Assembly: GCA_951828385.1 (NCBI GenBank)
Contig: OX639973.1
Span: forward strand, 2,967,200 to 3,031,199
Direction: 5' to 3'
Length of the DNA stretch: 64,000 nucleotides
Source: an uncultured Poribacteria bacterium
Lineage (GTDB): Bacteria > Poribacteria > WGA-4E > WGA-3G
Shown here: piece after piece, positions 1-64,000 of the stretch
Position numbering within the stretch: the stretch's first letter is position 1
Layout: each line of letters begins with the position of its first letter
Notes under the pieces: model-generated
The model's input: only the letters and a program-made list of their open reading frames with translations
Told to the model about the DNA's origin: nothing
The model's database searches: none
Made by a program: the position numbers and the translations under genes

Positions 1-1149
1 GATGGGAAAACACTCGCAAGTGGGAGTAGAGACAAAACCATCCGTTTGTGGGATGTAAAGACGGGTATGCACAAGCGAACAATCAGAGGTCATACGGATG
101 AAATTTTGAGTGTCTCGTTCAGTCCGGATGCGGAGACGCTAGCAAGTGGTGGTTGGGATGCCACTATTCGTTTATGGGATGTGCAGACGGGTGCACTCAA
201 GCGAATAATCAAGGGACATACAGCCACTGTCAATAGTGTCTCGTTCAGTCCGGATGGGAAAACACTCGCAAGTACAAGTGGGAAAGAAATTCACTTGTTG
301 GATACGAAGACGGGTGCCTATAAGCGGAAACTCAAGGGACATACAGGCACTGTCAATAGCGTTTCATTTAGTCCGGATGGGGGGACGCTGGCAAGTGCGG
401 GATGGGACAAAACCATCGGCTTATGGGATGCCAAGACAGGCGCGCTTAAACGGACCCTCAAAGGACACACCAGTAATATCAGTAGCGTCTCGTTCAGTCC
501 GGATGGGAAGACGATGGCAAGTACAAGCGGGAGAGAAACCCTTTTGTGGGATCTCTCAACAATCGTGTATAGTGCCAGAGCAAGGATGTTCAGTACCAGA
601 GCTGACCGTGAAGGTTTTATCTGGGGAATTGGTGTCGGCACTGGGATGGCGAGTTATACCCAATCTCTTGTCGAATATTGGGGGGACGCGTACGAAGGCC
701 CCCGATTGGAGGCACGAGGCGCGGAATCGGCTTTTATAACTAATTTCAGAATCGGACACGGCTTGACAGATCAGGTTCTGTTTTACTATACAAGTCGAAT
801 CGCATGGATACCCTTGCGCAACCTCTATCGGGATACGGTCATCGCCAATGGTACAGCAGGCTTGGGCGTGACGATCTATCCTTACTACAAATCAAATTTT
901 TATCTTTCAGGTTCTGTCGGGTTATCAACCTTAGCAACTTGGTTTCCTCCGCTTGAATTGGAAAAGGCGCGAGCAACAGGACTCGCAGTTTCAGCAGGAA
1001 TCGGTTATGAGTTTTTTCCTCACAGTTCTGTTGACCTGACAGTGAGTTTTGGAAATGCATCCAGAACGGAAATTGATGAAAGGAATTACATCGAACTAAC
1101 AAATGAGGTTATAACTGTTTTACTGACTCTTAACGGGCTTGCTTATTAA
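1..1149 (+). CDS. WD40 repeat protein fused to a C-terminal barrel-like domain (5' partial)
   Basis: The frame is open at base 1, so the N-terminus lies outside the window. To about base 560 it encodes about five WD40 blades, each with a GH dipeptide, an SFSPDG turn and a WD or LWD ending. The blades are close to identical at DNA level, which suggests recent repeat amplification. The last 180 or so residues carry no WD motif. They are rich in short Gly/aromatic-alternating stretches and end in Tyr, resembling a small outer-membrane beta barrel. WD40 propellers are protein-interaction scaffolds. A barrel fusion would place one at the outer membrane, but that is inference. A predicted lipoprotein gene follows 22 bases downstream. 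Confidence 0.8.
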   Translation, partial: DGKTLASGSRDKTIRLWDVKTGMHKRTIRGHTDEILSVSFSPDAETLASGGWDATIRLWDVQTGALKRIIKGHTATVNSVSFSPDGKTLASTSGKEIHLLDTKTGAYKRKLKGHTGTVNSVSFSPDGGTLASAGWDKTIGLWDAKTGALKRTLKGHTSNISSVSFSPDGKTMASTSGRETLLWDLSTIVYSARARMFSTRADREGFIWGIGVGTGMASYTQSLVEYWGDAYEGPRLEARGAESAFITNFRIGHGLTDQVLFYYTSRIAWIPLRNLYRDTVIANGTAGLGVTIYPYYKSNFYLSGSVGLSTLATWFPPLELEKARATGLAVSAGIGYEFFPHSSVDLTVSFGNASRTEIDERNYIELTNEVITVLLTLNGLAY

Positions 1150-1171
1150 CCCATTTTGTTGAGGTAAAATC

Positions 1172-1879
1172 ATGAATAAGAAAGAAATATCCGTATTTTT
1201 TGTGAGGGCAGTGCCCGTGATAATCCTGTTGGCAACCGGCTTTGCAAGTTTGAATCTTATCAGTTGCGGGGCAGATGAAACAGAAACGGGTGGCGGAACA
1301 AAGCAACTGACAACAGAAGAACAAAAAGACCTTGCCCGATTTGTCGAATACGTCTTCTTTCCAACATCTCCTTACGTAGATAAATCGTGGATAGAGACAG
1401 GTGTGCCAGAGGCGGAATTGGCAAGCAATCCAATTGACTTTCCTACAGAAACAGCAGCGATCCAACGGATTTATACCGAAGTTTATAATGCGTGGGAGGC
1501 AAGGGATTTTGAAACTGTTGCGTCGTACTTTTATCCTTCTACTATCAGATTCGTCTTTCGATGCCGTTCCCCGGACCACCCCGATGATACTGCTGCTCGT
1601 AGGTTATTGAGCAAATATTCGCTAAGAAACCCGTATAATGTGTGTAATGGAGGTTTTTTAAAATTGAGTTCGACCCCTGAGTTGACAGAATTTTATATTC
1701 GCCGCGAGAATATCCAATATCCCCGGCCTGAAGCAAGCGCGAAAACGGCTGATAACGCCTATATCTACCTGACAAAACGGGGGGATAGATGGTTCATGAA
1801 TGAACTCGTCTCTGCTGATAATGATAAAAATGATACCCGGCTATACTTTGACGATCCGAAATACAAAGCCCCTGAGTAG
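1172..1879 (+). CDS. predicted lipoprotein, NTF2/SnoaL-like region
   Basis: The N-terminus has a basic start, a hydrophobic stretch and a lipobox ending LISC at about residue 32, so this is probably a lipidated envelope protein. A GAGG ribosome site precedes the ATG. Residues around 95-115 (IYTEVYNAWEARDFETVASY) resemble the first helix of NTF2-like/SnoaL-like domains, and an FMNELV strand comes late in the protein, but the family match is weak. No catalytic motif is recognisable. It follows the WD40-barrel gene closely on the same strand and may be co-transcribed with it. Function unknown. Confidence 0.7.
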   Translation: MNKKEISVFFVRAVPVIILLATGFASLNLISCGADETETGGGTKQLTTEEQKDLARFVEYVFFPTSPYVDKSWIETGVPEAELASNPIDFPTETAAIQRIYTEVYNAWEARDFETVASYFYPSTIRFVFRCRSPDHPDDTAARRLLSKYSLRNPYNVCNGGFLKLSSTPELTEFYIRRENIQYPRPEASAKTADNAYIYLTKRGDRWFMNELVSADNDKNDTRLYFDDPKYKAPE

Positions 1880-2015
1880 CCATGAAATTCGAGACACCAA
1901 CAGACCGATTGTTCGATTATTTATAACCCGACTTGCCCTCTAACGAGTTATAGAGGACTAAGGAGTAGTGTCTTCCATCTTCGGATGGGGGTTTATGAGC
2001 TTGGGGTTTATAGAT

Positions 2016-2483
2016 TTATTGGATATTTTCCCGAGAGATTTGCAGGCCTTCAGTATCGGTGACGATATTGACCGTAACCGACCCGATATGGTATGGACCT
2101 TAATCCACGAAGCTATGCATGCCAAAGATGACATTCTCGCCAAAAGTGACTGGCACAACGACAACTCCATTATCTCTATACGCCACCGTCCCAAACGTAG
2201 CAGATACATCGGAAGTGGTATCATAGTAAACAACAACCCGATTCGACATCACACCTTCGGGCATAGACCCCCTCGCCGTCTGCGTCACCATCCCAACGAT
2301 GCGTATCTCAAAACCGCCTTCCTGTGTAGCAGACAACATAAAGGCGATCGTCCAGTTCGCACCTGACCCCGTTATCGCGAACGTCACACCCGTTGCGCCA
2401 TTCTCGGTGTGGTCGGTTAACTGGATATTCCGCTGCGCTTCCATTCTTTTACTATCCTTAGTCTCTTCCGAAAGAATTCTCAA
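2016..2483 (-). pseudogene. decayed fragment of a secreted Ig/cadherin-like domain protein
   Basis: A minus-strand frame of 127 codons encodes a beta-rich stretch (GVTFAITGSG, VVVYYDTTSDV, VVVPVTFGENV) typical of the repeated Ig- or cadherin-like modules of large secreted proteins. It stops at a TAA at 2100-2102. The same frame then continues with plausible beta-strand sequence (SVTVNIVTDTEG) to a second TAA at 2016-2018. There is no signal peptide and no convincing start; only a TTG is available at the upstream end. The two in-frame stops and the missing N-terminus point to a gene remnant. Bases 1880-2015 contain nothing else that I recognise. Confidence 0.5.
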
Positions 2484-2534
2484 TTCAATGCTTCTATAAT
2501 TGCTGGAGATTCGTCCCGCTTTTTCAGTTCTATG

Positions 2535-2563
2535 TTGTTAAATTCGAGTGCTTGTGATACAAT
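2535..2563 (+). promoter_or_regulatory. sigma-70-type promoter for the enolase-superfamily gene
   Basis: TTGTTA (2535-2540) and TACAAT (2558-2563) are separated by 17 bases. Transcription would begin near 2570, downstream of the ATG at 2567 and upstream of the ATG at 2603, which supports the second ATG as the true start. Confidence 0.55.
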
Positions 2564-2602
2564 ACAATGCAGCAAGATAAATCTTTCTCGCAGGAGCGTT
2601 AT

Positions 2603-3730
2603 ATGAAAATTGATAAAATTGAGTCGTTTTTTATTCGGAACGGCTACGTGATTCGGATTCATACGGACACGGGTATCAGCGGTGTGGGGCAGACTGCTTG
2701 CTGGGGCTATCCAGAAGCCGTTGATCAAATCGTGAAGACGTTTGAGAAATATCTCATCGGGCAAAATCCACTACGGATTGAGCATCACTGGCAATACCTT
2801 TACCGCATGGGTCCGTTTCGCGGGACGGCACTGAGCGGTGCTATCAGTGCAGTGGACATCGCATTGTGGGACATCAAAGGCAAACATCTCGGTGTCCCGA
2901 TCTGGGAACTGTTAGGCGGAAACTGTCGCGATAAAATCCGGTTGCATCTGCTCGGCGGCGGCGGCACCCCAGAAACGATGTATGAAGCGGCAAAAGCAGC
3001 TGTTGAAGAAGGCTTCACGGCACTCAAGTTCGATCCGGTGGTCGGGAACTTCCAAGATATGGCAGTTGATCGGCTCGTCAAGACTGCGCGCGACCTCGTC
3101 GCAGCGGCGCGAGAAGGCGGGGGACCCGATCTTGATCTGATTGTTGAAGTGCATCGGAAACTGACACCGATGAACAGCATCGTATTGGAATCCGCCTTAG
3201 CACCGTTTAATCTCTATTTCATTGAAGACCCGATTCAGATAGACACCATCACAACGCAAGCAGAATTAGCGAAACGGATGACAACACCCCTCGCTATCGG
3301 TGAACGCAATGTAAGCATCTGGGAATTCCGTGAAATCCTGGAGGCAGGCGGACCGCAATACGTGCGTCCAGATGTCGGTTTGGCAGGTGGGATAACGCAC
3401 TGTAAAAAAATAGCGGCACTTGCTGAAGCGTATCACAGCGCGGTTGTCACGCATAACTTCCTCGGACCGCTCATTACTGCTGCATCGCTGCATTTAGATA
3501 CGAGTATCCCGAACTTCATCACACAAGAATATACGAAAGGCGATGAATCCGAAGCCTTCTCTGTCTATAAAGTGGCATATCAGCGGGAGGGTGGATATAT
3601 TCCGATTCCTGAAGCTCCGGGTTTAGGTATTGAACTTGACGATAGTTTAATCGAGCAGAACCCTTATCAACCGATGAACACCGGCACGACACCACTGCGT
3701 GAAGACGGCTCTGTCGCTTACGCGGTGTAA
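2603..3730 (+). CDS. mandelate racemase/muconate lactonizing enzyme family protein, sugar-acid dehydratase-like
   Basis: Enolase-superfamily enzyme of 375 residues. It has an N-terminal capping domain, then a TIM barrel with LKFDP (Lys142), Glu182 in VEVH, Glu208 in FIEDP, Glu234 in IGERN, Asp257 in RPDVGLAGG and His284 in VTHNFLGPL. The late His in an HNFLGPL context is typical of D-galactonate or mannonate dehydratase-like members, so dehydration of a sugar acid is likely, but the substrate cannot be read from the sequence. The start at 2603 has AGGAG six bases upstream. It leads a same-strand group with a PhyH dioxygenase and a membrane cytochrome, suggesting an oxidative catabolic unit. 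Confidence 0.85.
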   Translation: MKIDKIESFFIRNGYVIRIHTDTGISGVGQTACWGYPEAVDQIVKTFEKYLIGQNPLRIEHHWQYLYRMGPFRGTALSGAISAVDIALWDIKGKHLGVPIWELLGGNCRDKIRLHLLGGGGTPETMYEAAKAAVEEGFTALKFDPVVGNFQDMAVDRLVKTARDLVAAAREGGGPDLDLIVEVHRKLTPMNSIVLESALAPFNLYFIEDPIQIDTITTQAELAKRMTTPLAIGERNVSIWEFREILEAGGPQYVRPDVGLAGGITHCKKIAALAEAYHSAVVTHNFLGPLITAASLHLDTSIPNFITQEYTKGDESEAFSVYKVAYQREGGYIPIPEAPGLGIELDDSLIEQNPYQPMNTGTTPLREDGSVAYAV

Positions 3731-3752
3731 CAAAAGGTGGAGGAAATCGAAC

Positions 3753-4553
3753 ATGAACGCTGACGAAAAATACCTATTCGATCTCAACGGTTACCTTGTT
3801 ATCAAGAACGTGCTAACCCCTGAAGAGGTAGTCCTCGCGAACGAAGCCATTGACGAACATAGCGACAACGGACGCGTCCGTCCACGCGATCAGGCACTCG
3901 ACGGTGGTTCACCAGACCTAAAAGGTGAACAAGGTAGAGGTGAGCTTGGTGGTATGCTCCACTGGGAAGAGCCGTGGTGTAACCCGTTCCGACACATGCT
4001 CGCACACCCGACACTTGTCCCCTATTTGAATGTAATATTGGGAAAAGGCTTCCGTATGGATCATCAGATGTTCCTGCTTTCAATGGACAAGGGTGCAGAG
4101 GGGCATACGTTCCATGGATCCTCCGGTCCTGGCTTCGATCCGAACCAATACTATATTTTCCGTGACGGACGCATGCACAACGGCTTGACTGTCGTCGCCT
4201 TCCAGTTGACGGATGTACCTCCCGGCGTAGGCGGATTGATTGTTATTCCGGGAAGCCATAAGAGCAACTATCCGTGTCCCCAAAAGATGCGACTTTACCA
4301 AGAACACCAAGAGCACATCCGGCAGCTTGTCTGCGAGGCAGGCGATGTGATGATTTTCACGGAAGCGGTGACGCACGGCACACTGCCGTGGACTGCTGAC
4401 CATCCGCGCCGTTCAATTCTGACGCGCTACACGGCGGGCAATATGGCGTATGTCCCTGCATATCCGATACCAGAGTGGGCAAATGAACGTCAGCGCGCTG
4501 TCATGGAGCCTCCCTATCACTCTCGATTAAATCGTCCCGTATTGGAGACGTAG
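3753..4553 (+). CDS. phytanoyl-CoA dioxygenase (PhyH) family protein
   Basis: A 266-residue Fe(II)/2-oxoglutarate-dependent oxygenase of the PhyH family. The region around His121 (FHGSSG) is the likely proximal iron site, His208 (AVTHGT) the distal ligand, and Arg225 (LTRYTAGN) a likely 2-oxoglutarate contact. A VPPGVGGLIVIPGSHK stretch is characteristic of the family. The start at 3753 is chosen because GGAGG lies nine bases upstream and the protein then begins at the usual point (LFDLNGYLVIKNVLT). It follows the enolase-superfamily gene by 22 bases. The substrate is unknown; related proteins are often annotated for small-molecule hydroxylation. Confidence 0.88.
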   Translation: MNADEKYLFDLNGYLVIKNVLTPEEVVLANEAIDEHSDNGRVRPRDQALDGGSPDLKGEQGRGELGGMLHWEEPWCNPFRHMLAHPTLVPYLNVILGKGFRMDHQMFLLSMDKGAEGHTFHGSSGPGFDPNQYYIFRDGRMHNGLTVVAFQLTDVPPGVGGLIVIPGSHKSNYPCPQKMRLYQEHQEHIRQLVCEAGDVMIFTEAVTHGTLPWTADHPRRSILTRYTAGNMAYVPAYPIPEWANERQRAVMEPPYHSRLNRPVLET

Positions 4554-4568
4554 GAAGGAAAATCGGAC

Positions 4569-5642
4569 ATGTCTACTTCAATGAGCGCAATTCTTGGCTT
4601 AATCTTCTTAGGCCTCGCGAATGCCTCTGTTTTCTTAATGTTTAAATTATGGGGCTACCCATTTGACAAAGAGACGCATAAGAGCGAAGCACCACCGGCC
4701 TTGATGCTGCTCCATCGGTTGATCGGTTACGCGTATGCGATACTCTATGTCTTTATGATGTGGCACATGGTGCCGCGTCTGTGGAACTATCAAGTCGAAC
4801 TCCCACCGCGAACTGTTGCACATCTGATGCTTGGTATCACGATCGGTGTGCTGATTCTCGTTAAGGTTGCTATCCTTCGATTCTTCCGACATTTTGAGGA
4901 ATCAATGCCGTATATCGGCACATGCCTGCTTATCTGTACATACCTATTAATTGGACTGTCGGTGCCGTTCACATTCCGCGAAGCGGCGTTACGCACACAA
5001 ACGAGTGCATTCAGCGACGAAGGTATTGCTCGCACCCGCAAGTTGCTTGAAAATGCAGGATTGCCAGCGGAAGCACCGCTCGACGAGTTGGCATCAAAGC
5101 GGAAACTGCGGGAAGGGCAGCACGTCTTACAACGCAAATGTGTCATCTGCCACGATCTACGGACGATTCTCGTGAAGCCACGCACCCCGCCCGACTGGGT
5201 CCGTCTCGTCAATCGGATGGCGATAAAGCCGATGATCGGGGAACCCATTCACCAAGAAGAAGAGTGGACGGTCTCGGCGTATCTCATCGCGATTACACCG
5301 GATATCCAAGTTTCGGTACGCGAACAGCGACAAGAACAGATGCGATCGAATGAGGCAAAAGAGGCTGTTCAGATAGCGACTGTTGCTATGCAAGCGGAAG
5401 CTGCGACTATCGTAGGGGCGAGGTTACCTCGCCCCTACGATGAAGTAGAGGCGAAAGCACTTTTTGAGGACAGATGCTCACAATGTCATCCCATCACGGA
5501 TGTAGAAGACTATCCGCCTCGTTCTGAAGAGGAGACAACCGAACTCATAACACGGATGATAGATATCGGGCTTTATCTTGAAGAGGAAGAGATTGAGTTA
5601 ATAACCCGCTATATTAATGAAAACTATCTGGAAAGTGAATAG
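4569..5642 (+). CDS. membrane-anchored dihaem cytochrome c with an N-terminal four-helix membrane domain
   Basis: Four hydrophobic segments (about residues 6-26, 48-70, 85-104, 115-135) form a membrane domain containing several His residues that could bind haem b. Two c-type haem motifs follow, CVICH at 191-195 and CSQCH at 303-307. This architecture suggests transfer of electrons across or along the cytoplasmic membrane to a periplasmic acceptor. AGGAAGG lies upstream of the ATG. Residues 280-291 between the two haem sites are encoded by a near-perfect palindrome (5409-5441), so part of the linker derives from an inserted repeat. It is co-oriented with the PhyH gene, 15 bases downstream. Confidence 0.8.
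   Translation: MSTSMSAILGLIFLGLANASVFLMFKLWGYPFDKETHKSEAPPALMLLHRLIGYAYAILYVFMMWHMVPRLWNYQVELPPRTVAHLMLGITIGVLILVKVAILRFFRHFEESMPYIGTCLLICTYLLIGLSVPFTFREAALRTQTSAFSDEGIARTRKLLENAGLPAEAPLDELASKRKLREGQHVLQRKCVICHDLRTILVKPRTPPDWVRLVNRMAIKPMIGEPIHQEEEWTVSAYLIAITPDIQVSVREQRQEQMRSNEAKEAVQIATVAMQAEAATIVGARLPRPYDEVEAKALFEDRCSQCHPITDVEDYPPRSEEETTELITRMIDIGLYLEEEEIELITRYINENYLESE
5409..5441. repeat. palindromic element inserted in frame within a coding sequence
   Basis: Sixteen-base arms (5409-5424 and 5426-5441) are exact reverse complements around one central base. The arm core is GTAGGGGCGAGGT. It encodes VGARLPRPYD between the two haem domains of the cytochrome without breaking the frame. A related GTAGGGG-starting palindrome lies at 16761-16829. 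Confidence 0.75.
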
Positions 5643-5706
5643 GAGGACGGACCAATCAAGAACTGTCCGTCGCCGTTCCTGACAAAACTACTGATAGATT
5701 GGCTTC

Positions 5707-6534
5707 TTATAACCGAATCTTCTTGAAAGCCTCAATCTGTGCCGTAATCGCGCGCTCTGTCGGAAGACGTTCTGCACTGGACGCACCATAGAAGCCGACA
5801 ACCCCTTCGGTGTTCTCCAAAACATACGTCGCGTCTTCGGGTTCAGCGATCGGACCACCGTGACAGATCACAAGAATCTCTGAGTTGACCCCTTTCGCAG
5901 CGTCGTGGATGGCTTGCACCTGTTTGGCAGCATCTTCAAGCGTGAAAGCCGTCTTGGCACCGATAGAGCCTTTTGTGGTGAGTCCCATGTGCGCGACAAG
6001 GATATCCGCCCCTGCATCTGCCATCTGTTCCGCTTCAGTTTCGTTGAAGGCATACGGCGTAGTAAGCATCCCCAGTTGATGCGCCGTCCGAATCATCTCC
6101 ACCTCCGGTCCGTACCCCATATCGGTCTCTTCAAGCAATTGACGGAATGTGCCGTCAATCAGACCCACTGTAGGGAAGTTCTGCACACCGGAGAACCCAA
6201 TCGCATCGATCTGTTTTAAGAAAACATCCATCAAACGAAACGGATCCGTCCCGCAGACTCCAGCGAGAACGGGTGTATCTGGAACGACGGGGAGCACTTC
6301 GCTCGCCATCTCAACGACAATCTGGTTCGCGTCGCCGTAGGGCATCATACCCGCGAGTGACCCTCTACCCGCCATTCTGAATCTACCGGAGTTATAGATG
6401 ATAATCAGGTCAATACCACCGGCTGCCTCACATTTAGCAGAGATACCTGTGCCAGCACCTGCCCCGATAATGGGTTTGCCTGCGTCAATATTGCTGCGCA
6501 ATTGCGCTAAAATTTCTTCACGTCTAAACTTCAT
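5707..6534 (-). CDS. phosphoenolpyruvate hydrolase-like TIM-barrel protein
   Basis: About 275 residues matching the TIM-barrel family annotated as PEP hydrolase or signal-transduction barrel (PEP mutase-like superfamily). Features are [20 protein letters not shown] at the N-terminus, [37 protein letters not shown] and CHGGPI. The start at 6534 has AAAGGA upstream. In-frame starts further upstream would add a hydrophobic piece not seen in the family. It converges on the cytochrome gene and stands alone. The family is often linked to UPF0261 proteins, but none is visible here. The reaction is uncertain. Confidence 0.8.
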
Positions 6535-6672
6535 GAATAGTCGTCCTTTGCCTATGAGCATTGGATGTGATATTACTATAAGCATTATAGCAAAATATTA
6601 GATTTTGTGTCATATTTTCCTTCCGTTCAACCCATCGTAAGGACTTTTCAGAGGAAACACTCATGAAGCGGC

Positions 6673-7710
6673 TTAACGCGCCCCTGTTTTTCCTATTTTC
6701 AATGCGCTCCAAGTTGTCACAAGCGCGTCAGCAGGTTCAACAGCGTAGGCTTTATCGTCCCAATCCAGTGAAAGCACAGTGTCCTTCATCGTTATCAAGA
6801 TAGGCTCAGGTTCACCCCCCACCGCCGGAATAACGAAATTACCACGTGAACGGAAGAGTTCAATGTTTTTGATGCGTCCTGGGTCTATATAAGAACCGTA
6901 GGCAATGAACTTTCCATCAGGAGACCAAGCATCAACATTATAGATATAATCCTTTTTAACGTGGACTATTTCCGCATCTGCATCGGGTTGCACCGGTGCA
7001 ACGGCTATAGCCTTTGTCCACCATTCTCCATCTCGCTCAACAAAGGTACTAAAAGCAATCTGTTTTCCGTTGGGTGAAAAAACCGGCGGAGAATCTGCAC
7101 GCCCTGTGATGCGAAAAATGTCTTTTGTTGCAACGTCGAATAAAAATAACGCCTCAAGTGTAGAAAAGGCGATGTGCTTCCCATCGGGTGACCATTCTAT
7201 ATCATATATCTCCCATGCGCCAATATCCAAGAGCAGTTCAGGTTCAGATTCAGGTTTGGCAAGTTCATCATTGCGAATAAGCATTAGCCCGGGGCGTTCT
7301 ACAAAGATGACATCGCCGTTTGTGGAAATATCTGCATCCATGAGCCCCGGAAATCTTCCAAGTGTTAAGTTTTTTGCTTTTCTAAGCGGGTTTTTCCGAT
7401 CTAAAAGATAAATATCATAGCTGCCTAAAAAGACTCGGATATTATCGCCAATATCAATGGCTTTGTCTGCGACAACAAGCACATATTCTCCGTTTTCCTG
7501 CACCTCAATTTTGTCAATATCCCCAAACGTTTGGCGAAAGAGTTTACGAGCGGTCGTACCTTCCACGTTAGAAATCCAAATTTCGCTGCTGTTTATCGGA
7601 TGAACAAAGATAATTTCGCCCGTCGGCGCGGCATTCAGCGGCGTTAGCACAAAAAACAGACCCATGTATAAAAAACATAGACAACCACAGGCGCGAAATA
7701 TATTATTCAT
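6673..7710 (-). CDS. exported TolB-like (PD40) beta-propeller with C-terminal TTW tail
   Basis: A signal peptide (hydrophobic about residues 8-27, ending LNA) precedes a WD40-like propeller with WSPDGKHIAF, FSPNGKQIAF and WSPDGKFIAY blades. The C-terminus carries LVTTWSALK, similar to the ends of its upstream neighbour and of the LamG protein at 34.4 kb. The start at 7710 follows GGAGGG and overlaps the stop of the upstream paralogue by eight bases, indicating translational coupling. TolB-like propellers act in the periplasm, often as interaction platforms; nothing suggests an enzyme here. Confidence 0.78.
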   Translation of the reverse strand: MNNIFRACGCLCFLYMGLFFVLTPLNAAPTGEIIFVHPINSSEIWISNVEGTTARKLFRQTFGDIDKIEVQENGEYVLVVADKAIDIGDNIRVFLGSYDIYLLDRKNPLRKAKNLTLGRFPGLMDADISTNGDVIFVERPGLMLIRNDELAKPESEPELLLDIGAWEIYDIEWSPDGKHIAFSTLEALFLFDVATKDIFRITGRADSPPVFSPNGKQIAFSTFVERDGEWWTKAIAVAPVQPDADAEIVHVKKDYIYNVDAWSPDGKFIAYGSYIDPGRIKNIELFRSRGNFVIPAVGGEPEPILITMKDTVLSLDWDDKAYAVEPADALVTTWSALKIGKTGAR

Positions 7711-8788
7711 GATACCCTCCGTTTTCTTTTTCACGTTTTAATTCACCCCAGGTCGTCGTAAACTTCGCTATAGGTGTCAGTGGAAATGAGTCGCGTGTCC
7801 ATTCCCAAACTCGGACTCCGCCTTCAATATCCTCAAACATACCTCGGAGTCTTCCATCTTCAACCGATACTGCAAAATTTGAATATTCCCCAACAATACC
7901 GAACCACCCTACTCCGCCCGGTACACCGAATGTAAACTCAGTGAGTACGTAAGCGATAGACATTCCATCCGGTGTCCACGTGAGGTAGTCAAGGTGCAAA
8001 TACGTTTCTGTCCGTTCAAATATCTTTACATCTTCTGGAGCATGAACCGGAACAATACCGATTTGGCTATACCTTTTTCCTCCGTTTTCTCCAGGCGTAG
8101 CAACAATAAAAGCCAACTTTTTACCATCTGGCGAAAAAACAGGACGATACCCATATTCCAGTATCTGTGATACCTGCTTTGTCGTAATATCCAGCAGAAA
8201 AATCCCTTCACTATTGGAAAAAACAACTTCTTGCCCGTTTGGTGACCAATCTACATATCCAGCGGCGCCATCAAATAGTTTTTCTGCCTTCGGGATAGGC
8301 TCATGTACTTCATATTTTGGAATGAGATAGATACCGTCAGGAAACTCATTAAAGATCGTGTTTGCAAAGACAACATCCCCGTTAAATGAAATCGCTGCAT
8401 CGGAAACAAAACTGAACCGTCCCCATGTTAAATCCTTTCGACCTTTGTTCAATTTCTGCGTGTCAAAAAGATATGCATCAAAGCCACGTTCAGTATCGAT
8501 CCCCTCTCCAACACATAAAATATATCTGTCGCCTTCTTGTATTGAAATCTCTTGGACAAGCACCGGTGGATCAAAAAGTTTACGAGCATTGCGCCCATTG
8601 ACATTGCTAATCCATATTCCTGGTTGATTTTGGGGATGTGCGGCGAAAATTATTTCTTCTGCTGGAAGAGGACCTACTGTGAAAACAGCACACAGAAAAA
8701 AAACAGATAAACAACACATTTTCCAGCAGTTTTCAAAAAAACGCGTCCCAGAAGCTCTTTGAAATTCTACATCTGTAACTTTAGGCAT
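7703..8788 (-). CDS. exported TolB-like (PD40) beta-propeller with C-terminal TTTWG tail
   Basis: A paralogue of the next gene, beginning with a Cys-rich hydrophobic leader (about residues 22-43) that looks like a signal peptide. Blades include DWSPNGQEVVFSN, FSPDGKKLAFI and TWTPDGMSIAYV. Both proteins share an IWISNV-x-G-x2-ARKLF segment near the N-terminus. The last 20 or so residues contain AKFTTTWGELK. AAGGAAG lies upstream of the ATG. The pair forms a two-gene unit by tandem duplication and divergence. Periplasmic or surface location is expected; role unknown. Confidence 0.78.
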   Translation of the reverse strand: MPKVTDVEFQRASGTRFFENCWKMCCLSVFFLCAVFTVGPLPAEEIIFAAHPQNQPGIWISNVNGRNARKLFDPPVLVQEISIQEGDRYILCVGEGIDTERGFDAYLFDTQKLNKGRKDLTWGRFSFVSDAAISFNGDVVFANTIFNEFPDGIYLIPKYEVHEPIPKAEKLFDGAAGYVDWSPNGQEVVFSNSEGIFLLDITTKQVSQILEYGYRPVFSPDGKKLAFIVATPGENGGKRYSQIGIVPVHAPEDVKIFERTETYLHLDYLTWTPDGMSIAYVLTEFTFGVPGGVGWFGIVGEYSNFAVSVEDGRLRGMFEDIEGGVRVWEWTRDSFPLTPIAKFTTTWGELKREKENGGYHE

Positions 8789-8800
8789 TTTATCTTCCTT

Positions 8801-9976
8801 TTACCACCTCGCGTGCTGCGATTCCGCAGGTGCGCGGTATTCAACATCAAGATGTGGAGTCTCTAATCTCACATGTTCTTGAAGGCGCGAAGTCAAACAA
8901 CTCTCCAATGTTCCGCTTACCAGCAAAGTGCGCTCTGCTGGATACGGGGCAACACCTGTTTCAAAAAGTTCCTCAATCTTGGCAATCAAACATGCGGAGT
9001 AGGTGACGTTTGGAGTCGGCGTTAAGAAAAACTGCGTTGATACCGGCACCGACTCGTTTTTCAATTTCGCGGCGAAGCAGTAATCTCGGACTGCCCCGTT
9101 GAGCATCAGAAGTGTCGCTTGCAATCCGTCGTTATATTCAATGAAATAGGCGGACGGGTTTTCGACGAGCCGATAGATTTCACCGTTCCCGATCATATCT
9201 TGCGTTCTACCGTCTTCATCCGTTAAACCGCACGGTGTATCACTTCTCGAAAGTGCCGCTTCCAACAACTCCAGAGACCAGCGACCATCTTCGCCTGCCT
9301 TCCAGACCTCTTCACCATCTATTAATTGGACAGCAGCGACCCCTGTCTCACCACCTTTTCGGCGTTCTATCATGCACTGCATCGCCTCCATGGCGTGATA
9401 ATCCATCGGGTCTGAACCGCCAACACCTACCATCAGTGCCGCTTCTACCTCGCATTCCAACGGCAAATCGACATCCGGTAACCGCCACGTGACGGGCAGC
9501 GACGAACCCGAAAGCACCCCAAAACCGAGACGATGTCCATCGTCCACCATCTCTTTCGCTTTCTCAAAACTGTAGGAGAGATGTTTATCGTTGAAAATAG
9601 GCACAGCGCGCCCATCCGCCTCAAAAACCTTGACGCATTCCTTGAAAAATTCATGTCGTGGATACAGCACTTGACTTTTTTCATTCGTAGGATACTCACC
9701 GTGTTCCCCGATGAGTAACACCGCGTCCACAGCGAGTTCATCACCACCGCACCGGAGTGCTTCGGCAATGGTAGGATAGACAGAAAATCCGAACTCTCTG
9801 GCACGATCTTCGCTCTGCTCTCCCTCCGGTTTCTGATCAACATAGAGAGAAACAACTTTCATATCGGGGCGGCGCCAGCTGCCCTCTTTTGGATAACCGA
9901 CAAGAAAACGATCTGCAAAATGTTGCGCATGCGATAGATAACGATAGATGGTTGTAATAACAGCAATTCGTTTCAT
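8801..9976 (-). CDS. conserved protein of unknown function (paralogue of 10838-12031)
   Basis: 391 residues, no signal peptide, probably cytosolic. It begins with a Rossmann-like strand (RIAVITTIYRY) and contains YPTIAEAL, LLIGEHGEYP-x-NEK, PIFNDKHLS and GSSLPVTWR, all conserved in the paralogue at 10838-12031. This layout recalls the N-terminal half of Gfo/Idh-type proteins, but the Gly-rich nucleotide loop and the EKP motif are absent. Conserved His, Asp and Glu in the IGEHGEYP and FNDKH blocks could form an active site. I cannot name a reaction. The two paralogues flank a nuclease-like gene. Confidence 0.7.
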   Translation of the reverse strand: MKRIAVITTIYRYLSHAQHFADRFLVGYPKEGSWRRPDMKVVSLYVDQKPEGEQSEDRAREFGFSVYPTIAEALRCGGDELAVDAVLLIGEHGEYPTNEKSQVLYPRHEFFKECVKVFEADGRAVPIFNDKHLSYSFEKAKEMVDDGHRLGFGVLSGSSLPVTWRLPDVDLPLECEVEAALMVGVGGSDPMDYHAMEAMQCMIERRKGGETGVAAVQLIDGEEVWKAGEDGRWSLELLEAALSRSDTPCGLTDEDGRTQDMIGNGEIYRLVENPSAYFIEYNDGLQATLLMLNGAVRDYCFAAKLKNESVPVSTQFFLTPTPNVTYSACLIAKIEELFETGVAPYPAERTLLVSGTLESCLTSRLQEHVRLETPHLDVEYRAPAESQHARW

Positions 9977-10022
9977 ATTTTTCCTCTCTTATGTAATAGC
10001 AGAAGAGCGTGCGCTTCTTACC

Positions 10023-10155
10023 TTTATAGTAAATTCCAAAAATAAGTGGACATCTTTGTAGCATAAACTTTTAGTTTGGGTTTCCAGTCTGAATGCCTGT
10101 TATAGGTATTCAGACTGCTTGAGAGTGCACAATTAACTATAGGTTTTACTATAAA
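10023..10155. mobile_element. MITE-like element with 11-bp terminal inverted repeats
   Basis: TTTATAGTAAA at 10023-10033 and its exact reverse complement at 10145-10155 bound a 133-bp non-coding segment. Inside is a hairpin with nine-base perfect arms (10086-10094 with 10108-10116). There is no ORF, and it lies between two minus-strand genes. The size, terminal repeats and lack of coding capacity fit a miniature inverted-repeat element. No clear target-site duplication was identified. The remaining bases of the 9977-10197 gap hold no other feature that I can support. Confidence 0.55.
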
Positions 10156-10197
10156 ACGTAGTTGAGGGAACGCTAACAATAATGCTTTGATCAGAAT

Positions 10198-10824
10198 TCA
10201 GGCGGTTAAGGCATTCGCTTCTGAAGTTAGGGGTAAATTTGCATGCATTAAGTATCCAATTGCCCCGAACACCTTCTTTAAATCGCTTATCGCGAGCACC
10301 GTTTCGTTCTGCGTAAACAGGTTCGCCTCTAATTTTCCGAATTCCCAAAGTGCGCCATCCGTGACGATCCCGTAAACAGGTATTGTGTTGTCATTGTTAA
10401 TTTTCTGTGCAGCGACTAAGCCAGCCAAGCACTGTCCCCATCCTTCAATGAAGTCGCTTCGTTTCGCCTCAACGACAACAATGATCGGGCTCCCCAACAC
10501 TGTTTTTCCCAAGACTGATTTTGTCGAGATGAGATAATCAGGCGTGCCACTCAGTTGTGCATCACAAGAAATTGATTGGTGGCTCCACAGCGTAAAAAAG
10601 TCGGCATATTTTTTGTAGACCTCTCTGAGGATTGGATAGATCACATTTTCACAACGCGCTGCTTCCGATGCAAATACGTTGATGTGCCGTTGACTAAACG
10701 TGAACTCCTCCACAAAAGCCTGCGAGGGTTCAACGTCCGCGTACTGAATATAATCGGCCTGGGTATATTTTATTTCATACGTCTCCTGAACCTGCATAAT
10801 TGATTTGAAATCCGTAAATGCCAT
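10198..10824 (-). CDS. PD-(D/E)XK nuclease-like protein
   Basis: 208 residues. A PD-(D/E)XK pattern is visible as Asp96 (GTPDYLIS), Glu119-x-Lys121 (VVVEAK) and Gln131 (GWGQC), with an upstream acidic helix (ASEAARCENVIYP). This fold is shared by restriction enzymes, HsdR N-termini and other nucleases. The start at 10824 is favoured by AGGAG nine bases upstream, overlapping the stop of the preceding gene. A paralogue with the same motifs lies at 31225-31845. No methylase or helicase partner is adjacent, so a restriction role is not supported. It may be a small accessory nuclease or an inactive relative. Confidence 0.65.
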   Translation of the reverse strand: MAFTDFKSIMQVQETYEIKYTQADYIQYADVEPSQAFVEEFTFSQRHINVFASEAARCENVIYPILREVYKKYADFFTLWSHQSISCDAQLSGTPDYLISTKSVLGKTVLGSPIIVVVEAKRSDFIEGWGQCLAGLVAAQKINNDNTIPVYGIVTDGALWEFGKLEANLFTQNETVLAISDLKKVFGAIGYLMHANLPLTSEANALTA

Positions 10825-10837
10825 CTGATTGTGCTCC

Positions 10838-12031
10838 TTATGTACGCCAGAAGGTTGACGATTCGGTGGGTTGATAGGCAATATCTAAATGCGGTGTTTC
10901 CTGTCTTGCGCTTTCAGCAAAGAGGCTATCAACGCCTGCCGCAACAAGTCCTGTTGTCAACAAAGTCCGTTCAACGGGATAGGTTGCCTCACCTGATAGG
11001 AACATTTGCTCAATATTGTTAACTAACGGCGAGAAGAAGTTCGCCAACGTCGTCCGTGCGGGTGGCATCGGGAGATACATCTGTGTGGAAAGAATCTCGT
11101 CGCTTGAACCGATGTAAGCAGCGAAATTGAAATCTTGGACTAATCCGTTCATCAGAATCATCGTAGATTTCAACCCGTCATTGTGTTCGTATTGATACGC
11201 GATTGGGTCCTTCACAATCTCCTTTAGTTCGTCCAACGTCGGAAACGGATTGTTAAACCCTGGGCGTGAGGGTGTAAGCGTATGACTCCGACAGAGTGCC
11301 GCTTCAAAGAGTTCTCGCGACCAGAGTCTGGAGTGATATGCTTCCCAGAATGCGTCGCCGCGGTATGCCTGTAGCCATTTCACGCCGCTTTCGCCGCCCG
11401 CGCGCCGTTCCACCATACACTGTAAGGTTTCTAAGGCATGGAAATCGTAACTATCCACACCGCCGTAGCCGACACATACTGCCTCAGAGACCGGAACACC
11501 GAGGGGCATATCAATGGAAGGCGTGCGCCACGTGACGGGCAGCGATGAACCCGCCATGAACGCGAAGTCCATAGATTGAGAGATGTCGTACATCTCACGC
11601 GCCCACTCCCAGTTCCATGAGAGATGTTTGTCGTTAAAGGTTGGTACACCGCGCCCGCTCTTTTCAAACACCTCAGCAATCTGCATGAAGTGCTCATAGC
11701 GCGGATAGAGGCGTTGTCCTTTCTCATTGGACGGATACTCACCATGCTCCCCAATAATCAAGACCCCGTCAACGGCAAGTTCCTCGCCGCCGAGCGTCAA
11801 TGCTTCGGCAATTGTCGGATATCCCTTCATTGTCGGGAAACGTTCCAGTCTGTCGCGACTGAGGTCGTTGTCTTTAACCTGTTCAACGAAGAGAGAGACG
11901 AGATCCATCGGCGGGTGATGATGCCGACTGTTCCACCCATAGCCTTCTAAGAACCGATCAACAATGTGCTGCGTGTGTGAGTATTTATGATAAATCGTCG
12001 CAATCGCAGCGATTTTGGGTCGTTTTTGCAT
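10838..12031 (-). CDS. conserved protein of unknown function (paralogue of 8801-9976)
   Basis: About 397 residues. It shares with the gene at 8801-9976 the blocks IAAIATIYHKYSHTQH, YPTIAEALTLGG, IGEHGEYPSNEKGQ, FNDKHLSWNW and GSSLPVTWRTPS, plus the C-terminal TPHLDI. The start at 12031 follows AGGAG by six bases; an earlier in-frame ATG lacks this spacing. No membrane segment or signal peptide. The conserved His/Asp/Glu blocks suggest an enzyme, but the family is unrecognised. The order here is unknown gene, nuclease-like gene, unknown gene on one strand, so the two homologues may have arisen by local duplication. Confidence 0.7.
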   Translation of the reverse strand: MQKRPKIAAIATIYHKYSHTQHIVDRFLEGYGWNSRHHHPPMDLVSLFVEQVKDNDLSRDRLERFPTMKGYPTIAEALTLGGEELAVDGVLIIGEHGEYPSNEKGQRLYPRYEHFMQIAEVFEKSGRGVPTFNDKHLSWNWEWAREMYDISQSMDFAFMAGSSLPVTWRTPSIDMPLGVPVSEAVCVGYGGVDSYDFHALETLQCMVERRAGGESGVKWLQAYRGDAFWEAYHSRLWSRELFEAALCRSHTLTPSRPGFNNPFPTLDELKEIVKDPIAYQYEHNDGLKSTMILMNGLVQDFNFAAYIGSSDEILSTQMYLPMPPARTTLANFFSPLVNNIEQMFLSGEATYPVERTLLTTGLVAAGVDSLFAESARQETPHLDIAYQPTESSTFWRT

Positions 12032-12187
12032 GCTTTCTCCTTTAGGCTTCATCGTGGTCTTTTGCAAGTTGTATTTCAGGCTCAAAAACGTCTCTGAATT
12101 CGCGTAGATTCTCAATATGCCATGCTCTAATAACTTCTAACGCACTCTCATCGGATTTTATATTTGTGTCTCGGAATGTCGTTCGCT

Positions 12188-14521
12188 TTAATTACGAATT
12201 TCAAAATCTGATGGGTCTACGGATTGGAGAGTACCGTGCTTGTCAAAGATGAAATTGCCTGTTCCAACATGTTTGATACTCAACCGAAAATAGCCTTTTC
12301 CATAATGCGTGACGCGAACATCTCCAATTCCTGTGCTCCCCATGCCATCTGCGCCGATGGATCCCTCGTGTCCCTCGGTATCACGTAGGATGTATCTACC
12401 CCGTTCTGGCTTGAATTGATAGTTATGCTGCTGTAGATAGTTTTTCACGATTTCAGGATTGTTTTTCCACGAGATTTTCTCGCCTTTTTCTTTTCCTTGT
12501 TGGGCAACGATTTTCTGCCAGTCCCATAAGAGGACAGTTCCATCTTGACTGCCGCTTGCAAGCGTTTTACCGTCTGGGGAAAAACTTAATGTGCGAATCG
12601 GTTCAGCATGTCCAGCGACAGTTTCTAAGCTGCTCCCGGTTTCCACTTCCGAAATCTGTATTCCATATCCTGCACTTTTTCGTTTTGGAGCGATCAGGAA
12701 TTTTCCATCCGGTGAAAATCGTAAAACATCATCGATGCCTGTTATATTAGCAGCGACGCTCGATACATTGTCCGAGTGAATTATGTGTTTTTCTGCGATA
12801 TTTGTTGATGTTATTTCTGATAAAACAATGCCGAACGAGTGTTTTGTCGCGAGGGATGTACCGTCTGGTGAAAACGCCAAGGAATGTGTCCAATCGGTTC
12901 CGGTTGTGAAGGGTGTGAGTTCTCGTTGTGCGGCGATGTCCCATACTTGTGTTGGTACAAAATCGCCGTACGTAGCAAGCAGGGAACCGTTGGGTGAGAG
13001 GTGTAACTTCCTTTCTGGAAAAGTGCCTCTGGTCTTCAGGCTCAATAATTTTTCCTGTGTGCGTGTGTCCCAAATTTGTATTTCCTGAAAATTGCCATAA
13101 GCCATTGCGACTTTTCCATCAGCAGAGAAAGCGACAGCTATGTGACCCATTTTTTCTTCCCATTGAGAAGTAAAAAGTTGCTCTCCGGTGACTATATCCC
13201 AAAACTGAATAGGTCTTCTTTTTATGAATTCCGAGCGGATGCGTGTATCATAGGTGTTAAATGCGAGTCTACGCGTTTGTCCGCGATTCGCGAGCAGGCG
13301 CCCGTTGGGAGATAATACCAATACTTCTGCTATATCGCTTTGGGCATTAGTGAAGTTAATCAACTCTTGGTGCGTCTGTAGGCTCCATATACCTACCGTG
13401 CCGTTAAAGGACGCGCTTGTGAGCGTTGCCCCGTCTTTGGAAAACGCTACAGTTTTAATGGATTGGGTGTGTCCTGCCGTAAGAATCTCGATTTCTTGCC
13501 CGTTTTCTTGATTATAGAATCGGATTGTGCCGTCGTAGCTGCTACTTGCCAGCGTTTTTCCATCCGGTGAAAAGGTTAGTGTGGCAATGCCGTGCGTATG
13601 TCCGCTAAGCGTGGCGCGTTGCTGTTGTGTATCTATATCCCAAAGTTTTATGACTTTATCTGTATCGCCGGTTGCTAAGGTTTTTCCATCCTCAGAGACT
13701 GCGACAGCCGTAATCCATCCGTTATGTCCTTCGATGTCCCCCAATTTTTTTTGTTTCTCGGTATCCCACAACTGTACTATTTTGTCGATACTCCCGGTTG
13801 CGAGGATTTTTGCATCCGGTGAGAAGGCTAATGCGGAAATTGTGCGTGCTTTAGGTTTACCACGGAGGTTCTCTATGAATTTTCCGAGGAAACTGGTCTG
13901 TTTGCCCAGGGTTGCGTACTTTTCGCCGGAGGCAGCTTCCCATAGGTGGATTGTCCCATTATGGTCTGCACTGGCGAATATATCTCCTTTTTTTGGGAAT
14001 ACGACTGCTGTGCTAAAAGCCGTAAATCTATTCACTATTTCCATGTCTCTGTCGGTGTTTAGATGCCAATGGATAATTCTATCAAATGTATCTATGCCGA
14101 TGAGTTTATCCTTATGAAATGCTAAGGCTTTGATGGAATTACTAAGATCTGTAAGTGGAATTGTTGTTAGTTGGGTGCTGGTCTCCATCTCCCATAATTT
14201 AATAACAGGGTTGTTATACCCGCCGCTTGCGAGTGTCTTTCCATCTGCCGAAAAAGCGAGTGCATTGATGCGTCCGGTATATCCAGTAGATAGAGATGTT
14301 TCTGTGCTATCTATGACATTGTATACCCATAAACCGACATCTGTGCCAACAACGAGCCGGGAACCGTCAGGTGAAAACCGCATGATGTTAACGCCACCTT
14401 TCCCGAGGCGTGCGATTGTGTTTTCAGGTAAGCTGTCGTGTATGTTATCTGCTGCGGCACTGTTTGAAAGTATTGCGGCAATCAATAGCAACGTTGGGAA
14501 AAAAAAGAGCCTAATTTTCAT
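12188..14521 (-). CDS. exported WD40 protein with about 14 blades (double propeller) and a C-terminal domain
   Basis: 777 residues with a signal peptide (residues 1-24, ending SAAA). The mature N-terminus has the block IARLGKGGVNIMRFSPDGSR, shared with the two plus-strand paralogues at 26.8 and 29.2 kb. About fourteen blade endings can be counted (from LWVYN and IKLWE through VLLWDW), enough for two seven-bladed propellers. The final 95 or so residues (from NYLQQHNYQFK) form a separate Gly-rich beta domain, also present in the 26845 paralogue. Likely a periplasmic or surface scaffold. The ATG has GAGGAAAA upstream and a strong promoter at 14595-14623. Confidence 0.85.
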   Translation of the reverse strand: MKIRLFFFPTLLLIAAILSNSAAADNIHDSLPENTIARLGKGGVNIMRFSPDGSRLVVGTDVGLWVYNVIDSTETSLSTGYTGRINALAFSADGKTLASGGYNNPVIKLWEMETSTQLTTIPLTDLSNSIKALAFHKDKLIGIDTFDRIIHWHLNTDRDMEIVNRFTAFSTAVVFPKKGDIFASADHNGTIHLWEAASGEKYATLGKQTSFLGKFIENLRGKPKARTISALAFSPDAKILATGSIDKIVQLWDTEKQKKLGDIEGHNGWITAVAVSEDGKTLATGDTDKVIKLWDIDTQQQRATLSGHTHGIATLTFSPDGKTLASSSYDGTIRFYNQENGQEIEILTAGHTQSIKTVAFSKDGATLTSASFNGTVGIWSLQTHQELINFTNAQSDIAEVLVLSPNGRLLANRGQTRRLAFNTYDTRIRSEFIKRRPIQFWDIVTGEQLFTSQWEEKMGHIAVAFSADGKVAMAYGNFQEIQIWDTRTQEKLLSLKTRGTFPERKLHLSPNGSLLATYGDFVPTQVWDIAAQRELTPFTTGTDWTHSLAFSPDGTSLATKHSFGIVLSEITSTNIAEKHIIHSDNVSSVAANITGIDDVLRFSPDGKFLIAPKRKSAGYGIQISEVETGSSLETVAGHAEPIRTLSFSPDGKTLASGSQDGTVLLWDWQKIVAQQGKEKGEKISWKNNPEIVKNYLQQHNYQFKPERGRYILRDTEGHEGSIGADGMGSTGIGDVRVTHYGKGYFRLSIKHVGTGNFIFDKHGTLQSVDPSDFEIRN

Positions 14522-14594
14522 GATGTTTTCCTCGATAAGCTGAGGTTTTTAACGAAATAATGGTGGAAAAAATAAGGCTACGTTTAGGTTCATT

Positions 14595-14623
14595 AGGATA
14601 GCGTATCTGTTTTTGTGTGTCAA
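14595..14623 (-). promoter_or_regulatory. sigma-70-type promoter for the 14-blade WD40 gene
   Basis: On the minus strand, TTGACA (14618-14623) and TATCCT (14595-14600) are separated by 17 bases, about 75 bases before the ATG at 14521. The -35 box is a perfect consensus. Upstream, a short hairpin (TCTAAGTT at 14682-14689 with AACTTAGA at 14694-14701) is the only other structure in this intergenic stretch. Confidence 0.6.
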
Positions 14624-14771
14624 GAAAAATCGTTCTAATTCTTTTTTGGAGGGTTTTCGGTAAAGTGATGATATATACCATTCTAAGTTTGAGAACTTAG
14701 ACTATCAGGACTCGCGTTTTGGAAATCGTGCGACATCATTATTAAAGCGAAAACTCTCCGAAAATCTATAT

Positions 14772-15263
14772 TTATGGGGATAGTATTGTAGAATCAACAT
14801 TTAACGGTTTTTCAATAAGTACTACCGGTGCCTGACAGCAGTCGCAATTCCCCGGTGCAACCGTACGGATATAACACGTATCGCAGTAATAATAAAGATC
14901 GTGGAGAACACCATCGCGAATAGACAAAAAGCGGGTTACCTCTAACAATTGCGTTCTCGGAAAGACACGACCGCTGATGACCAAATCTTTCTCATGCAAC
15001 CGACCGTCAACAAAGAGTGCCTCTGCTAACGATGTCCGTAAAAGCGTATAGTATTCGCCTTCCTCGGTCTTGACACCGAATAGATGTTCGTGATTACCGA
15101 AGAGCTCAACCTTATAATGCGTATGCATCTCCTCCGCTAAACAGACGATTTTGCCGTGGAGTTCCACATTTTTCGGTTCAGGTTTTTCGGTCGGCGGTTT
15201 CGCACCGCTCATCAGTAAGACCAGAATAACGAACAGTGGTGATAACCGTTTGAAATTACGCAT
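14772..15263 (-). CDS. small exported Cys-rich protein of unknown function
   Basis: 163 residues from the ATG at 15263, chosen because AGGAG precedes it and the protein then begins with a signal peptide (FVILVLLMSGAKP). Longer starts lie inside the upstream dioxygenase gene. The mature part has an OB-like beta segment (VELHGKIVCLAEEMH, LVISGRVFPRTQLLEV) and ends with a Cys cluster, CDTC then CDCC within about 16 residues, which could bind a metal or act in redox. Its start overlaps the PhyH stop by eight bases, so the two are translationally coupled. Function unknown. Confidence 0.7.
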   Translation of the reverse strand: MRNFKRLSPLFVILVLLMSGAKPPTEKPEPKNVELHGKIVCLAEEMHTHYKVELFGNHEHLFGVKTEEGEYYTLLRTSLAEALFVDGRLHEKDLVISGRVFPRTQLLEVTRFLSIRDGVLHDLYYYCDTCYIRTVAPGNCDCCQAPVVLIEKPLNVDSTILSP

Positions 15264-16137
15264 TGTTGTTCTCCTTTGCCCAGCGATTGGGACCCGGACC
15301 GGGTTGATGTTCATCGCGAACCCGCTTAAATTCTTCAGGCGAGGTAACAACATCTCCAGGGTGCAGACGACTCCGTGCGAGAAAACCGGCTTCCGGTTGA
15401 TAGCCGGTCGGTTTCGCAGCATCCTGATAGCGCGAATCAACGCTCCATCTGACTTGGTTGCTGACATTCGGAATAGAGCGGTGCGGTGTCAGATTGGTAA
15501 ACAGGAGAACGCTGCCAAACTTGACAGGAACAACTACCGGTTCAACTTCGGGCAATGCATCATCCGGTATTTCAAGATAGAAACTTTCAGAGTGACGATG
15601 GCGGAAAACACCGTCCCGATGCGCATGCGGAATAACTTCCATGCAGCCGTTCTCAACGGTAGCATCTATCAGTGGAATCCAGATCGTGAGCTGCAAAACC
15701 GAATCGCATTTCGGCTCCATATAACCTGCGTCTTGATGCCACGGAACGAGGGTTCGGTCATGTTCAGGAAGTTTTGGACGGACACGGTATGCAGGATGAC
15801 ACATAATCTCCGGTCCGACGAGCGACTCGGCGATGTCGAGAAGTTTCCGATTGATAAGCAGATCAAAGAGTGCTGGTCCCGTGTGCGCCCCGCTGAATAC
15901 CTTTTGAAATACGACCGGGGATTGCGCCGTAATTTTCGCCAACCGAGTGTCAAACCCTTCCGTCTTGAATTCGGAATCAATCTCACCTTCAGCATAGAGT
16001 TCTGATGCTCCTGTATCAACAATCTCCTCAAACTCAGCAACAAGCGGGTTTAGATCATCAGGAGAAAGCGCGTCTTCAACTAAGAGATAGCCGTTTTCGT
16101 TAAAATCGTGGATTTGGGAATCAGTCAATACCTTCAT
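15256..16137 (-). CDS. phytanoyl-CoA dioxygenase (PhyH) family protein
   Basis: 293-residue Fe(II)/2-oxoglutarate oxygenase. The iron ligands are clear: His134-x-Asp136 (VPWHQDAGYM) and His219 (NLTPHRS). Arg236 (DSRYQ) is the probable 2-oxoglutarate anchor. GCMEVIPHAHRDG is the usual family strand. AAGGGG precedes the ATG. It lies nine bases after a VOC-family gene and overlaps the Cys-rich exported gene, forming a compact three-gene unit. The substrate is unknown; the VOC neighbour could act on the same small molecule. Confidence 0.9.
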   Translation of the reverse strand: MKVLTDSQIHDFNENGYLLVEDALSPDDLNPLVAEFEEIVDTGASELYAEGEIDSEFKTEGFDTRLAKITAQSPVVFQKVFSGAHTGPALFDLLINRKLLDIAESLVGPEIMCHPAYRVRPKLPEHDRTLVPWHQDAGYMEPKCDSVLQLTIWIPLIDATVENGCMEVIPHAHRDGVFRHRHSESFYLEIPDDALPEVEPVVVPVKFGSVLLFTNLTPHRSIPNVSNQVRWSVDSRYQDAAKPTGYQPEAGFLARSRLHPGDVVTSPEEFKRVRDEHQPGPGPNRWAKENNNA

Positions 16138-16145
16138 AATGCCCC

Positions 16146-16565
16146 TTATATTTCGACAAGTTCAATCAGAATGCCATCGGGATCCGGCGCACACACAACA
16201 CCTCCAGCATCCGGTGCACTTATTGGCTCCGATAGAAATTCGACCCCGTTCTGTTTTAAGTCTTTGACGGTCTGCTGAATATCCTCTACAAAGAAAGTAA
16301 GCCAACGGACACCCGCCGAGAACGCATCTGTCGGTGTCGGCGGTGGCGATTCGATATCCATTAACTTGATGAGCGTGTCGCCTGCCTTAAGACGGACCTG
16401 CCGAAAACCGGTCGGCGCAAGCCCTACGTCGCGGGCGAGATCATCTGGAATCTCCAGATCCAGCACAATCTCAAAACCCAACTTATTGTGATAGAAGTCC
16501 AGCGATGCCGCGAAGTCGCTGCAGGTAATAGCGATGTCAACAGTCGGATGTGATAAATTTAGCAT
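16146..16565 (-). CDS. VOC (glyoxalase/dioxygenase) superfamily protein
   Basis: 139 residues with the two-module vicinal-oxygen-chelate fold: DIAITCSDFAASLDFYHNKLGFE at the start, a mid-region VRWLTFFVEDIQQT and the terminal DPDGILIELVEI with the typical late Glu. VOC proteins bind a metal and act on diverse small molecules (glyoxalase, extradiol dioxygenase, epimerase or binding protein). The exact role cannot be assigned. It is transcribed with the PhyH dioxygenase downstream. GAGG lies about nine bases before the ATG. Confidence 0.82.
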   Translation of the reverse strand: MLNLSHPTVDIAITCSDFAASLDFYHNKLGFEIVLDLEIPDDLARDVGLAPTGFRQVRLKAGDTLIKLMDIESPPPTPTDAFSAGVRWLTFFVEDIQQTVKDLKQNGVEFLSEPISAPDAGGVVCAPDPDGILIELVEI

Positions 16566-16581
16566 AAGTTTTTAACCTCGG

Positions 16582-16668
16582 CTGAAGCACGCCATCACGA
16601 TAATCTGCTGAAGCACCCCATCCCGATGATCGGGATCGGGCGACTTCAGAGGGATCGCGTGACTTCAG
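16582..16668. repeat. nested palindromic element between MBL and VOC genes
   Basis: Two inverted repeats are nested. The outer arms are CTGAAGCACGC (16582-16592) and GCGTGACTTCAG (16657-16668). The inner arms begin CTGAAGCA (from 16608) and end GACTTCAG (to 16649), around ATCCCGAT-G-ATCGGGAT. The right outer arm contains the stop codon of the MBL gene (16665-16667). No U-tract follows on either strand, so it is more like a mobile or regulatory palindrome than a simple terminator. Confidence 0.6.
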
Positions 16669-18551
16669 ACAGTAAGAACAAAGATCGCTTCTCGGAATTG
16701 ACCGAGCGGACGTGCGTTATAGGTGATGTCTACAGAGACAACAACTCGTCCTGATGCTGTGTAGGGGTTGGGGGATTTAGTCTGCGGATAGACTAAATCC
16801 ATTCCTTGTATTACATTCCCAACCCCTACTGGAATTGGAATAGAAAAATCGATGTGTCCATCTGTTCTCGGTGGAATCGTTGTCTCTCCGGGAGCGATTT
16901 CCATACCCCATGATGCCGGAAGAATCGGTTGCGCAGTTGCTGTGCGCGGCTCGTCCGAATGGTTCGTTATCTCCACGCGCAACTGTGCTGTACCGCCCGG
17001 TGCAACCTCCTGCTCATAAGGATAACAACGTACCCAGTGTTCATCCATGCCGTAGTTAGCGTGGTCCCAAGGAAAGAGCGCGGTATAGCATTTTTCACGC
17101 TCAGCGAGTGTATCAAGCATGCAGGCAATCTCGGCATCCGTAAAATCAAACGCCGGATCGACATGGCAGTTAAAAATATGTGTCGGCTTGAGTTCCTGAA
17201 TCAGACGCAGGCATTTTTCATAGCCGACATCCGCACCGAGCAGATTCCGATTGCCGGAACAGTAGTCGTCAATACCCGCCATCGTGAAGGAGTCACCCCC
17301 AAAGAACATCCGTACGCCGTGTCCCTCAACGAGCAATCCACCGTGATAATAGGTTTGACCCGGAAAATGGTAAGCCGTCATTGTGAACTCATTCCACTGC
17401 CAAGAATCACCATCACGCGTGATGCGATCCACTCGGGTAACAGCAGGGGAAACACATGGGAGTCGAAAGCCGATTGGATTCGTGATAACCTCTGCGACAA
17501 CCGTATCTGTTATCGTTTCACACGGAAAAGTCTCTTGAAATTCGGGGATAGCGTTAACGTGGTCGTCGTGGTAGTGCGTTACCCAGAATTGCGTGACTTC
17601 CGAAACTTCGTTGTCTGCTTGCAACTGTTGAACCTGTTTGATTACATTCGGTGAGCCACAATCCATGACGAACGCTTCATCTGTCTCAGAGATAATCAGC
17701 CATGTTGTGCCGAAGTGACGTAAGCATTCGGGGGGCGGTTTGCCCTCTCGGATCGGCATGTGTCCGGGATGTCCTTCAAATTCCTCGAAAAGCTGCGGAA
17801 AGTAGTGCCGGAGCGCAGAAATCGCCACATATTTATCGTAGCAGTATGCCAACCTCTCTAAAAGTGTATCAATTGCCTTAGCAGGGTCGTTCATCACAAC
17901 GCCGTGTGTTGGAACAAGCGCGGTCGGTAATGCCTGACGGACCTTTTCAAGGCTCTCCTTGAGTTCATCTCGCGCACCGAGGAATCCGTGATAGTCGCTG
18001 GTCTGCTGTCCCTTTTGCAGACTATAGAGTTCCCATAACTGACCTTCATCGTAGATGAGGTCACCGGTAAAAGCGAAGCGTTTGCCATCAACATCAATGA
18101 GATAGGAAACACTGCCATCGGTATGTCCCGGTGTTTCGAGGACTGTCAGCGACGCTGAACCCCACGCAATCTGTGCACCCTCGGTATACGTATCTGTCAC
18201 GCGGATAGCATTGGCAAGCATGAGATTGTGTGGATGGTAGTTGTAGAGGTGCCATCGGTACTGTGGATCGTTCCAAAAGGTTTCAACCTCGGCAAACCAT
18301 GCTATCTCTTTCTCTGGTACACCAACACGGACGTTATCAGCTATCGGGAAACCGAGTGTATTATCGCGATGGTGGTGGGTAAAGAGCATCCGCGTAGCGT
18401 TTGTGATACCGAGTTCTCCGAGGGTCAGATGGAAAGTAGGACCACTTGGATCAATGAGGAGGGCGCGGTCTCCATCACAGAGGATACCAGTATTGACATG
18501 CCCGTGATGGACATATAGATGTTGACTAAGTTGGGAAAATTGGGTGTCCAT
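16665..18551 (-). CDS. tandem metallo-beta-lactamase-fold protein with a C-terminal Ig-like domain
   Basis: 628 residues with two MBL domains in one chain. The first has H59-x-H61-x-D63 followed by Asn64 (THHHRDNTL), so the last His of the HxHxDH metal motif is replaced. GHTDG and PTHG blocks follow. The second, near residue 340, has the complete THYHDDH. The final 120 residues look like a beta-sandwich (LRVEITNHSDEPRTA). The second domain is therefore the better candidate for a two-metal hydrolase. Residues near the C-terminus are encoded by an inserted palindrome (16761-16829). AAGGA precedes the ATG. The substrate is unknown. Confidence 0.8.
   Translation of the reverse strand: MDTQFSQLSQHLYVHHGHVNTGILCDGDRALLIDPSGPTFHLTLGELGITNATRMLFTHHHRDNTLGFPIADNVRVGVPEKEIAWFAEVETFWNDPQYRWHLYNYHPHNLMLANAIRVTDTYTEGAQIAWGSASLTVLETPGHTDGSVSYLIDVDGKRFAFTGDLIYDEGQLWELYSLQKGQQTSDYHGFLGARDELKESLEKVRQALPTALVPTHGVVMNDPAKAIDTLLERLAYCYDKYVAISALRHYFPQLFEEFEGHPGHMPIREGKPPPECLRHFGTTWLIISETDEAFVMDCGSPNVIKQVQQLQADNEVSEVTQFWVTHYHDDHVNAIPEFQETFPCETITDTVVAEVITNPIGFRLPCVSPAVTRVDRITRDGDSWQWNEFTMTAYHFPGQTYYHGGLLVEGHGVRMFFGGDSFTMAGIDDYCSGNRNLLGADVGYEKCLRLIQELKPTHIFNCHVDPAFDFTDAEIACMLDTLAEREKCYTALFPWDHANYGMDEHWVRCYPYEQEVAPGGTAQLRVEITNHSDEPRTATAQPILPASWGMEIAPGETTIPPRTDGHIDFSIPIPVGVGNVIQGMDLVYPQTKSPNPYTASGRVVVSVDITYNARPLGQFREAIFVLTV
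16761..16829. repeat. nested palindromic element inside the MBL coding sequence
   Basis: Outer arms GTAGGGGTTGGG (16761-16772) and CCCAACCCCTAC (16818-16829) enclose an inner inverted repeat, GGATTTAGTCT paired with AGACTAAATCC. The 69-bp unit stays in frame and encodes the segment around LVYPQTKSPNPYT near the C-terminus of the MBL protein. It shares the GTAGGGG end with the element at 5409-5441. Confidence 0.7.
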
Positions 18552-18632
18552 TGGCAGTCCTTATTGTTAGCACTTGTAGATACTTTCGGTAAACAAATGG
18601 GGTAGCGATAACAAACCTCATTAATACATACA

Positions 18633-20096
18633 TCAATTATCTTCTGGAGTGATGTCTGACAGCGGCAAACCGTGAACTTTGGAGCGCATACCGTCCTTTT
18701 CAAGGATTGCCATCCGTATTCTGCCGCGGCGGTGAGCAGTTTTTGAATCAGCTGGATGCCATTTCCCTATCTCTTCACCCCAACGAGTGGACATGATGAC
18801 GTAATCTTCCTCATCCGCCCTTCGGTGTTGGCGATCCCCTTTGGCACCGAATGCCTTGAAAAGTGCTGGTGGTTCATCTAAAATATCCTCTTCTTTCTCT
18901 CCCCAGTTGGTGTATGTGACAGGTTCGCCGGTCTCCCAGATCCATTCACCCTCTTTTAGCACATCGGTCAAACCGATCCAATACGGATCCGGTCCAAAAA
19001 CACCTTCAAGCCATATCTGCTCTGCCTCACTCGTAATCGTAACCAGATGCGCCTCTGCATCAGCAGCTTTCGCTTGGGCATCTCCCCAGTCATCACACGC
19101 AATCCATTTGTACGCATGTCCATTCTCCGGATTCACTATCCACACCCCCGGAACATCTGGTAGACCGTATCGCCGCTCTTCGGGGTTTTCAGCTGGTGAA
19201 TCGGAAAGATCGGTCAGATCGCCATTCAGCGTTAAAACGACTTTTTCATGCGGTTTGTCTGCTTCAACGGTAAAAGGTGCTGACATCGCCGAAAGTCCAC
19301 GATGGTTAACGGATAGCGCGTAGGTTCCACGACCGGACACAGCGGACACAAAATTCCCATCTGCATCCGTATGTAGGGAAAGACTGTAGGCAGAACCAAC
19401 CCCCCAATCTGAACTCAAACGACCAATGTTAATTTTAACCGTTGTATCGGCAAGCGGTTCACCGTTTTTGAAAATGAGTCTACCTTGAATTTTCGGTTTC
19501 GGTTGGTTTTGGATGACGACTTCTACGGCTTTGATGTCTGAACCGGGTTTGATAGCAAACGTGACTGCGCCAATCGGTGGAAAGAAAGAGAATTCATGCG
19601 GGTGAAACGTTACTTTTCCGAACTTAACGGTTTGAATCTCAGGGAGAGGCTTAACATTCTGAGGAACCGGGTGCGGTATCGCTGGATCTTTTTCCATCGG
19701 CAGGACCATTAATTGCCCTATCCCTGTAGCGATGCCGGTGAAAGTGAATCGTCCTTCTGAATCAGTTTCTGATTGCAAAAAGGGTGGACGCACCTGAAGT
19801 TCCGCTTCATCCGGGGGGGTTCCGCTGGGTTCTCGTGGAAAACGCGCTGGTGTCTGGCGGAGAAAAGGGTATAGCGCCCTATCGTACAGGGTATCTATAT
19901 CGCCATTTCCAGCAGTTCTGACGTACAGAAGTACGATAGATGCCTCGGCAATCGGTTCGCCTTTTGTGTTAATGACGCGTCCAGATAACGTCGATGGCTG
20001 CGCCTCAGCGGCAACTTGATTTGCCACCGCGAGTCCGAACACAATAAGTCCCGTTAGGAATATAAAGGTCTGTTTGGTGATGCAGAAACCGGTCAT
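18633..20096 (-). CDS. exported carboxypeptidase-regulatory-like plus C-type-lectin-like protein (array member 4, type A)
   Basis: 487 residues: signal peptide (to about residue 30, VAAEA), a carboxypeptidase-regulatory-like beta domain beginning LSGRVINTKGEPIAEASI, a second beta domain (IQGRLIFKNGEPLADTTV), then a C-type-lectin-like domain from about residue 320 (AYKWIACDDWGDAQAKA, WIGLTDV, WIWETGEPVTYTNW). The canonical EPN/QPD and WND calcium triplets are altered, and the usual disulfide cysteines are missing, so sugar binding is uncertain. AGGAGG precedes the ATG. It is the last of four co-directional paralogues. Confidence 0.82.
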   Translation of the reverse strand: MTGFCITKQTFIFLTGLIVFGLAVANQVAAEAQPSTLSGRVINTKGEPIAEASIVLLYVRTAGNGDIDTLYDRALYPFLRQTPARFPREPSGTPPDEAELQVRPPFLQSETDSEGRFTFTGIATGIGQLMVLPMEKDPAIPHPVPQNVKPLPEIQTVKFGKVTFHPHEFSFFPPIGAVTFAIKPGSDIKAVEVVIQNQPKPKIQGRLIFKNGEPLADTTVKINIGRLSSDWGVGSAYSLSLHTDADGNFVSAVSGRGTYALSVNHRGLSAMSAPFTVEADKPHEKVVLTLNGDLTDLSDSPAENPEERRYGLPDVPGVWIVNPENGHAYKWIACDDWGDAQAKAADAEAHLVTITSEAEQIWLEGVFGPDPYWIGLTDVLKEGEWIWETGEPVTYTNWGEKEEDILDEPPALFKAFGAKGDRQHRRADEEDYVIMSTRWGEEIGKWHPADSKTAHRRGRIRMAILEKDGMRSKVHGLPLSDITPEDN

Positions 20097-20140
20097 AATG
20101 AATACCTCCTCTGGAAATGTAGATGCTACCCGTGCAGAAT

Positions 20141-21382
20141 TTATTGCGTTGCTTCAGGTGTCCCCTCTTTTTCAAGAATTGCGTACTTAACCATAGGCAA
20201 GAACGGACTTTCAGCCGCAATTGCCATCCACCTCTTTGAAAAGAATTCCATCGCAACAGGGAGTTCACCCTCACTAACAGACCTGGGCCCAGGCTCCTGT
20301 GAGTCTACCCAATTAGTGTATGTGAGAGGCTCGCTGTTGTTCCACTTCCCTGATGCACCTTTTTCTGGCACACGCAGCCCAATCCAAAAGAACGCTTTCT
20401 CTGGATAAACGGCTTCCAACCATTTTTGCTCCGATGCGTCGTTAATCGCAACGAGGGACGCATTTTCGGCTTCCGCTTTGGCTTTCGCGTCTTCCCAACT
20501 ATCGCATTTAATGCGTTTGTAAGCGTGGTCATTTTCAGGATTCACCACCCACACTGATAGTCGCGCTTTTACCCGTTCACTTCGCCTTAAACGGTGTTCC
20601 TCTAAGTCTTTGAGCACCAAAACGAGTTTATCGTACCGCTGCCCTTTTTTAAGACGAAACCATCTGGATTTCGCCGACGCGCCCTCATATTTCACTATCA
20701 CTGAGTATTCTGAAGTCTCATCTGGATAGTATGACACGAAATAACCCTCGGCATCGGTCTTAACGTTTCTCCCCGAGGATCCGCCACTGCCCCCGCTGGG
20801 GAAAATAAAAAAGTCAGTATTCCGCTGTCGCCGCCGAACAGTAAGGCTAATATCTGTATTGGCGAGTGGTGTCCCATCCTTTAAGAGAACCCGTCCCCGA
20901 ATCCGCATCCGAGGGGGTTTCACGTTGACTATAACGTTCTCAAGATGCGTCCCAGGCTCAATTGTAAAGGTGAGTTTACCGAACCATGTCGGAAAATTCT
21001 GAAGAAACGCTGTGGAATAGAAAGTTAAATCCCCAATTTCAAGAGAGATAATTTCAAAATCCGAAGCACTTTCAGGAAACATCACGAACTGTGATGAACC
21101 GACATTTATATTATGAAAAGAGAAACGCCCTTCCTTATCTGTTACCACTCGCAACCAAGAGGCGAAGGGTGTGCGCGGCATCATACCTCGCGGTTCCACC
21201 ATCTCAACCGGTTTAATACCCAACTCAAGTCCTGCAACCGGTTTTCCTTTTGTATCTAAAACGCGACCGGAAAGACTGGATTTATCTGTCTGTGCAATAC
21301 TGTCCGCAGAGAACAGCAGTGTCAGCACGACAATACTCACGAGGCTCACAACATAGAATTTTCTGAAATGTGAATGCATCAT
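20141..21382 (-). CDS. exported carboxypeptidase-regulatory-like plus C-type-lectin-like protein (array member 3, type B)
   Basis: 413 residues. The signal peptide (VSIVVLTLLFSADSIA) is followed by LSGRVLDTKGKPVAGLEL, a middle beta domain (IRGRVLLKDGTPLANTDI) and a terminal lectin-like domain with KRIKCDSWEDAKAKAEAENA, WIGLRVPEKGASGKW and LTYTNW. Type B members differ from type A by the middle-domain phrase VRRRQR and by a shorter loop before the last strands. It starts three bases after the stop of the upstream type A gene, so co-translation is likely. Probable periplasmic or surface-exposed binding protein. Confidence 0.82.
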   Translation of the reverse strand: MMHSHFRKFYVVSLVSIVVLTLLFSADSIAQTDKSSLSGRVLDTKGKPVAGLELGIKPVEMVEPRGMMPRTPFASWLRVVTDKEGRFSFHNINVGSSQFVMFPESASDFEIISLEIGDLTFYSTAFLQNFPTWFGKLTFTIEPGTHLENVIVNVKPPRMRIRGRVLLKDGTPLANTDISLTVRRRQRNTDFFIFPSGGSGGSSGRNVKTDAEGYFVSYYPDETSEYSVIVKYEGASAKSRWFRLKKGQRYDKLVLVLKDLEEHRLRRSERVKARLSVWVVNPENDHAYKRIKCDSWEDAKAKAEAENASLVAINDASEQKWLEAVYPEKAFFWIGLRVPEKGASGKWNNSEPLTYTNWVDSQEPGPRSVSEGELPVAMEFFSKRWMAIAAESPFLPMVKYAILEKEGTPEATQ

Positions 21383-21385
21383 AAT

Positions 21386-22654
21386 TTAATCTCTCTCCTT
21401 CTCAAGGATTGCCATGCGTGCGGTTTTCAGATGGGCTGTCTGCCATTTTCCTATCTCCTCGTCCCAACCCGGGTCAGACATAATAACAAGGTCCTTGTGA
21501 TCTTCTTCAAGAAAGTCTCTCTCATCTTCTTCTCGGAATTGGTCCTCACCTTTGACACCTAAGAACTTCAGAAAAGCAGGCGGCTCACGCAAAAACTGGT
21601 GATCTTCATCAGGCTCTTTCCAATTGGTATAAATAACAGGTTCGCCGGTTTCCCACTGCCACTCACCTTCTTTTTCGACATCGGTCAGTCCAATCCAATA
21701 CGGACCGTATCCGAAAACGGCTTCAAGCCATATCTGCTCTGCCTCACTCGTAATCGTAACCAGATGTGCCTCTTCAACAGCAGCTTGTGCCTGGGCATCC
21801 TCTCGGCCTTCACAGTCAATCCATTTGTATCCATGTCCATTCGCTGGATTTATGATCCACACGCCTGGAACGTATGCAATATTTAATGGATAATGCCGAC
21901 GCTGTCTTTTGGGTTCTTCAGGCGGTGACACGGAAAGATCGAGGGCATTGCCGTTAAGTGTCAACACAACTGTTTCATGCGGTTTGGCCGCTTCAATAAT
22001 GAAAGGTTCTGATGCCGCGGAAAGCCCGTGATGGTTAACGGACAGTATGTAAATTCCGCGGGTGTATGTCGCGTGGACGAAGTTTCCATCTGCATTTGTC
22101 TGAAAAGAACGGTTGAAGCCATACCCGTCTGCCCCGTCCAAATCTAATTGATCAATCTTAATTTTAAGGGATGTATCAGCAAACGGTTCACCGTTTTTGA
22201 AAAGGACTTTACCTCGAACAATCAGCTGACGTTCCAGAATGACTTCTACGTCCTTGATGTCCATCCCCGGTTCAATAGCAAAAGTAGCACTCCTGGACGA
22301 ATCATGAAAGTCGTGCGGGTAGAATGTCACACTCCCGAACTTAATCGCTCGGAGTTTAGTGTTGCTTGGCTGTAACGGACTGCTTTTCCTTATCGGATTA
22401 CGCAGCACCTTTAATCGCGTTTGCCCTGGAGCGATTTCGGTGAAAGTGAACCGCCCTTCTGAATCAGTTTCCGCTGTTGACATTTGAAGCATTATAGATG
22501 CACCAGCAACTGGCGCACCTTCGGCAGTGATAACACGTCCAGATAACGTCGCGTATTCCGCCTCAGCAGCGATATGGAATACGAATGCGAAACTCAGCAC
22601 AATAAGTACTGTTAGCAATGTAAAGGTGTGTTGTGTGAAACGAAAGCCTGTCAT
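21386..22654 (-). CDS. exported carboxypeptidase-regulatory-like plus C-type-lectin-like protein (array member 2, type A)
   Basis: 422 residues. The leader (MTGFRFTQHTFTLLTVLIV) matches that of the type A gene at 18633-20096 closely. Domains in order: LSGRVITAEGAPVAGASI, VRGKVLFKNGEPFADTSL, then the lectin-like domain (YKWIDCEGREDAQAQA, YWIGLTDVEKEGEWQWETG, YTNW). Compared with the other A copy it lacks a proline-rich insert of about 50 residues after the first strand pair. An acidic insert (EEDERDFLEEDHKD) precedes the last strands. AAGGGG lies upstream of the ATG. Confidence 0.82.
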   Translation of the reverse strand: MTGFRFTQHTFTLLTVLIVLSFAFVFHIAAEAEYATLSGRVITAEGAPVAGASIMLQMSTAETDSEGRFTFTEIAPGQTRLKVLRNPIRKSSPLQPSNTKLRAIKFGSVTFYPHDFHDSSRSATFAIEPGMDIKDVEVILERQLIVRGKVLFKNGEPFADTSLKIKIDQLDLDGADGYGFNRSFQTNADGNFVHATYTRGIYILSVNHHGLSAASEPFIIEAAKPHETVVLTLNGNALDLSVSPPEEPKRQRRHYPLNIAYVPGVWIINPANGHGYKWIDCEGREDAQAQAAVEEAHLVTITSEAEQIWLEAVFGYGPYWIGLTDVEKEGEWQWETGEPVIYTNWKEPDEDHQFLREPPAFLKFLGVKGEDQFREEDERDFLEEDHKDLVIMSDPGWDEEIGKWQTAHLKTARMAILEKERD

Positions 22655-22705
22655 AGCGGATATCCCCTTATAGTGTTCGGATTGACTTCTCTGCTTCTGA
22701 CGTAG

Positions 22706-23944
22706 TTAGTAATGTTCTTTTTCGAGAATTGCGTGTTTAACAGCGGACAGTAATCGGCTATCGGTATCAATTGCCATCCATCTCTTTGAGGCAAAAATCA
22801 GAGCGATCGGAATTTCTCCTACACCGTCGGTTGTGCTATCAGGTCTGCCCGCGGCTCCCCAATTGACATAAGTGAGCGATTCACCACTGTCCCACTGCCA
22901 TGATGCCCCTTTTTCTGGGACACGCAGCCCAACCCAAAAGAACGCTTTCTCTGGATAGAGTGCCTCCAGCCATTTTTGCTCCGATGCGTCGTTGATCGCA
23001 ACAAGATAAGCACCCTCGGCTTCTGCCTTGGCTTTCGCGTCCTCCCAACTGTCGCATGTGATTTTTTTGTAAGCGTGGTCATTTTCGGGGTTTATCATCC
23101 ATACCGCCTGCCGTGCTTCCTCTCTTTTGCTTCGGTTTTCACGGTGTTCATCCAAGTCATTGAGCCTCAAGACGAATTTATCGTACCGCTCCCCTTTCTC
23201 AAGGTGAACCCATCTTGACTCCGCGGCCACCCCTTCAGATCTCACCACCACCGAGTATTCTGTATCTCCCCTTATATTATATGTTACAAAGTAACCTTGG
23301 GCATCCGTCCAAGTATGGCTTCTTGAAGCACCACCACTTGCACCAGTCATGCGGCGGAAAGGAAAAAAACCTTCATAACGCCGTTGCCGTCGTCGAATAG
23401 TGAGATCAATCTCCGCATTGGCAAGCGGCGTTCTGTCCTTTAAAAGCACCCGTCCTCGGATTCGCATACCAGGCGGTTCTACTTTGACAACTACATCTTC
23501 AACGGACGTGCCGGGTTCAATCGCAAAAGTCAACTGACCTAACCAAGGCGGGAAACCAGAACCACTCACCTCATAATAACGGAAAGTCAAATCCCCGATT
23601 TGAACGGATACGATCTCAAAACGCGAACCGTGTTCAGGAAACATCACCAATCTTGATGAAACCGGATCAATGTTAGAGATAGAGAAATGTCCATCCGCAT
23701 CTGTTACCGCTCGTGGCCAAGATGCAAGAGGGGCGAGCGGTCCTTTCTCCTGTCCCATCTTAATTTCGACCGGTTTAACAGCAAGACCAAGCCGACTAAC
23801 AGGGTTTCCATCGGTATCTACAACCCGACCAGATAGGCTTGACTTACCCTCCTGTGTAATACTATCCACAGAAAACAGAAGTGTGAGCGCGATAATAGCG
23901 ACGAACATTCCAATATAGGATATGCTGGTGCATGAAAGGCGCAT
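22706..23944 (-). CDS. exported carboxypeptidase-regulatory-like plus C-type-lectin-like protein (array member 1, type B)
   Basis: 412 residues, first in the direction of transcription. Signal peptide about residues 10-30, then LSGRVVDTDGNPVSRLGL, IRGRVLLKDRTPLANAEI and a lectin-like domain (KKITCDSWEDAKAKAEAEGA, WVGLRVPEKGASWQWDSGE, LTYVNW). It is closely similar to the type B gene at 20141-21382, including GGGAG or GAGAG followed by TTAAATTATG at the start. The array order is B-A-B-A, which is best explained by duplication of a two-gene unit. Confidence 0.82.
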   Translation of the reverse strand: MRLSCTSISYIGMFVAIIALTLLFSVDSITQEGKSSLSGRVVDTDGNPVSRLGLAVKPVEIKMGQEKGPLAPLASWPRAVTDADGHFSISNIDPVSSRLVMFPEHGSRFEIVSVQIGDLTFRYYEVSGSGFPPWLGQLTFAIEPGTSVEDVVVKVEPPGMRIRGRVLLKDRTPLANAEIDLTIRRRQRRYEGFFPFRRMTGASGGASRSHTWTDAQGYFVTYNIRGDTEYSVVVRSEGVAAESRWVHLEKGERYDKFVLRLNDLDEHRENRSKREEARQAVWMINPENDHAYKKITCDSWEDAKAKAEAEGAYLVAINDASEQKWLEALYPEKAFFWVGLRVPEKGASWQWDSGESLTYVNWGAAGRPDSTTDGVGEIPIALIFASKRWMAIDTDSRLLSAVKHAILEKEHY

Positions 23945-23992
23945 AATTTAACTCCCTTAACCGTCGAAAGATAGTTTATGGGACTTCGGACC

Positions 23993-24391
23993 TCATACGA
24001 ACACTGCAGGTGAAACCTGAAAGGTTTCTGCTAAAGTGTGAATATGCGTGACCGTCATATCCCGTTTCCCGTTGAGGATTTCCAAAACAGTGTCAGGTGG
24101 ACCAAGTTCTGGTATATCTGTTGGCTCAAGCTGATGTTCTTCCATCAACAACCTAAGCACCTCAACACCACTACATTCAGGAATTGGATGATGTTTCTCC
24201 TCATAAGCATGTATGACTGTACCCAGTGTATCAAGGAGTTCATAAAGGGGATGCTGTTCGTCGTTACCGACTTCGTCAATCAAAGCGTTTAGGGTCACAA
24301 TGGCTCTATCGTACGCATTTTCATCATGAATTGAAAATAACGGTTGAACAATACGCCAATGTGTAAGAATATCTTCAGCAATAACGCTCAT
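23993..24391 (-). CDS. higA: HigA-type antitoxin (HTH)
   Basis: About 132 residues. The long N-terminal helical part (DRAIVTLNALIDEVGNDEQHPLYELLDTLG) and the C-terminal XRE-like helix-turn-helix (VLRLLMEEHQLEPTDIPEL, VLEILNGKRDMTVTHIHTLAETF) match the HigA/COG5499 antitoxin type, which binds the toxin and represses its own operon. The start at 24391 is preferred: GGAGG is nine bases upstream and the ATGA overlaps the toxin stop. The ATG at 24400 directly abuts the GGAGG and cannot use it. Toxin-first order is usual for HigBA. Confidence 0.8.
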   Translation of the reverse strand: MSVIAEDILTHWRIVQPLFSIHDENAYDRAIVTLNALIDEVGNDEQHPLYELLDTLGTVIHAYEEKHHPIPECSGVEVLRLLMEEHQLEPTDIPELGPPDTVLEILNGKRDMTVTHIHTLAETFQVSPAVFV

Positions 24392-24675
24392 GTTCTCCAT
24401 CCTCCTCTGTCATATTCTTCATGCGTTAGCACACGGCGAACGTAAACTTTGCCGCGATTGAAATGGATAGAGGCAATCAGCCTATATTTGTTACCACCGA
24501 TATTAAACACGGTTAAATCCTCTACAAAATCTACGCTTGAAAACACTGCACGTAATTCGGTAAAATTTCCGAACGAGTTTTTGGTAATGAGCTTAAACCA
24601 ACGTCTAAGTGGCATTTGGCTGTCAGGGTATCGTTCCCAGAATTCGCGCAGTGCCTTTTTGCTAATAACGTGCAT
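24388..24675 (-). CDS. higB: HigB-type mRNA interferase toxin
   Basis: About 95 residues of the HigB (RelE-superfamily) toxin type: MHVISKKALREFWERYPDS, LRRWFKLI, FNIGGNKYRLIASIHF and a terminal VYVRRVLTHEEYDRG. The basic and aromatic residues (Lys/Arg, His, Tyr) in the last strands are those used for ribosome-dependent mRNA cleavage in the family. AGGAAAG precedes the ATG at 24675; longer frames run into the upstream sulfatase-like gene. It sits 13 bases after that gene and overlaps higA by four bases. Confidence 0.82.
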   Translation of the reverse strand: MHVISKKALREFWERYPDSQMPLRRWFKLITKNSFGNFTELRAVFSSVDFVEDLTVFNIGGNKYRLIASIHFNRGKVYVRRVLTHEEYDRGGWRT

Positions 24676-24688
24676 CTCTTTCCTAAGA

Positions 24689-26077
24689 CTACGCCTCAGC
24701 GAACTGCGGTCTACCCAGTGCATCCGTTCTGCCTTGGCGTTTATAATGTGGCAGATGTCCGCCTGCGTCGGCTAAGATCCGTTCTTGAGCAAGCGCAATC
24801 CGCTCTGCACCTTTGTCAGCGATATTGTGCTGGCAGTCAATATCTGCTTCAAGGTCAAACAGCCGGATACCGTCATTAAAATCGACGCTGGAGAAATACC
24901 AGCTCTTCGCGTCTTTATACCAGACAGAGTTGACATAACGACACGTCAGATATTCACGCGACGTAAAACCGTCTTTGCCTTCAACGAGCGGAAGCAAACT
25001 CTGCCCTTGAATCTCACCAGCGGGTTCAACTTGACTGGCTGCCATAACAGTCGCAGGCACATCCAGCGTATAGACGAACTCATCGCACGTTGTACCGCCA
25101 TTGATCCCAGATGGGTGGCTAACCATCATAGGAATGTCCATTGTGCCGGGGTACATGAAGTTCGCAGGTTTGCCCGTGGCTTTGTCTGGATTCTCTGCAA
25201 AGTTGGTGCCGTGGTCTGCAAGGAACACGATCAGCGTATTTTCGCGCAGTCCGAGATGATCAATGGTATCTACCAACCTTCCGAACCACGTATCCACGAG
25301 GGTTACCAATCCAGCGTAGTTGGCTTTAACACTTGGCAATCGTGCCTCAAGTTCCTCATCTTTGAGCGAGCCGTAGGGCAAGTTGAGACAGATAGGTTCC
25401 CGATCCTCTCGGCTTCCGTAGAGGTCGTAGTAGTGGATGGGTGCTTCCCATGTTTCGTGTGGTGTGAACCCGTCCACATAGAGGTAGAACGGTGTATTTT
25501 GATGGTTGTGCTCAACGAATTCGATTGCGGAGCGGAACAACCGTGCGGTGGGCCATGTTTCCTCTGGACGCTCCGGTTGAACGTTCACGATATGCGAACG
25601 GATACGTCCTGGATTCCCTCGGTATCGAGAAATTAACGCAGGATCAGCGTGCGCGCCGCCACGGTAACGGTCTTCGGCTTGCCCGCGAACAAACTGCCAC
25701 TGTTGGAACCCTCGCGTGAAGTTCATCCCCGGCACGAAATAGTGTGGGACATCGGCAAAAAAACCGGTGTGATACCCGTTTCGGACGAGCGATTCGGCGA
25801 TTGCCGGTTCATCGGACGACATCGGTTGCCAACCGGGGGTATAGACGTTGTCCCACGGCACGGGAGTATACGTACTAAACGGATAGGCACGTCTACCGGT
25901 ATGTAGGGTGCGGCGCGTCGGAATCGTGGGTAAGCATTCCGGGTGCGCGTTCGTAAATCTGACACTCTGTTCGGCAAATCGTGCCAAATTCGGTGTCTGA
26001 ACCCAATCGTTGCCATAAGGACTGAGATATGCGGTTCGTAGGGTATCTGAAACAACGACGACTATGTTCCAACTCAT
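24689..26077 (-). CDS. sulfatase/alkaline-phosphatase-superfamily hydrolase with Thr at the nucleophile position
   Basis: 462 residues with the sulfatase-superfamily core: VVVVSDTLRTAYLSPYG at the start, the signature region TIPTRRTLHTG (residues 51-61) and FLADHG near residue 290. In true sulfatases the first position of the C/S-x-P-x-R-x4-T-G signature becomes formylglycine. Here that position is Thr51, and the nearby Cys48 is three residues too early. A Thr nucleophile is known in phosphodiesterase and phosphonate-hydrolase branches of the superfamily, so hydrolysis of a phospho-ester or phosphonate is a reasonable alternative to desulfation. There is no signal peptide. GGAGG precedes the ATG. 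Confidence 0.82.
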   Translation of the reverse strand: MSWNIVVVVSDTLRTAYLSPYGNDWVQTPNLARFAEQSVRFTNAHPECLPTIPTRRTLHTGRRAYPFSTYTPVPWDNVYTPGWQPMSSDEPAIAESLVRNGYHTGFFADVPHYFVPGMNFTRGFQQWQFVRGQAEDRYRGGAHADPALISRYRGNPGRIRSHIVNVQPERPEETWPTARLFRSAIEFVEHNHQNTPFYLYVDGFTPHETWEAPIHYYDLYGSREDREPICLNLPYGSLKDEELEARLPSVKANYAGLVTLVDTWFGRLVDTIDHLGLRENTLIVFLADHGTNFAENPDKATGKPANFMYPGTMDIPMMVSHPSGINGGTTCDEFVYTLDVPATVMAASQVEPAGEIQGQSLLPLVEGKDGFTSREYLTCRYVNSVWYKDAKSWYFSSVDFNDGIRLFDLEADIDCQHNIADKGAERIALAQERILADAGGHLPHYKRQGRTDALGRPQFAEA

Positions 26078-26170
26078 CTATTTGACCTCCAAGGAACGAG
26101 AGAAACACTCTTGTCAAAAGAGAATCCTCACATTAAGATTAAAGGGACCGGGAATATGTGTGTCGGGACG

Positions 26171-26201
26171 CACAACGCAATACCAAGACTATTGCGTTGT
26201 G
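26171..26201. repeat. 12-bp stem hairpin at the end of the Dabb gene
   Basis: CACAACGCAATA (26171-26182) pairs perfectly with TATTGCGTTGTG (26190-26201) around a seven-base loop. It abuts the stop codon of the minus-strand Dabb gene. No U-tract follows, so it may stabilise the transcript end rather than act as a classic intrinsic terminator. Confidence 0.6.
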
Positions 26202-26501
26202 TTAAGCAGAATAATCGAAAACAAGGACATCCTCAACAAGCGGACGGATATGTTCACCTGCCACCTGACGGTGAAAAGGATGCGGGAGATAGGCATCGCG
26301 CGCCGCTTCGTCTGTAAAACGGACGATAAAACCGTACGCGTACCCTTGACTTTTGCCTTCAGGACTGTTGTTCGTGCCAGCAGTTATAGAGTCAATGCCC
26401 GGGATCTCGTCAGCCATTCCCAAAAGCGCATCGGACAAGGTCGCCAGTTGTGTGTCGTTAACTTCCGGCTTCAACTTGAGTAGAACGATGTGTTCAACCA
26501 T
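26202..26501 (-). CDS. Dabb (stress-responsive alpha/beta barrel) domain protein
   Basis: A 99-residue single ferredoxin-like domain: MVEHIVLLKLKPEVNDTQL at the start, then YGFIVRFTDEAARDAYLPHP and HRQVAGEHIRPLVEDVLVFDY. This is the Dabb family, dimeric small proteins related to stress-responsive and polyketide-cyclase-like proteins. The HP-x-H motif is conserved. AAGGAAG precedes the ATG. The gene stands alone between the sulfatase-like gene and a plus-strand WD40 gene. No substrate can be proposed. Confidence 0.85.
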   Translation of the reverse strand: MVEHIVLLKLKPEVNDTQLATLSDALLGMADEIPGIDSITAGTNNSPEGKSQGYAYGFIVRFTDEAARDAYLPHPFHRQVAGEHIRPLVEDVLVFDYSA

Positions 26502-26533
26502 TATGACTTCCTTCTTCCATAGAAAAATTTATT

Positions 26534-26562
26534 TTGGAAAATTCAAGTAAGTGTTGTATAAT
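26534..26562 (+). promoter_or_regulatory. sigma-70-type promoter in the 26.5-26.8 kb intergenic region
   Basis: TTGGAA (26534-26539) and a perfect TATAAT (26557-26562) are separated by 17 bases. The start point would be near 26569, about 275 bases before the WD40 gene and about 85 bases before a strong hairpin with a T-run. Confidence 0.5.
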
Positions 26563-26568
26563 CTAAGT

Positions 26569-26678
26569 ATTACATAAATAGTGTTTTTTTTCAAGTTTTC
26601 TGTGAAGTTTCACAAGCAAACCACAAAGGAGTGTCAAAACCGAATTCCATCACAGGCGGGCTTCTCAGCCCGCCTTTT
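26569..26678 (+). ncRNA. candidate small RNA or attenuated leader
   Basis: The segment between a consensus-like promoter and an intrinsic-terminator-like hairpin would give an RNA of about 110 nt. It contains a small GTGAA/TTCAC hairpin and an AAGGAG without a suitable start codon. It could be a free small RNA or a terminated leader of the downstream WD40 gene. There is no sequence family that I recognise. Confidence 0.25.
26655..26678 (+). terminator. intrinsic terminator-like hairpin
   Basis: GGCGGGC (26655-26661) and GCCCGCC (26668-26674) form a seven-base GC stem with a six-base loop, followed by TTTT. It lies in the leader of the plus-strand WD40 gene and not after any plus-strand gene. 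It therefore ends either a small RNA or an attenuated leader, or it is a dispersed palindromic repeat. Confidence 0.5.
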
Positions 26679-26844
26679 GCCGACCTACCTCCAGCAGACG
26701 AACAGCACTAAACCTAAAATTCTACTATCCGCTTTTGCCATCGCAGGCTCTATAATACAAGCAACTAATGTGATGCCTCACACCATTTTCAATTAGCATG
26801 AAGAAAACGAATCCGGCAACCACAAAACCGAAGGAGATTGAAAA

Positions 26845-29130
26845 ATGAAACGCCTATTTTTCACTGCCATTTTGTTGAATGCTGCACTGCTTCTGACCAG
26901 TTTCGCACAAGACAACACGAAAGTCGGATTACCTGAGGGTGCCATCGCACGACTCGGAAAAGGTGGTATCAATTTGATGCGGTTTTCACCAGACGGCACC
27001 CGTCTCGCAGTGGGAACGGATGTCGGCGTGTGGCTATACGATGTGCCTCATGGCAAAGAGACTGCCCTGTTCACAGAACACCCCGGACAAGTCAATGCAC
27101 TCGATTTCTCAACAGATCGAAAAATCCTCGCAAGCGGTGGATCTGCCAACCCTGTCATCCAATTATGGGATCTGGATACCGATAGCCAACTTTCAACACT
27201 CACATTACCTGAAGAAATACACTCAATATCAACGCTGACATTCGCGAAAAATAACACAATACTTATCAGCCTGGACCAATCTGGTAACATTAACTATTGG
27301 GATGTTAAGACCCACAAAAAAGTGTTGGACATAGTTACAGAGCCGTCGTCATACAAGGCAGTGGCAGTCTCAAAAGATGGTAGGGCTTTCGCTACTGGAG
27401 ATAGAAACGGTATAATTCGATTATGGGATGCAAGTACAGAACACCAGTTTGAAGATTCGGGTGATCATCCGCAAGACCAAGATATTTTGACCTTGGCGTT
27501 CTCACCGGATAGAAAAATCCTCGCAAGTGGAAGTAAAGATAAGACAGTGCGGTTGTGGGATACCGAGAAACGCGCCAAAATTGCTACGCTCAAGGGGCAT
27601 GAAGCGGCGGTTGCTGCATTAGCGTTCTCGCCGGATGGAAAAACCATCGCTACAGGAGATGCCGGTAAAGTTATCAAACTCTGGGATGTGAACACGCAAC
27701 GCGAACGCGCGACACTGATAGGACATACAAACGGTATTAGCGCGCTAACCTTCACGCCCGACGGAAAAACATTGGCAAGCGGCAGCTACGACGGTACCAT
27801 CCGATTCTGGAATCCTGACACTGCGCAAGAACACCTTACCTTTACCACCGGACACACGGAGTGGATTAAAGCCGTCGCTTTTGCTGAAAATGGAATTACA
27901 CTCGCAACCGCCGCGTTCACCGGCGTTGTTGAAGTATGGAACCTAAAAACAGCACAGGAATTGACGACCTTCACCAAAGCAAAGAATGATTTGACTGGAC
28001 CCGTCGTGTTTTCACACGGTGCCACGCGCTTTGTCAGTCGAGGCGGAAGTGGCACAATTGTGTTTGATTCGCTCGGTTCTGGATACCATGCAAGCGGACC
28101 CGGTCGCGGTAACATCGAATTGTGGGACATAACCACGGATGAACAGATTCCAGGAGCTTGGCAGGATACTGAAGGCGACGCGAATGTGCTTGCATTTTCA
28201 CCTGACAACAAGATACTCGCCGCTGGCATTCCGCGCCAAGGTATCCGTGCGTGGGATATAAACACTGGCACTGAACTGCTCAACTTTAATGCAGCAGAAC
28301 CCTTCGGAAGAAAGTTGGTGTTTTCACCTGACGGAATGCTGCTTGCTACAAATGGGACTCACGTCCAAACACGGGTATGGGATGTTACCACGCAGCGCGA
28401 TATCACACCCCCCAATATCATGAATGTAAGTGCATTGGCATTCTCACCTGATGGAAAAACCCTTGCTTATGGACATCCAAACGGTATTGTCTTGTCAGAT
28501 ATAACGACAACCGGTATAAAAGAACGCGGCCGAATTTCTAACCATCGAGGATTTGGCAGTGTGTTAACGTTCTCACCCGATGGGAAAATCCTTCTCCACC
28601 CTAACTTAATGAGTCTGCAACCTCTCATTCAGTTATGGGATGTGAATACTGGCACCAATCTCGGCGGAATCCTTTCCGGGCATACGGCAAGCATAGAAAC
28701 GTTGGTGTTTTCACACGATGGGAAAACCCTGGCAAGCAGTAGTTGGGATGGCACGGTACTCCTCTGGGATTGGGATAAAATCTCTGCCAAGATAGCAACC
28801 GATAACATGGGTAAAGAATTTCAGAGTAACTTGGAACCTCCCCAAGTCCCAATAGAATATACAGGAAAGGCAGAAGAAGCGGAAGCAGTCATAAACTGGT
28901 TGAAGAAGCACAACTATCGTGTTAATAAACATGATAACAGATATACTCTCACGGGTCCTAATAGCAGTTCCTCTACGTCAGGTGGTGGCGTAATCGGTTC
29001 GGGCGATGTTCATATCAAAATTGATAAGGCGGGTATTCTCCGCATCCGCGTCCAAGGTGTTGGATCAGCACCCTTTACACTTGACGAGGAGGATAACCTC
29101 CAATTCCACAGTCTGCCGGATCCCGACTGA
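26845..29130 (+). CDS. exported WD40 protein with about 14 blades and a C-terminal domain
   Basis: 761 residues, signal peptide to about residue 22 (LLTSFAQ). The mature start has LPEGAIARLGKGGINLMRF, nearly identical to the next gene and to the minus-strand paralogue at 12188-14521. Blade endings from VWLYDV to VLLWDW number about fourteen. The C-terminal 90 residues (NWLKKHNYRVNKHDNRYTL, then a Ser/Gly linker and a beta domain) match the minus-strand paralogue. AAGGAG lies nine bases before the ATG. Probable envelope scaffold; partner unknown. Confidence 0.87.
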   Translation: MKRLFFTAILLNAALLLTSFAQDNTKVGLPEGAIARLGKGGINLMRFSPDGTRLAVGTDVGVWLYDVPHGKETALFTEHPGQVNALDFSTDRKILASGGSANPVIQLWDLDTDSQLSTLTLPEEIHSISTLTFAKNNTILISLDQSGNINYWDVKTHKKVLDIVTEPSSYKAVAVSKDGRAFATGDRNGIIRLWDASTEHQFEDSGDHPQDQDILTLAFSPDRKILASGSKDKTVRLWDTEKRAKIATLKGHEAAVAALAFSPDGKTIATGDAGKVIKLWDVNTQRERATLIGHTNGISALTFTPDGKTLASGSYDGTIRFWNPDTAQEHLTFTTGHTEWIKAVAFAENGITLATAAFTGVVEVWNLKTAQELTTFTKAKNDLTGPVVFSHGATRFVSRGGSGTIVFDSLGSGYHASGPGRGNIELWDITTDEQIPGAWQDTEGDANVLAFSPDNKILAAGIPRQGIRAWDINTGTELLNFNAAEPFGRKLVFSPDGMLLATNGTHVQTRVWDVTTQRDITPPNIMNVSALAFSPDGKTLAYGHPNGIVLSDITTTGIKERGRISNHRGFGSVLTFSPDGKILLHPNLMSLQPLIQLWDVNTGTNLGGILSGHTASIETLVFSHDGKTLASSSWDGTVLLWDWDKISAKIATDNMGKEFQSNLEPPQVPIEYTGKAEEAEAVINWLKKHNYRVNKHDNRYTLTGPNSSSSTSGGGVIGSGDVHIKIDKAGILRIRVQGVGSAPFTLDEEDNLQFHSLPDPD

Positions 29131-29170
29131 TAAGATTTACTCGCCCCAATTGCAGAAAGGAGCAAATATC

Positions 29171-31147
29171 ATGAAAACAAAACACCTATTCTTCATCACT
29201 TTTCTATTGGCTGCTGCGATGCTCTCAAACAGTTTCGCGCAAGACAATACAAAGGTCGGGTTACCCGAAGGCGCCATCGCACGTCTCGGAAAAGGCGGTA
29301 TTAATATCATGCGGTTTTCACCCGACGGCACCCGTCTCGCAGTCGGAACAGATGTCGGGGTGTGGCTATACGACGTACCTCATGGAAAAGCGACTGCACT
29401 GTTCACAGGACACACCGGACAAGTCAATGCAATCGCGTTTTCATCAGATGGAAAAACCTTCGCAAGCGGTGGGTTTGTCAACCCCGTCATCCAAGTTTGG
29501 GATGTAGAAACAAAAAGCAAACTCTCAACCGTTCCGTTAACACGGGAACCCTATTCATTACCCGCATTGACATTTTATGGCGAGATACTCATCAGTACAA
29601 ATGGACATCGTGAAATTACCTATTGGCACGCCGACACCGGTCAAAAATTATCGGAGTCACGCTTAGATAACCCAATCAATATGGTTACATTCTCTCAAGA
29701 TGGCAGCACTCTTGCCATTGGAGACCGAAATGGAGGCATCCAGTTATGGGATACAACAAGTAGTCAACAGGCGGATCTTGAGGGACATGGTGGCGGCAGA
29801 GATTCGGAGATTCTGGCATTAGCGTTCTCGCCAGATGGGAAAATCCTCGCAAGCGGGAGTGAGGACAAAACGGTGCGGTTATGGGATACACAAAACCATA
29901 CCCAACTTGGCACGCTAAGGGGACATACAGGGTGGGTCACCGCCGTCGCGTTCTCCGAAGATGGAAATACCTTTGCGAGTGGAGACGCAAGCAAGACCAT
30001 CAAACTCTGGGACTTAGACACACAACAAGAACGTGCGACCATCACAGGTCATAAAAATACGATCAACGCTTTAGCCTTCGCACCGATCGGAACCCCGCTT
30101 TATGGGATGTGTCTTGCCAGTGGCAGTACCGATGGCACAATCCGGTTCTGGAATCCGCTCAACGGCGAGGAACTCATTACCTTCACAAGCGGACATACGG
30201 AATCAGTGAAAGCCGTTGCATTCTCGAAAGATGGAACAACGCTTACAACTGCAGCCTTTAACGGCATTGTGGATGTATGGAGTCTACAGACCGGACGTGA
30301 ATTAATTACCTTCACCGATGGTCAATGTGATGCTGCCGATATAGTGGCACTTTCACCCGATGCCACCTACTTTATGAGAGAAGAGCAGAGCGGTTTACTC
30401 GCATTCAAGCCAGATGGTTTCGGTCACCAGGGCAGTCTCAGCAGTGGCAGCCTTCAATTATGGGAAATCGCTACCGAGGATGAAATTCCCGGACCGTGGC
30501 AAGATATTGGCAATAACGCGTCAAAATCCATATTCTCCCCTGCTCACGGTATACTTGCAGTCAGCAGTCACAAAGAAATTCAAGGATGGCACATCAACAC
30601 TGGTACTGAACTGTTCCGCTTTGATGCACGATGGTCGCCGAGGACGGATCCAGCGTTTTCACCCGACGGAAAATGGCTCGCTACCATAGAACGTTCCGGT
30701 AAAGCACAAGTGTGGAATGTAGAAGCACCCAACGCACCTGCCATAATTTCAACCCAAAACGCCGAGGCAATGGTATTCTCACCCGACAGTTCTACCCTTG
30801 CAATAGTAAGCCAAGAAGGTATTCACTTGTGGAAATTTCGCATGGAAGCAGCGGATGAACCGACTTTGATTCCTGGACATTTGCAAGGATTTAAAAAAGT
30901 ATTGGCATTCTCACCCGATGGCACGATTCTCGTGAGATCGAGCATGGAGGGTTGGAACAACCCGATTAAGTTATGGGATGTGGAAACAGGTAAAGATTTG
31001 GGAATCCTGTCCGGACATACAGAACCCGTAGAAACGCTTGTGTTTTCGCACGACGGAAAAATCCTCGCCAGTGGTAGTGATGACGGCACGGTACTGCTTT
31101 GGGATTGGGATAAAATTATCACCAAATGGGTACCAGATAACAAATAG
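29171..31147 (+). CDS. exported WD40 protein with about 14 blades, no C-terminal domain
   Basis: 658 residues from the ATG at 29171, which follows AAGGAG by eight bases and starts a clear signal peptide (FFITFLLAAAMLSNSFAQ). Earlier in-frame starts lie inside the previous gene. The first 70 mature residues are almost the same as in the gene 40 bases upstream, indicating recent duplication. About fourteen blade endings can be counted, the last VLLWDWDKI. Unlike its two paralogues it ends there, without the extra beta domain. It is probably co-transcribed with the upstream paralogue. Confidence 0.87.
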   Translation: MKTKHLFFITFLLAAAMLSNSFAQDNTKVGLPEGAIARLGKGGINIMRFSPDGTRLAVGTDVGVWLYDVPHGKATALFTGHTGQVNAIAFSSDGKTFASGGFVNPVIQVWDVETKSKLSTVPLTREPYSLPALTFYGEILISTNGHREITYWHADTGQKLSESRLDNPINMVTFSQDGSTLAIGDRNGGIQLWDTTSSQQADLEGHGGGRDSEILALAFSPDGKILASGSEDKTVRLWDTQNHTQLGTLRGHTGWVTAVAFSEDGNTFASGDASKTIKLWDLDTQQERATITGHKNTINALAFAPIGTPLYGMCLASGSTDGTIRFWNPLNGEELITFTSGHTESVKAVAFSKDGTTLTTAAFNGIVDVWSLQTGRELITFTDGQCDAADIVALSPDATYFMREEQSGLLAFKPDGFGHQGSLSSGSLQLWEIATEDEIPGPWQDIGNNASKSIFSPAHGILAVSSHKEIQGWHINTGTELFRFDARWSPRTDPAFSPDGKWLATIERSGKAQVWNVEAPNAPAIISTQNAEAMVFSPDSSTLAIVSQEGIHLWKFRMEAADEPTLIPGHLQGFKKVLAFSPDGTILVRSSMEGWNNPIKLWDVETGKDLGILSGHTEPVETLVFSHDGKILASGSDDGTVLLWDWDKIITKWVPDNK

Positions 31148-31224
31148 TGGAGGGACCGAACTGTCGGAGATTGGATTGAAATATTCGCCAGCGTACGTTA
31201 TAATTTCAGAAGGAGGTAGCACTC

Positions 31225-31845
31225 ATGGCATTGAGCGATTTCAAGACAATTCCTGAAGTTTTAGAGAGATTCAGGATCACGTACACGACAAAAGACTTCG
31301 TCCACATTGAGGAAATTCCAGGCACCCCTTCGGAACTGTTTCTGCAGGAATTTGAGTTTTGCATACAGAATATTGATGTTTTCGCATCGGAGGCGGCACG
31401 TTGTGAGGCAATTATCTTTCCTATTTTAAAGGAGATATACAAACCGTATGCCGACAACTACGCTCTCTGGATAAAGAAAGCCATCTCTTACGATGAAACC
31501 CTCAACGGAACACCTGACTATCTTATCTCAACAAGATCCGAATTGGGCCTCCCCGTTGTTGGAACGCCGTTGATAATCCTCGTTGAAGCAAAGAAAAACG
31601 ATTTTGAACAAGGCTGGGGACAATGTCTATCCGAATTGGTAGCCGCCCAAAGAATAAATGAGGATACCGATTTTCCCGTCTACGGCATTGTGAGCGATGG
31701 GAAATTGTGGGAATTCGGACAACTTATTGGCGAGGCATTCACCCGAAATAGAACAAGCGTGACAATGGATAACTTGCCTGTCCTCTTCGGTGCAATTGAT
31801 GCTGTCTTCAAAGCGAGCACGGAAGCGCGGTCAGAAATCGGCTAA
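31225..31845 (+). CDS. PD-(D/E)XK nuclease-like protein
   Basis: 206 residues, paralogous to the minus-strand gene at 10198-10824. Conserved points are Asp98 (GTPDYLIS), Glu121-x-Lys123 (ILVEAKKND), Gln133 (GWGQC) and the upstream ASEAARCEAIIFPILKEIY helix. AGGAGG precedes the ATG. Its stop overlaps the stop of a convergent lipoprotein gene. Both copies lie near a 14-blade WD40 gene. The WD40 proteins are exported whereas this protein has no signal peptide, so direct partnership is doubtful. Nuclease activity is suggested by the motif only. Confidence 0.66.
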   Translation: MALSDFKTIPEVLERFRITYTTKDFVHIEEIPGTPSELFLQEFEFCIQNIDVFASEAARCEAIIFPILKEIYKPYADNYALWIKKAISYDETLNGTPDYLISTRSELGLPVVGTPLIILVEAKKNDFEQGWGQCLSELVAAQRINEDTDFPVYGIVSDGKLWEFGQLIGEAFTRNRTSVTMDNLPVLFGAIDAVFKASTEARSEIG

Positions 31846-32084
31846 TAGATGATGCACGCGCCACCGGCACAAGCACTTCCCGCCTTCTGTGTCACATCAC
31901 CCGCAACATTGTCCGCTTCCCCTGCTTCAAACTCAGCGACGAGCGACATCGTCTTATCTGTGGGTTCTGATAGACTGAGTTGGAGCGTGTCACTCGGCGT
32001 GAAAGTCAGGGTGCATCCTGAAAACGTGACAGCCACGCAGAAGAGACCGAGCACCATAAAAAGAAAAACGCGTTTGTGTATCAC
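31842..32084 (-). CDS. small predicted lipoprotein
   Basis: 80 residues. A basic N-terminus (MIHKR), a hydrophobic stretch and a lipobox TFSGC at about residue 24 predict lipidation. The short mature part has an acidic middle and ends with CAGGACIIY, whose two Cys could form a disulfide or bind a metal. The stop overlaps that of the convergent nuclease-like gene by three bases. The DUF362 gene ends just upstream on the same strand, so the two may be co-transcribed. No family recognised. Confidence 0.7.
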   Translation of the reverse strand: MIHKRVFLFMVLGLFCVAVTFSGCTLTFTPSDTLQLSLSEPTDKTMSLVAEFEAGEADNVAGDVTQKAGSACAGGACIIY

Positions 32085-32086
32085 AA

Positions 32087-33214
32087 TTAAACCTCAACTT
32101 GCCGGAGATCCGCTTGATCCAGCGTATTCGTGCCTAAATCGAGCTTACTCGCTGTACTAATATGGTTCGCGAGTTTAGAGACAGAATCTAATTCCATCTC
32201 CTCGCGTTTCTGGTTGACTGTCTGAAGTACCAACACGTCAAGGATAACCGGGTCAGCACTGATAAAAAGACTCCCGTAGTTCCACGCGCTTTCGGCGTGG
32301 TATGTCGGTCCTCTGTCAAACGAGGCGACCAATCCATCAACGATATTGAGAACAAGTTTCTCCTTCAGCACCTTATGCTCCAGAATTTCAGCGATAGCCG
32401 GGTTGCAATAGATCGGTTTTCCGTGGAACCGGCGTGTGTTATCAACACTCCCGAACGCAAGATTCTTCAAACATCCGCTCACACCCGCCATCGCATGGTG
32501 CTTCAAAACAGGGACATTGATGAGGACATCAACCTGCTGCGTGACGATTCGGGAATACCGAGAACGGGTGCTTTCGTTCTCTCGACGCGCAACACTGTCT
32601 TTTTCGCTCTCATAAAACACCTCATCGTCATATCCAATGCCTTCTGTGTCGGAAGCAAAAGTTCGCACATCCGCCTCATCTTGCTTGATTGGATAACCGG
32701 CGTTCAAGAGATGCTCCTCAAATCGGTCCCAGATAATAATCTGTTTCCGAAGTACACCCGCACCGTATAACCCCTCAACGATCTTATCGACGATGATAGA
32801 ATGTGTACTCAGCTCCGGGCCAGCAAGTGGGTTGATTTTTATACCGACAATATCGTCCGGTAGCACAATATCTCGCCACGCTTCTTTCGCGGAGGAACGT
32901 CCCGTCAACTTCATCATCGCCTGATCCATCAGTTCACTCACAGCATCTTCATTGAGCTGATCGTTTTCCCAAACCTTTTTACCGATAGCCTCAACAACAG
33001 GCGTAAGGGGCACCGCCGCTGTAGTCGCGTCGGGTTGTAATTGTCCGCTACTTAGTTGTGCGAACGCTGGTAGCGTGCTGAGCGCGCCACCGATACCCCC
33101 GACACCGGCAGCAAGTTGCGTTAGGAACTGCCGCCGGTTGAGTGTGTCTCGATAGTCCGTTATCTCTTGACTGTCGGCGATAATGTTTGCTATCACCTTG
33201 TCGTTAGGTTCCAT
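32087..33214 (-). CDS. DUF362 domain protein with Tat-type leader
   Basis: 375 residues. NRRQFLTQLAAGVGG at about residues 26-40 is a twin-arginine-type leader, so export in folded form is likely. The mature part shows DUF362 features: VGIKINPLAG, the block IIVDKIVEGLYGAGV, DVLINVPVLKHHAMAGVSG, CLKNLAFGSVDN and a late LVLQTVNQKR. The family is uncharacterised, and some members carry Fe-S clusters, but no ferredoxin motif is visible here. The ATG overlaps the stop of the upstream selenoprotein candidate by one base (TAATG) and lacks its own strong ribosome site, indicating coupled translation. Confidence 0.8.
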   Translation of the reverse strand: MEPNDKVIANIIADSQEITDYRDTLNRRQFLTQLAAGVGGIGGALSTLPAFAQLSSGQLQPDATTAAVPLTPVVEAIGKKVWENDQLNEDAVSELMDQAMMKLTGRSSAKEAWRDIVLPDDIVGIKINPLAGPELSTHSIIVDKIVEGLYGAGVLRKQIIIWDRFEEHLLNAGYPIKQDEADVRTFASDTEGIGYDDEVFYESEKDSVARRENESTRSRYSRIVTQQVDVLINVPVLKHHAMAGVSGCLKNLAFGSVDNTRRFHGKPIYCNPAIAEILEHKVLKEKLVLNIVDGLVASFDRGPTYHAESAWNYGSLFISADPVILDVLVLQTVNQKREEMELDSVSKLANHISTASKLDLGTNTLDQADLRQVEV

Positions 33215-34425
33215 TAGAATTTACCCAATTCTGTGAGAATTTCCGCCGTTGGTACACGCACCCCCTTGGTATCCAAAGATTTCCAAGCGACTGTTCCATC
33301 CTTTTGAACGATATAAGCGGCGGGACGCGCGATCCTATTATTGCCAGGATCAACAACGTTGTAAGCAGTGATCGCCTCTTTGTCCCCATCGGAAAGTACC
33401 GGAAATTTGAGCCCGTGATTTTGAACAGTCTGCCTGGTATCACCTTCGTTATCGGAACTGATAGCGATAAGTTCCGCGCCTGCAGCTTGAATCTTCGCAT
33501 AGTTCTTTTGCAACTCACCGAGTTGCCCTTTGCAGAACGGTCACCAGCCGCCGCGATAGAAAATAAGGACAACGTTTTTATCAGCGGTATAATCAGCGAG
33601 TGCGTGCAACTTGTTGTTACTATCTGGTAATTCAAAAACTGGTGCCTGGCTTCCAATACTCAACCCCTGACCCGGATCCAACCTTTCCGGTTCTTGGCGT
33701 GGCACGAGTTCGACTGTTAACTCAGATGTCTCAGCCGCGGGTATCGGCTCCACTGAGACTTCTTTATCGTCGTAGCCTGCGTGCGCAATTGTCAACGTAA
33801 AGGGTTGCTGCACAGGAAGGTTCTCAAAAGAGAAAGCACCTGTCACCGTCGTCAACGTTTCGTAAACTTTCCCAGTGTTATCCTTGAGTTGAAGATTGAC
33901 CGCGCCGATGGGTTCACCGGTCGCTTCGCTCGTTAAAACACCCCGCAGATGCGAGACAGGCGTTTCTAACACGGCAAGCGCAATTTTATCAAGCGAAATG
34001 CTCTGGTCTGGGATGACGGTAACGTTCAACTCCGTCGTTTGGTATCCCTTGGCTGAAATCTGGACAGTGTAGTCTCCCGGTTCAGCTTCTTTAACATGAT
34101 ATTTTCCAATCCCCCGTTGTGTAGAGGCGAAGAGGTTAGCATCAGTGCTTGTCGACTTTACACCGTGCATTTCAAATTCAATTTGTGCAAGGATTCGCCC
34201 GGCTTTCAAAAAACGCATGTAGATGGTTACGTCTTCAATTAATTCAACATCACCATAAAAAGAGCCTGGTGCGGTAGTTTCAACCGCGACGGTATCTCCT
34301 GTTCCCTCAATGGGATTTTCTGTCCCGCAGTTCAATCCTGCAAATAACACGAGCGCGAACGCGAACATTTGTATAGCAAGTTTTCGGTTTGCAAGCTGCA
34401 CCGAAAAAGTCAGTACCTGTTTCAT
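33214..34425 (-). CDS. selenocysteine-containing peroxiredoxin-like protein fused to regulatory-like beta domains
   Basis: A single frame of 403 residues if the TGA at 33541-33543 is read as selenocysteine (residue 295). The leader has a hydrophobic segment ending GLNCG, a possible lipobox. Carboxypeptidase-regulatory-like beta domains follow (HLRGVLTSEATGEPIGAV). An AhpC/TSA thioredoxin-fold domain starts near residue 255 (IGSQAPVFELPDSNNKLHAL) and reads FYRGGW-U-PFCKGQLGEL. In homologues the U position is the catalytic Cys of a GGWCPxC motif. The sequence on both sides of the TGA is in the same frame and family. A hairpin at 33503-33537 has its loop 21 nt after the UGA. Role: likely envelope peroxide or disulfide redox. 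GAGGAAAA precedes the ATG. Confidence 0.8.
33503..33537 (-). promoter_or_regulatory. candidate bacterial SECIS element
   Basis: In the minus-strand mRNA, GCAACTC and GAGTTGC (33526-33520 and 33516-33510) form a perfect seven-base stem with loop GGU. Outer TTCT and AGAA pair beneath an internal loop. The apical loop starts 21 nt after the UGA and begins with G, as expected for SelB-binding SECIS hairpins. Confidence 0.65.
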
Positions 34426-34436
34426 TAGTTTTTCCT

Positions 34437-35231
34437 CTATCTACCTATTTGGTGCTTGATTCTGCCCCACGTCGTTGTCAGTTTGTTCACAGGGTCAACT
34501 GCGGCAGCGGTTTCAACACCGTTGTCCATGATAGCATCCATATCGTCTTCTGTTAAAGCGACATTGAAAAGAGCAACATCGTCAATGATACCTGCAGTAT
34601 AGCGGTCGAAGTGCCGCCCAATATGAAATACGCCTTCACTGGTGCCGTATCCATCTTTTTCGTTGAAATCAACCTCGGCTTCCATTTTGCCATCTATCCA
34701 TATCGAAGCCTTACCCGTACTTGCGTCGGCTCTGCCAACGACAAAGTGCCATTTGTCGTCTCCAATTTCGGTGGTGCCGTCTGCTCGAAAACTTGTTGAT
34801 GCACTGTCGCGCAGATAGAGGGTCACCTTATTATCGCCACCGCCATTCCAGAGCAGGTACCACGGGACCGCCTGTGATGTATCCTCGTAGTTTTTGCCGA
34901 CGAGCGCGCCGGCGACCTTGCTGCCTTTGTAATTGAGGGTGATTGTGAACGACACACCTGCCTTAAATCCGACGGTGTTTGAGTGTGGAACTTCAACCCA
35001 GTTACTTGCACCATCAAACTCAAGTGCTTTACCAAACTTTCCATCAACCCACTTCGCGCCGTGGATTTCACCATCGTTTCCCTGTTTTGATGAGTCTGTA
35101 GCGGTACCACCTTTCCCTTCGTTAAAGAGCCATATCCCCATGATATTCGCGGGATCAATCTTAGCAAAACCCGGCAGTGCTATGAATAAAAAGACTGCCA
35201 CAAAACTTGCAAGCGTTAGTCCTACACTTTT
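34437..35231 (-). pseudogene. LamG/concanavalin-like exported protein, 5' end separated by an IS element
   Basis: Encodes a LamG/ConA-like lectin-fold domain (GIWLFNEGKGGTATDSSKQG, ALEFDGASNWVEVPHS, FTITLNYKG, WHFVVGRADASTGKASIWID, FHIGRHFDRYTAGIIDDVALF) and a C-terminal tail NKLTTTWGRIK. No ATG is left in frame; only a GTG at 35201 inside the signal peptide remains. Joining this piece to the bases beyond the insertion sequence restores MFLSKS followed by VGLTLASFVAVFLF, a complete signal peptide with AGGAGGA upstream (268 residues). The gene is therefore interrupted within its first codons and is probably silent or only weakly expressed. Confidence 0.8.
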
Positions 35232-36631
35232 ACTAAAGTTTGGACAATATTATAGATTTCATGCTGCCTTGTCAAAAGGCAGTGCGTTATCCTGTGGTGT
35301 CTGAGTCTGAATATTCTGCGAGTTTGTTTTTTCTTTGGAACTCGTAGAAAATCGGAGCCACCCAATTTGTGCTTGAAGATAAGCGACACGAAGTCCTTGC
35401 GTGAGTTTCTTGGGTTTATACCAATGAATACCGAGTTGTTCACAGACCTCTTGAACACTGAGGTGTTTCTTCGTCATTTCTGGCATAGAAAAGATCAACT
35501 TTGTTAGAGATGCTGCGACGAAACTCATTTGGAGAAAACGATTGATGCTTTTGCGAGATTTCACCTGATAGCCGCTGAAGCCGAAGTGTTGCTTGGCATC
35601 TCGAAATGCGGTCTCTATCTGCCACCTGTGGCGATAGTATTCAACGATCTTCGGTATCTCAAGCGTCAAATCGGTTGTAAAGACAGAAAAATATTGATAC
35701 GGCTTTGAAGGTTTAGGTTTTGTTCGTATAACAACGAGGCGCACATCTGCGGGACACATTTTCGTCCGGACGATCTGTGAAGCCACCTGAGAGTCTTTGC
35801 CCATTATGGAGACGACTTTATACCGCAAACGTCTGATGTTTAGACGGTCTCCGTATTTCTTGGGACGTCCGGGGCCGGGACGTTTGCGACGTTTAGGCAT
35901 ACGATAGAAGACGGCATTGGACTTCGCACGACACAAGATCTGGTGTTTGAGTGCCAAAAGCGTTTGAAAGACTTTCCGGCGGGCGAACCCTCTATCAAAG
36001 ATGACGAGTCCCCGAGGGATTCTTGAAAAGATACGTTTCAATACCGCATCGCCTTTGTCTCGGAGTTTCTCCGCCACGATGAGTCTGACCCAAACAGGAA
36101 ACAGGATCCATTGTCTCGGAGTTTCGCAAAGCAGCCCCAAAGCAGCAAACTCATGTCCGAAGTGAAACTTTGATTGATTCACGCGACCCTTTTGATACTT
36201 GAAGTTGCGGAAGAAATGCAGTCCAAATTGTCTCTTGCCTGTTTTTACGGCACTCGTGAGATCATAAACATAAACCCAATGAGGAAACACCTCCTGTATC
36301 TTCACAACAAGCCGTGCAGCGACAGCATTAACGTCCCACTCCCCTCGGGAGAGAAACTTCGTAAAAGACCAATACTTCGTCTTCGAGAAACTTGATTGAT
36401 AAAGACGGGTGAGGGTGCCACCGTGTGTATTGGCAATAAAGCCACAGATCATCGCTTGGAACAGTGCGAAGTTTTGTAGGTTGAATAAAGGACGAAAATA
36501 CGATAGAATATCTTCTAAGCAGAAAAGGAGGTTCATTTTTACTTTCCTTTCAAAAGTGTGGTTATTTCTGAAAGGATACCTACTTTTCTGCTTTTTGTCA
36601 TCTTAATTCATAAAATTGTCCAAACTTTAGT
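35232..36631 (-). mobile_element. complete IS4-family insertion sequence, 1400 bp
   Basis: 17-bp perfect terminal inverted repeats, ACTAAAGTTTGGACAAT at 35232-35248 and its reverse complement at 36615-36631, enclose one transposase gene. The direct repeat ACACTTTT (35224-35231 and 36632-36639) flanks the element as an 8-bp target-site duplication. Intact ends, duplication and ORF indicate recent insertion. The element lies between the promoter and the body of the LamG gene, with its transposase in the same orientation. Confidence 0.92.
35259..36536 (-). CDS. IS4-family DDE transposase
   Basis: 425 residues. The IS4 signature Y-x2-R-x3-E-x6-K is present as YRHRWQIETAFRDAK near residue 310. 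Upstream catalytic aspartates are probable in YVYDLTSAVKTGK and in GLVIFDRGFARR. A basic region (RRKRPGPGRPKKYGDRLN) precedes the middle domain. AAGGAAAG lies before the ATG. The frame is intact, so the element may be active. The 8-bp target duplication fits the shorter-duplication groups of the family. Confidence 0.9.
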   Translation of the reverse strand: MNLLFCLEDILSYFRPLFNLQNFALFQAMICGFIANTHGGTLTRLYQSSFSKTKYWSFTKFLSRGEWDVNAVAARLVVKIQEVFPHWVYVYDLTSAVKTGKRQFGLHFFRNFKYQKGRVNQSKFHFGHEFAALGLLCETPRQWILFPVWVRLIVAEKLRDKGDAVLKRIFSRIPRGLVIFDRGFARRKVFQTLLALKHQILCRAKSNAVFYRMPKRRKRPGPGRPKKYGDRLNIRRLRYKVVSIMGKDSQVASQIVRTKMCPADVRLVVIRTKPKPSKPYQYFSVFTTDLTLEIPKIVEYYRHRWQIETAFRDAKQHFGFSGYQVKSRKSINRFLQMSFVAASLTKLIFSMPEMTKKHLSVQEVCEQLGIHWYKPKKLTQGLRVAYLQAQIGWLRFSTSSKEKTNSQNIQTQTPQDNALPFDKAA

Positions 36632-36651
36632 ACACTTTTAGATAAAAACAT
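36632..36651 (-). pseudogene. separated 5' end of the LamG gene (start codon and first codons)
   Basis: The ATG at 36649-36651 with AGGAGGA upstream encodes MFLSKS up to the target-site duplication. These codons continue in frame into the piece at 34437-35231 once the insertion sequence and one duplicate are removed. Confidence 0.75.
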
Positions 36652-36734
36652 CAAACTTCCTCCTTAAATACAAACAAAATCGTTCCCAATTCACCACTTC
36701 AGCCATATAACCATCAAATATCACCTATTTTGAT

Positions 36735-36764
36735 AGTATAACACCTGTAATGCGTTCATGTCAA
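36735..36764 (-). promoter_or_regulatory. promoter of the interrupted LamG gene
   Basis: On the minus strand, TTGACA (36759-36764) and TATACT (36735-36740) are 18 bases apart, about 85 bases before the original ATG. It now faces the insertion sequence and may drive its transposase. The rest of 36640-36994 is AT-rich with no convincing gene. Confidence 0.6.
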
Positions 36765-36994
36765 ATAGAAACGCAGGATACTTAGTTTTCGTCTTAGTTG
36801 CCAACGGCTTTGGTTTTCTTGGAAAAAATACAAGATTGCAGAAAAACGGGTTAGATGATAAAATTGGAATATATACCGTATGGGTCGGGTTAAATACGTT
36901 ACCGGAAATTGAACAGCATCGGAAAACCGTCGTGATGTCTCTGAAACGGACGGGATAGAGGCGCAATCCATGGTGTACCTATAGGACTTAACTG

Positions 36995-38431
36995 ATGGCT
37001 CAAAAGAGAAAACAGACACGGAAAAAAATACGGATAGAGGAATGCTCATTGAAAATGCAGGAGCATTTCCAGCAGCTCGGTATGTCTTCGGTTGAGGCGT
37101 ATAAGGACTGGTGCCGCGCCCATAATTTTAGTCAGGGTGTGGATAAAAATCCGCGCCAGCGTCAAGACGAACTATATGTCATGACCCGCACGCAAGCCAC
37201 CAAAATGATGGCGGAAAAGAAGAAAGACAGCAACCTGAGAGAGATTCTGCCGAAGATATACAATCAAGAACTACAGTCCGAAAAACTACAGAATTCAGTT
37301 ACCAGAGCCATTTCGGAAACTTTTGAGAGCAGCACAGCCCCGAAAGTCCTCTTGAAACTCCTGTTATATCTCGAAGCCAATTCAGACTTGTTAAAGGAGA
37401 CCGCCTATGTTCGAGGCATCGCGGCACTCGCAAACCATCATGAAAGTTGGATTCGATCCGTTGAGACGTGGAAAGTGAAAAAACATAACCGCGATCGCCA
37501 ATTCTCCGAACTCGCTCGCCACCTACTCGCGGCTTATGAAGTCCCGCTTTTCATGGATTGTGTCTGGTTTGATGGAAATGTAACGCACCAAAACTGGTTC
37601 AAACACATCAGCACCGGTCAAAATATCCGAACCGCACCGGATATCCCTATACTGCTCACCAAAAAGATGGCACACCATTTTCTGAAGGCACCGAGGCATT
37701 ACACAATTGAGGAAGCACTTCGGTGGGGACAAGTACACGCCCTCGGTGGTGATCGGTATTTGGCGGATGCACTTCGTGGAACACGACTGACCGGAACTCT
37801 TAGTAACGACGATTTCTGGCTGAATGTGATTCGCTTTTTTATTGCGAATCCGATGTTGGATGTCAGTCATGTACATCCGATTATTGACTATATTTGGCAT
37901 CAGAAATACGAGAACCGCCGCGTTTTCGTCGAGAGAGGAGTTGCGAGAGAAATAGGACCGGCACAACCTAACTTCAGCATGCGAGGGAGAACGCCTGAAA
38001 CGCTGCTCCGCCAAGTTGAGGACTGGCACGGCGAACTCGGTAGAGAATCGAAAGGCAGAGAACTTGAGTGGCACGGTTCAGAGATCGGTGAATTTCATTT
38101 TTTAGAAGGGAGTGAGGCAGCACGTAATATGAAATTTTGGTCTATTCGAGAACTGCTCAGCAGCGACGAGCTTATCGACGAAAGTCGGATACTACGGCAT
38201 TGCGTCTCAACTTATGCGAGATCCTGTCATACCGGACGGTCATCGATTTGGAGCATGGAAATTGAAGATGAAAACGGACGACGCAAAATTCTGACGATTG
38301 AGGTCGCACCACGCGAAAAAGTTATCCGTCAGGTGCGAGGCAGGCGGAACCGTTTACCAACACCCAAAGAGAAAGACCTATTAGGCAAGTGGGCAGAACA
38401 AGAAGATTTGCAACTCGCTGGATACATATAG
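36995..38431 (+). CDS. PcfJ-like protein
   Basis: 478 residues, hydrophilic, with a basic N-terminus (MAQKRKQTRKKIRIEE). The C-terminal 90 residues match the PcfJ-like family: ESRILRHCVSTYARSCHTGRS, SIWSMEIEDENG, KILTIEVAPREKVIRQVRGR and a terminal WAEQEDLQLAGY. The family was named from a conjugative plasmid gene and occurs in many mobile elements; its biochemical role is unknown. It lies between an insertion sequence and a toxin-antitoxin region with repeats, consistent with an accessory island. No adjacent genes suggest a partner. Confidence 0.7.
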   Translation: MAQKRKQTRKKIRIEECSLKMQEHFQQLGMSSVEAYKDWCRAHNFSQGVDKNPRQRQDELYVMTRTQATKMMAEKKKDSNLREILPKIYNQELQSEKLQNSVTRAISETFESSTAPKVLLKLLLYLEANSDLLKETAYVRGIAALANHHESWIRSVETWKVKKHNRDRQFSELARHLLAAYEVPLFMDCVWFDGNVTHQNWFKHISTGQNIRTAPDIPILLTKKMAHHFLKAPRHYTIEEALRWGQVHALGGDRYLADALRGTRLTGTLSNDDFWLNVIRFFIANPMLDVSHVHPIIDYIWHQKYENRRVFVERGVAREIGPAQPNFSMRGRTPETLLRQVEDWHGELGRESKGRELEWHGSEIGEFHFLEGSEAARNMKFWSIRELLSSDELIDESRILRHCVSTYARSCHTGRSSIWSMEIEDENGRRKILTIEVAPREKVIRQVRGRRNRLPTPKEKDLLGKWAEQEDLQLAGYI

Positions 38432-38454
38432 CGGTATAGTTTTCAGTTTTTGTA

Positions 38455-38596
38455 CCCTCAGGCCCGGTAGGTTCGGTTTCCTAACCGAACCATAAGTGTC
38501 AATTTTAGAGAAAATAACGTCTCGGCCCCAGGTCCGGTAGGTTCGGTTTTGCGGTGTACGCACCCAAATGCGACCTGCATTCCCAACCTAACCGGA
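38455..38596. repeat. paired palindromic repeats downstream of the PcfJ-like gene
   Basis: The first copy has arms GGTTCGGTT (38470-38478) and AACCGAACC (38483-38491). A second, diverged copy begins at about 38530 with the same GGTAGGTTCGGTTT core and closes with CCTAACCGGA near 38587-38596. Both start with a CAGGyCCGGTAGG-type sequence. This fits a dispersed palindromic repeat family. The remainder to 38798 has no gene that I can support. Confidence 0.6.
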
Positions 38597-38798
38597 TTCT
38601 ACGCGAAAACCTTGAAACCTTCAAAAACACCTACGGGACTCAATTGACCCCTATGGTACGGTTTGGAACCAGGGTTCCCACCTGTTACTGGGAAGGGACA
38701 CCGGGAAACCTGAAAAAGAAGATTCAAAAATTGAGACAATCCGACAATTTGTTTAAAACTAAATGCCCCTGTTGGTATACCGAAAAAAAGTTGATTTC

Positions 38799-38827
38799 TT
38801 GATACAATTGATGGTAAACTATTTATA
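38799..38827 (+). promoter_or_regulatory. promoter of the first antitoxin-like gene
   Basis: TTGATA (38799-38804) and TTTATA (38822-38827) are separated by 17 bases, about 50 bases before the ATG at 38882. Confidence 0.55.
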
Positions 38828-38857
38828 GTAGTCGTGGTCGGTGTAAACCACTACTAT
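38827..38857. promoter_or_regulatory. inverted repeat overlapping the transcription start, possible operator
   Basis: AGTAGTCGTGGT and ACCACTACT form an imperfect inverted repeat immediately after the -10 box. This is the usual place for an antitoxin operator; a 5' UTR hairpin is the alternative. Confidence 0.4.
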
Positions 38858-38881
38858 GCTTGACCAAAAGGAGGCAACACA

Positions 38882-39124
38882 ATGGACAATTTAAAGCAAG
38901 AACTTCTGGAGCAAATAGAAAAACTTACGCCTATGCAACAGAAACAGGTTTTGGATTTTGCGTTAGAACTTACGGGTGAGCTGGCAAAACACTATCCAGG
39001 GAAAAATCTGCTTCAATTGGCTGGGACGATTTCAAAGGAAGATTTAGAAATAATGAAACAAACGATTGAGGAAGGCTGCGGAATGGCATCGCTATCGCAA
39101 GGACAGCATACCAAAAAGCGTTGA
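38882..39124 (+). CDS. antitoxin-like small protein (duplicate of 39210-39443)
   Basis: 80 residues: an N-terminal helix LLEQIEKLTPMQQKQVLDFALEL, then GKNLLQLAGTISKEDLEIMKQTIEEGCG. It aligns along most of its length with the product of the next gene, and the two share the same leader (AAAAGGAGGCAACAC before the ATG). Its C-terminus diverges (SLSQGQHTKKR) and no toxin overlaps it, so it looks like an orphan duplicate that could still bind the same operator or toxin. It has its own promoter and inverted repeat. Confidence 0.6.
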   Translation: MDNLKQELLEQIEKLTPMQQKQVLDFALELTGELAKHYPGKNLLQLAGTISKEDLEIMKQTIEEGCGMASLSQGQHTKKR

Positions 39125-39149
39125 TTTCTCATACGACCTGTGATAAAAT
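39121..39149 (+). promoter_or_regulatory. promoter of the second antitoxin-toxin pair
   Basis: TTGATT (39121-39126) and TAAAAT (39144-39149) with a 17-base spacer. The -35 box overlaps the stop codon of the first antitoxin-like gene, so the second pair can be expressed independently. Confidence 0.5.
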
Positions 39150-39209
39150 CTTTTCAAGAGATCAGTCGGTACAGAAACACCATCCCTTAATCAAAAAGGA
39201 GGCAACACG

Positions 39210-39443
39210 ATGGAAAATACAACGACTATCCAAGAGATTGTCCAGCGATTGGAAAACCTTTCACCCGGAAAACAGAGACAGGTTTTAGATTTTACGTTAG
39301 AGGTGTCCGGAGAATCTCCAAAAGGTATACCCCTTCAGGAACTAATCGAATTTGCAGCAGGTCTATTCCCGCCTGAGGACTTGGAAGAAATAAAACAAGC
39401 GATTGAGGAAGACTGTGGACAGGTCGATGAATCAGAGTGGTAA
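39210..39443 (+). CDS. antitoxin of a VapBC-like pair
   Basis: 77 residues: IVQRLENLSPGKQRQVLDFTLEV then LQELIEFAAGLFPPEDLEEIKQAIEEDCG and an acidic end (QVDESEW). This is the small helical antitoxin type (DUF2281-like) seen before PIN-domain toxins. The C-terminal acidic helix is the expected toxin-wrapping part. AAAGGAGG precedes the ATG. The downstream PIN gene starts within its last 17 bases, so translation is coupled. Confidence 0.7.
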   Translation: MENTTTIQEIVQRLENLSPGKQRQVLDFTLEVSGESPKGIPLQELIEFAAGLFPPEDLEEIKQAIEEDCGQVDESEW

Positions 39444-39828
39444 ATATCTGTTGGACACCAACATTCTTATTGCTATATTGGCTGATGATATGATAATTCA
39501 CGTCCAAGATGAAACGCAAAATGTTCCTAAAGTATCTTTGCCTTCGCCGGCAGTTGGTGAGCTCTACTACGGTGCGCGAAAATCAGGCAGACCTATAGAA
39601 AATCTCACAAAGGTCAATCGGCTTACGCAGCGATTTCCACTCATCTCTTGTGATTTGGAAACGGCGCAGTGGTACGGAATTATCAAGTACCAACTGCAAA
39701 GGAAAGGTCGCCCTATACCAAATAACGACATCTGGATCGCAGCAATTGCCAGGCAACACGATTTGATCCTCGTCACACGAGACGCACACTTTGATGAAGT
39801 CGAATCTCTACAGACAGAATACTGGTAG
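39427..39828 (+). CDS. PIN-domain toxin (VapC-like ribonuclease)
   Basis: 133 residues from the ATG at 39427. The PIN acidic residues are visible: Asp10 in LLDTNILIA, Glu in SPAVGELYYGA, Asp in IPNNDIWIAAIA and Asp in LVTRDAHFDEV. Together they bind Mg2+ for RNA cleavage, usually of tRNA or rRNA in VapC toxins. An earlier in-frame ATG at 39403 would lengthen the overlap with the antitoxin; the start at 39427 gives MNQSGKYLLDTN, the usual distance to the first Asp. It forms a pair with the overlapping antitoxin. Confidence 0.82.
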   Translation: MNQSGKYLLDTNILIAILADDMIIHVQDETQNVPKVSLPSPAVGELYYGARKSGRPIENLTKVNRLTQRFPLISCDLETAQWYGIIKYQLQRKGRPIPNNDIWIAAIARQHDLILVTRDAHFDEVESLQTEYW

Positions 39829-39831
39829 ATA

Positions 39832-41181
39832 CTACACTAACAACAGATACGGATCTTGAATGTAGTCGGAGATTGTTTGCAAAAACTGCGCGGCAGGCGC
39901 GCCGTCTACTACACGGTGATCGAACGTTAGACTCAATGTTAGCATGCTTCGGATAACAATCTCATCTTCATGAACGACTGGTTTCTTTAGAATCCGTCCT
40001 ACCCCAAGAATCGCACTTTCCGGCGGATTGATGATCGGCGTGAACGCATCAATCCCAAAATTTCCGAGATTCGTAATCGTAAAGGTCCCGCCTTGAAGTT
40101 CTCCGGGTGTCAACTGATTACTCCGTGCCCGTTCAGCGAAATCTTTTACTTGCACTGAAATCTCCGATAACCGCGCTTTGTCGGCATCTCGGACGACCGG
40201 AACCACCAACCCATCTTCCAATGCAACCGCGACCCCGATATTAATTTCCGGTAATAGGTGTATCCTCTCATCCGTGAGTGTGGCATTGAGTCGTGGATGT
40301 TCCCGCAAAGCATTTGCTACGACTTTTATAAGCAGATCGGTGTAGGTAATACTCACCTCTCTCGCTTGTAGTTTATCGTTGAGCATCCCACGTAATTCAA
40401 CAAACGCCGTCGCATCAACTTCGGTATGGAGCGTGACACTGGCATTCGTCTGAAGGCTCAAAGTCATCCGTTCTGCGATAATTCCACGGATGCCGTCCAT
40501 AGCGATGACTTCTGCTGCCTGCTGAAGTGCTGGAGTCTCTACAGTCGGGATTTCCGGTGCTGTGCTTGCGGAAACCTGTAACACATCGTCGCGAACGACT
40601 CTGCCATCGGGACCAGAACCGGCAATTAAACTGAGATCAACACCGTGCTCCTTCGCCAATCTGCGTGCGAGCGGAGATGCCTTAAGGCGCGCCGTTTCGG
40701 TTGGAGCCGGTCCCCTCAAGTCGATATATCGCTGGACATCGCCCTCAAGGATACGTCCACCAGGTCCGGAGGCAGTGACTTCGGTCAAGTCGATAGCGAG
40801 TTTTTCGGCGAGCTGATGCGCTGCCGGGGAGGCTTTTGGCGCGATAGCAGTCGCAACTGATGCGGTCGCCTTCGGTTGTGGAGGTTCCACTATTTTTTGT
40901 TGCGCAACTTCTGTATCCGCTTCAACACGTTCGACTTCCTCACCGGGTGCCCCGATAACAGCGAGCAGCGCGTTGACGGGGACGTTGGTGCCTTCTTCAG
41001 CAAGGATCTGCGCAATAACACCCTCGGTCGGCGATTCCTGTTCATGAACGACCTTATCGGTCTCAATTTCCAGCAAAGGTTGCCCCTCGGTGACGGTATC
41101 GCCTTCCTTAACGAGCCATTTCCCGATTTTCCCCTTGGTCATCGTCTGATCCATCTGAAGCATTCTTAATTCTACTGCCAT
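39832..41181 (-). CDS. 2-oxo acid dehydrogenase E2 (dihydrolipoamide acyltransferase)
   Basis: 449 residues: one lipoyl domain (residues 1-80, lipoyl Lys43 in IETDKVVHE), an Ala/Pro linker, two peripheral-subunit-binding domains (SPAAHQLAEKLAIDL and SPLARRLAKEHGVDL, each followed by a GPxGR loop), and the catalytic core ending DHRVVDGAPAAQFL with the active-site His and Asp. It transfers acyl groups from lipoamide to CoA. Two binding domains in one E2 is less usual. No E1 or E3 gene is adjacent. GAGGAAAA lies before the ATG. Confidence 0.9.
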   Translation of the reverse strand: MAVELRMLQMDQTMTKGKIGKWLVKEGDTVTEGQPLLEIETDKVVHEQESPTEGVIAQILAEEGTNVPVNALLAVIGAPGEEVERVEADTEVAQQKIVEPPQPKATASVATAIAPKASPAAHQLAEKLAIDLTEVTASGPGGRILEGDVQRYIDLRGPAPTETARLKASPLARRLAKEHGVDLSLIAGSGPDGRVVRDDVLQVSASTAPEIPTVETPALQQAAEVIAMDGIRGIIAERMTLSLQTNASVTLHTEVDATAFVELRGMLNDKLQAREVSITYTDLLIKVVANALREHPRLNATLTDERIHLLPEINIGVAVALEDGLVVPVVRDADKARLSEISVQVKDFAERARSNQLTPGELQGGTFTITNLGNFGIDAFTPIINPPESAILGVGRILKKPVVHEDEIVIRSMLTLSLTFDHRVVDGAPAAQFLQTISDYIQDPYLLLV

Positions 41182-41202
41182 ATTTTTAATTTTCCTCTGT
41201 GG

Positions 41203-41499
41203 TCATGACTGTGCCTCAATCAATTCAATCAGGAGCTCCACATTTGCATCCTTTTCCAAAACGAGCGCGAATTTGTGGTATTCCTCGCCTTTGAAAATCG
41301 CTTGAACGAAAGGGCTAAATGCAATCAAAAATTGACTGCCCAAAAAGTTCAGAGGTTTGCAGGTCTCCAAGATGATAATTGCCGGCGCGGTCAGACCGCG
41401 CCGTACAATCCACGTTGCCGCCTTTTCAAGTAAAGCCTGCTGCTCCGATTCCGGGATATCCTCAAGGACAATTGGTATTTCGCTGTTTGGATTGAGCAT
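41203..41499 (-). CDS. small protein of unknown function
   Basis: 98 residues from the ATG at 41499 (MLNPNSEIPIVLED). It lies between the E2 gene and a Gfo/Idh oxidoreductase on the same strand. The sequence has a helix-rich first half (ESEQQALLEKAATWIV), a Cys (LETCKPLNFLGSQFL) and a hydrophobic middle that could pack against a partner or membrane. No family is recognised. The ribosome site is weak (AGGTG), and a TTG start three codons earlier is possible. Confidence 0.6.
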   Translation of the reverse strand: MLNPNSEIPIVLEDIPESEQQALLEKAATWIVRRGLTAPAIIILETCKPLNFLGSQFLIAFSPFVQAIFKGEEYHKFALVLEKDANVELLIELIEAQS

Positions 41500-41549
41500 A
41501 ACTAACACCTACTCAACAAGCAACTTTCGCGAGTGCGAACTCGTAAATC

Positions 41550-42590
41550 TTAGAGATCCAAGTCACTGAGGTAATCAGCAATCTGCTTCGGTTGTCCATC
41601 AACGCTCGTCTCCATTGCAGCGATGACAAGCACGAAACTTTTGATATTGTCCTCAATCCGTGTATCAGAAGGTTCACCCCCATCAATCCAATTCAGGAAC
41701 TCATCAAACAGATGCTGATGTGCGTGATACGGAATTGGCGGTGCTTCATAGACTTCCGCTTCACCACCGACTCGGTGGATCGTCATCTGGTTTCCGCCTG
41801 CGATTTCGACGGCACCCTCTTCAAACTCGGCGCGATAGTGTTCAGAGTTCCAACAATTAATGATCCCTGCAGAGGAACTGTTGCCTTCATAAGAGGTGTG
41901 GACCCCGTTATCCATACGCATCATATAGAGACCGCTGGAGTAGTGCTGGAAACTCGACCATTCCGGGTTCCAGCCGAATCCGATCAGCGTTTCACAATCC
42001 CCGCCGGAGAGAAACCGGAGCATATCTAAATGATGAACGGAGCCTTCAAAGAGGAGTGCGAAATCCATATCGTGCCGCCAATCCCTTCCCCATGAGAGAT
42101 AGCGTCGGTAATCACAGGCGTATCTACCCACAATGTGCTGGAGCCGTCCCAATCGACCTTCATCACGGATGCGAATTAATTCCTGTTTATTGTTCGCATA
42201 GCGATAGTTTTGGATAATAGCACAGGGTAATCCGGTATTTTGCGCGGTGCGTACCATCGCTTTTGCTGCATCTAAAGTATCAGCGATCGGTTTTTCACAA
42301 ATAACGGGCATCCCGTTTTCCATAGCGGCAATCGCTGCAGGACTGTGAAATTGCGGTGGGACAGCAATCCCACAAAAGTCTGCCTTAACCTCTGCACACG
42401 CCTCGTTAAAATCTGTGAATAGTTGTGAGGCACTGAGACCTAACGTCTCGCCTTGTGACGCGAGAACGTCTGTATTCACGTCTGCTAATCCAATGATTTC
42501 AATCCGATCGCTGAAATTACTGGTGAAGTTGTGGATCCAGCCACCGGCCATACCACTGCCACCAATCATCAAACATGTTCGTTTTGCCAT
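41550..42590 (-). CDS. Gfo/Idh/MocA family oxidoreductase
   Basis: 346 residues. The N-terminal Rossmann fold (CLMIGGSGMAGGWIHNF, then IGLADVNTD) binds NAD(P). The family motif EKP is present in PVICEKPIADTLD near residue 100, with IAVPPQFHSPAA before it. The C-terminal half is the alpha/beta substrate domain; HHLDMLRFLSGG is the usual His-x3-Asp-type helix. It probably oxidises a sugar or cyclitol; the substrate is unknown. It faces a gamma-class hexapeptide gene on the same strand. Confidence 0.88.
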   Translation of the reverse strand: MAKRTCLMIGGSGMAGGWIHNFTSNFSDRIEIIGLADVNTDVLASQGETLGLSASQLFTDFNEACAEVKADFCGIAVPPQFHSPAAIAAMENGMPVICEKPIADTLDAAKAMVRTAQNTGLPCAIIQNYRYANNKQELIRIRDEGRLGRLQHIVGRYACDYRRYLSWGRDWRHDMDFALLFEGSVHHLDMLRFLSGGDCETLIGFGWNPEWSSFQHYSSGLYMMRMDNGVHTSYEGNSSSAGIINCWNSEHYRAEFEEGAVEIAGGNQMTIHRVGGEAEVYEAPPIPYHAHQHLFDEFLNWIDGGEPSDTRIEDNIKSFVLVIAAMETSVDGQPKQIADYLSDLDL

Positions 42591-42647
42591 AATCTTCCTT
42601 TTTATCGGTTATCGTAAAATTAAAACCGTTATACTCATAAAATGTAC

Positions 42648-43169
42648 CTATTGAGATGTCAAAGTAGATTTTTGCATTAATTTGCCACGCAAGACATAAT
42701 CATCCTTACCGTGTCGGACGCGTTCAAGTTCGGCTTCGGTAGCCTCGCGTCGCACTTTTGCAGGCACCCCCATTGCGACGGTCCCCGGTGGGATCTCCTG
42801 CCCCTCGCGCACAAGCGTTCCAGCAGCGACAATAGCACCTTCACCGATGACCGAGCCTGTCAAAAGAATCGCGCCCATCCCAATCAGAGCTGCGTTGCCA
42901 ATCGTACAACTGTGGAGAATCGCACCGTGACCGATCGTAACGTCATCACCGATAAGGCATGGTATCTCTTTGTCCATGTGTATGACCGCACCGTCCTGCA
43001 CGTTGGTACGACATCCAATTCGGATCGGTTCTAAATCGCCGCGGAGTACACTGTTAAACCAGATGCTCGATTCTTGACCAATTGTCACATCGCCAATAAT
43101 CATCGCCCCGGGTGCAACGAAGACGGAGGAATGTATATCCGGTGTTATGCCCTCATATTCTATTAACAT
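42648..43169 (-). CDS. gamma carbonic anhydrase-like hexapeptide-repeat protein
   Basis: 173 residues of left-handed beta-helix repeats: SSVFVAPGAMIIGDVTIG, SSIWFNSVLRGD, RIGCRTNVQDGAVIHMD, DVTIGHGAILHSCTIG and ALIGMGAILLTGSVIG. The His residues in VIHMD, IGHGA and LHSC are the zinc ligands of the gamma-CA family. Many members lack proven activity. The start at 43169 has AAGGGG upstream and begins the family-typical MLIEYEGITPDI. It stands between the oxidoreductase and an ABC permease gene. Confidence 0.85.
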   Translation of the reverse strand: MLIEYEGITPDIHSSVFVAPGAMIIGDVTIGQESSIWFNSVLRGDLEPIRIGCRTNVQDGAVIHMDKEIPCLIGDDVTIGHGAILHSCTIGNAALIGMGAILLTGSVIGEGAIVAAGTLVREGQEIPPGTVAMGVPAKVRREATEAELERVRHGKDDYVLRGKLMQKSTLTSQ

Positions 43170-43235
43170 TTTTCCCCTTTTCTGTGCGTCGGAAGTAGGC
43201 GAGGTTAAAAACCTCGATTGCAAGTGTTACAAACG

Positions 43236-44894
43236 TTACGACTGTGCGACTAACAATCTGCGAAGGTTGCTGATGCCCCACTTATAAGACACCACGAACA
43301 CGCCTGCCAGGAAGGTTATCAATCCTACAAACAGAAGGATGCTTTCGGCATACCATGCTATTACTGGGGCGATCACAAGTCCCATATCAACAACGAGTGT
43401 CACGGCGAAGGTAACAACCCGCAAAAACGGTCTCGGTTGATGGTTCAACTCCGCCATCCATGGGAGTGTTCCAATCGTCGTATTCAATGCACACCCTGCG
43501 GGGAGTGTTATAACAGGTGTTAGCAGTACAGGCAACCAAACGTCTCTCGGCATTCGGAGTAGATAACCTGCAACCAAGGACCAGAATTCGGCATAAACCA
43601 ATGCACAGAGAAATGCTGTTAGGAACTTGCTTGTAAACACCATATCCGGTGTGACAGGCGCAGATTTCAGCATCCACCATGTTTTCGCTTCATCCCGCAA
43701 CCCGTTACAACTGATACCAAAGGTAATAAGAATGCTATAAAGTACGATCTGTACAGTGAGAATCTCAGCGGCGTTCGCATCTGCGCTGCCCCCACGTGTG
43801 AGTAATATGCCGATGTGGACTGCCAAAAAGAGCGTAAGCATTACAACCGCAATCAGCCGTCCACTATGTCTGGCAAAGACCAGAAAATCTTTTAGCATCA
43901 TCGTTCTGATTTTACCGCGCCCGAGTGCTATGGTAATACCTTTTAGGTCTGATGCTTTAGGATCACCATGACTCCGTATCGGTTTCCGTTTGGAAACCTT
44001 CAATTGACGGATATTTTCCCAGCCTCTCTGATAAATCAACTGTGCAACGAAGGTTGCGATGCCCACAGAGGTGAGACATCCGCCAAGTGCCCACAGCCCC
44101 CATTTGAATCGGTCCCCTATTGTAGACTCAGTCGTCCAGATCAACATGAACTCGCCAATCCATTCGTGCGGATACCGTTTAGGCACTGCACCGGCGGTTT
44201 CCGAGGATGCCCAATCCAGCAAAAACTGTTTCACTGGTATTAGATCAGATGTCGTAAACAGTGTCAATGATAACAGAAACCCTACGGTGACACCGATGAC
44301 CGTACCGAATACCTTGAGTGTTGCGAGGAGCCACCCGGATGAAAAGAAACGAGCGATCAACATGACGCTGATGGTAACATAACTCGCGAGCATTACGAGA
44401 AGACACAAACATGTCGGAAATAGTACCGCGTAAAAAAACCAAGGCAGTTCAAATATCAGACCGAACATCACCCACGGAGGCCCCAAAAAACAGAGTATGC
44501 TCGGGAAGCGGGTCGTCGTCAAGTGAACGAACTTATATCCGAAAATTGTCACCGGACGCATCGGCACAGCGTGTAAGAGAGCAGTATCCGGTGTCTCATA
44601 CAGACTTTTCAGTGAACTCTCCATCAACTCTTTGGCAATGACAATAAGTCCGAACGCCATGAAACCATTAATAACGCCCAACAGCAACGTAGGTTTCGCC
44701 TCAATGAGCCGCAAATGGCTGAAAACAGTGTTGCCTAACACCGCCAATGCGACGATGAAGATAAGATAACCGATGCCTTTTAAAACGCCTTTCCGCCATG
44801 TCTCTCCACCGCGTTTAAGACCATTGCCCCAGCCTTGCCAATCCGCTTTTAGTAGAATTTTGATATTTCTTAACATTTTTCTAATTATCGCCAA
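43236..44894 (-). CDS. ABC-2-type transporter permease
   Basis: 552 residues with about twelve hydrophobic segments, including GYLIFIVALAVLGNTVF near the start, FYAVLFPTCLCLLVMLASYVT, VTVGFLLSLTLF and a last pair MGLVIAPVIAWY and LFVGLITFLAGVFVV. The pattern of two six-helix halves fits ABC-2-type exporters. The ATPase gene lies about 130 bases upstream on the same strand and PspA precedes that, so the three form a likely operon for envelope maintenance or export. The substrate is unknown. Confidence 0.75.
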   Translation of the reverse strand: MAIIRKMLRNIKILLKADWQGWGNGLKRGGETWRKGVLKGIGYLIFIVALAVLGNTVFSHLRLIEAKPTLLLGVINGFMAFGLIVIAKELMESSLKSLYETPDTALLHAVPMRPVTIFGYKFVHLTTTRFPSILCFLGPPWVMFGLIFELPWFFYAVLFPTCLCLLVMLASYVTISVMLIARFFSSGWLLATLKVFGTVIGVTVGFLLSLTLFTTSDLIPVKQFLLDWASSETAGAVPKRYPHEWIGEFMLIWTTESTIGDRFKWGLWALGGCLTSVGIATFVAQLIYQRGWENIRQLKVSKRKPIRSHGDPKASDLKGITIALGRGKIRTMMLKDFLVFARHSGRLIAVVMLTLFLAVHIGILLTRGGSADANAAEILTVQIVLYSILITFGISCNGLRDEAKTWWMLKSAPVTPDMVFTSKFLTAFLCALVYAEFWSLVAGYLLRMPRDVWLPVLLTPVITLPAGCALNTTIGTLPWMAELNHQPRPFLRVVTFAVTLVVDMGLVIAPVIAWYAESILLFVGLITFLAGVFVVSYKWGISNLRRLLVAQS

Positions 44895-45027
44895 ATGCTC
44901 ATCGTTCCACTACGTTCCACGATGGTTTTGGGTTAATTCTGACGGAAATAGGAACATGTAGATTTTTAAGAGTCTCTGGCCCGGGTTGCCGACAGTCTCC
45001 ACTGCGAAGTAGGCTGACAGCCACTCT

Positions 45028-45783
45028 TCAGACATCAGCCGTTAGATCAAGGAAAATATCCTCTAATGTTTCTGTCTGTTGATTGACATCGGTGGGCTGC
45101 GTTTGGAGATCACGCTGCTTTTGCTGTAATTCCGAGAGTGTTCCGACAGCGATAAGCTGCCCTTTACTAATAATGCCGACCCGGTCACAAATCCGCTCGG
45201 CAATTTCAAGTATATGTGTTGTCATAAAGACGGTACAGCCCTGCTCACAGCGTTCGCGTAAAATTTCCCTGACGGTGCGCGCGCTTCGCGGATCCAGCCC
45301 ACTGGTAGGTTCATCAAGGAAAAGGATCTTCGGGTGATGCACGAGGAGCGAGATAAGCAGAATTTTCTTCTGCATACCGTAGGAATACCCTTTAATCTGA
45401 TCATTAGCGGCATCAACGAGTTCAAGTTGGTCAAGTAGAATCCGCATCTCATTTTCGGCTTGTCGCGGTGGCACTTCATATAAATCGGCGATCATACGCA
45501 CAAACTGCCTACCGGTTAACGCCTCGTAGAGTTGCGGTGTATCTGGCATCAGGCCGAGAATCGCCTTCGCCTGTAGACTCTGCTGCTGAATATCGTACCC
45601 GCCAAGTGTTGCGGTACCAGATGTCGGACGGAGTAACCCTGTGAGCATATTGATTGTCGTTGTTTTCCCCGCGCCATTGGGTCCGAGAAACCCAAAAATC
45701 TCACCGGCATCCACCTGCAATGTCAGCGCATCAACGGCGCATAACTTGCCGAAATATTTCGTCAACTCCAAGAGGTTAATCAT
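45028..45783 (-). CDS. ABC transporter ATP-binding protein
   Basis: 251 residues with Walker A GPNGAGKTT (residues 35-43), Q-loop region GLMPDTPQLYEALTG, signature YSYGMQKK (the LSGGQ position is altered), Walker B ILFLDEPTSGLD and the H-loop MTTHILE. The C-terminal extension (QQKQRDLQTQPTDVNQQT) is polar. It resembles ATPases of ABC-2 exporters (CcmA type). Its ATG overlaps the PspA stop by four bases (ATGA), so it is translationally coupled to PspA, and the permease follows. Confidence 0.92.
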   Translation of the reverse strand: MINLLELTKYFGKLCAVDALTLQVDAGEIFGFLGPNGAGKTTTINMLTGLLRPTSGTATLGGYDIQQQSLQAKAILGLMPDTPQLYEALTGRQFVRMIADLYEVPPRQAENEMRILLDQLELVDAANDQIKGYSYGMQKKILLISLLVHHPKILFLDEPTSGLDPRSARTVREILRERCEQGCTVFMTTHILEIAERICDRVGIISKGQLIAVGTLSELQQKQRDLQTQPTDVNQQTETLEDIFLDLTADV

Positions 45784-46460
45784 TTTCGACCACTGCCCAA
45801 GACATCATCTTTAAGTTCTGCAAGTGCTTGGTCCAGGTTGAAGTTTTCTCCGTCGGTTTCTGTGTCAGCGGTAGCAGAGCGACTCTTGTCTTCCCAAATT
45901 TCCGCTTCGGCTTCCGTCGCTTTCAATTTCTGTTCCGCCTGCTCAAAGACTTTAGACACATTAGTGTCCAATTCATTAAACAACAATTGATAAACCTTCT
46001 TATAGAATTCGGCTCGCGTTTCTGCTTGTTTCTGACGTTGGCAAAGGGTTTCAGAGCGTTTCACGGTATCCCGGAACTCATGGTAAAATTCGTGGAGCGC
46101 AGCCTTAAGGCGAGCAACAACAGTTTCTTGGACATCAATTTGACGTTTATAGTCGTCTGCGCGAAGTAGATGCTGTCGCTCACGCTGCCGTGCTTTGCTG
46201 GCGCGGCCATGGTCATCCATCTGCGAAGCGGTATCAACCTCTTTACCCCATATTTCTGCGGTATCAATAGCCTCCTGATAGGCGCGTTTGAGTCTCTGCT
46301 CCTCAGCCATCGCTGTAGCGACGAGATCCTTTGCCTCGGCGATCCGATTTTTCATATCAAGGATAGTTTTATCAAGCAGAGATTCGGTGCCATCTACTGC
46401 CTCTACAAATTCGGTGATACTCTCTCGAATCTGTTCCGAAATTTCCTTAAGTCCTTTCAC
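45780..46460 (-). CDS. PspA/IM30 family protein
   Basis: 226 residues, almost wholly coiled coil, matching the PspA/IM30 (ESCRT-III-like) pattern: SLLDKTILDMKNRIAEAKDLVATAMAEE at the start, then repeated charged helices (RASKARQRERQHLLRADDYKRQ). These proteins polymerise on the inner face of damaged membranes and limit proton leak. It begins with GTG, supported by GGGAGG nine bases upstream. Operon position before an ABC exporter suggests a shared role in membrane stress or export. A possible promoter lies at 46500-46528. Confidence 0.8.
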   Translation of the reverse strand: MKGLKEISEQIRESITEFVEAVDGTESLLDKTILDMKNRIAEAKDLVATAMAEEQRLKRAYQEAIDTAEIWGKEVDTASQMDDHGRASKARQRERQHLLRADDYKRQIDVQETVVARLKAALHEFYHEFRDTVKRSETLCQRQKQAETRAEFYKKVYQLLFNELDTNVSKVFEQAEQKLKATEAEAEIWEDKSRSATADTETDGENFNLDQALAELKDDVLGSGRK

Positions 46461-46499
46461 AGTGTATGCCTCCCTGCGCCTTTCGCATCCGTTTTTTGT

Positions 46500-46528
46500 T
46501 AAATATCAAGCGAACCATTTACCTGCAA
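46500..46528 (-). promoter_or_regulatory. possible sigma-70-type promoter of the pspA-ABC operon
   Basis: On the minus strand, TTGCAG (46523-46528) and TATTTA (46500-46505) have a 17-base spacer and lie about 40 bases before the GTG start. Confidence 0.4.
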
Positions 46529-46631
46529 CTACAGTTCGGTATCCACATTTATTAGAGACACCTGTTTTGAAAAAGATAGCCAAAAAGCAGTTTTTTAATC
46601 TTCCTACACGAAGTGAACACCTAAAATACCT

Positions 46632-47513
46632 CTATTCTATTGCGTGCGCGCTGAGTGTTTTATAATCAGCGTTAAAGAGTTCAATACCGTAAGCCTCTAA
46701 CCTATCCATGATACACCTGATTGCGGGAATATTGTTATCAATTAAAATTGAGGATCGCTTGTGTAGTGCAGCGGCCTCACCAAATGTACCACTACCCGCA
46801 AAAAAGTCTAAAAGCGTGTCATTCGGTGATGAATGTACCTTAACGATGCGATTAAGAACCCCGAGTGGCTTTTGTGTTGGATACCCGGTTTTTTCACTCC
46901 CACTGGTACTGACGATGGTATGCCACCAGACATCGGTTGGTGTTTTGCCTCGCGCTGCCTTTTCTTTCCCAACTAAACCGGGTGCCATATATGGAATCCT
47001 ATCCATCTCTTCAAAATTGAAGGTATAGTGCTTCGGAGTTTTAGCGTACCACAAGATGTTGTCGTGCTTAGGGGACCACCATGATTTGGCGCGCCCTCCG
47101 TAATCGTAAGCCCAGATAATCTCATTCATAAATGATTCTCGTCCGAAGATTTCATCAAGCATCACTTTACAGTAATGCACCTCTCGGTAATCAATATGAA
47201 GGAAAAAGCTGCCGTGTGGATGCAGTACGCGATACGCCTCCTCAAAACGGGGACGCAAAAATTGCAAGTAGGCATCCGCACTCTCAAACTTGTCGGTGTA
47301 GTGTGTGGTTTTGCCCTTGCGGGTACGGTATGTCTTGCCTTGAAAACCTACGCGGTCGCCTTGGACATCCCGTTTGACTTCAATCTCTGTCCGTTGCTGA
47401 TGTTTTCCTGTATTAAACGGCGGATCAATATAGATTAGATTGACATTTTCATCAGGAATATATTCCTGAAGAATCGCAAGGTTATCGCCATAATAGAGAC
47501 GATGGTTAAGCAT
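46632..47513 (-). CDS. site-specific DNA methyltransferase (N6-adenine or N4-cytosine type), orphan
   Basis: 293 residues with the catalytic motif IV DPPFNTGK (residues 30-36) before the SAM-binding motif I DFFAGSGTFGEAAA (about residues 235-248), the order of beta-class amino-methyltransferases. Recognition is probably in the middle part (KSWWSPKHDNILWYAKT). It methylates an exocyclic amine of A or C in DNA. No restriction endonuclease, specificity subunit or helicase gene is adjacent, so it is an orphan or part of a split system. It diverges from ruvX. Confidence 0.88.
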   Translation of the reverse strand: MLNHRLYYGDNLAILQEYIPDENVNLIYIDPPFNTGKHQQRTEIEVKRDVQGDRVGFQGKTYRTRKGKTTHYTDKFESADAYLQFLRPRFEEAYRVLHPHGSFFLHIDYREVHYCKVMLDEIFGRESFMNEIIWAYDYGGRAKSWWSPKHDNILWYAKTPKHYTFNFEEMDRIPYMAPGLVGKEKAARGKTPTDVWWHTIVSTSGSEKTGYPTQKPLGVLNRIVKVHSSPNDTLLDFFAGSGTFGEAAALHKRSSILIDNNIPAIRCIMDRLEAYGIELFNADYKTLSAHAIE

Positions 47514-47697
47514 TTAATTCCCTGTTTTGGCTATGATAGCGCGTGCGCGATGCCCTTTTTTGAAAGTACAAGGGCGGTCTATTCAGGTTTTCGACACCGC
47601 TTGCCACCTTTCTTCTATTTTTTATAGCCAAATTATAGCATATTTAAGGACAATTTATCAAGTCGGTATTGGATTTTTTGCCTTCACCAGATTTTCC

Positions 47698-47726
47698 TTG
47701 ACTACACACAACTTTTCGTGTAAAAT
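47698..47726 (+). promoter_or_regulatory. sigma-70-type promoter upstream of ruvX
   Basis: TTGACT (47698-47703) and TAAAAT (47721-47726) with exactly 17 bases between them, about 115 bases before the ruvX ATG. It probably drives the ruvX-mltG-lpx series. The rest of the 328-bp divergent region holds no gene or repeat that I recognise. Confidence 0.6.
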
Positions 47727-47841
47727 TTTAACTGCAACGTTCTTCGGAGTGGTAGTCTCTATTTTACGCTCGGGCCGCTCCTAATTCGGTGTTCAGCAAT
47801 CAATTACCTGACGATAGATAGTAAGAAATAACGGAGCTATT

Positions 47842-48273
47842 ATGGCAGTTTTACTCGGATTAGACGTTGGTGATATACGCATTGGGGTTGCCCTCAGTGA
47901 TGAACTCGGTGTTGCAGCACATCCGCTGTGTACGTTGACTCGGAAAAATCGGAAAGTCGATCTGATCGCTATTTCAGACCTCATTTCCATCCACAAGGTA
48001 GAACGTGTTATTATCGGGTTACCTATCTCACTTGATGGTTCGATTGGGCCACAAGCCGAAAAAGTTCAGAAGTTTGCGCAACGTTTGGAGGGTGTCATCA
48101 ACATCCCGATTGAATTTCAGGATGAACGCTTTACAACCGCTGAGGCTGAAGAGATATTACGAGAACTTAACAAAGACGCAAAAGAACAGAAAGAACTGAT
48201 TGACGAGGTTGCAGCAGTGATCATTCTCAGAGACTATTTGAATCAGGATCGTGAAGCCAACAGCATCCACTAA
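47842..48273 (+). CDS. ruvX: Holliday junction resolvase RuvX (YqgF family)
   Basis: 143 residues, usual length. The RNase H-like fold has its first acidic residue in LLGLDVGDIRIGVAL, then VERVIIGLPISLDGSIGPQA, and a late IPIEFQDERFTTAEAEE with the conserved DERFTT. A C-terminal VAAVIILRDYL completes the family pattern. The protein is thought to act in pre-16S rRNA processing and was named for Holliday junction resolution. GGAG precedes the ATG. It is followed by mltG, a common bacterial neighbour. Confidence 0.93.
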   Translation: MAVLLGLDVGDIRIGVALSDELGVAAHPLCTLTRKNRKVDLIAISDLISIHKVERVIIGLPISLDGSIGPQAEKVQKFAQRLEGVINIPIEFQDERFTTAEAEEILRELNKDAKEQKELIDEVAAVIILRDYLNQDREANSIH

Positions 48274-48346
48274 TAAATGCCGGATTGCCCGTCAGAACGT
48301 GAAAATATCACGACTGGAACGCTTTCAATAATTACAATTAAAACGC

Positions 48347-49372
48347 ATGCGGTCAACAGCAAAAAAGCGACTAATTAAAATAAGCATATTGACATTCTGC
48401 GGTCTCGGCGCGCTCTGTCTCATCGGTTTATCCATCGGCGTATTCTTAATGTTACCGCCGTCCTCTTCGGAAGAGGTTGTTAATTTCGAGGTGCCAATTG
48501 GTAGCAGTTCGCGAGCAATAGCAAAGCGGCTCGTTGAACAAAAGTTAATTCGGAGCGAATATGCCTTTCGTATAACCGTCCGACATAGGGGAACTGACAA
48601 ACGTTTACGGGCAGGGATTTACGCACTGCGACGGAATATGGCGTTGTGGCACATTGTCAATGAATTTGAAAAAGGACAGGTTACGCTCGTCAGTTTGACG
48701 GTTCCAGAGGGTTTAACGACATCCGCCATCGCTCAGCTTTGGGAAACAACAGGTTTCGGTACAGCTGCGGCATTTCAGGCGGCCACCGAATCGCCTTGTC
48801 TGTTGAAAGCGTACGGGCTTGAAGGTAAGACGGTAGAGGGATACCTTTTCCCGAATACCTACAAGTTCGCGAAAGGGACAACCGCTGAAAAGGCAGTTGA
48901 GATGATGCTTAATGAATTCAAGCAGCGGTGGACTGAAACGTTTGATGAAGAGGCACAAAACTTAGGGCTCACACGGCATGAAATCGTAACGCTTGCCTCC
49001 GTGATCGAAAAGGAAGCGCAATCTAAACCGGAACGTCCTCGGATCGCGAGCGTTTTCCATAATCGACTCAAACGAAAGTGGCGGCTTCAGGCAGATCCAA
49101 CAGTGCTGTACGCTTTAGGAAACCCAAAACGGCTTTTAACGAGAGCAGATTTAAGTGTTGACTCGCCCTATAATACATACAAACACAAGGGGCTACCCCC
49201 CGGTCCTATTGCCAATCCGGGTATCGATTCAATCATAGCGGCACTGCGCCCGGAAACAACAGACTATTTTTATTTCGTGGCAATAGGCGAAGGAAAACAT
49301 CACTTTTCAAAGACGCTTTCAGAACATAACAGGATGATACGAAAAATTCGACGTGCCTCTCGTGAACGGTAG
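48347..49372 (+). CDS. mltG: endolytic transglycosylase MltG (YceG family)
   Basis: 341 residues with an N-terminal membrane anchor (ILTFCGLGALCLIGLSIGVFLM, about residues 10-31), a LysM-like segment (VNFEVPIGSSSRAIAKRL) and the YceG catalytic domain: LASVIEKEAQ with the active Glu, IASVFHNRLK, LQADPTVLYALG and YNTYKHKGLPPGPIANPG. It cleaves nascent peptidoglycan strands in the periplasm and is proposed to set glycan length. The ribosome site is weak. The usual ruvX neighbour supports the call. Confidence 0.93.
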   Translation: MRSTAKKRLIKISILTFCGLGALCLIGLSIGVFLMLPPSSSEEVVNFEVPIGSSSRAIAKRLVEQKLIRSEYAFRITVRHRGTDKRLRAGIYALRRNMALWHIVNEFEKGQVTLVSLTVPEGLTTSAIAQLWETTGFGTAAAFQAATESPCLLKAYGLEGKTVEGYLFPNTYKFAKGTTAEKAVEMMLNEFKQRWTETFDEEAQNLGLTRHEIVTLASVIEKEAQSKPERPRIASVFHNRLKRKWRLQADPTVLYALGNPKRLLTRADLSVDSPYNTYKHKGLPPGPIANPGIDSIIAALRPETTDYFYFVAIGEGKHHFSKTLSEHNRMIRKIRRASRER

Positions 49373-49468
49373 GCATGCTTTACAACAAATCGAAGGGATA
49401 GTTGTCTAAGAGCTGTCAGCGATCAACAATCAGAAAGAGAAATCTGATGCGCATTAAAGAGATTTTAG

Positions 49469-49486
49469 GATAGCCGATAGCCGATA
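49469..49486. repeat. GATAGCC heptamer repeats
   Basis: GATAGCCGATAGCCGATA directly precedes lpxC-fabZ. An inverted counterpart (GCTATCGGCTATCGG within 50800-50818) follows the gene. Confidence 0.55.
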
Positions 49487-49497
49487 ACACATTAAAA

Positions 49498-50784
49498 ATG
49501 GAAAAGGCAGATTCACAGCAAACAATTCAAAACGAGATAACAATTACAGGAAAAGGGTTAATGTTAGGGGAACCTGTGACATTGACCTTGAAACCGGCAT
49601 CCGCGAACTCCGGTATCGTCTTTCGGCGTGTAGATATCGTAGACGCTCCAGAAGTGAAGGTATGTCAGGAAAACTGGGCAGACATTTTACCACGATGTAC
49701 CAGTTTACGCAGTGGCGATACAACGGTTAGTAGCGTCGAACACATCCTTTCTGCTTTAGCGGGCCTCGGTGTTGACAATGCTATAGTGGAACTCGATGCC
49801 CCGGAACCGCCTGGGCTTGATGGAAGTGCGATGCCCTATGTCGAAAATATTCAAGCGGTAGGGCTCGTCTCACAAGACGCGCCCCGGAATTCTATTGAGG
49901 TCGCAGAACCCTTTTCACTCGCCTCAGGAGACAGACAACTCGTTTTATTGCCTGCTGATGCGTTAGAGATAACGTTCGTTTACGCCCACCCACAAACGAC
50001 TCCGCAAATAGCGACATTTAAAATAACCCCAGAATCATACGCCCGTGACATAGCACCCGCACGCAGCTTCTGTTTTGAGAATGAAATCGAAGCACTCCAG
50101 GCACTTGGCATCGGAAAAGGTGCAAGTTATGATAACGTCCTTGTTATCAACGCAGCAGGGGAACCCAGCACACCGCCCCGCTTTGACGATGAGTTTGTCC
50201 GACATAAAATCTTGGATCTGATGGGTGATCTCTATCTATCTGGACACCTTCCGAAAGCACATGTTATCGCCATGCGGACTGGACATACATTCCATGCCGA
50301 ATTTGTGAAAGCCCTCGCTGAGGCGGGGCACCTTCAACAACCACCCCTTCAAGAACCGATTGAAGTCATGGAAATCTATGAAGTGTTACCGCATCGGCAT
50401 CCGATGTGTATGGTGGATAGAGTTATTGAATATGAGAGTAAAAAACGGGCGGTCGGTATTAAGAACGTGACCTACAACGAACCGATTTTTGAGGGACACT
50501 TCCCGACACAGCCTGTCATGCCGGGTGTGCTACAGATTGAAGCACTGGCGCAACTCGCCGCATGGCTCGTGCTGCGGGACATCGGTAAAGAGGGTGAACT
50601 CGGTTACTTTCGTTCAATAAGTAAGGCGACATTCCGGCGTGCTGTCATTCCTGGAGATCAACTTCGATTGGAGATAGAGGTCGCACAATTGCGGAGCAGG
50701 CTTGCACGAATCGAAGGTCGTGTTTATGTAGGAGACGAGCTCGCGACTGAGGCTGAACTATCAATCGTCCTGGCATCTGTCTGA
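49498..50784 (+). CDS. lpxC-fabZ: bifunctional UDP-3-O-acyl-N-acetylglucosamine deacetylase / 3-hydroxyacyl-ACP dehydratase
   Basis: 428 residues fusing LpxC (about 1-280) with FabZ (about 285-428). LpxC: SVEHILSALAGLGVDN with the first zinc His, ARSFCFENEI, RHKILDLMGDLYLSG with zinc His and Asp, and RTGHTFH with the catalytic His. FabZ: LPHRHPMCMVDRV, FEGHFPTQPVMPG with the active His, and LQIEALAQLAAW with the active Glu. LpxC commits UDP-acyl-GlcNAc to lipid A. FabZ dehydrates hydroxyacyl-ACP. Such fusions occur in Bacteroidetes and some other diderms. Followed by lpxA and lpxI. Confidence 0.95.
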   Translation: MEKADSQQTIQNEITITGKGLMLGEPVTLTLKPASANSGIVFRRVDIVDAPEVKVCQENWADILPRCTSLRSGDTTVSSVEHILSALAGLGVDNAIVELDAPEPPGLDGSAMPYVENIQAVGLVSQDAPRNSIEVAEPFSLASGDRQLVLLPADALEITFVYAHPQTTPQIATFKITPESYARDIAPARSFCFENEIEALQALGIGKGASYDNVLVINAAGEPSTPPRFDDEFVRHKILDLMGDLYLSGHLPKAHVIAMRTGHTFHAEFVKALAEAGHLQQPPLQEPIEVMEIYEVLPHRHPMCMVDRVIEYESKKRAVGIKNVTYNEPIFEGHFPTQPVMPGVLQIEALAQLAAWLVLRDIGKEGELGYFRSISKATFRRAVIPGDQLRLEIEVAQLRSRLARIEGRVYVGDELATEAELSIVLASV

Positions 50785-50928
50785 ATTGGCTATCAGCAGT
50801 CAGCTATCGGCTATCGGTCAAGAGTTCTCCGGTAACAATCTACTCTCACCTGGTGTACGCCATGGAGAGGTTATCCGTTACAAACCGAGTCTTAACCGAC
50901 GACCAGTAGCCATTAGAGAGGGACATCT

Positions 50929-51753
50929 ATGTTAGAAACTAATATTCACCCGACGGCTATTATTTCTCCAAAAGCGATGCTCGAAGAGGGGGTCAAGGTC
51001 GGCCCCTATAGTCTTATCGGTGAAGACGTTCATATCGGGCGTGGCACCGTGATAGGTCCGCATGTGCAGATTGAGAAATGGACAACAATTGGTGAAGAAT
51101 GCAAGATTTTCTTCGGTGCTACCATCGGGAATGAATCTAAAGACTTGAAGTACGACGGTTGGCGGAGTTATGTAAAAATCGGGAATCGCAATATTTTACG
51201 TGAGTACGTTTCTATCTCCAGGTCAACATTTGAAGAAGGGGCAACTATCGTTGGCGACAACAACTTACTGATGAATTGGGTTAATCTTGCACATGACACC
51301 ATCGTCGGTAATAGAACGATCATGGCAAATTTTGTCTCGCTCGCAGGGCATGTTGTGATTGAAGATGACGTTCGATTGGGGGCGCACGCTGCCCTACACC
51401 AATATGTACGTGTCGGCAAGATGGCAATGGCTGGAGGGTTCTCAAAGATTGTACAGGATATTCCACCGTTCATGCTGTCTGCCGGACAACCAGCGCGTGT
51501 GCGGAGTCTCAACCGGATCGGTATCCGAACCTCTCGGATTAATCCGTTAGCGCAACTGACATCTGAAACGCTTGCTGAGTTAAAGAAAGCATTCCGCATC
51601 TTGTTCCGCTCCGGTTTACCGCTCAAACATGCCGTCGCCAGAGTCAAGGAAGAACTCGAAGCAACTCCAGAAGTTGAATACCTACTTGAATTTATTGAAA
51701 CCTCTAAACGTGGCATCGGATTTAGCCAACCGAATCGCATCTTGAACGGCTAA
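50929..51753 (+). CDS. lpxA: acyl-[ACP]--UDP-N-acetylglucosamine O-acyltransferase
   Basis: 274 residues. N-terminal hexapeptide-repeat beta helix (IHPTAIISPKAMLEEGVKVG onward) and a C-terminal helical part (LTSETLAELKKAFRILFRSG) as in LpxA. The catalytic His is in NLAHDTIVGN; GGFSKIVQDIPPFMLSAG corresponds to the family loop. It adds a 3-hydroxyacyl chain to UDP-GlcNAc, the first lipid A step. AGAGGG precedes the ATG. The position after lpxC-fabZ is the classic arrangement. Confidence 0.94.
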   Translation: MLETNIHPTAIISPKAMLEEGVKVGPYSLIGEDVHIGRGTVIGPHVQIEKWTTIGEECKIFFGATIGNESKDLKYDGWRSYVKIGNRNILREYVSISRSTFEEGATIVGDNNLLMNWVNLAHDTIVGNRTIMANFVSLAGHVVIEDDVRLGAHAALHQYVRVGKMAMAGGFSKIVQDIPPFMLSAGQPARVRSLNRIGIRTSRINPLAQLTSETLAELKKAFRILFRSGLPLKHAVARVKEELEATPEVEYLLEFIETSKRGIGFSQPNRILNG

Positions 51754-51814
51754 TTTCTCCATCAACATTTGGCGTTTAAAGATTTGCCACTTTTAAATAT
51801 GCGGAGCGAAAGCT

Positions 51815-52618
51815 TTGGAAAAATTAGGAATTATTGCGGGGGCAGGTGAGCTGCCGGTGCTATTGGCTCGCGCCGCTGTCGCTCATGATCGGGAACCGGT
51901 TATCATCCAAATTACAAAGTCTGATACGCAACGCTTTGCCGGAATTACACATGAAATTCATACCTATGGTGTCGGACAGATTCAAAAGATTGCCCGAACG
52001 CTCCTCAACTCAGGTGTCCAAGAGGTCGTGATTATCGGTAAGGTCGAAAAAAATATCCTGCTGCTTCCATTTCAAATTGATACGACTACCATTAAAATTT
52101 TAGTCCAGAACCGACGCGAAAAACCCACCATAATTGTCAACGCAGCCCTCAACTATCTTGAATCCGCCGGACTTACTATCCTCACGCAAGACCGATACCT
52201 CCATGATCTTCTTCTACAACCGGGTGTTTTAACAAAACGACTACCGACCACAAGCCAACTGGCAGATATTGAACTCGGTATCACCACCGCACGCCAGATC
52301 GCCAATATGGATATTGGGCAAACTGTTGTCGTTAAAAATCAGATCGTCCTTGCTATTGAAGCTATCGAAGGGACAGATGCCACTATTAAAAGAGGTGGAA
52401 ATTTAGGAAGGAAGGGAGTGGTTGTTGCAAAAGCATCTGCCGAGAATCACGACTTCCGTATCGATGTCCCGACAGTAGGCATGCAAACCTTAGAGGTGCT
52501 GCATCAAGTTAACGCGAGTGTGCTGGCAGTAGAAGCGCGGCGAACTTTTGTTATGGATGCCGAAGTACTCATTCAGCAAGCAGATCGATGGAAGATTGCG
52601 ATCGTTGCCGTTGAGTAA
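51815..52618 (+). CDS. lpxI: UDP-2,3-diacylglucosamine pyrophosphatase LpxI
   Basis: 267 residues of the LpxI (DUF1009) type: LGIIAGAGELPVLLARAA, IHTYGVGQIQKIARTLLNSG, EVVIIGKVEK and a C-terminal domain with AIEAIEGTDATIKRGG and DVPTVGMQTLEVL. It hydrolyses UDP-diacylglucosamine to lipid X in lineages lacking LpxH. The start is a TTG at 51815 with GGAG upstream; no ATG fits. With lpxC-fabZ and lpxA it proves lipid A synthesis, so an LPS outer membrane. Confidence 0.92.
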   Translation: MEKLGIIAGAGELPVLLARAAVAHDREPVIIQITKSDTQRFAGITHEIHTYGVGQIQKIARTLLNSGVQEVVIIGKVEKNILLLPFQIDTTTIKILVQNRREKPTIIVNAALNYLESAGLTILTQDRYLHDLLLQPGVLTKRLPTTSQLADIELGITTARQIANMDIGQTVVVKNQIVLAIEAIEGTDATIKRGGNLGRKGVVVAKASAENHDFRIDVPTVGMQTLEVLHQVNASVLAVEARRTFVMDAEVLIQQADRWKIAIVAVE

Positions 52619-52637
52619 TGTTTTCCGCTTGATATTT

Positions 52638-52673
52638 AAAAAGAAAAGCGGAGGCGATATATTAATAGCCTCC
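52638..52673 (-). terminator. intrinsic terminator of the selW-like gene
   Basis: On the minus strand, GGAGGC (52673-52668) and GCCTCC (52655-52650) form a GC stem, followed by GCTTTTCTTTTT. It lies 36 bases after the stop of the SelW-like gene and supports that gene being real and transcribed on this strand. Confidence 0.65.
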
Positions 52674-52708
52674 ACTCTCCTAAGGACACTGTTAATCAAC
52701 CTTCCAAA

Positions 52709-52939
52709 CTACGCAGCGTCTATTGCAGTTGTTATCTGCTCTGTCGTCGGAAACTCCCGAGTCTCTAACTTCGAGTAGAGCAGCGTGCCGTTTAATGAGA
52801 CTTCAAAAGCCCCACCACTGCCTGGAATCAGATCAACGGCCTCAACTTCTGCACCATACTTTTCTTTCAAGGCATCTGCCAAACTGGCTGCCCGTGGTTT
52901 GTAGTTTCAAGAGGTGCAATATTCAATTCTCACTTCCAT
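52709..52939 (-). CDS. SelW/Rdx-family selenoprotein
   Basis: 76 residues if the TGA at 52907-52909 is read as selenocysteine (residue 11). The sequence begins MEVRIEYCTS-U-NYKPRAASLADALKEKY and contains VEAVDLIPGSGGAFEVSLNG, LYSKLETREFPTTEQI. This is the thioredoxin-like SelW/Rdx fold with its N-terminal Cys-x-x-Sec redox motif (Cys8, Sec11). The gene has AGGAGG nine bases before the ATG and an intrinsic terminator after the stop. A hairpin at 52871-52892 has its loop 21 nt after the UGA. Role: small thiol/selenol redox protein. It lies antisense between lpxI and the TonB-like gene. Confidence 0.85.
52871..52892 (-). promoter_or_regulatory. candidate bacterial SECIS element of the selW-like gene
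   Basis: In the minus-strand mRNA, GGCAGCC pairs with GGC and TGCC (a three-base AGA bulge lies on the 3' side) around the loop AGUUU. The loop starts 21 nt after the UGA and has G at its second position, as typical of bacterial SECIS. Confidence 0.6.
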
Positions 52940-53058
52940 GGGGGTTATCCTCCTGATTCAAATTATGAGTGAATTTGATCCTTTTCCCTAAAATTCTACC
53001 ATTAATATTGGAAAATTGCAAGTTTTTTCGCGCGCTTTAAATATTCCGTCCAAAAGAT

Positions 53059-53074
53059 TGGCATGAATCTTGCT
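53059..53074 (+). promoter_or_regulatory. sigma-54-type (-24/-12) promoter
   Basis: TGGCATGAATCTTGCT matches the consensus TGGCACGN4TTGCW at all but one fixed position, with correct GG-GC spacing. The start point would be near 53085, about 100 bases before the TonB-like gene. No activator site was identified. Confidence 0.55.
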
Positions 53075-53187
53075 ACTATATTTAGTGTAGATACTCGTTT
53101 TTCCCGTAGAAACAGCGTCAAAGCATACGTCACCACTGTGTTATGTATTGATTACCGATGTGAAGTTAGCAAACAGGTGTTTAAATT

Positions 53188-53988
53188 ATGAACAAGGCTA
53201 TCCAATTTCTGAACAAATCTGTCCTTTTATCCATCTGCCTTCACCTGATAGGTGTAGGGATCGCCTCGCTGTCCATCGTTGGAACACCAGACAAGCATGG
53301 CGATGCGATCATCGCGGAGTTTGTCTCGCTCCCGAAGGCTCAAAAAACTTTGCACACACCACGTCGGCTCAAGACCCCAGAACTTACACGACCAGATATG
53401 CTGCGCTCACAACCCCCGCGTATCCAAGCACTTACAGAAGTCACTCACATCCAACAAAAGGAACTGCAATTCGTTGTTGATACACTCCCAATTTCCACTG
53501 TTCATCAGACGAGTCCGGCAGAAATCGGCACAGAAGATGAGAGGGGTCTTCAGTACCCTTTACCTCCGCATATAACAGGTAGTGTTTCACAACCGACACG
53601 TTTTACGCCTAAACGGATGCCGCGTCCACAGTGGACATCCACACCACTTGCTATTGCAAGCACACAAGCGGCGGAACTCCCCGCAATCTCCGCCCTTCTA
53701 AACGAACCGACACAAAACGCCAAATTCTTCCGCAAAGTTGATCCGATCTATCCCGAATCTGCCCGTCTCTCCCATAAACAGGGCCTCGTTGTCCTTGAAG
53801 CAACAATAGGCGTGGACGGCATAGCGAGAAATATCAAAATCGTCAAAGTTGTTGAAGTTAGCGGTTTAGGGTGTGAAGAAGCGGCTGTTGCGGCACTCAA
53901 AGCGTCCCAATTCGTACCAGCGAAACAGGGCAAAGTCGTTGTCAGCCAACGCCTCCGTATTCCTTATCGTTTCCAGTTTAAAAGTTAA
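53188..53988 (+). CDS. TonB family protein
   Basis: 266 residues. One N-terminal transmembrane helix (LLSICLHLIGVGIASLSIVG, about residues 13-32), a periplasmic Pro-rich spacer (TPELTRPDMLRSQPPR) and the TonB C-terminal domain from about residue 180: PIYPESARLSHKQGLVVLEA, VDGIARNIKIVK and RLRIPYRFQF. It couples inner-membrane energy to outer-membrane transporters or acts as a related envelope linker. No exbB/exbD is adjacent. A sigma-54-type promoter upstream suggests control by an enhancer-binding activator. Confidence 0.88.
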   Translation: MNKAIQFLNKSVLLSICLHLIGVGIASLSIVGTPDKHGDAIIAEFVSLPKAQKTLHTPRRLKTPELTRPDMLRSQPPRIQALTEVTHIQQKELQFVVDTLPISTVHQTSPAEIGTEDERGLQYPLPPHITGSVSQPTRFTPKRMPRPQWTSTPLAIASTQAAELPAISALLNEPTQNAKFFRKVDPIYPESARLSHKQGLVVLEATIGVDGIARNIKIVKVVEVSGLGCEEAAVAALKASQFVPAKQGKVVVSQRLRIPYRFQFKS

Positions 53989-54050
53989 GTAATTTCCCAT
54001 CTAATAATTCCGCTACTTGTGCCTGCCATCAGTGTCAACACAAAAAAGGC

Positions 54051-54079
54051 TTGCACTATCACGGCATTCCACGTATAAT
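54051..54079 (+). promoter_or_regulatory. strong sigma-70-type promoter ahead of the IS605-like remnant
   Basis: TTGCAC (54051-54056) and a perfect TATAAT (54074-54079) with a 17-base spacer. Transcription would start near 54086 and run through the element at 54095-54580 toward the SDR gene at 54597. Confidence 0.6.
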
Positions 54080-54094
54080 CTTTGCTACTGAACA

Positions 54095-54580
54095 TGTGAT
54101 AGCACCCACTATCTAAAGGTAGGGGCTTCGGCTTCGTAGACAATAGCAGTTTTCCCGAAAGGTCAACCGTCTTACGCTGTCTCCACCAGTAGGCGATTCC
54201 CTACAGGGTGAAAAATCCCCGTAGGCATATCGTGCGAAAAACTTTCACGGCTATCCCCGCCTACCTCTCTCCAAAATGGAGAGAAACGAAAAAGGGGGCA
54301 GCAATACAACGTGCAGACTTTCACCTCTGCTCCGATCCAAGCTTTCGCTCAATTACGCGTCAACTGCCCGATACATGTTTTTAGTGGTGTCGCACTTCAC
54401 ACTCACAACCCTTTCCACAGGGTAGGTTAGGACTCCCTCAAGCGAGAGAGGTGGAAACCCTAACCAAGTGCTAATAGTAATTATATTATATTTCTATGTG
54501 AAAGTCAAATTTTTTTTGGCTTTCACACCTTTAGCCGTCTACATCCCCAAGCTAAAGCATGGGGCTTTGACGGGGGAGTG
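54095..54580 (-). mobile_element. non-autonomous IS200/IS605-like element retaining a tnpB 3' tail
   Basis: On the minus strand, similar subterminal hairpins occur near both ends: CCCCATGCTTTAGCTTGGGG (54564-54545) and CCCCTA with TAGTGGG around a CTTTAG-containing loop (54125-54105). Same-strand palindromes at both ends are typical of IS200/IS605. Just inside the second, the frame PFGKTAIVYEAEAPTFR then stop (54109-54159) resembles a TnpB C-terminal tail. The other 400 bases are non-coding and rich in small hairpins. It looks like an internally deleted element that keeps the region which in TnpB systems specifies the guide RNA. Exact ends are approximate. Confidence 0.5.
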
Positions 54581-54596
54581 GTAAGGAGGGAACAAT

Positions 54597-55349
54597 ATGG
54601 ATGTTCAACTTAATAATAAAGTAGCCGTGATTACTGGTGGCTCTACAGGGATTGGGGCAGCAACAGCCATTGAATATGCTAAAGCGGGCGCGAAGGTCGT
54701 CTTCGGTGATATTAATGAGAAAGATGCTGAAAAAACGCTTAGCACGATCATCGAAAATGGAGGGACTGCGAAGTTCCAACGTACGGATGTCACTGTCGAA
54801 ACTGAAGTAGCGGATTTGATGGAAACGGCTGATACGGCGTTTGGTGGGATTGACACGTTGGTAACTTCGGCAGGTGTCCTGCGCGGACCAAGCGTTCGCA
54901 TTGATGATTTTGAGGCGGCGACTTTTGACTCGGTTATCGACGTGAACCTGAAAGGCACTTTTTTCGCACTTAAACACGCCGTGCCGATAATGGGGCGAGA
55001 GAACGGCGGTGTTATCCTCTGTATTGCCTCAGGAGCAGGGGTCCGCGGCGGGAGTTCCTCGGTGGCTTATGCTTCCAGTAAAGGTGGGGTCAATGGGCTT
55101 GTAATGACGGTAGAAAACCAAGTAGGGTCAATGGGTATCCGTATGCATACCATTTGTCCCGGAGGCTTAGCAACACCGCTTAAGTTAGGGCAAATTGCGG
55201 AATCAGCGAAGCGTGATGGGCAAGATGCAGATGCGGCTGTTGCAAATGCCCGGAACTCACTTGGTGATCCGGCGGGTGTCGCACGCGTATTAACGTTCCT
55301 TGCCTCTGATGCGGGTTCATACACACGCGGACAGATCTTCACAAGGTAA
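54597..55349 (+). CDS. short-chain dehydrogenase/reductase (SDR)
   Basis: 250 residues of the classical SDR type: TGGSTGIGAA dinucleotide loop near residue 14, D-x-V in RTDVTVE, the NAG-like TSAG at SAGVLRG, catalytic Ser in CIASGAG, and Tyr-x3-Lys in YASSKGG. Asp in VVFGDIN hints at NAD preference. A short C-terminal end (YTRGQIFTR) follows. AAGGAGG precedes the ATG by seven bases. The substrate is unknown; similarity is greatest to 3-oxoacyl-ACP reductase-like and sugar-alcohol dehydrogenases. Confidence 0.88.
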   Translation: MDVQLNNKVAVITGGSTGIGAATAIEYAKAGAKVVFGDINEKDAEKTLSTIIENGGTAKFQRTDVTVETEVADLMETADTAFGGIDTLVTSAGVLRGPSVRIDDFEAATFDSVIDVNLKGTFFALKHAVPIMGRENGGVILCIASGAGVRGGSSSVAYASSKGGVNGLVMTVENQVGSMGIRMHTICPGGLATPLKLGQIAESAKRDGQDADAAVANARNSLGDPAGVARVLTFLASDAGSYTRGQIFTR

Positions 55350-55430
55350 TTTTTTAATTACTGGGTTTTTGGTGAGTTTGAATGATCTCAATAGAAATTG
55401 GCTGGCTTTAAAAATTTTCATCAATGGACA

Positions 55431-55787
55431 CTAAGATGAAAAGATGTAATCAAAGTTCAGCCACAAACCTTTTGAATAACGATAGAAGAGGACAGGGAAA
55501 ACAGCGGAAAAGAGTGCCCAAACGCCTAAATTGATAAGGAAAGGGATAGGGGTGAAGGTTTCAAAGAGGAAATAACTCGGAAAAGCGATGAGGACGGTTG
55601 TCCCATAGTTGAGGTACATGGCACCTATAAAATAACCGGATTCCCGTTCAAACTTCAAATCACATGTTGCGCAATGGGTAAACATCCTGAAAAAGGTTTG
55701 AAATAGCGCGCCTTTACCACATCGTGGACATTTCAATTGAAAACCGTATCGCAATCCTCTACTGAGGTTTTCAAACGTTACTTTCAT
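55431..55787 (-). CDS. DUF983 family membrane protein
   Basis: 118 residues from the ATG at 55787, chosen to match the family start (FENLSRGLRYGFQLKCPRCG). A zinc-ribbon-like pair, CPRCG and CATC about 20 residues later, precedes two hydrophobic segments (YGTTVLIAFPSYFLF and LINLGVWALFSAVFPVLFY). DUF983 proteins are small membrane proteins of unknown role. It follows the priming sugar transferase by four bases, so it is probably part of the polysaccharide operon. Confidence 0.85.
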   Translation of the reverse strand: MKVTFENLSRGLRYGFQLKCPRCGKGALFQTFFRMFTHCATCDLKFERESGYFIGAMYLNYGTTVLIAFPSYFLFETFTPIPFLINLGVWALFSAVFPVLFYRYSKGLWLNFDYIFSS

Positions 55788-55791
55788 CCGA

Positions 55792-56508
55792 TTAGTAGGT
55801 ATTGCTATCCCAAAAAACCTTGAAGGTGCGGAGGAGTATTTTGAAATCGTTCCAAAAAGATAGATGCTCAACATACTCAAGATCAACAGAAATACCGTCT
55901 CGGATTGTGCCTTGTCTATGAGGACTGAGCTGCCAGAGCCCGGTCATCCCCGGACGGACAAGGTGACGTTGGTTTTCCCACGGTTCATAATGTTTAGCAA
56001 GAAAAGGCATTTCCGGTCGTGGGCCTACGAGGCTCATTTCCCCTTTGAGTACATTGAAAAGCTGCGGTAGCTCGTCTAAACTCGTTTTACGGAGCCATTT
56101 GCCGACCGGCGTAATGCGTTCATCGTCCGTCGAATCCGGTTTCTCTGAATAGGACGGCGTATCAACATGGAGGCTCCGAAACTTGTGCATAATAAACAGT
56201 TCGTTGTTTAATCCAACCCGCTTGTGCGAGAAAAAAACGGAACCGGACGAGGTGAGCTTAATAAAAATGGCAATCAATCCCATCAGCGGGGCAAAAATAA
56301 TGATAAGTAAAAATGCAGCGATTGCATCAAACAAATGTTTGCCACGCTTTGCGTAGAAAGAGGAGAGTCGTTCCACTAGAGTCCCTGTTTTTGGTATTTT
56401 TGGCGAAGTTTGCGGGCTAAAACTTGTCGTTAAACTTTCATCGCTATGCTGGCTCGTTTCGTCCGCATCTTTTCCTATCTGGTTGATGCTTCTTGATAGG
56501 AAGGGCAT
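55792..56508 (-). CDS. undecaprenyl-phosphate sugar phosphotransferase (priming transferase)
   Basis: 238 residues of the bacterial sugar transferase family: one membrane segment ([22 protein letters not shown]), then [41 protein letters not shown] and [12 protein letters not shown] with the conserved Asp-Glu and PRPE. It transfers a sugar-1-phosphate to the lipid carrier at the inner membrane to start polysaccharide synthesis. AGAGGA precedes the ATG. The glycosyltransferase gene lies upstream on the same strand. Confidence 0.92.
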
Positions 56509-56606
56509 GGTTAATTCCTCTGATTGCAGTTTAATCTCAGGCGTAGGTTTACACGGCTATATGCCGTTTTGACGAAATTCTCAGGGCATTTATAATTAAA
56601 ACGTTG

Positions 56607-57725
56607 TTAGCACTGTTGGAGTTTCTCAAAAACATCAAGATACTGCTGTGCGATATTTTCCCAATTGAACCGATTCCGAATCTGATCTGGGGCGCGCCGC
56701 CGGAAATCTTCAACTTGCTCCGGATGTTGTTCCAACATCTGAATTTGCTCCGTGAGCGATGCAACGTTTTTGTCAAAGAGTACGCCGTAACGTCCACCCT
56801 CCAAAACTTCATCATTGAAAGGCGTATTCAGGGCAAGAATGCAGTTGGAAAACCCTAACGCTTTCAGAATGGAAGGGTTAATACCGCCAAATTGATGTCC
56901 GTGGATATAGGCGAAACAGTGATGGTGAAGTTCTTTAATGTGTTCAGAACTATCAATGTGCCCGAGGAATTTGACGTTTTCGTTGGCAATGTTCTTTAAT
57001 TTCGCCAAAAATTCGTTTTCGAGTTTATTGCCTTTGTAATCAGCCCCACCTGCTATAGCGAGTTGTTTTTGGCTGTTCGAGGCAACGAACGCCTCCAAAA
57101 TGAGGTCAGCATTGTTATCCGGAACAAGCCGACTGGCAATGAGGTAATAATTCCGAGGTTCAAGTCCATAAGCTTCAAGAATTTCTGGGTGCTCCGAAGG
57201 CTCAATGTTTGCGCCGTAAGCGATATAGGTCGTTTCCGCACCTAATTCCTCAAGATAGAGCCGCTTCATTTCAGAAGCATCGGTAATGACAATTGGAAAT
57301 GCCGCGGTTGCCATCTTTGCCGCCCACTTGAAGTAAATCGCGCCCAGCCCCTTCCATTTTGGACGGAGCCATTCCATCCCATCAACATTGATAACAGCCG
57401 TTTTACCGGCGATGCGGAAGAACCATCCAAAAGGTCCGTTACCCGCATTCCACGCCAGAATAACATCGGACGCCGTAACCGAAGCGTGGACCGCTGCCAG
57501 AAAACTGTGGCTGAGGGTACTAAACATCTTATGCTCTATACTCGGCAAGTAAACGAGCTTGATGCCTTTCCATTCCGCCGGCCTCTCTTTGAAAAGTGCC
57601 TTCCGACAGTAGACGATGACTTCATGCCCTGCTTCCACCCAGCGCGGGGCGAGTTCCCCCATGATCGTTTCCAATCCACTATAAGTGGCGGGAAGCCCGC
57701 GTATGCCTAATACCCGAATTCTCAT
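56607..57725 (-). CDS. glycosyltransferase (GT4, DUF1972 type)
   Basis: 372 residues. It starts RIRVLGIRGLPATYSGLET, the DUF1972 N-terminus typical of rhamnosyl-type transferases. The C-terminal GT4 half has YYLIASRLVPDNNADLILEAF and the donor-binding EFGGINPS-like segment HQFGGINPSILKALGFSN. It adds a sugar to the lipid-linked precursor; the exact sugar is unknown. A promoter at 57780-57809 precedes it, so it leads the glycosyltransferase, priming transferase and DUF983 unit. Confidence 0.9.
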   Translation of the reverse strand: MRIRVLGIRGLPATYSGLETIMGELAPRWVEAGHEVIVYCRKALFKERPAEWKGIKLVYLPSIEHKMFSTLSHSFLAAVHASVTASDVILAWNAGNGPFGWFFRIAGKTAVINVDGMEWLRPKWKGLGAIYFKWAAKMATAAFPIVITDASEMKRLYLEELGAETTYIAYGANIEPSEHPEILEAYGLEPRNYYLIASRLVPDNNADLILEAFVASNSQKQLAIAGGADYKGNKLENEFLAKLKNIANENVKFLGHIDSSEHIKELHHHCFAYIHGHQFGGINPSILKALGFSNCILALNTPFNDEVLEGGRYGVLFDKNVASLTEQIQMLEQHPEQVEDFRRRAPDQIRNRFNWENIAQQYLDVFEKLQQC

Positions 57726-57779
57726 CCTTTTTTCTTACCTCGTCCTAATACACGTTACAAATCAAAGGGTCCTGTATAT

Positions 57780-57809
57780 ATTATACCCATTTTAAGCGCG
57801 AAAGTCCAA
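57780..57809 (-). promoter_or_regulatory. sigma-70-type promoter of the polysaccharide operon
   Basis: On the minus strand, TTGGAC (57804-57809) and a perfect TATAAT (57780-57785) with an 18-base spacer, about 48 bases before the glycosyltransferase ATG. Confidence 0.6.
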
Positions 57810-57944
57810 TTTCTTTTGACGACAGGACACCTCAAAACAACGCTATATCACCTTTGATAACAAGAAGGGTATAAATCTTCATTTTTTATTCAAATAGCAT
57901 TTTCTCAACTTTGATGACTGAAAGGTGCCAAACCTACGTTATTT

Positions 57945-59621
57945 TTACCAAGGAATTCGGGTAAGAAATTTGGCTTCGATTTCATTGGCGTTTTCGTGTA
58001 CATCTAAGCGATTCCCTAAGTTCCGCCGCCATACACGGGTCCATTCTGCATAAATTGAATAACGTCCAATAACAACCCAGTTAGCCCCGACCGAGACGCG
58101 ATGTTCGCTTTGTGTAATTCCAGATAAAGGGATCCATACGTCATCTTTGGGCGCGTCAGGCGGATGTTCTTTATCAATATTCCCTGTTCCGTGCCGCTCC
58201 AATTCATACCCGAACACCGTTTCAAGCTTATCTGTCCACCGGCGACGTAATTCCAGCCACAAGTTATCAGCATCGGAACCGATCTGATGTCCAATAGGTG
58301 TCGTAAAGTGCTTATAGACATTTACCGGGTTTACATGTGTATAGGCGTATTGGTTGATAAAAGCATATTCGGCTTGGAAATCGGTATCTGGGATGCCAAA
58401 AGGATCCGTGAGGTATACACCGCCTAAGATGCCAAACTTGGTATCCCAATGCTTAAAATTAGCGGCGGGATTCCCATCGTCAACCATCAGTTCGCCATAA
58501 ATTTCAAAATCGTCTATAGGGCGAAGGCGCATATCGACACTCATCAGAACATTGTCCCCACTGCCGGGGACGCGCCCATCTGCCCGTGAAATTGGCTGCT
58601 CATTAATCAAGTAAATATTGACCGGATTCAGATAGCCCGGCTCAAAACGGTTGCCATAGACGACGACTTCAGAGAGACCAAAACCGAATCTATTCCAGAA
58701 ATATCCTTCTACCCTATGCCCCGAAATATACTTATTATTGATGTCCTCGGCCATATCTTCTAATATGCCGGTAAATGCGGTGAAGGTAACAGGATCGTAG
58801 GTGGCTCGCAACTTGATCATGTCCATCGCCAACGGGTTTTTAGAGATCAGCAGGCTGTCATGATACCCCGGTCCCCATTGGAGCGTCTCTTGTCCGAGCT
58901 GCAACTCAAACCACGACAAGTCGAACTTCATATAACCGTTAATGGCAGTCCGATTTTTGAGGTCGCCTTCTAATTGTCTAATTTTCGCCTCATCAGGAAA
59001 AAAATCTTCAAAGATTTCACCGTACACGAACCTATGTGCTATATCGGTGGTAAAGGCGAATGTTTCTCCCACCTGTCCATAAAGGTGCGGATAGATAGTG
59101 GTAACGAACATGTTACCTTCAACCGGCTGCGCCTCCGATATATTATCGACAAGGTGCGTGATCGTACGTTGAGAGGCTCTCAGATCGAAGGAGAAACGAT
59201 AGTCTTCACCTGCCATTGTCATCACGTGCAATCGCCCGTTAGACTGGCTTTCGGTTGTAGCCGTGGCACCGTTTTCCGTAGCAATTTTCGGAAACTCGCG
59301 AACTTCACGGTAAAACGTTAACAAGGCGTTTAACCGTGCTTGATCAATAGCACTCAATTCGATTTCGCCGTTTTCCTGTTTCCGATGTACCGCTAATAGG
59401 TAGGATACCACCTGTTTTCGAGTCAGTGGTAAGGAACTCCGCCGTATACCGGGTAAAACTCGCTTATTAAGTAAACGATGTACAAAACGATAGGTTTCAC
59501 GATTAAAATCAGAAAGATCTGGGTTAAGAGGAACGTTAATCAGTGAAGAGGCTTCTGTCAGCGGGGAAGCCAATAGCAATATTGCAAGATAAGTAATTAA
59601 AAGGTTCCGTAAAACTATCAT
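57945..59621 (-). CDS. Wzi-like capsule assembly outer-membrane protein
   Basis: 558 residues with a signal peptide (ITYLAILLLASPLTEASS). The N-terminal helical segment (VPLNPDLSDFNRETYRFVHRLL) and the barrel with alternating aromatic strands fit the Wzi-like capsule assembly family: GYMKFDLSWFELQLGQETLQWGPGYHDSLLIS is the hallmark stretch. The C-terminus ends in RIPW, with a terminal aromatic as in barrel proteins. It probably binds or organises surface polysaccharide. It is located beside glycosyltransferase and sulfotransferase genes. Confidence 0.82.
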   Translation of the reverse strand: MIVLRNLLITYLAILLLASPLTEASSLINVPLNPDLSDFNRETYRFVHRLLNKRVLPGIRRSSLPLTRKQVVSYLLAVHRKQENGEIELSAIDQARLNALLTFYREVREFPKIATENGATATTESQSNGRLHVMTMAGEDYRFSFDLRASQRTITHLVDNISEAQPVEGNMFVTTIYPHLYGQVGETFAFTTDIAHRFVYGEIFEDFFPDEAKIRQLEGDLKNRTAINGYMKFDLSWFELQLGQETLQWGPGYHDSLLISKNPLAMDMIKLRATYDPVTFTAFTGILEDMAEDINNKYISGHRVEGYFWNRFGFGLSEVVVYGNRFEPGYLNPVNIYLINEQPISRADGRVPGSGDNVLMSVDMRLRPIDDFEIYGELMVDDGNPAANFKHWDTKFGILGGVYLTDPFGIPDTDFQAEYAFINQYAYTHVNPVNVYKHFTTPIGHQIGSDADNLWLELRRRWTDKLETVFGYELERHGTGNIDKEHPPDAPKDDVWIPLSGITQSEHRVSVGANWVVIGRYSIYAEWTRVWRRNLGNRLDVHENANEIEAKFLTRIPW

Positions 59622-59635
59622 ATTTCTTTTCTATC

Positions 59636-59851
59636 CTATTTGAGAATTACCATTTGGCGTGTAGCTCTGAATTGGCCTGCCTGAAACGTATAAAAATAGA
59701 TACCACTCGCAACAGGCTCACCCACAGCGTTCCGACCCTCCCAATAGGCGGCACGAGACGACGTGCGATAGGTGCCAGCCGTTTGGAAGCCAAATGTATC
59801 CGCTTTTAGTTTCTCAACAAAGGCATCTTCAAGATTCTCAACTATTATACC
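59636..59851 (-). pseudogene. orphan FlgD-like / type IX sorting-domain remnant
   Basis: A 71-codon frame without a start encodes YWEGRNAVGEPVASGIYFYT followed by ATRQMVILK and stop, the pattern of C-terminal FlgD Ig-like or type IX secretion sorting domains. It begins right after a stop and overlaps the end of the adjacent sulfotransferase, so only the tail of a once larger secreted protein is left. Confidence 0.6.
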
Positions 59852-60839
59852 TTAATTCTGCCATTGTGTCATGGAAAATTGAGGCGATTTTCGGGTGAAC
59901 ATCAAACGGTTCTCTGGCGGGCACGGGATGCAAAGTCTGCCGTGCATACCCACTGAATTTACTGTCCATTGACAGCTCGCAAAAGTCGCACAACGCGGCG
60001 AGCGTCTTGTCTGGCTCTAATGTTAAATCCTCAAAACGGACGAGATGGATACAATCAGATGATGCTTGCATTAAACGTAGCCCCTCGTGCATGGTGAGTA
60101 CCCATTCCACGGCGGCTCTATCAAGATGTCGCTCGAAATGTTTGATTTCATCAGCAAGGTCAGTGAAAATTGCATCTGTTGTAACAAGTTGTTCAACTAA
60201 AAGCCTCCACTTCCGATCATTCACACCCCACCAGTCGTGTTTTTCGTTATTGATTTCGCCACCGAGCCGCTTTGACCAGTTCGCGATTGAATGGCACGTA
60301 TCCCATCCATTCCGAACGAGAAAGATAAAACGGGCATCTGGGAATAGGGTCCGCACGAAATTTACCCTGAAAATGAGTTCGGGGTACTTATCAACGAGAC
60401 GTTTTGAACGAGTCACTGCCAAATAGGCACCAAACATTTGGGCGGCGCGTTGACGCATTTCGCCAGTTGCATCTTCCGCCGTAAGCCGATATTTTGCGTC
60501 GGCTCGGCTGTAGTTCCCGATGATGTCTTCATGTGGGTGGATGAGATGCCATATTGCTTTTGGTTCGTTGAGGTAACCGACTTCTCTGTGCATGGAAAGC
60601 ACGATGCCGAGTATCGTGGTGCCGCTGCGTCCGGTACCTAAGATAAAGATAGGTTTTTCAACAGGCTTGTATTTGCGATTATTCTTAGAAACTGTCTTCA
60701 AAATAGAAAAAACAAGCGGGTTTACCCAGCGACCTTTGGTGGTTACGGGGCGACCTTCAAAGAGTACATAGCTAATAAAGCGCGTTAATGCTTTCATTGG
60801 GCGCGTTTTGATATAGTTCGGATTAATTTGTGCAATCAT
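59838..60839 (-). CDS. sulfotransferase family protein
   Basis: 333 residues. The PAPS 5'-phosphosulfate loop is FILGTGRSGTTILG near residue 45, and the 3'-phosphate region is FIFLVRNGWDTCHSIANW near residue 170. It would transfer sulfate from PAPS to a hydroxyl or amine, here plausibly on a surface polysaccharide given the neighbours. The N-terminus has alternative starts (MKALTRF is 14 residues in). Its 3' end overlaps the remnant of a secreted protein. Confidence 0.85.
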   Translation of the reverse strand: MIAQINPNYIKTRPMKALTRFISYVLFEGRPVTTKGRWVNPLVFSILKTVSKNNRKYKPVEKPIFILGTGRSGTTILGIVLSMHREVGYLNEPKAIWHLIHPHEDIIGNYSRADAKYRLTAEDATGEMRQRAAQMFGAYLAVTRSKRLVDKYPELIFRVNFVRTLFPDARFIFLVRNGWDTCHSIANWSKRLGGEINNEKHDWWGVNDRKWRLLVEQLVTTDAIFTDLADEIKHFERHLDRAAVEWVLTMHEGLRLMQASSDCIHLVRFEDLTLEPDKTLAALCDFCELSMDSKFSGYARQTLHPVPAREPFDVHPKIASIFHDTMAELRYNS

Positions 60840-61042
60840 ACTTTTATATTACTTTGCAGTTCGGTTAGGCAGATTTGAAATTTGACGTGCTTCTCCGTAG
60901 ATCCGCTCTCCATTTTGCGGCGTACTCGCCCATAAGCGATCTGCTTCATTACGAGCTATGTCTCCGAGGTGCTAATTAGAATCAAAAACGTTGAAACGCA
61001 TCAATTGCCCGATTTGGACAACGGAAAAATCGGAGCAGAAAC

Positions 61043-62059
61043 CTAATATTTAAAAATTCTTCTTTTTAGGGTTTCACGGATGTTTTTCATCCGGTCAAGA
61101 TTAAAGAGAAATGCGCCACCTAATTTCACTGGAAACGTTAATAGGTGAAGCATCAAACTTGCGACATTAGGTTGTATTGAAACCGGACTATAGTTATGCT
61201 TCTTCATGAGAGCTGCATTTATCTTTTGGTTGAGGTAAATTTCAGCAGAACTGAGTTCACCCCCATTCGTGCCGCTGTGCCAATTGTGTGCTCGATGCGG
61301 ATTGATACCGAGTTGCTGAGGTTGATCCGCCGCGACGGAAGAGCCGACTTGCGGCACTTGGAGCATCTCATCGGCGTAAGTAATACCTACAAAATCACAG
61401 AGAGATTTGACTGTCGTTTCAGGGTTCATGAGAAGTTCCTCAAAGTAGACAGAAATAACTCGGTCATGCTTCGCAAATCCATCTGCTGCGTTAACAGCAG
61501 TCCGCCATATATGGCTGATGGTTATCGGATGATAGTTCACCCAATCCCGAAGCATTTCTTTTATCGGTAGATCACTGCCACCGAGGGATCGGCGTTTCCA
61601 CTTCCTTTTTTGGGATAGCAGTACGTCCCGTGGATCGCGAATCATGTTAATAACCCGCGCGTTCGGGTAAAGTTCAAGGATATCCGCAATGTAAAAGACA
61701 TTCCGTGGCGTTTGGTCGCAAGGGATAGTTTTATCGTTTTTAGCTGCCTCATAGTAGAGAAAGGCTTCAAAGAGAGATGCCGATGTATCGGGATATGTCC
61801 TTAAATGCTCAAAAAATACCTGTGCCTCGCCCAGGAACCGACGCGGATTTCCGTATGTACGATACCCCTCGCGTTGAATGCAGTGTAACTCGGAAGCGAG
61901 TTCCTCTGCCATTTTTCGACTCAATTTCGATGAAAACGGTGGCGCGCATAATTGACCCAAAAAATGGAGTTCACCAAAAGTGTAAACACTTGGGTGTTTC
62001 CCTAATATACGACCCATCATTGTCGTTCCGCTGCGACTGTTCCCTACAACAAATATCAT
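61043..62059 (-). CDS. sulfotransferase family protein
   Basis: 338 residues. The PAPS loop is MIFVVGNSRSGTTMMGRIL at the very N-terminus and the second site is RVINMIRDPRDVLLSQKRKW near residue 135. It differs strongly from the sulfotransferase at 59.8 kb, so it is not a recent duplicate. A C-terminal helix (ALMKKHNYSPV) follows. The 200-base gap before the other sulfotransferase has a fragment (EYAAKWRADL on the minus strand) resembling a sulfotransferase end, but too short to call. Likely modifies surface glycans. Confidence 0.85.
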   Translation of the reverse strand: MIFVVGNSRSGTTMMGRILGKHPSVYTFGELHFLGQLCAPPFSSKLSRKMAEELASELHCIQREGYRTYGNPRRFLGEAQVFFEHLRTYPDTSASLFEAFLYYEAAKNDKTIPCDQTPRNVFYIADILELYPNARVINMIRDPRDVLLSQKRKWKRRSLGGSDLPIKEMLRDWVNYHPITISHIWRTAVNAADGFAKHDRVISVYFEELLMNPETTVKSLCDFVGITYADEMLQVPQVGSSVAADQPQQLGINPHRAHNWHSGTNGGELSSAEIYLNQKINAALMKKHNYSPVSIQPNVASLMLHLLTFPVKLGGAFLFNLDRMKNIRETLKRRIFKY

Positions 62060-62197
62060 TTTTTAAAAGTTATCGGTTATCAGTTTGCCTCACAATGAGA
62101 GTTATCAGTAACCCGTTTGTAGCAGACAAACGTTTTCACCTACCACAGTCGGTAGGAACCGAGTGCTCCAGTCGCTACAAAGACTGAAGACTGAAGG

Positions 62198-63817
62198 CTA
62201 TTTCGCTATTTTGAGGATTCCGAAACTATTTTTAGGAATAGTAAACTCTGTTGCCTTTCCAGCCCATTCTTGGATACGGACTTCGATTTCACCGGATCCC
62301 TCCATTTCAGCATTGCCCCCGTTCGTTGCTGTGAGCCTCTCATTGGCAACATAACGATAGGTAACACTGCCTTTATAGTGTTTGCCATCAATGAAAAGTT
62401 GTGGCGTGTGTTGCTCACTTGTGCGATTACTGATGAGGATAATAAGATGCTTTGCCGCTTTGTCGCCGATCACTTGTGCCTGAATACCGGACATCTGTTT
62501 CCCCACGTACGCCATAGCACCCATGAGAACGGGTTGATTTTGCGTTGAGAGATCAAACTGTGTATCTGCGTGCGCAAATGCTTCGCCGATCAGTTGAAAA
62601 GTAGGATAGACAGCACGCCGAATCGTGTTGCCGTAATCCGATTCTGGTTCACCACCATACTTCCAAAAGGTGCCCGGTGTCATAGGCGTTATCGGTGAAA
62701 ATACGGGGAATCCTTTGCCAGGACCAGCAATCACGTGAAAGTTTGCTTGTGTAACATTAGGCATCGTTAACATTTTAAGAAAAAAGTCGCCCACATACAT
62801 TGCATGGAGTTGTGTATTTGCAACACGGTTGGCAGGATTAGCGATGTTCCACTCGGTTATCCACATCTCCTTATCTGGGAATAATTTTTCATAGTAATCA
62901 AGTGCTTCGGAGACAGCAAAGTGAATCCATCCCATCAGGTACCCTTGCATCTCTTCCATCTCTTTTTTCTGGACGGCTTTGTAGGCGTAGACATGGACGC
63001 TGTAAGCATCGTAAAAACTGGTGTCCTCTGCAAGGCCTTTATCCCATTTGCGTTGCTGTGTTTTCACCAACCACCCCTCTTTGTGGAATGCAATCGGTGT
63101 AGCACAAACAGATACCTTTATATCCGGGTTAACGGCTTTCATCGCTGCGGCATGTTTCTTGGCTTCCGTGATGTAGGCTTCAACGGTAGGGTATTTGTTA
63201 AGATAGTGCGGTAGATAGTACTCGTTGCCGAGTTCCCAATGTTTAACCTCATATCCGTTGGCTTTGGCATAATTGACCCATGCAGCACTTTCCTCTGGGC
63301 TGCCCGTCCATAAATTTACAACGACAACAGGCGTTATATTTAGTGTGTTACACAACTGCATAAAATCGTCAAAAAGAATTTTTCCGTCCCGCCGTTTTTG
63401 AAGTTTGACGTAATTTCCTTTATTTCGTTGATTCAGTCTCGGATTCAGAGTTGATGCCATCTCCTCTTCAAAAAAGCCGCCGGGCTCCCAGTGATAGAAG
63501 TTTCCAACTGCGCCCCCTGGAAATCGCAAGGTCTTTGGAGCAAGTGTCTTCGTTAGTTCAACGAAATCAGCATCAAGGTAACCATAATCACCACTTATCA
63601 TGTTCGTGTTGAAGCCGTAAAGTGCTTGACGGAGCGGTTGTGCGTTGCGTGTGTTAATTTCTAAAGACAGGGCATCCGGCAACGGTTTTTCCTTTTCACA
63701 TCCGATGTTCAGAAACAGTATCATCAACACTAACAAGGTTCCACAGAATTTTTGGTAAAACCCGTTAGAAGTGCTATAAGCATTAGCAAATTGGAAACGT
63801 GTATCTACAATTAACAT
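62198..63817 (-). CDS. alpha-L-arabinofuranosidase-like glycoside hydrolase (GH51-type), predicted lipoprotein
   Basis: 539 residues from the ATG at 63817. A hydrophobic leader ending LNIGC predicts lipidation. The TIM-barrel has the acid/base Glu in KHWELGNEYYLP and the nucleophile Glu in MWITEWNIAN, as in GH51 and related clan A enzymes. RFPGGAVGNFYHWEPGG is a typical early substrate loop. The C-terminal 110 residues are a beta sandwich. It would release terminal arabinofuranose or a related sugar; the substrate is not proven. Its 5' end is 14 bases after the end of a membrane-protein gene. Confidence 0.82.
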   Translation of the reverse strand: MLIVDTRFQFANAYSTSNGFYQKFCGTLLVLMILFLNIGCEKEKPLPDALSLEINTRNAQPLRQALYGFNTNMISGDYGYLDADFVELTKTLAPKTLRFPGGAVGNFYHWEPGGFFEEEMASTLNPRLNQRNKGNYVKLQKRRDGKILFDDFMQLCNTLNITPVVVVNLWTGSPEESAAWVNYAKANGYEVKHWELGNEYYLPHYLNKYPTVEAYITEAKKHAAAMKAVNPDIKVSVCATPIAFHKEGWLVKTQQRKWDKGLAEDTSFYDAYSVHVYAYKAVQKKEMEEMQGYLMGWIHFAVSEALDYYEKLFPDKEMWITEWNIANPANRVANTQLHAMYVGDFFLKMLTMPNVTQANFHVIAGPGKGFPVFSPITPMTPGTFWKYGGEPESDYGNTIRRAVYPTFQLIGEAFAHADTQFDLSTQNQPVLMGAMAYVGKQMSGIQAQVIGDKAAKHLIILISNRTSEQHTPQLFIDGKHYKGSVTYRYVANERLTATNGGNAEMEGSGEIEVRIQEWAGKATEFTIPKNSFGILKIAK

Positions 63818-63830
63818 AAGCGTCAAAACT

Positions 63831-64000
63831 TCATAGCGTTATCTTCAAAGGTCTATAGGTTGGAAGCGACCTATCGCTTGCGAACATGAGTCCCGCACAG
63901 AGCCAGAAATAGAAGCCGTAGCCTCGAAACTCGAGCGTTCGATTGAAAAAAAGCAAGAATACCGTAACAGCAACCAGACAGAGCATGATGATTGCAATCC
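63831..64000 (-). CDS. C-terminal end of a polytopic membrane protein (partial)
   Basis: The last 55 or so codons of a minus-strand gene that continues past the right edge. They encode two hydrophobic segments (IAIIMLCLVAVTVFLLFF and GFYFWLCAGLMFASD) and a polar end (RSLPTYRPLKITL). In this polysaccharide setting an O-antigen ligase or polymerase end is likely, but the fragment is too short to decide. It ends just before the arabinofuranosidase-like gene. Confidence 0.6.
   Translation of the reverse strand, partial: IAIIMLCLVAVTVFLLFFNRTLEFRGYGFYFWLCAGLMFASDRSLPTYRPLKITL

Follow-up and report, generated by a model that had tools for sequence, protein, structure and literature searches.

Does the in-frame TGA that interrupts a redoxin gene of an uncultured Poribacteria bacterium encode selenocysteine (Sec), and what would such a protein do? 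The gene lies in a 64,000-nucleotide stretch of DNA, referred to here as the window, which belongs to a genome assembled as a single contig of 6.66 Mb. A previous reading of the window, made from the sequence alone, had proposed a frame continuous through one TGA, and we confirmed both the coordinates and the context of this codon. The frame begins with an ATG (34425-34423), passes through the TGA (33543-33541) after 294 open codons and ends, 108 codons further, with a TAA (33216-33214); the TGA is its single internal stop. The context FYRGGW-UGA-PFCKGQL is exact and places residue 295 in GGWUPFC. The features of the locus are the following.

32087..33214, minus strand: DUF362 protein, conserved downstream neighbour, with an RRQFL twin-arginine signal
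33214..33216, minus strand: true stop TAA, one-base overlap with the ATG of the DUF362 gene
33217..34425, minus strand: selenoprotein CDS, 403 residues with UGA read as Sec (U295); orthologues L038-L044
33217..33672, minus strand: C-terminal peroxiredoxin-like/redoxin domain, residues 252-403 (PF00578), with fold matches to AhpE and ResA
33510..33526, minus strand: SECIS-like hairpin GCAACTC-GGU-GAGUUGC, loop 21 nt after the UGA
33532..33534, minus strand: Cys298 codon, invariant partner of Sec in UxxC
33541..33543, minus strand: in-frame UGA, Sec295 of UxxC; TGA in 104/104 distinct clade sequences, Cys in the sister L115
33706..33948, minus strand: CarboxypepD_reg domain, residues 160-240 (PF13620, E 3e-20, in two stretches)
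33991..34269, minus strand: additional N-terminal beta-sandwich, residues 53-145, with a weaker PF13620/PEGA-like match
34327..34425, minus strand: signal peptide and near-invariant Cys33, likely lipoprotein anchor; holds a short in-frame repeat insert
34437..35201, minus strand: upstream LamG (concanavalin-like) secreted protein; conserved neighbour

The called ORFs break at the TGA, just as the sequence-only reading had anticipated, and an ORF start lies at 33656. No NCBIfam model scores above its cut-off for the selenoprotein; since no curated model attains its cut-off, annotation pipelines will probably split the gene in two.

Conservation of the in-frame TGA in Poribacteria

Relatives of the selenoprotein were detected in 74 of the 85 Poribacteria genomes analysed, and almost all of the approximately 155 matches listed carry exactly one in-frame TGA. 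Full-length orthologues (L038-L044), which are 65-88% identical and have the TGA at the same place, come from seven separately deposited Poribacteria assemblies. Both the TGA and the Cys of the UxxC motif (Cys298) are invariant in 104 distinct sequences around the site, and a quick tree unites all 104 Sec sequences in one clade with support 0.99; L115 lies nearby but is not part of it. The expected homologues with Cys in place of the UGA are L115 (GYWCPVC) and L045-L048 (DWCPFC).

The broken gene calls are what a sequencing error or a pseudogene mutation in an ordinary Cys redoxin would produce. However, the identical TGA is present in more than 100 sequences from 74 genomes, the seven separately deposited assemblies included, and dN/dS downstream of it, for those pairs that yielded an estimate, is approximately 0.06-0.21, indicating that translation and selection extend beyond the TGA. 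Recurrence of the codon in dozens of independent assemblies means that it is not the assembly error of which the earlier reading had warned, and together with the purifying selection downstream it rules out this explanation, whose probability we consider negligible. Nearly all Candidatus Poribacteria, mostly sponge symbionts, seem to carry a selenoprotein that gene catalogues miss.

In another genus of the family, the Sec-redoxin is present next to DUF362 as a tandem array of two or three copies (L083, L085, L089 and L093); their motifs vary (GGWUGSC, GGUTLC, GGLUPQC) and the hairpin is the same.

Sec machinery and meaning of UGA

The Sec machinery, for which a search of the full genome had been proposed, is present in its entirety: selA (603 bits), selB (355 bits), a tRNA-Sec just beyond selB (76 bits, anticodon TCA) and selD (363 bits), which has its own in-frame TGA at CAGUASK. 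Across the phylum, selA was found in 72 of the 85 genomes. No selA match was obtained in nine Poribacteria genomes that hold a TGA copy, each of them a fragmented MAG of at least 140 contigs, although one (G062) is rated 96% complete.

UGA has been reassigned in some uncultured lineages, and the codon could in principle stand here for another amino acid, Trp or Gly. Yet orthologues L040 and L043 end in TGA while holding the same internal TGA, and 8 of the 45 window ORFs also end in this codon, so UGA is a normal stop elsewhere. Furthermore, homologues carry Cys at the site, not Trp or Gly, and tRNA-Sec, SelA, SelB and SelD are all encoded. The use of TGA as a stop within the same gene family rules out code reassignment, to which we attach practically no weight. 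A scan of the window by eye for a second read-through TGA with a redox-like motif gave no convincing candidate.

A SECIS-like hairpin with frozen codons

The sequence-only reading had pointed to a perfect 7-bp hairpin with a GGU loop, 21 nt after the UGA. This hairpin (GCAACTC-GGT-GAGTTGC in the DNA) is exact, and its stem codons are under selection. When folded alone it has an unexceptional stability (z about -1.3), and scanning positions 33001-34500 against Rfam, which is not expected to cover it, returned no match at E up to 1. Because single-sequence folding z-scores are weak, its significance was taken from comparison. Across the 104 aligned sequences, the hairpin stem is the only place where the choice among synonymous codons is frozen: Gln is CAA in 98/104, the first Leu CTC in 101/103, Glu GAG in 103/104 and the second Leu TTG in 103/104. 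Synonymous entropy is 0.08-0.32 bits in these codons versus about 1.3-2 bits at other Leu positions. The two stem leucines are encoded by different codons that are complementary to each other, a pattern which, on this comparison, is explained neither by protein-level selection nor by codon bias.

The loop is mostly GGN or GTN, its first base being G in 102 of the 104 sequences. The conserved core comprises 6 bp and is kept almost everywhere; the outermost G-C pair, which 18 of 97 distinct rows do without, is, judging from these sequences, dispensable. Substitutions in the stem replace A-U by G-U and C-G by U-G, and a single double change, C-G to U-A in L103, also turns Leu into Phe. As the stem hardly varies, covariation is almost absent, and the argument therefore rests on synonymous-site conservation and on the Cys sister. 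The latter, L115, encodes QLEELQ at the hairpin site, keeping the residues Q-L-x-E-L-Q, and has no hairpin because its first Leu codon is TTG. The selenoprotein hairpin agrees with the published description of bacterial SECIS elements as stem-loops that closely follow the UGA and have a G in their small apical loop (PMC1088965). Taken together, the 104 natural sequences and the hairpin-less Cys sister are a clean natural experiment on what a bacterial SECIS element requires.

These features also bear on the possibility that the UGA is a true stop, yielding a truncated two-domain lipoprotein and a separate redoxin fragment, or serving regulation between truncated and full-length forms. The ORF start at 33656 would be compatible with a separate fragment, and bacteria recode UGA only in part, with 30-40% given for the in vivo level in PMC4513850. 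A product ending before U295, however, would have no active site, and an invariant UGA followed by a codon-frozen hairpin corresponds to the requirements of Sec insertion; we regard a true stop as very improbable. Some partial termination beside Sec insertion is likely, by analogy with other bacterial selenoproteins. According to the Sec reading, SelB and tRNA-Sec would decode UGA 33541-33543 as Sec, directed by the hairpin just downstream.

Protein architecture and anchoring

From its N-terminus the selenoprotein consists of a signal peptide with Cys33, a beta-sandwich (residues 53-145), a second beta-sandwich that is a clear CarboxypepD_reg domain (156-240) and an AhpC-TSA/redoxin domain (257-381). 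The last matches PF00578 with 110.5 bits against a cut-off of 26 (E 6.7e-32) and is also matched by PF08534. The predicted structure is without confidence over the N-terminal 50 residues. Cys33 follows a hydrophobic stretch and is kept in more than 90% of aligned relatives, but the possible lipobox proposed for this protein is non-canonical. It reads AGLNC, without the usual Leu at -3, and the relatives have GLN, GLG, AFG and similar residues before the Cys, as compared with the lipobox [LVI][ASTVI][GAS]C. The product is predicted to be exported, facing outward, and is probably lipid-anchored via Cys33, and the two beta-sandwich domains would keep the peroxiredoxin-like domain off the membrane. 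A related Sec-redoxin, L136, which L119 resembles by sequence, has a Big_5 Ig-like domain in place of the CarboxypepD_reg domains, so the spacer domains look exchangeable.

The signal peptide also contains, in frame, a short palindromic element, TTTTCGGT-GCAGCTTGCAA-ACCGAAAA (34376-34407, minus strand), which encodes part of SVQLANRKLAIQ. This element is missing from many orthologues, is found in 2-3 tandem copies in L039, L044 and L076, and has similar copies elsewhere in the genome; by this distribution, it is a dispersed repeat inserted into the coding sequence.

Active site and probable chemistry

Sec295 stands at the start of the catalytic helix in a predicted structure with a thioredoxin/peroxiredoxin fold. 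A fold search with the C-terminal domain retrieved AhpE and Bcp/PrxQ as best matches, with Z 23-24 (AhpE 24), ResA being also among the closest solved structures. The earlier claim that Sec occupies the position of the catalytic Cys is correct with respect to CxxC homologues such as ResA, where Sec295 falls on the first Cys. It does not hold for peroxiredoxins, in which Sec295 aligns with the Ser/Thr of PxxxT/SxxC, R291 with the Pro and C298 with the peroxidatic Cys.

A classical peroxiredoxin-type selenoperoxidase reducing peroxide would agree with AhpE and Bcp/PrxQ as the best fold matches and with the PF00578 and PF08534 assignments. However, RGGWUPFC does not conform to the peroxidatic motif PxxxT/SxxC(U), of which the Pro and Thr/Ser are replaced by R291 and U295, and ResA-like CxxC proteins match about equally well; this function appears possible but rather doubtful. 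Since the classical peroxiredoxin site is not preserved, a selenenylsulfide cycle at UxxC is the reading we favour, and chemistry of this thioredoxin-like type is the more likely one. We are inclined, with some reserve, to see thiol/disulfide reduction as the reaction of the selenoprotein. U295, C298 and the N-terminal Cys33 are its only conserved Cys/Sec positions, so that the resolving residue has to be either C298 or an outside thiol.

The sequence itself shows the Sec coding, the selection on the hairpin, the machinery, the domains and the operon. For the direction of the reaction, its substrate and its reductant we infer the following course. With U295 and C298 as the UxxC pair where the catalytic helix starts, the U295 selenolate would most likely attack an oxidised substrate, either a disulfide in a protein or a peroxide; C298 would then close a selenenylsulfide, and an envelope thiol reductant, for example the DsbD pathway, would reset it. 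The source genome encodes a DsbD-type transporter that could be the envelope electron source. We consider it highly probable that the explanation as a whole is right, namely Sec insertion at the UGA via SelB, tRNA-Sec and the hairpin, export with probable anchoring through Cys33, and a redox cycle of U295 and C298.

Conserved neighbours

The upstream LamG and downstream DUF362 genes are both present in 48 of the fetched loci, and DUF362 in 65. In 44 of the 57 loci where it was measurable, the stop codon of the selenoprotein gene and the start codon of the DUF362 gene overlap by one base. The DUF362 protein, for which no NCBIfam match was found, starts with the twin-arginine-type signal NRRQFL and has conserved cysteines at positions 248 (40/40) and 270 (37/38). 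It is tempting, though speculative and on present indications unlikely, to view LamG, the Sec-redoxin lipoprotein and the Tat-exported DUF362 protein as a dedicated selenium-dependent envelope redox module peculiar to Poribacteria, in which the selenoprotein would control Cys248/Cys270 of DUF362 by maintaining them in the reduced state. If true, this module would represent an undescribed selenoprotein-client pair.

Relation to known selenoproteins and redoxins

Peroxiredoxin (Prx)-like selenoproteins with UxxC have been described from the Sargasso Sea, and reviews of 2022 and 2026 list them as Prx-like thiol:disulfide oxidoreductases (PMC1088965, PMC9312934, PMC13188914). The window protein shares the catalytic unit of these Prx-like selenoproteins (PF00578, UxxC/UxxU), with UxxC (U295-P-F-C298) in an AhpC-TSA domain. 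It differs in that one or two CarboxypepD_reg-type beta-sandwiches and a signal/lipoprotein-like N-terminus precede this unit in the fusion, that it is coupled to DUF362, and that its Sec is fixed through most of one phylum. The proposal of a probable new selenoprotein is thus supported as regards the selenoprotein, whereas the catalytic domain is of a known kind; because Prx-like UxxC selenoproteins were already known, 'new' covers the subfamily and its architecture.

Similarity to other families is more partial. Residues 260-367 match the redoxin domain of NCBIfam NF040769 (SelL-related redox protein), but with 47 bits against a cut-off of 120. ResA/TlpA proteins share the extracytoplasmic redoxin fold (sequence E about 1e-12, TM-score about 0.8 on the target) and have W-C-x-x-C where W-U-x-x-C is found here; their N-terminal architecture is different, and the ResA model gives 61 bits against a cut-off of 170. 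Canonical peroxiredoxins (AhpE, Bcp/PrxQ and the Sec form PrxU with TxxU) share the fold, with Z 24 to AhpE, but PxxxTxxC/U is missing here and the Sec precedes the peroxidatic position by three residues.

The architecture, phylum-wide fixation and operon read from these loci do not appear in the selenoprotein catalogues compared. The 2026 review does not mention Poribacteria, and the literature searched yielded no paper that treats Poribacteria and selenoproteins together. SelA and SelB are reported to co-occur in most sponge-symbiont bins and to be missing from most related references (PMC5649159); the selenoprotein suggests that this enrichment may have a role in envelope redox chemistry. 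With it, the bacterial selenoprotein catalogue gains a Sec subfamily that is exported, multi-domain and phylum-wide.

Other redoxins of the source genome

None of the eight redoxins with long N-terminal parts that were scanned in the source genome for the same fusion with Cys contains CarboxypepD_reg; their additional Pfam matches, where there are any, are TPR repeats or a sigma factor. In L165 (G000:C1:5484879-5485235), a single ORF encodes an ECF sigma factor followed by a fused redoxin/AhpC-TSA domain at the C-terminus.

TGA is present in 7 of the 28 AhpC-TSA matches of this genome, which include the window gene and its paralogue (L024/L150). Three further redoxin genes have one in-frame TGA each: L149 with GTWUPNS (UxxS), L161 with TYUPVC (UxxC after a second redoxin-like part) and L168 with SWUGC (ResA-like). 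The remaining case, at G000:C1:3558500-3559321 (L145, L147), is a single open frame of tandem peroxiredoxin domains with a TGA at each peroxidatic position (DFTGGU-TAELC and DFGRGU-TAQVC), and represents a candidate double Sec-peroxiredoxin.
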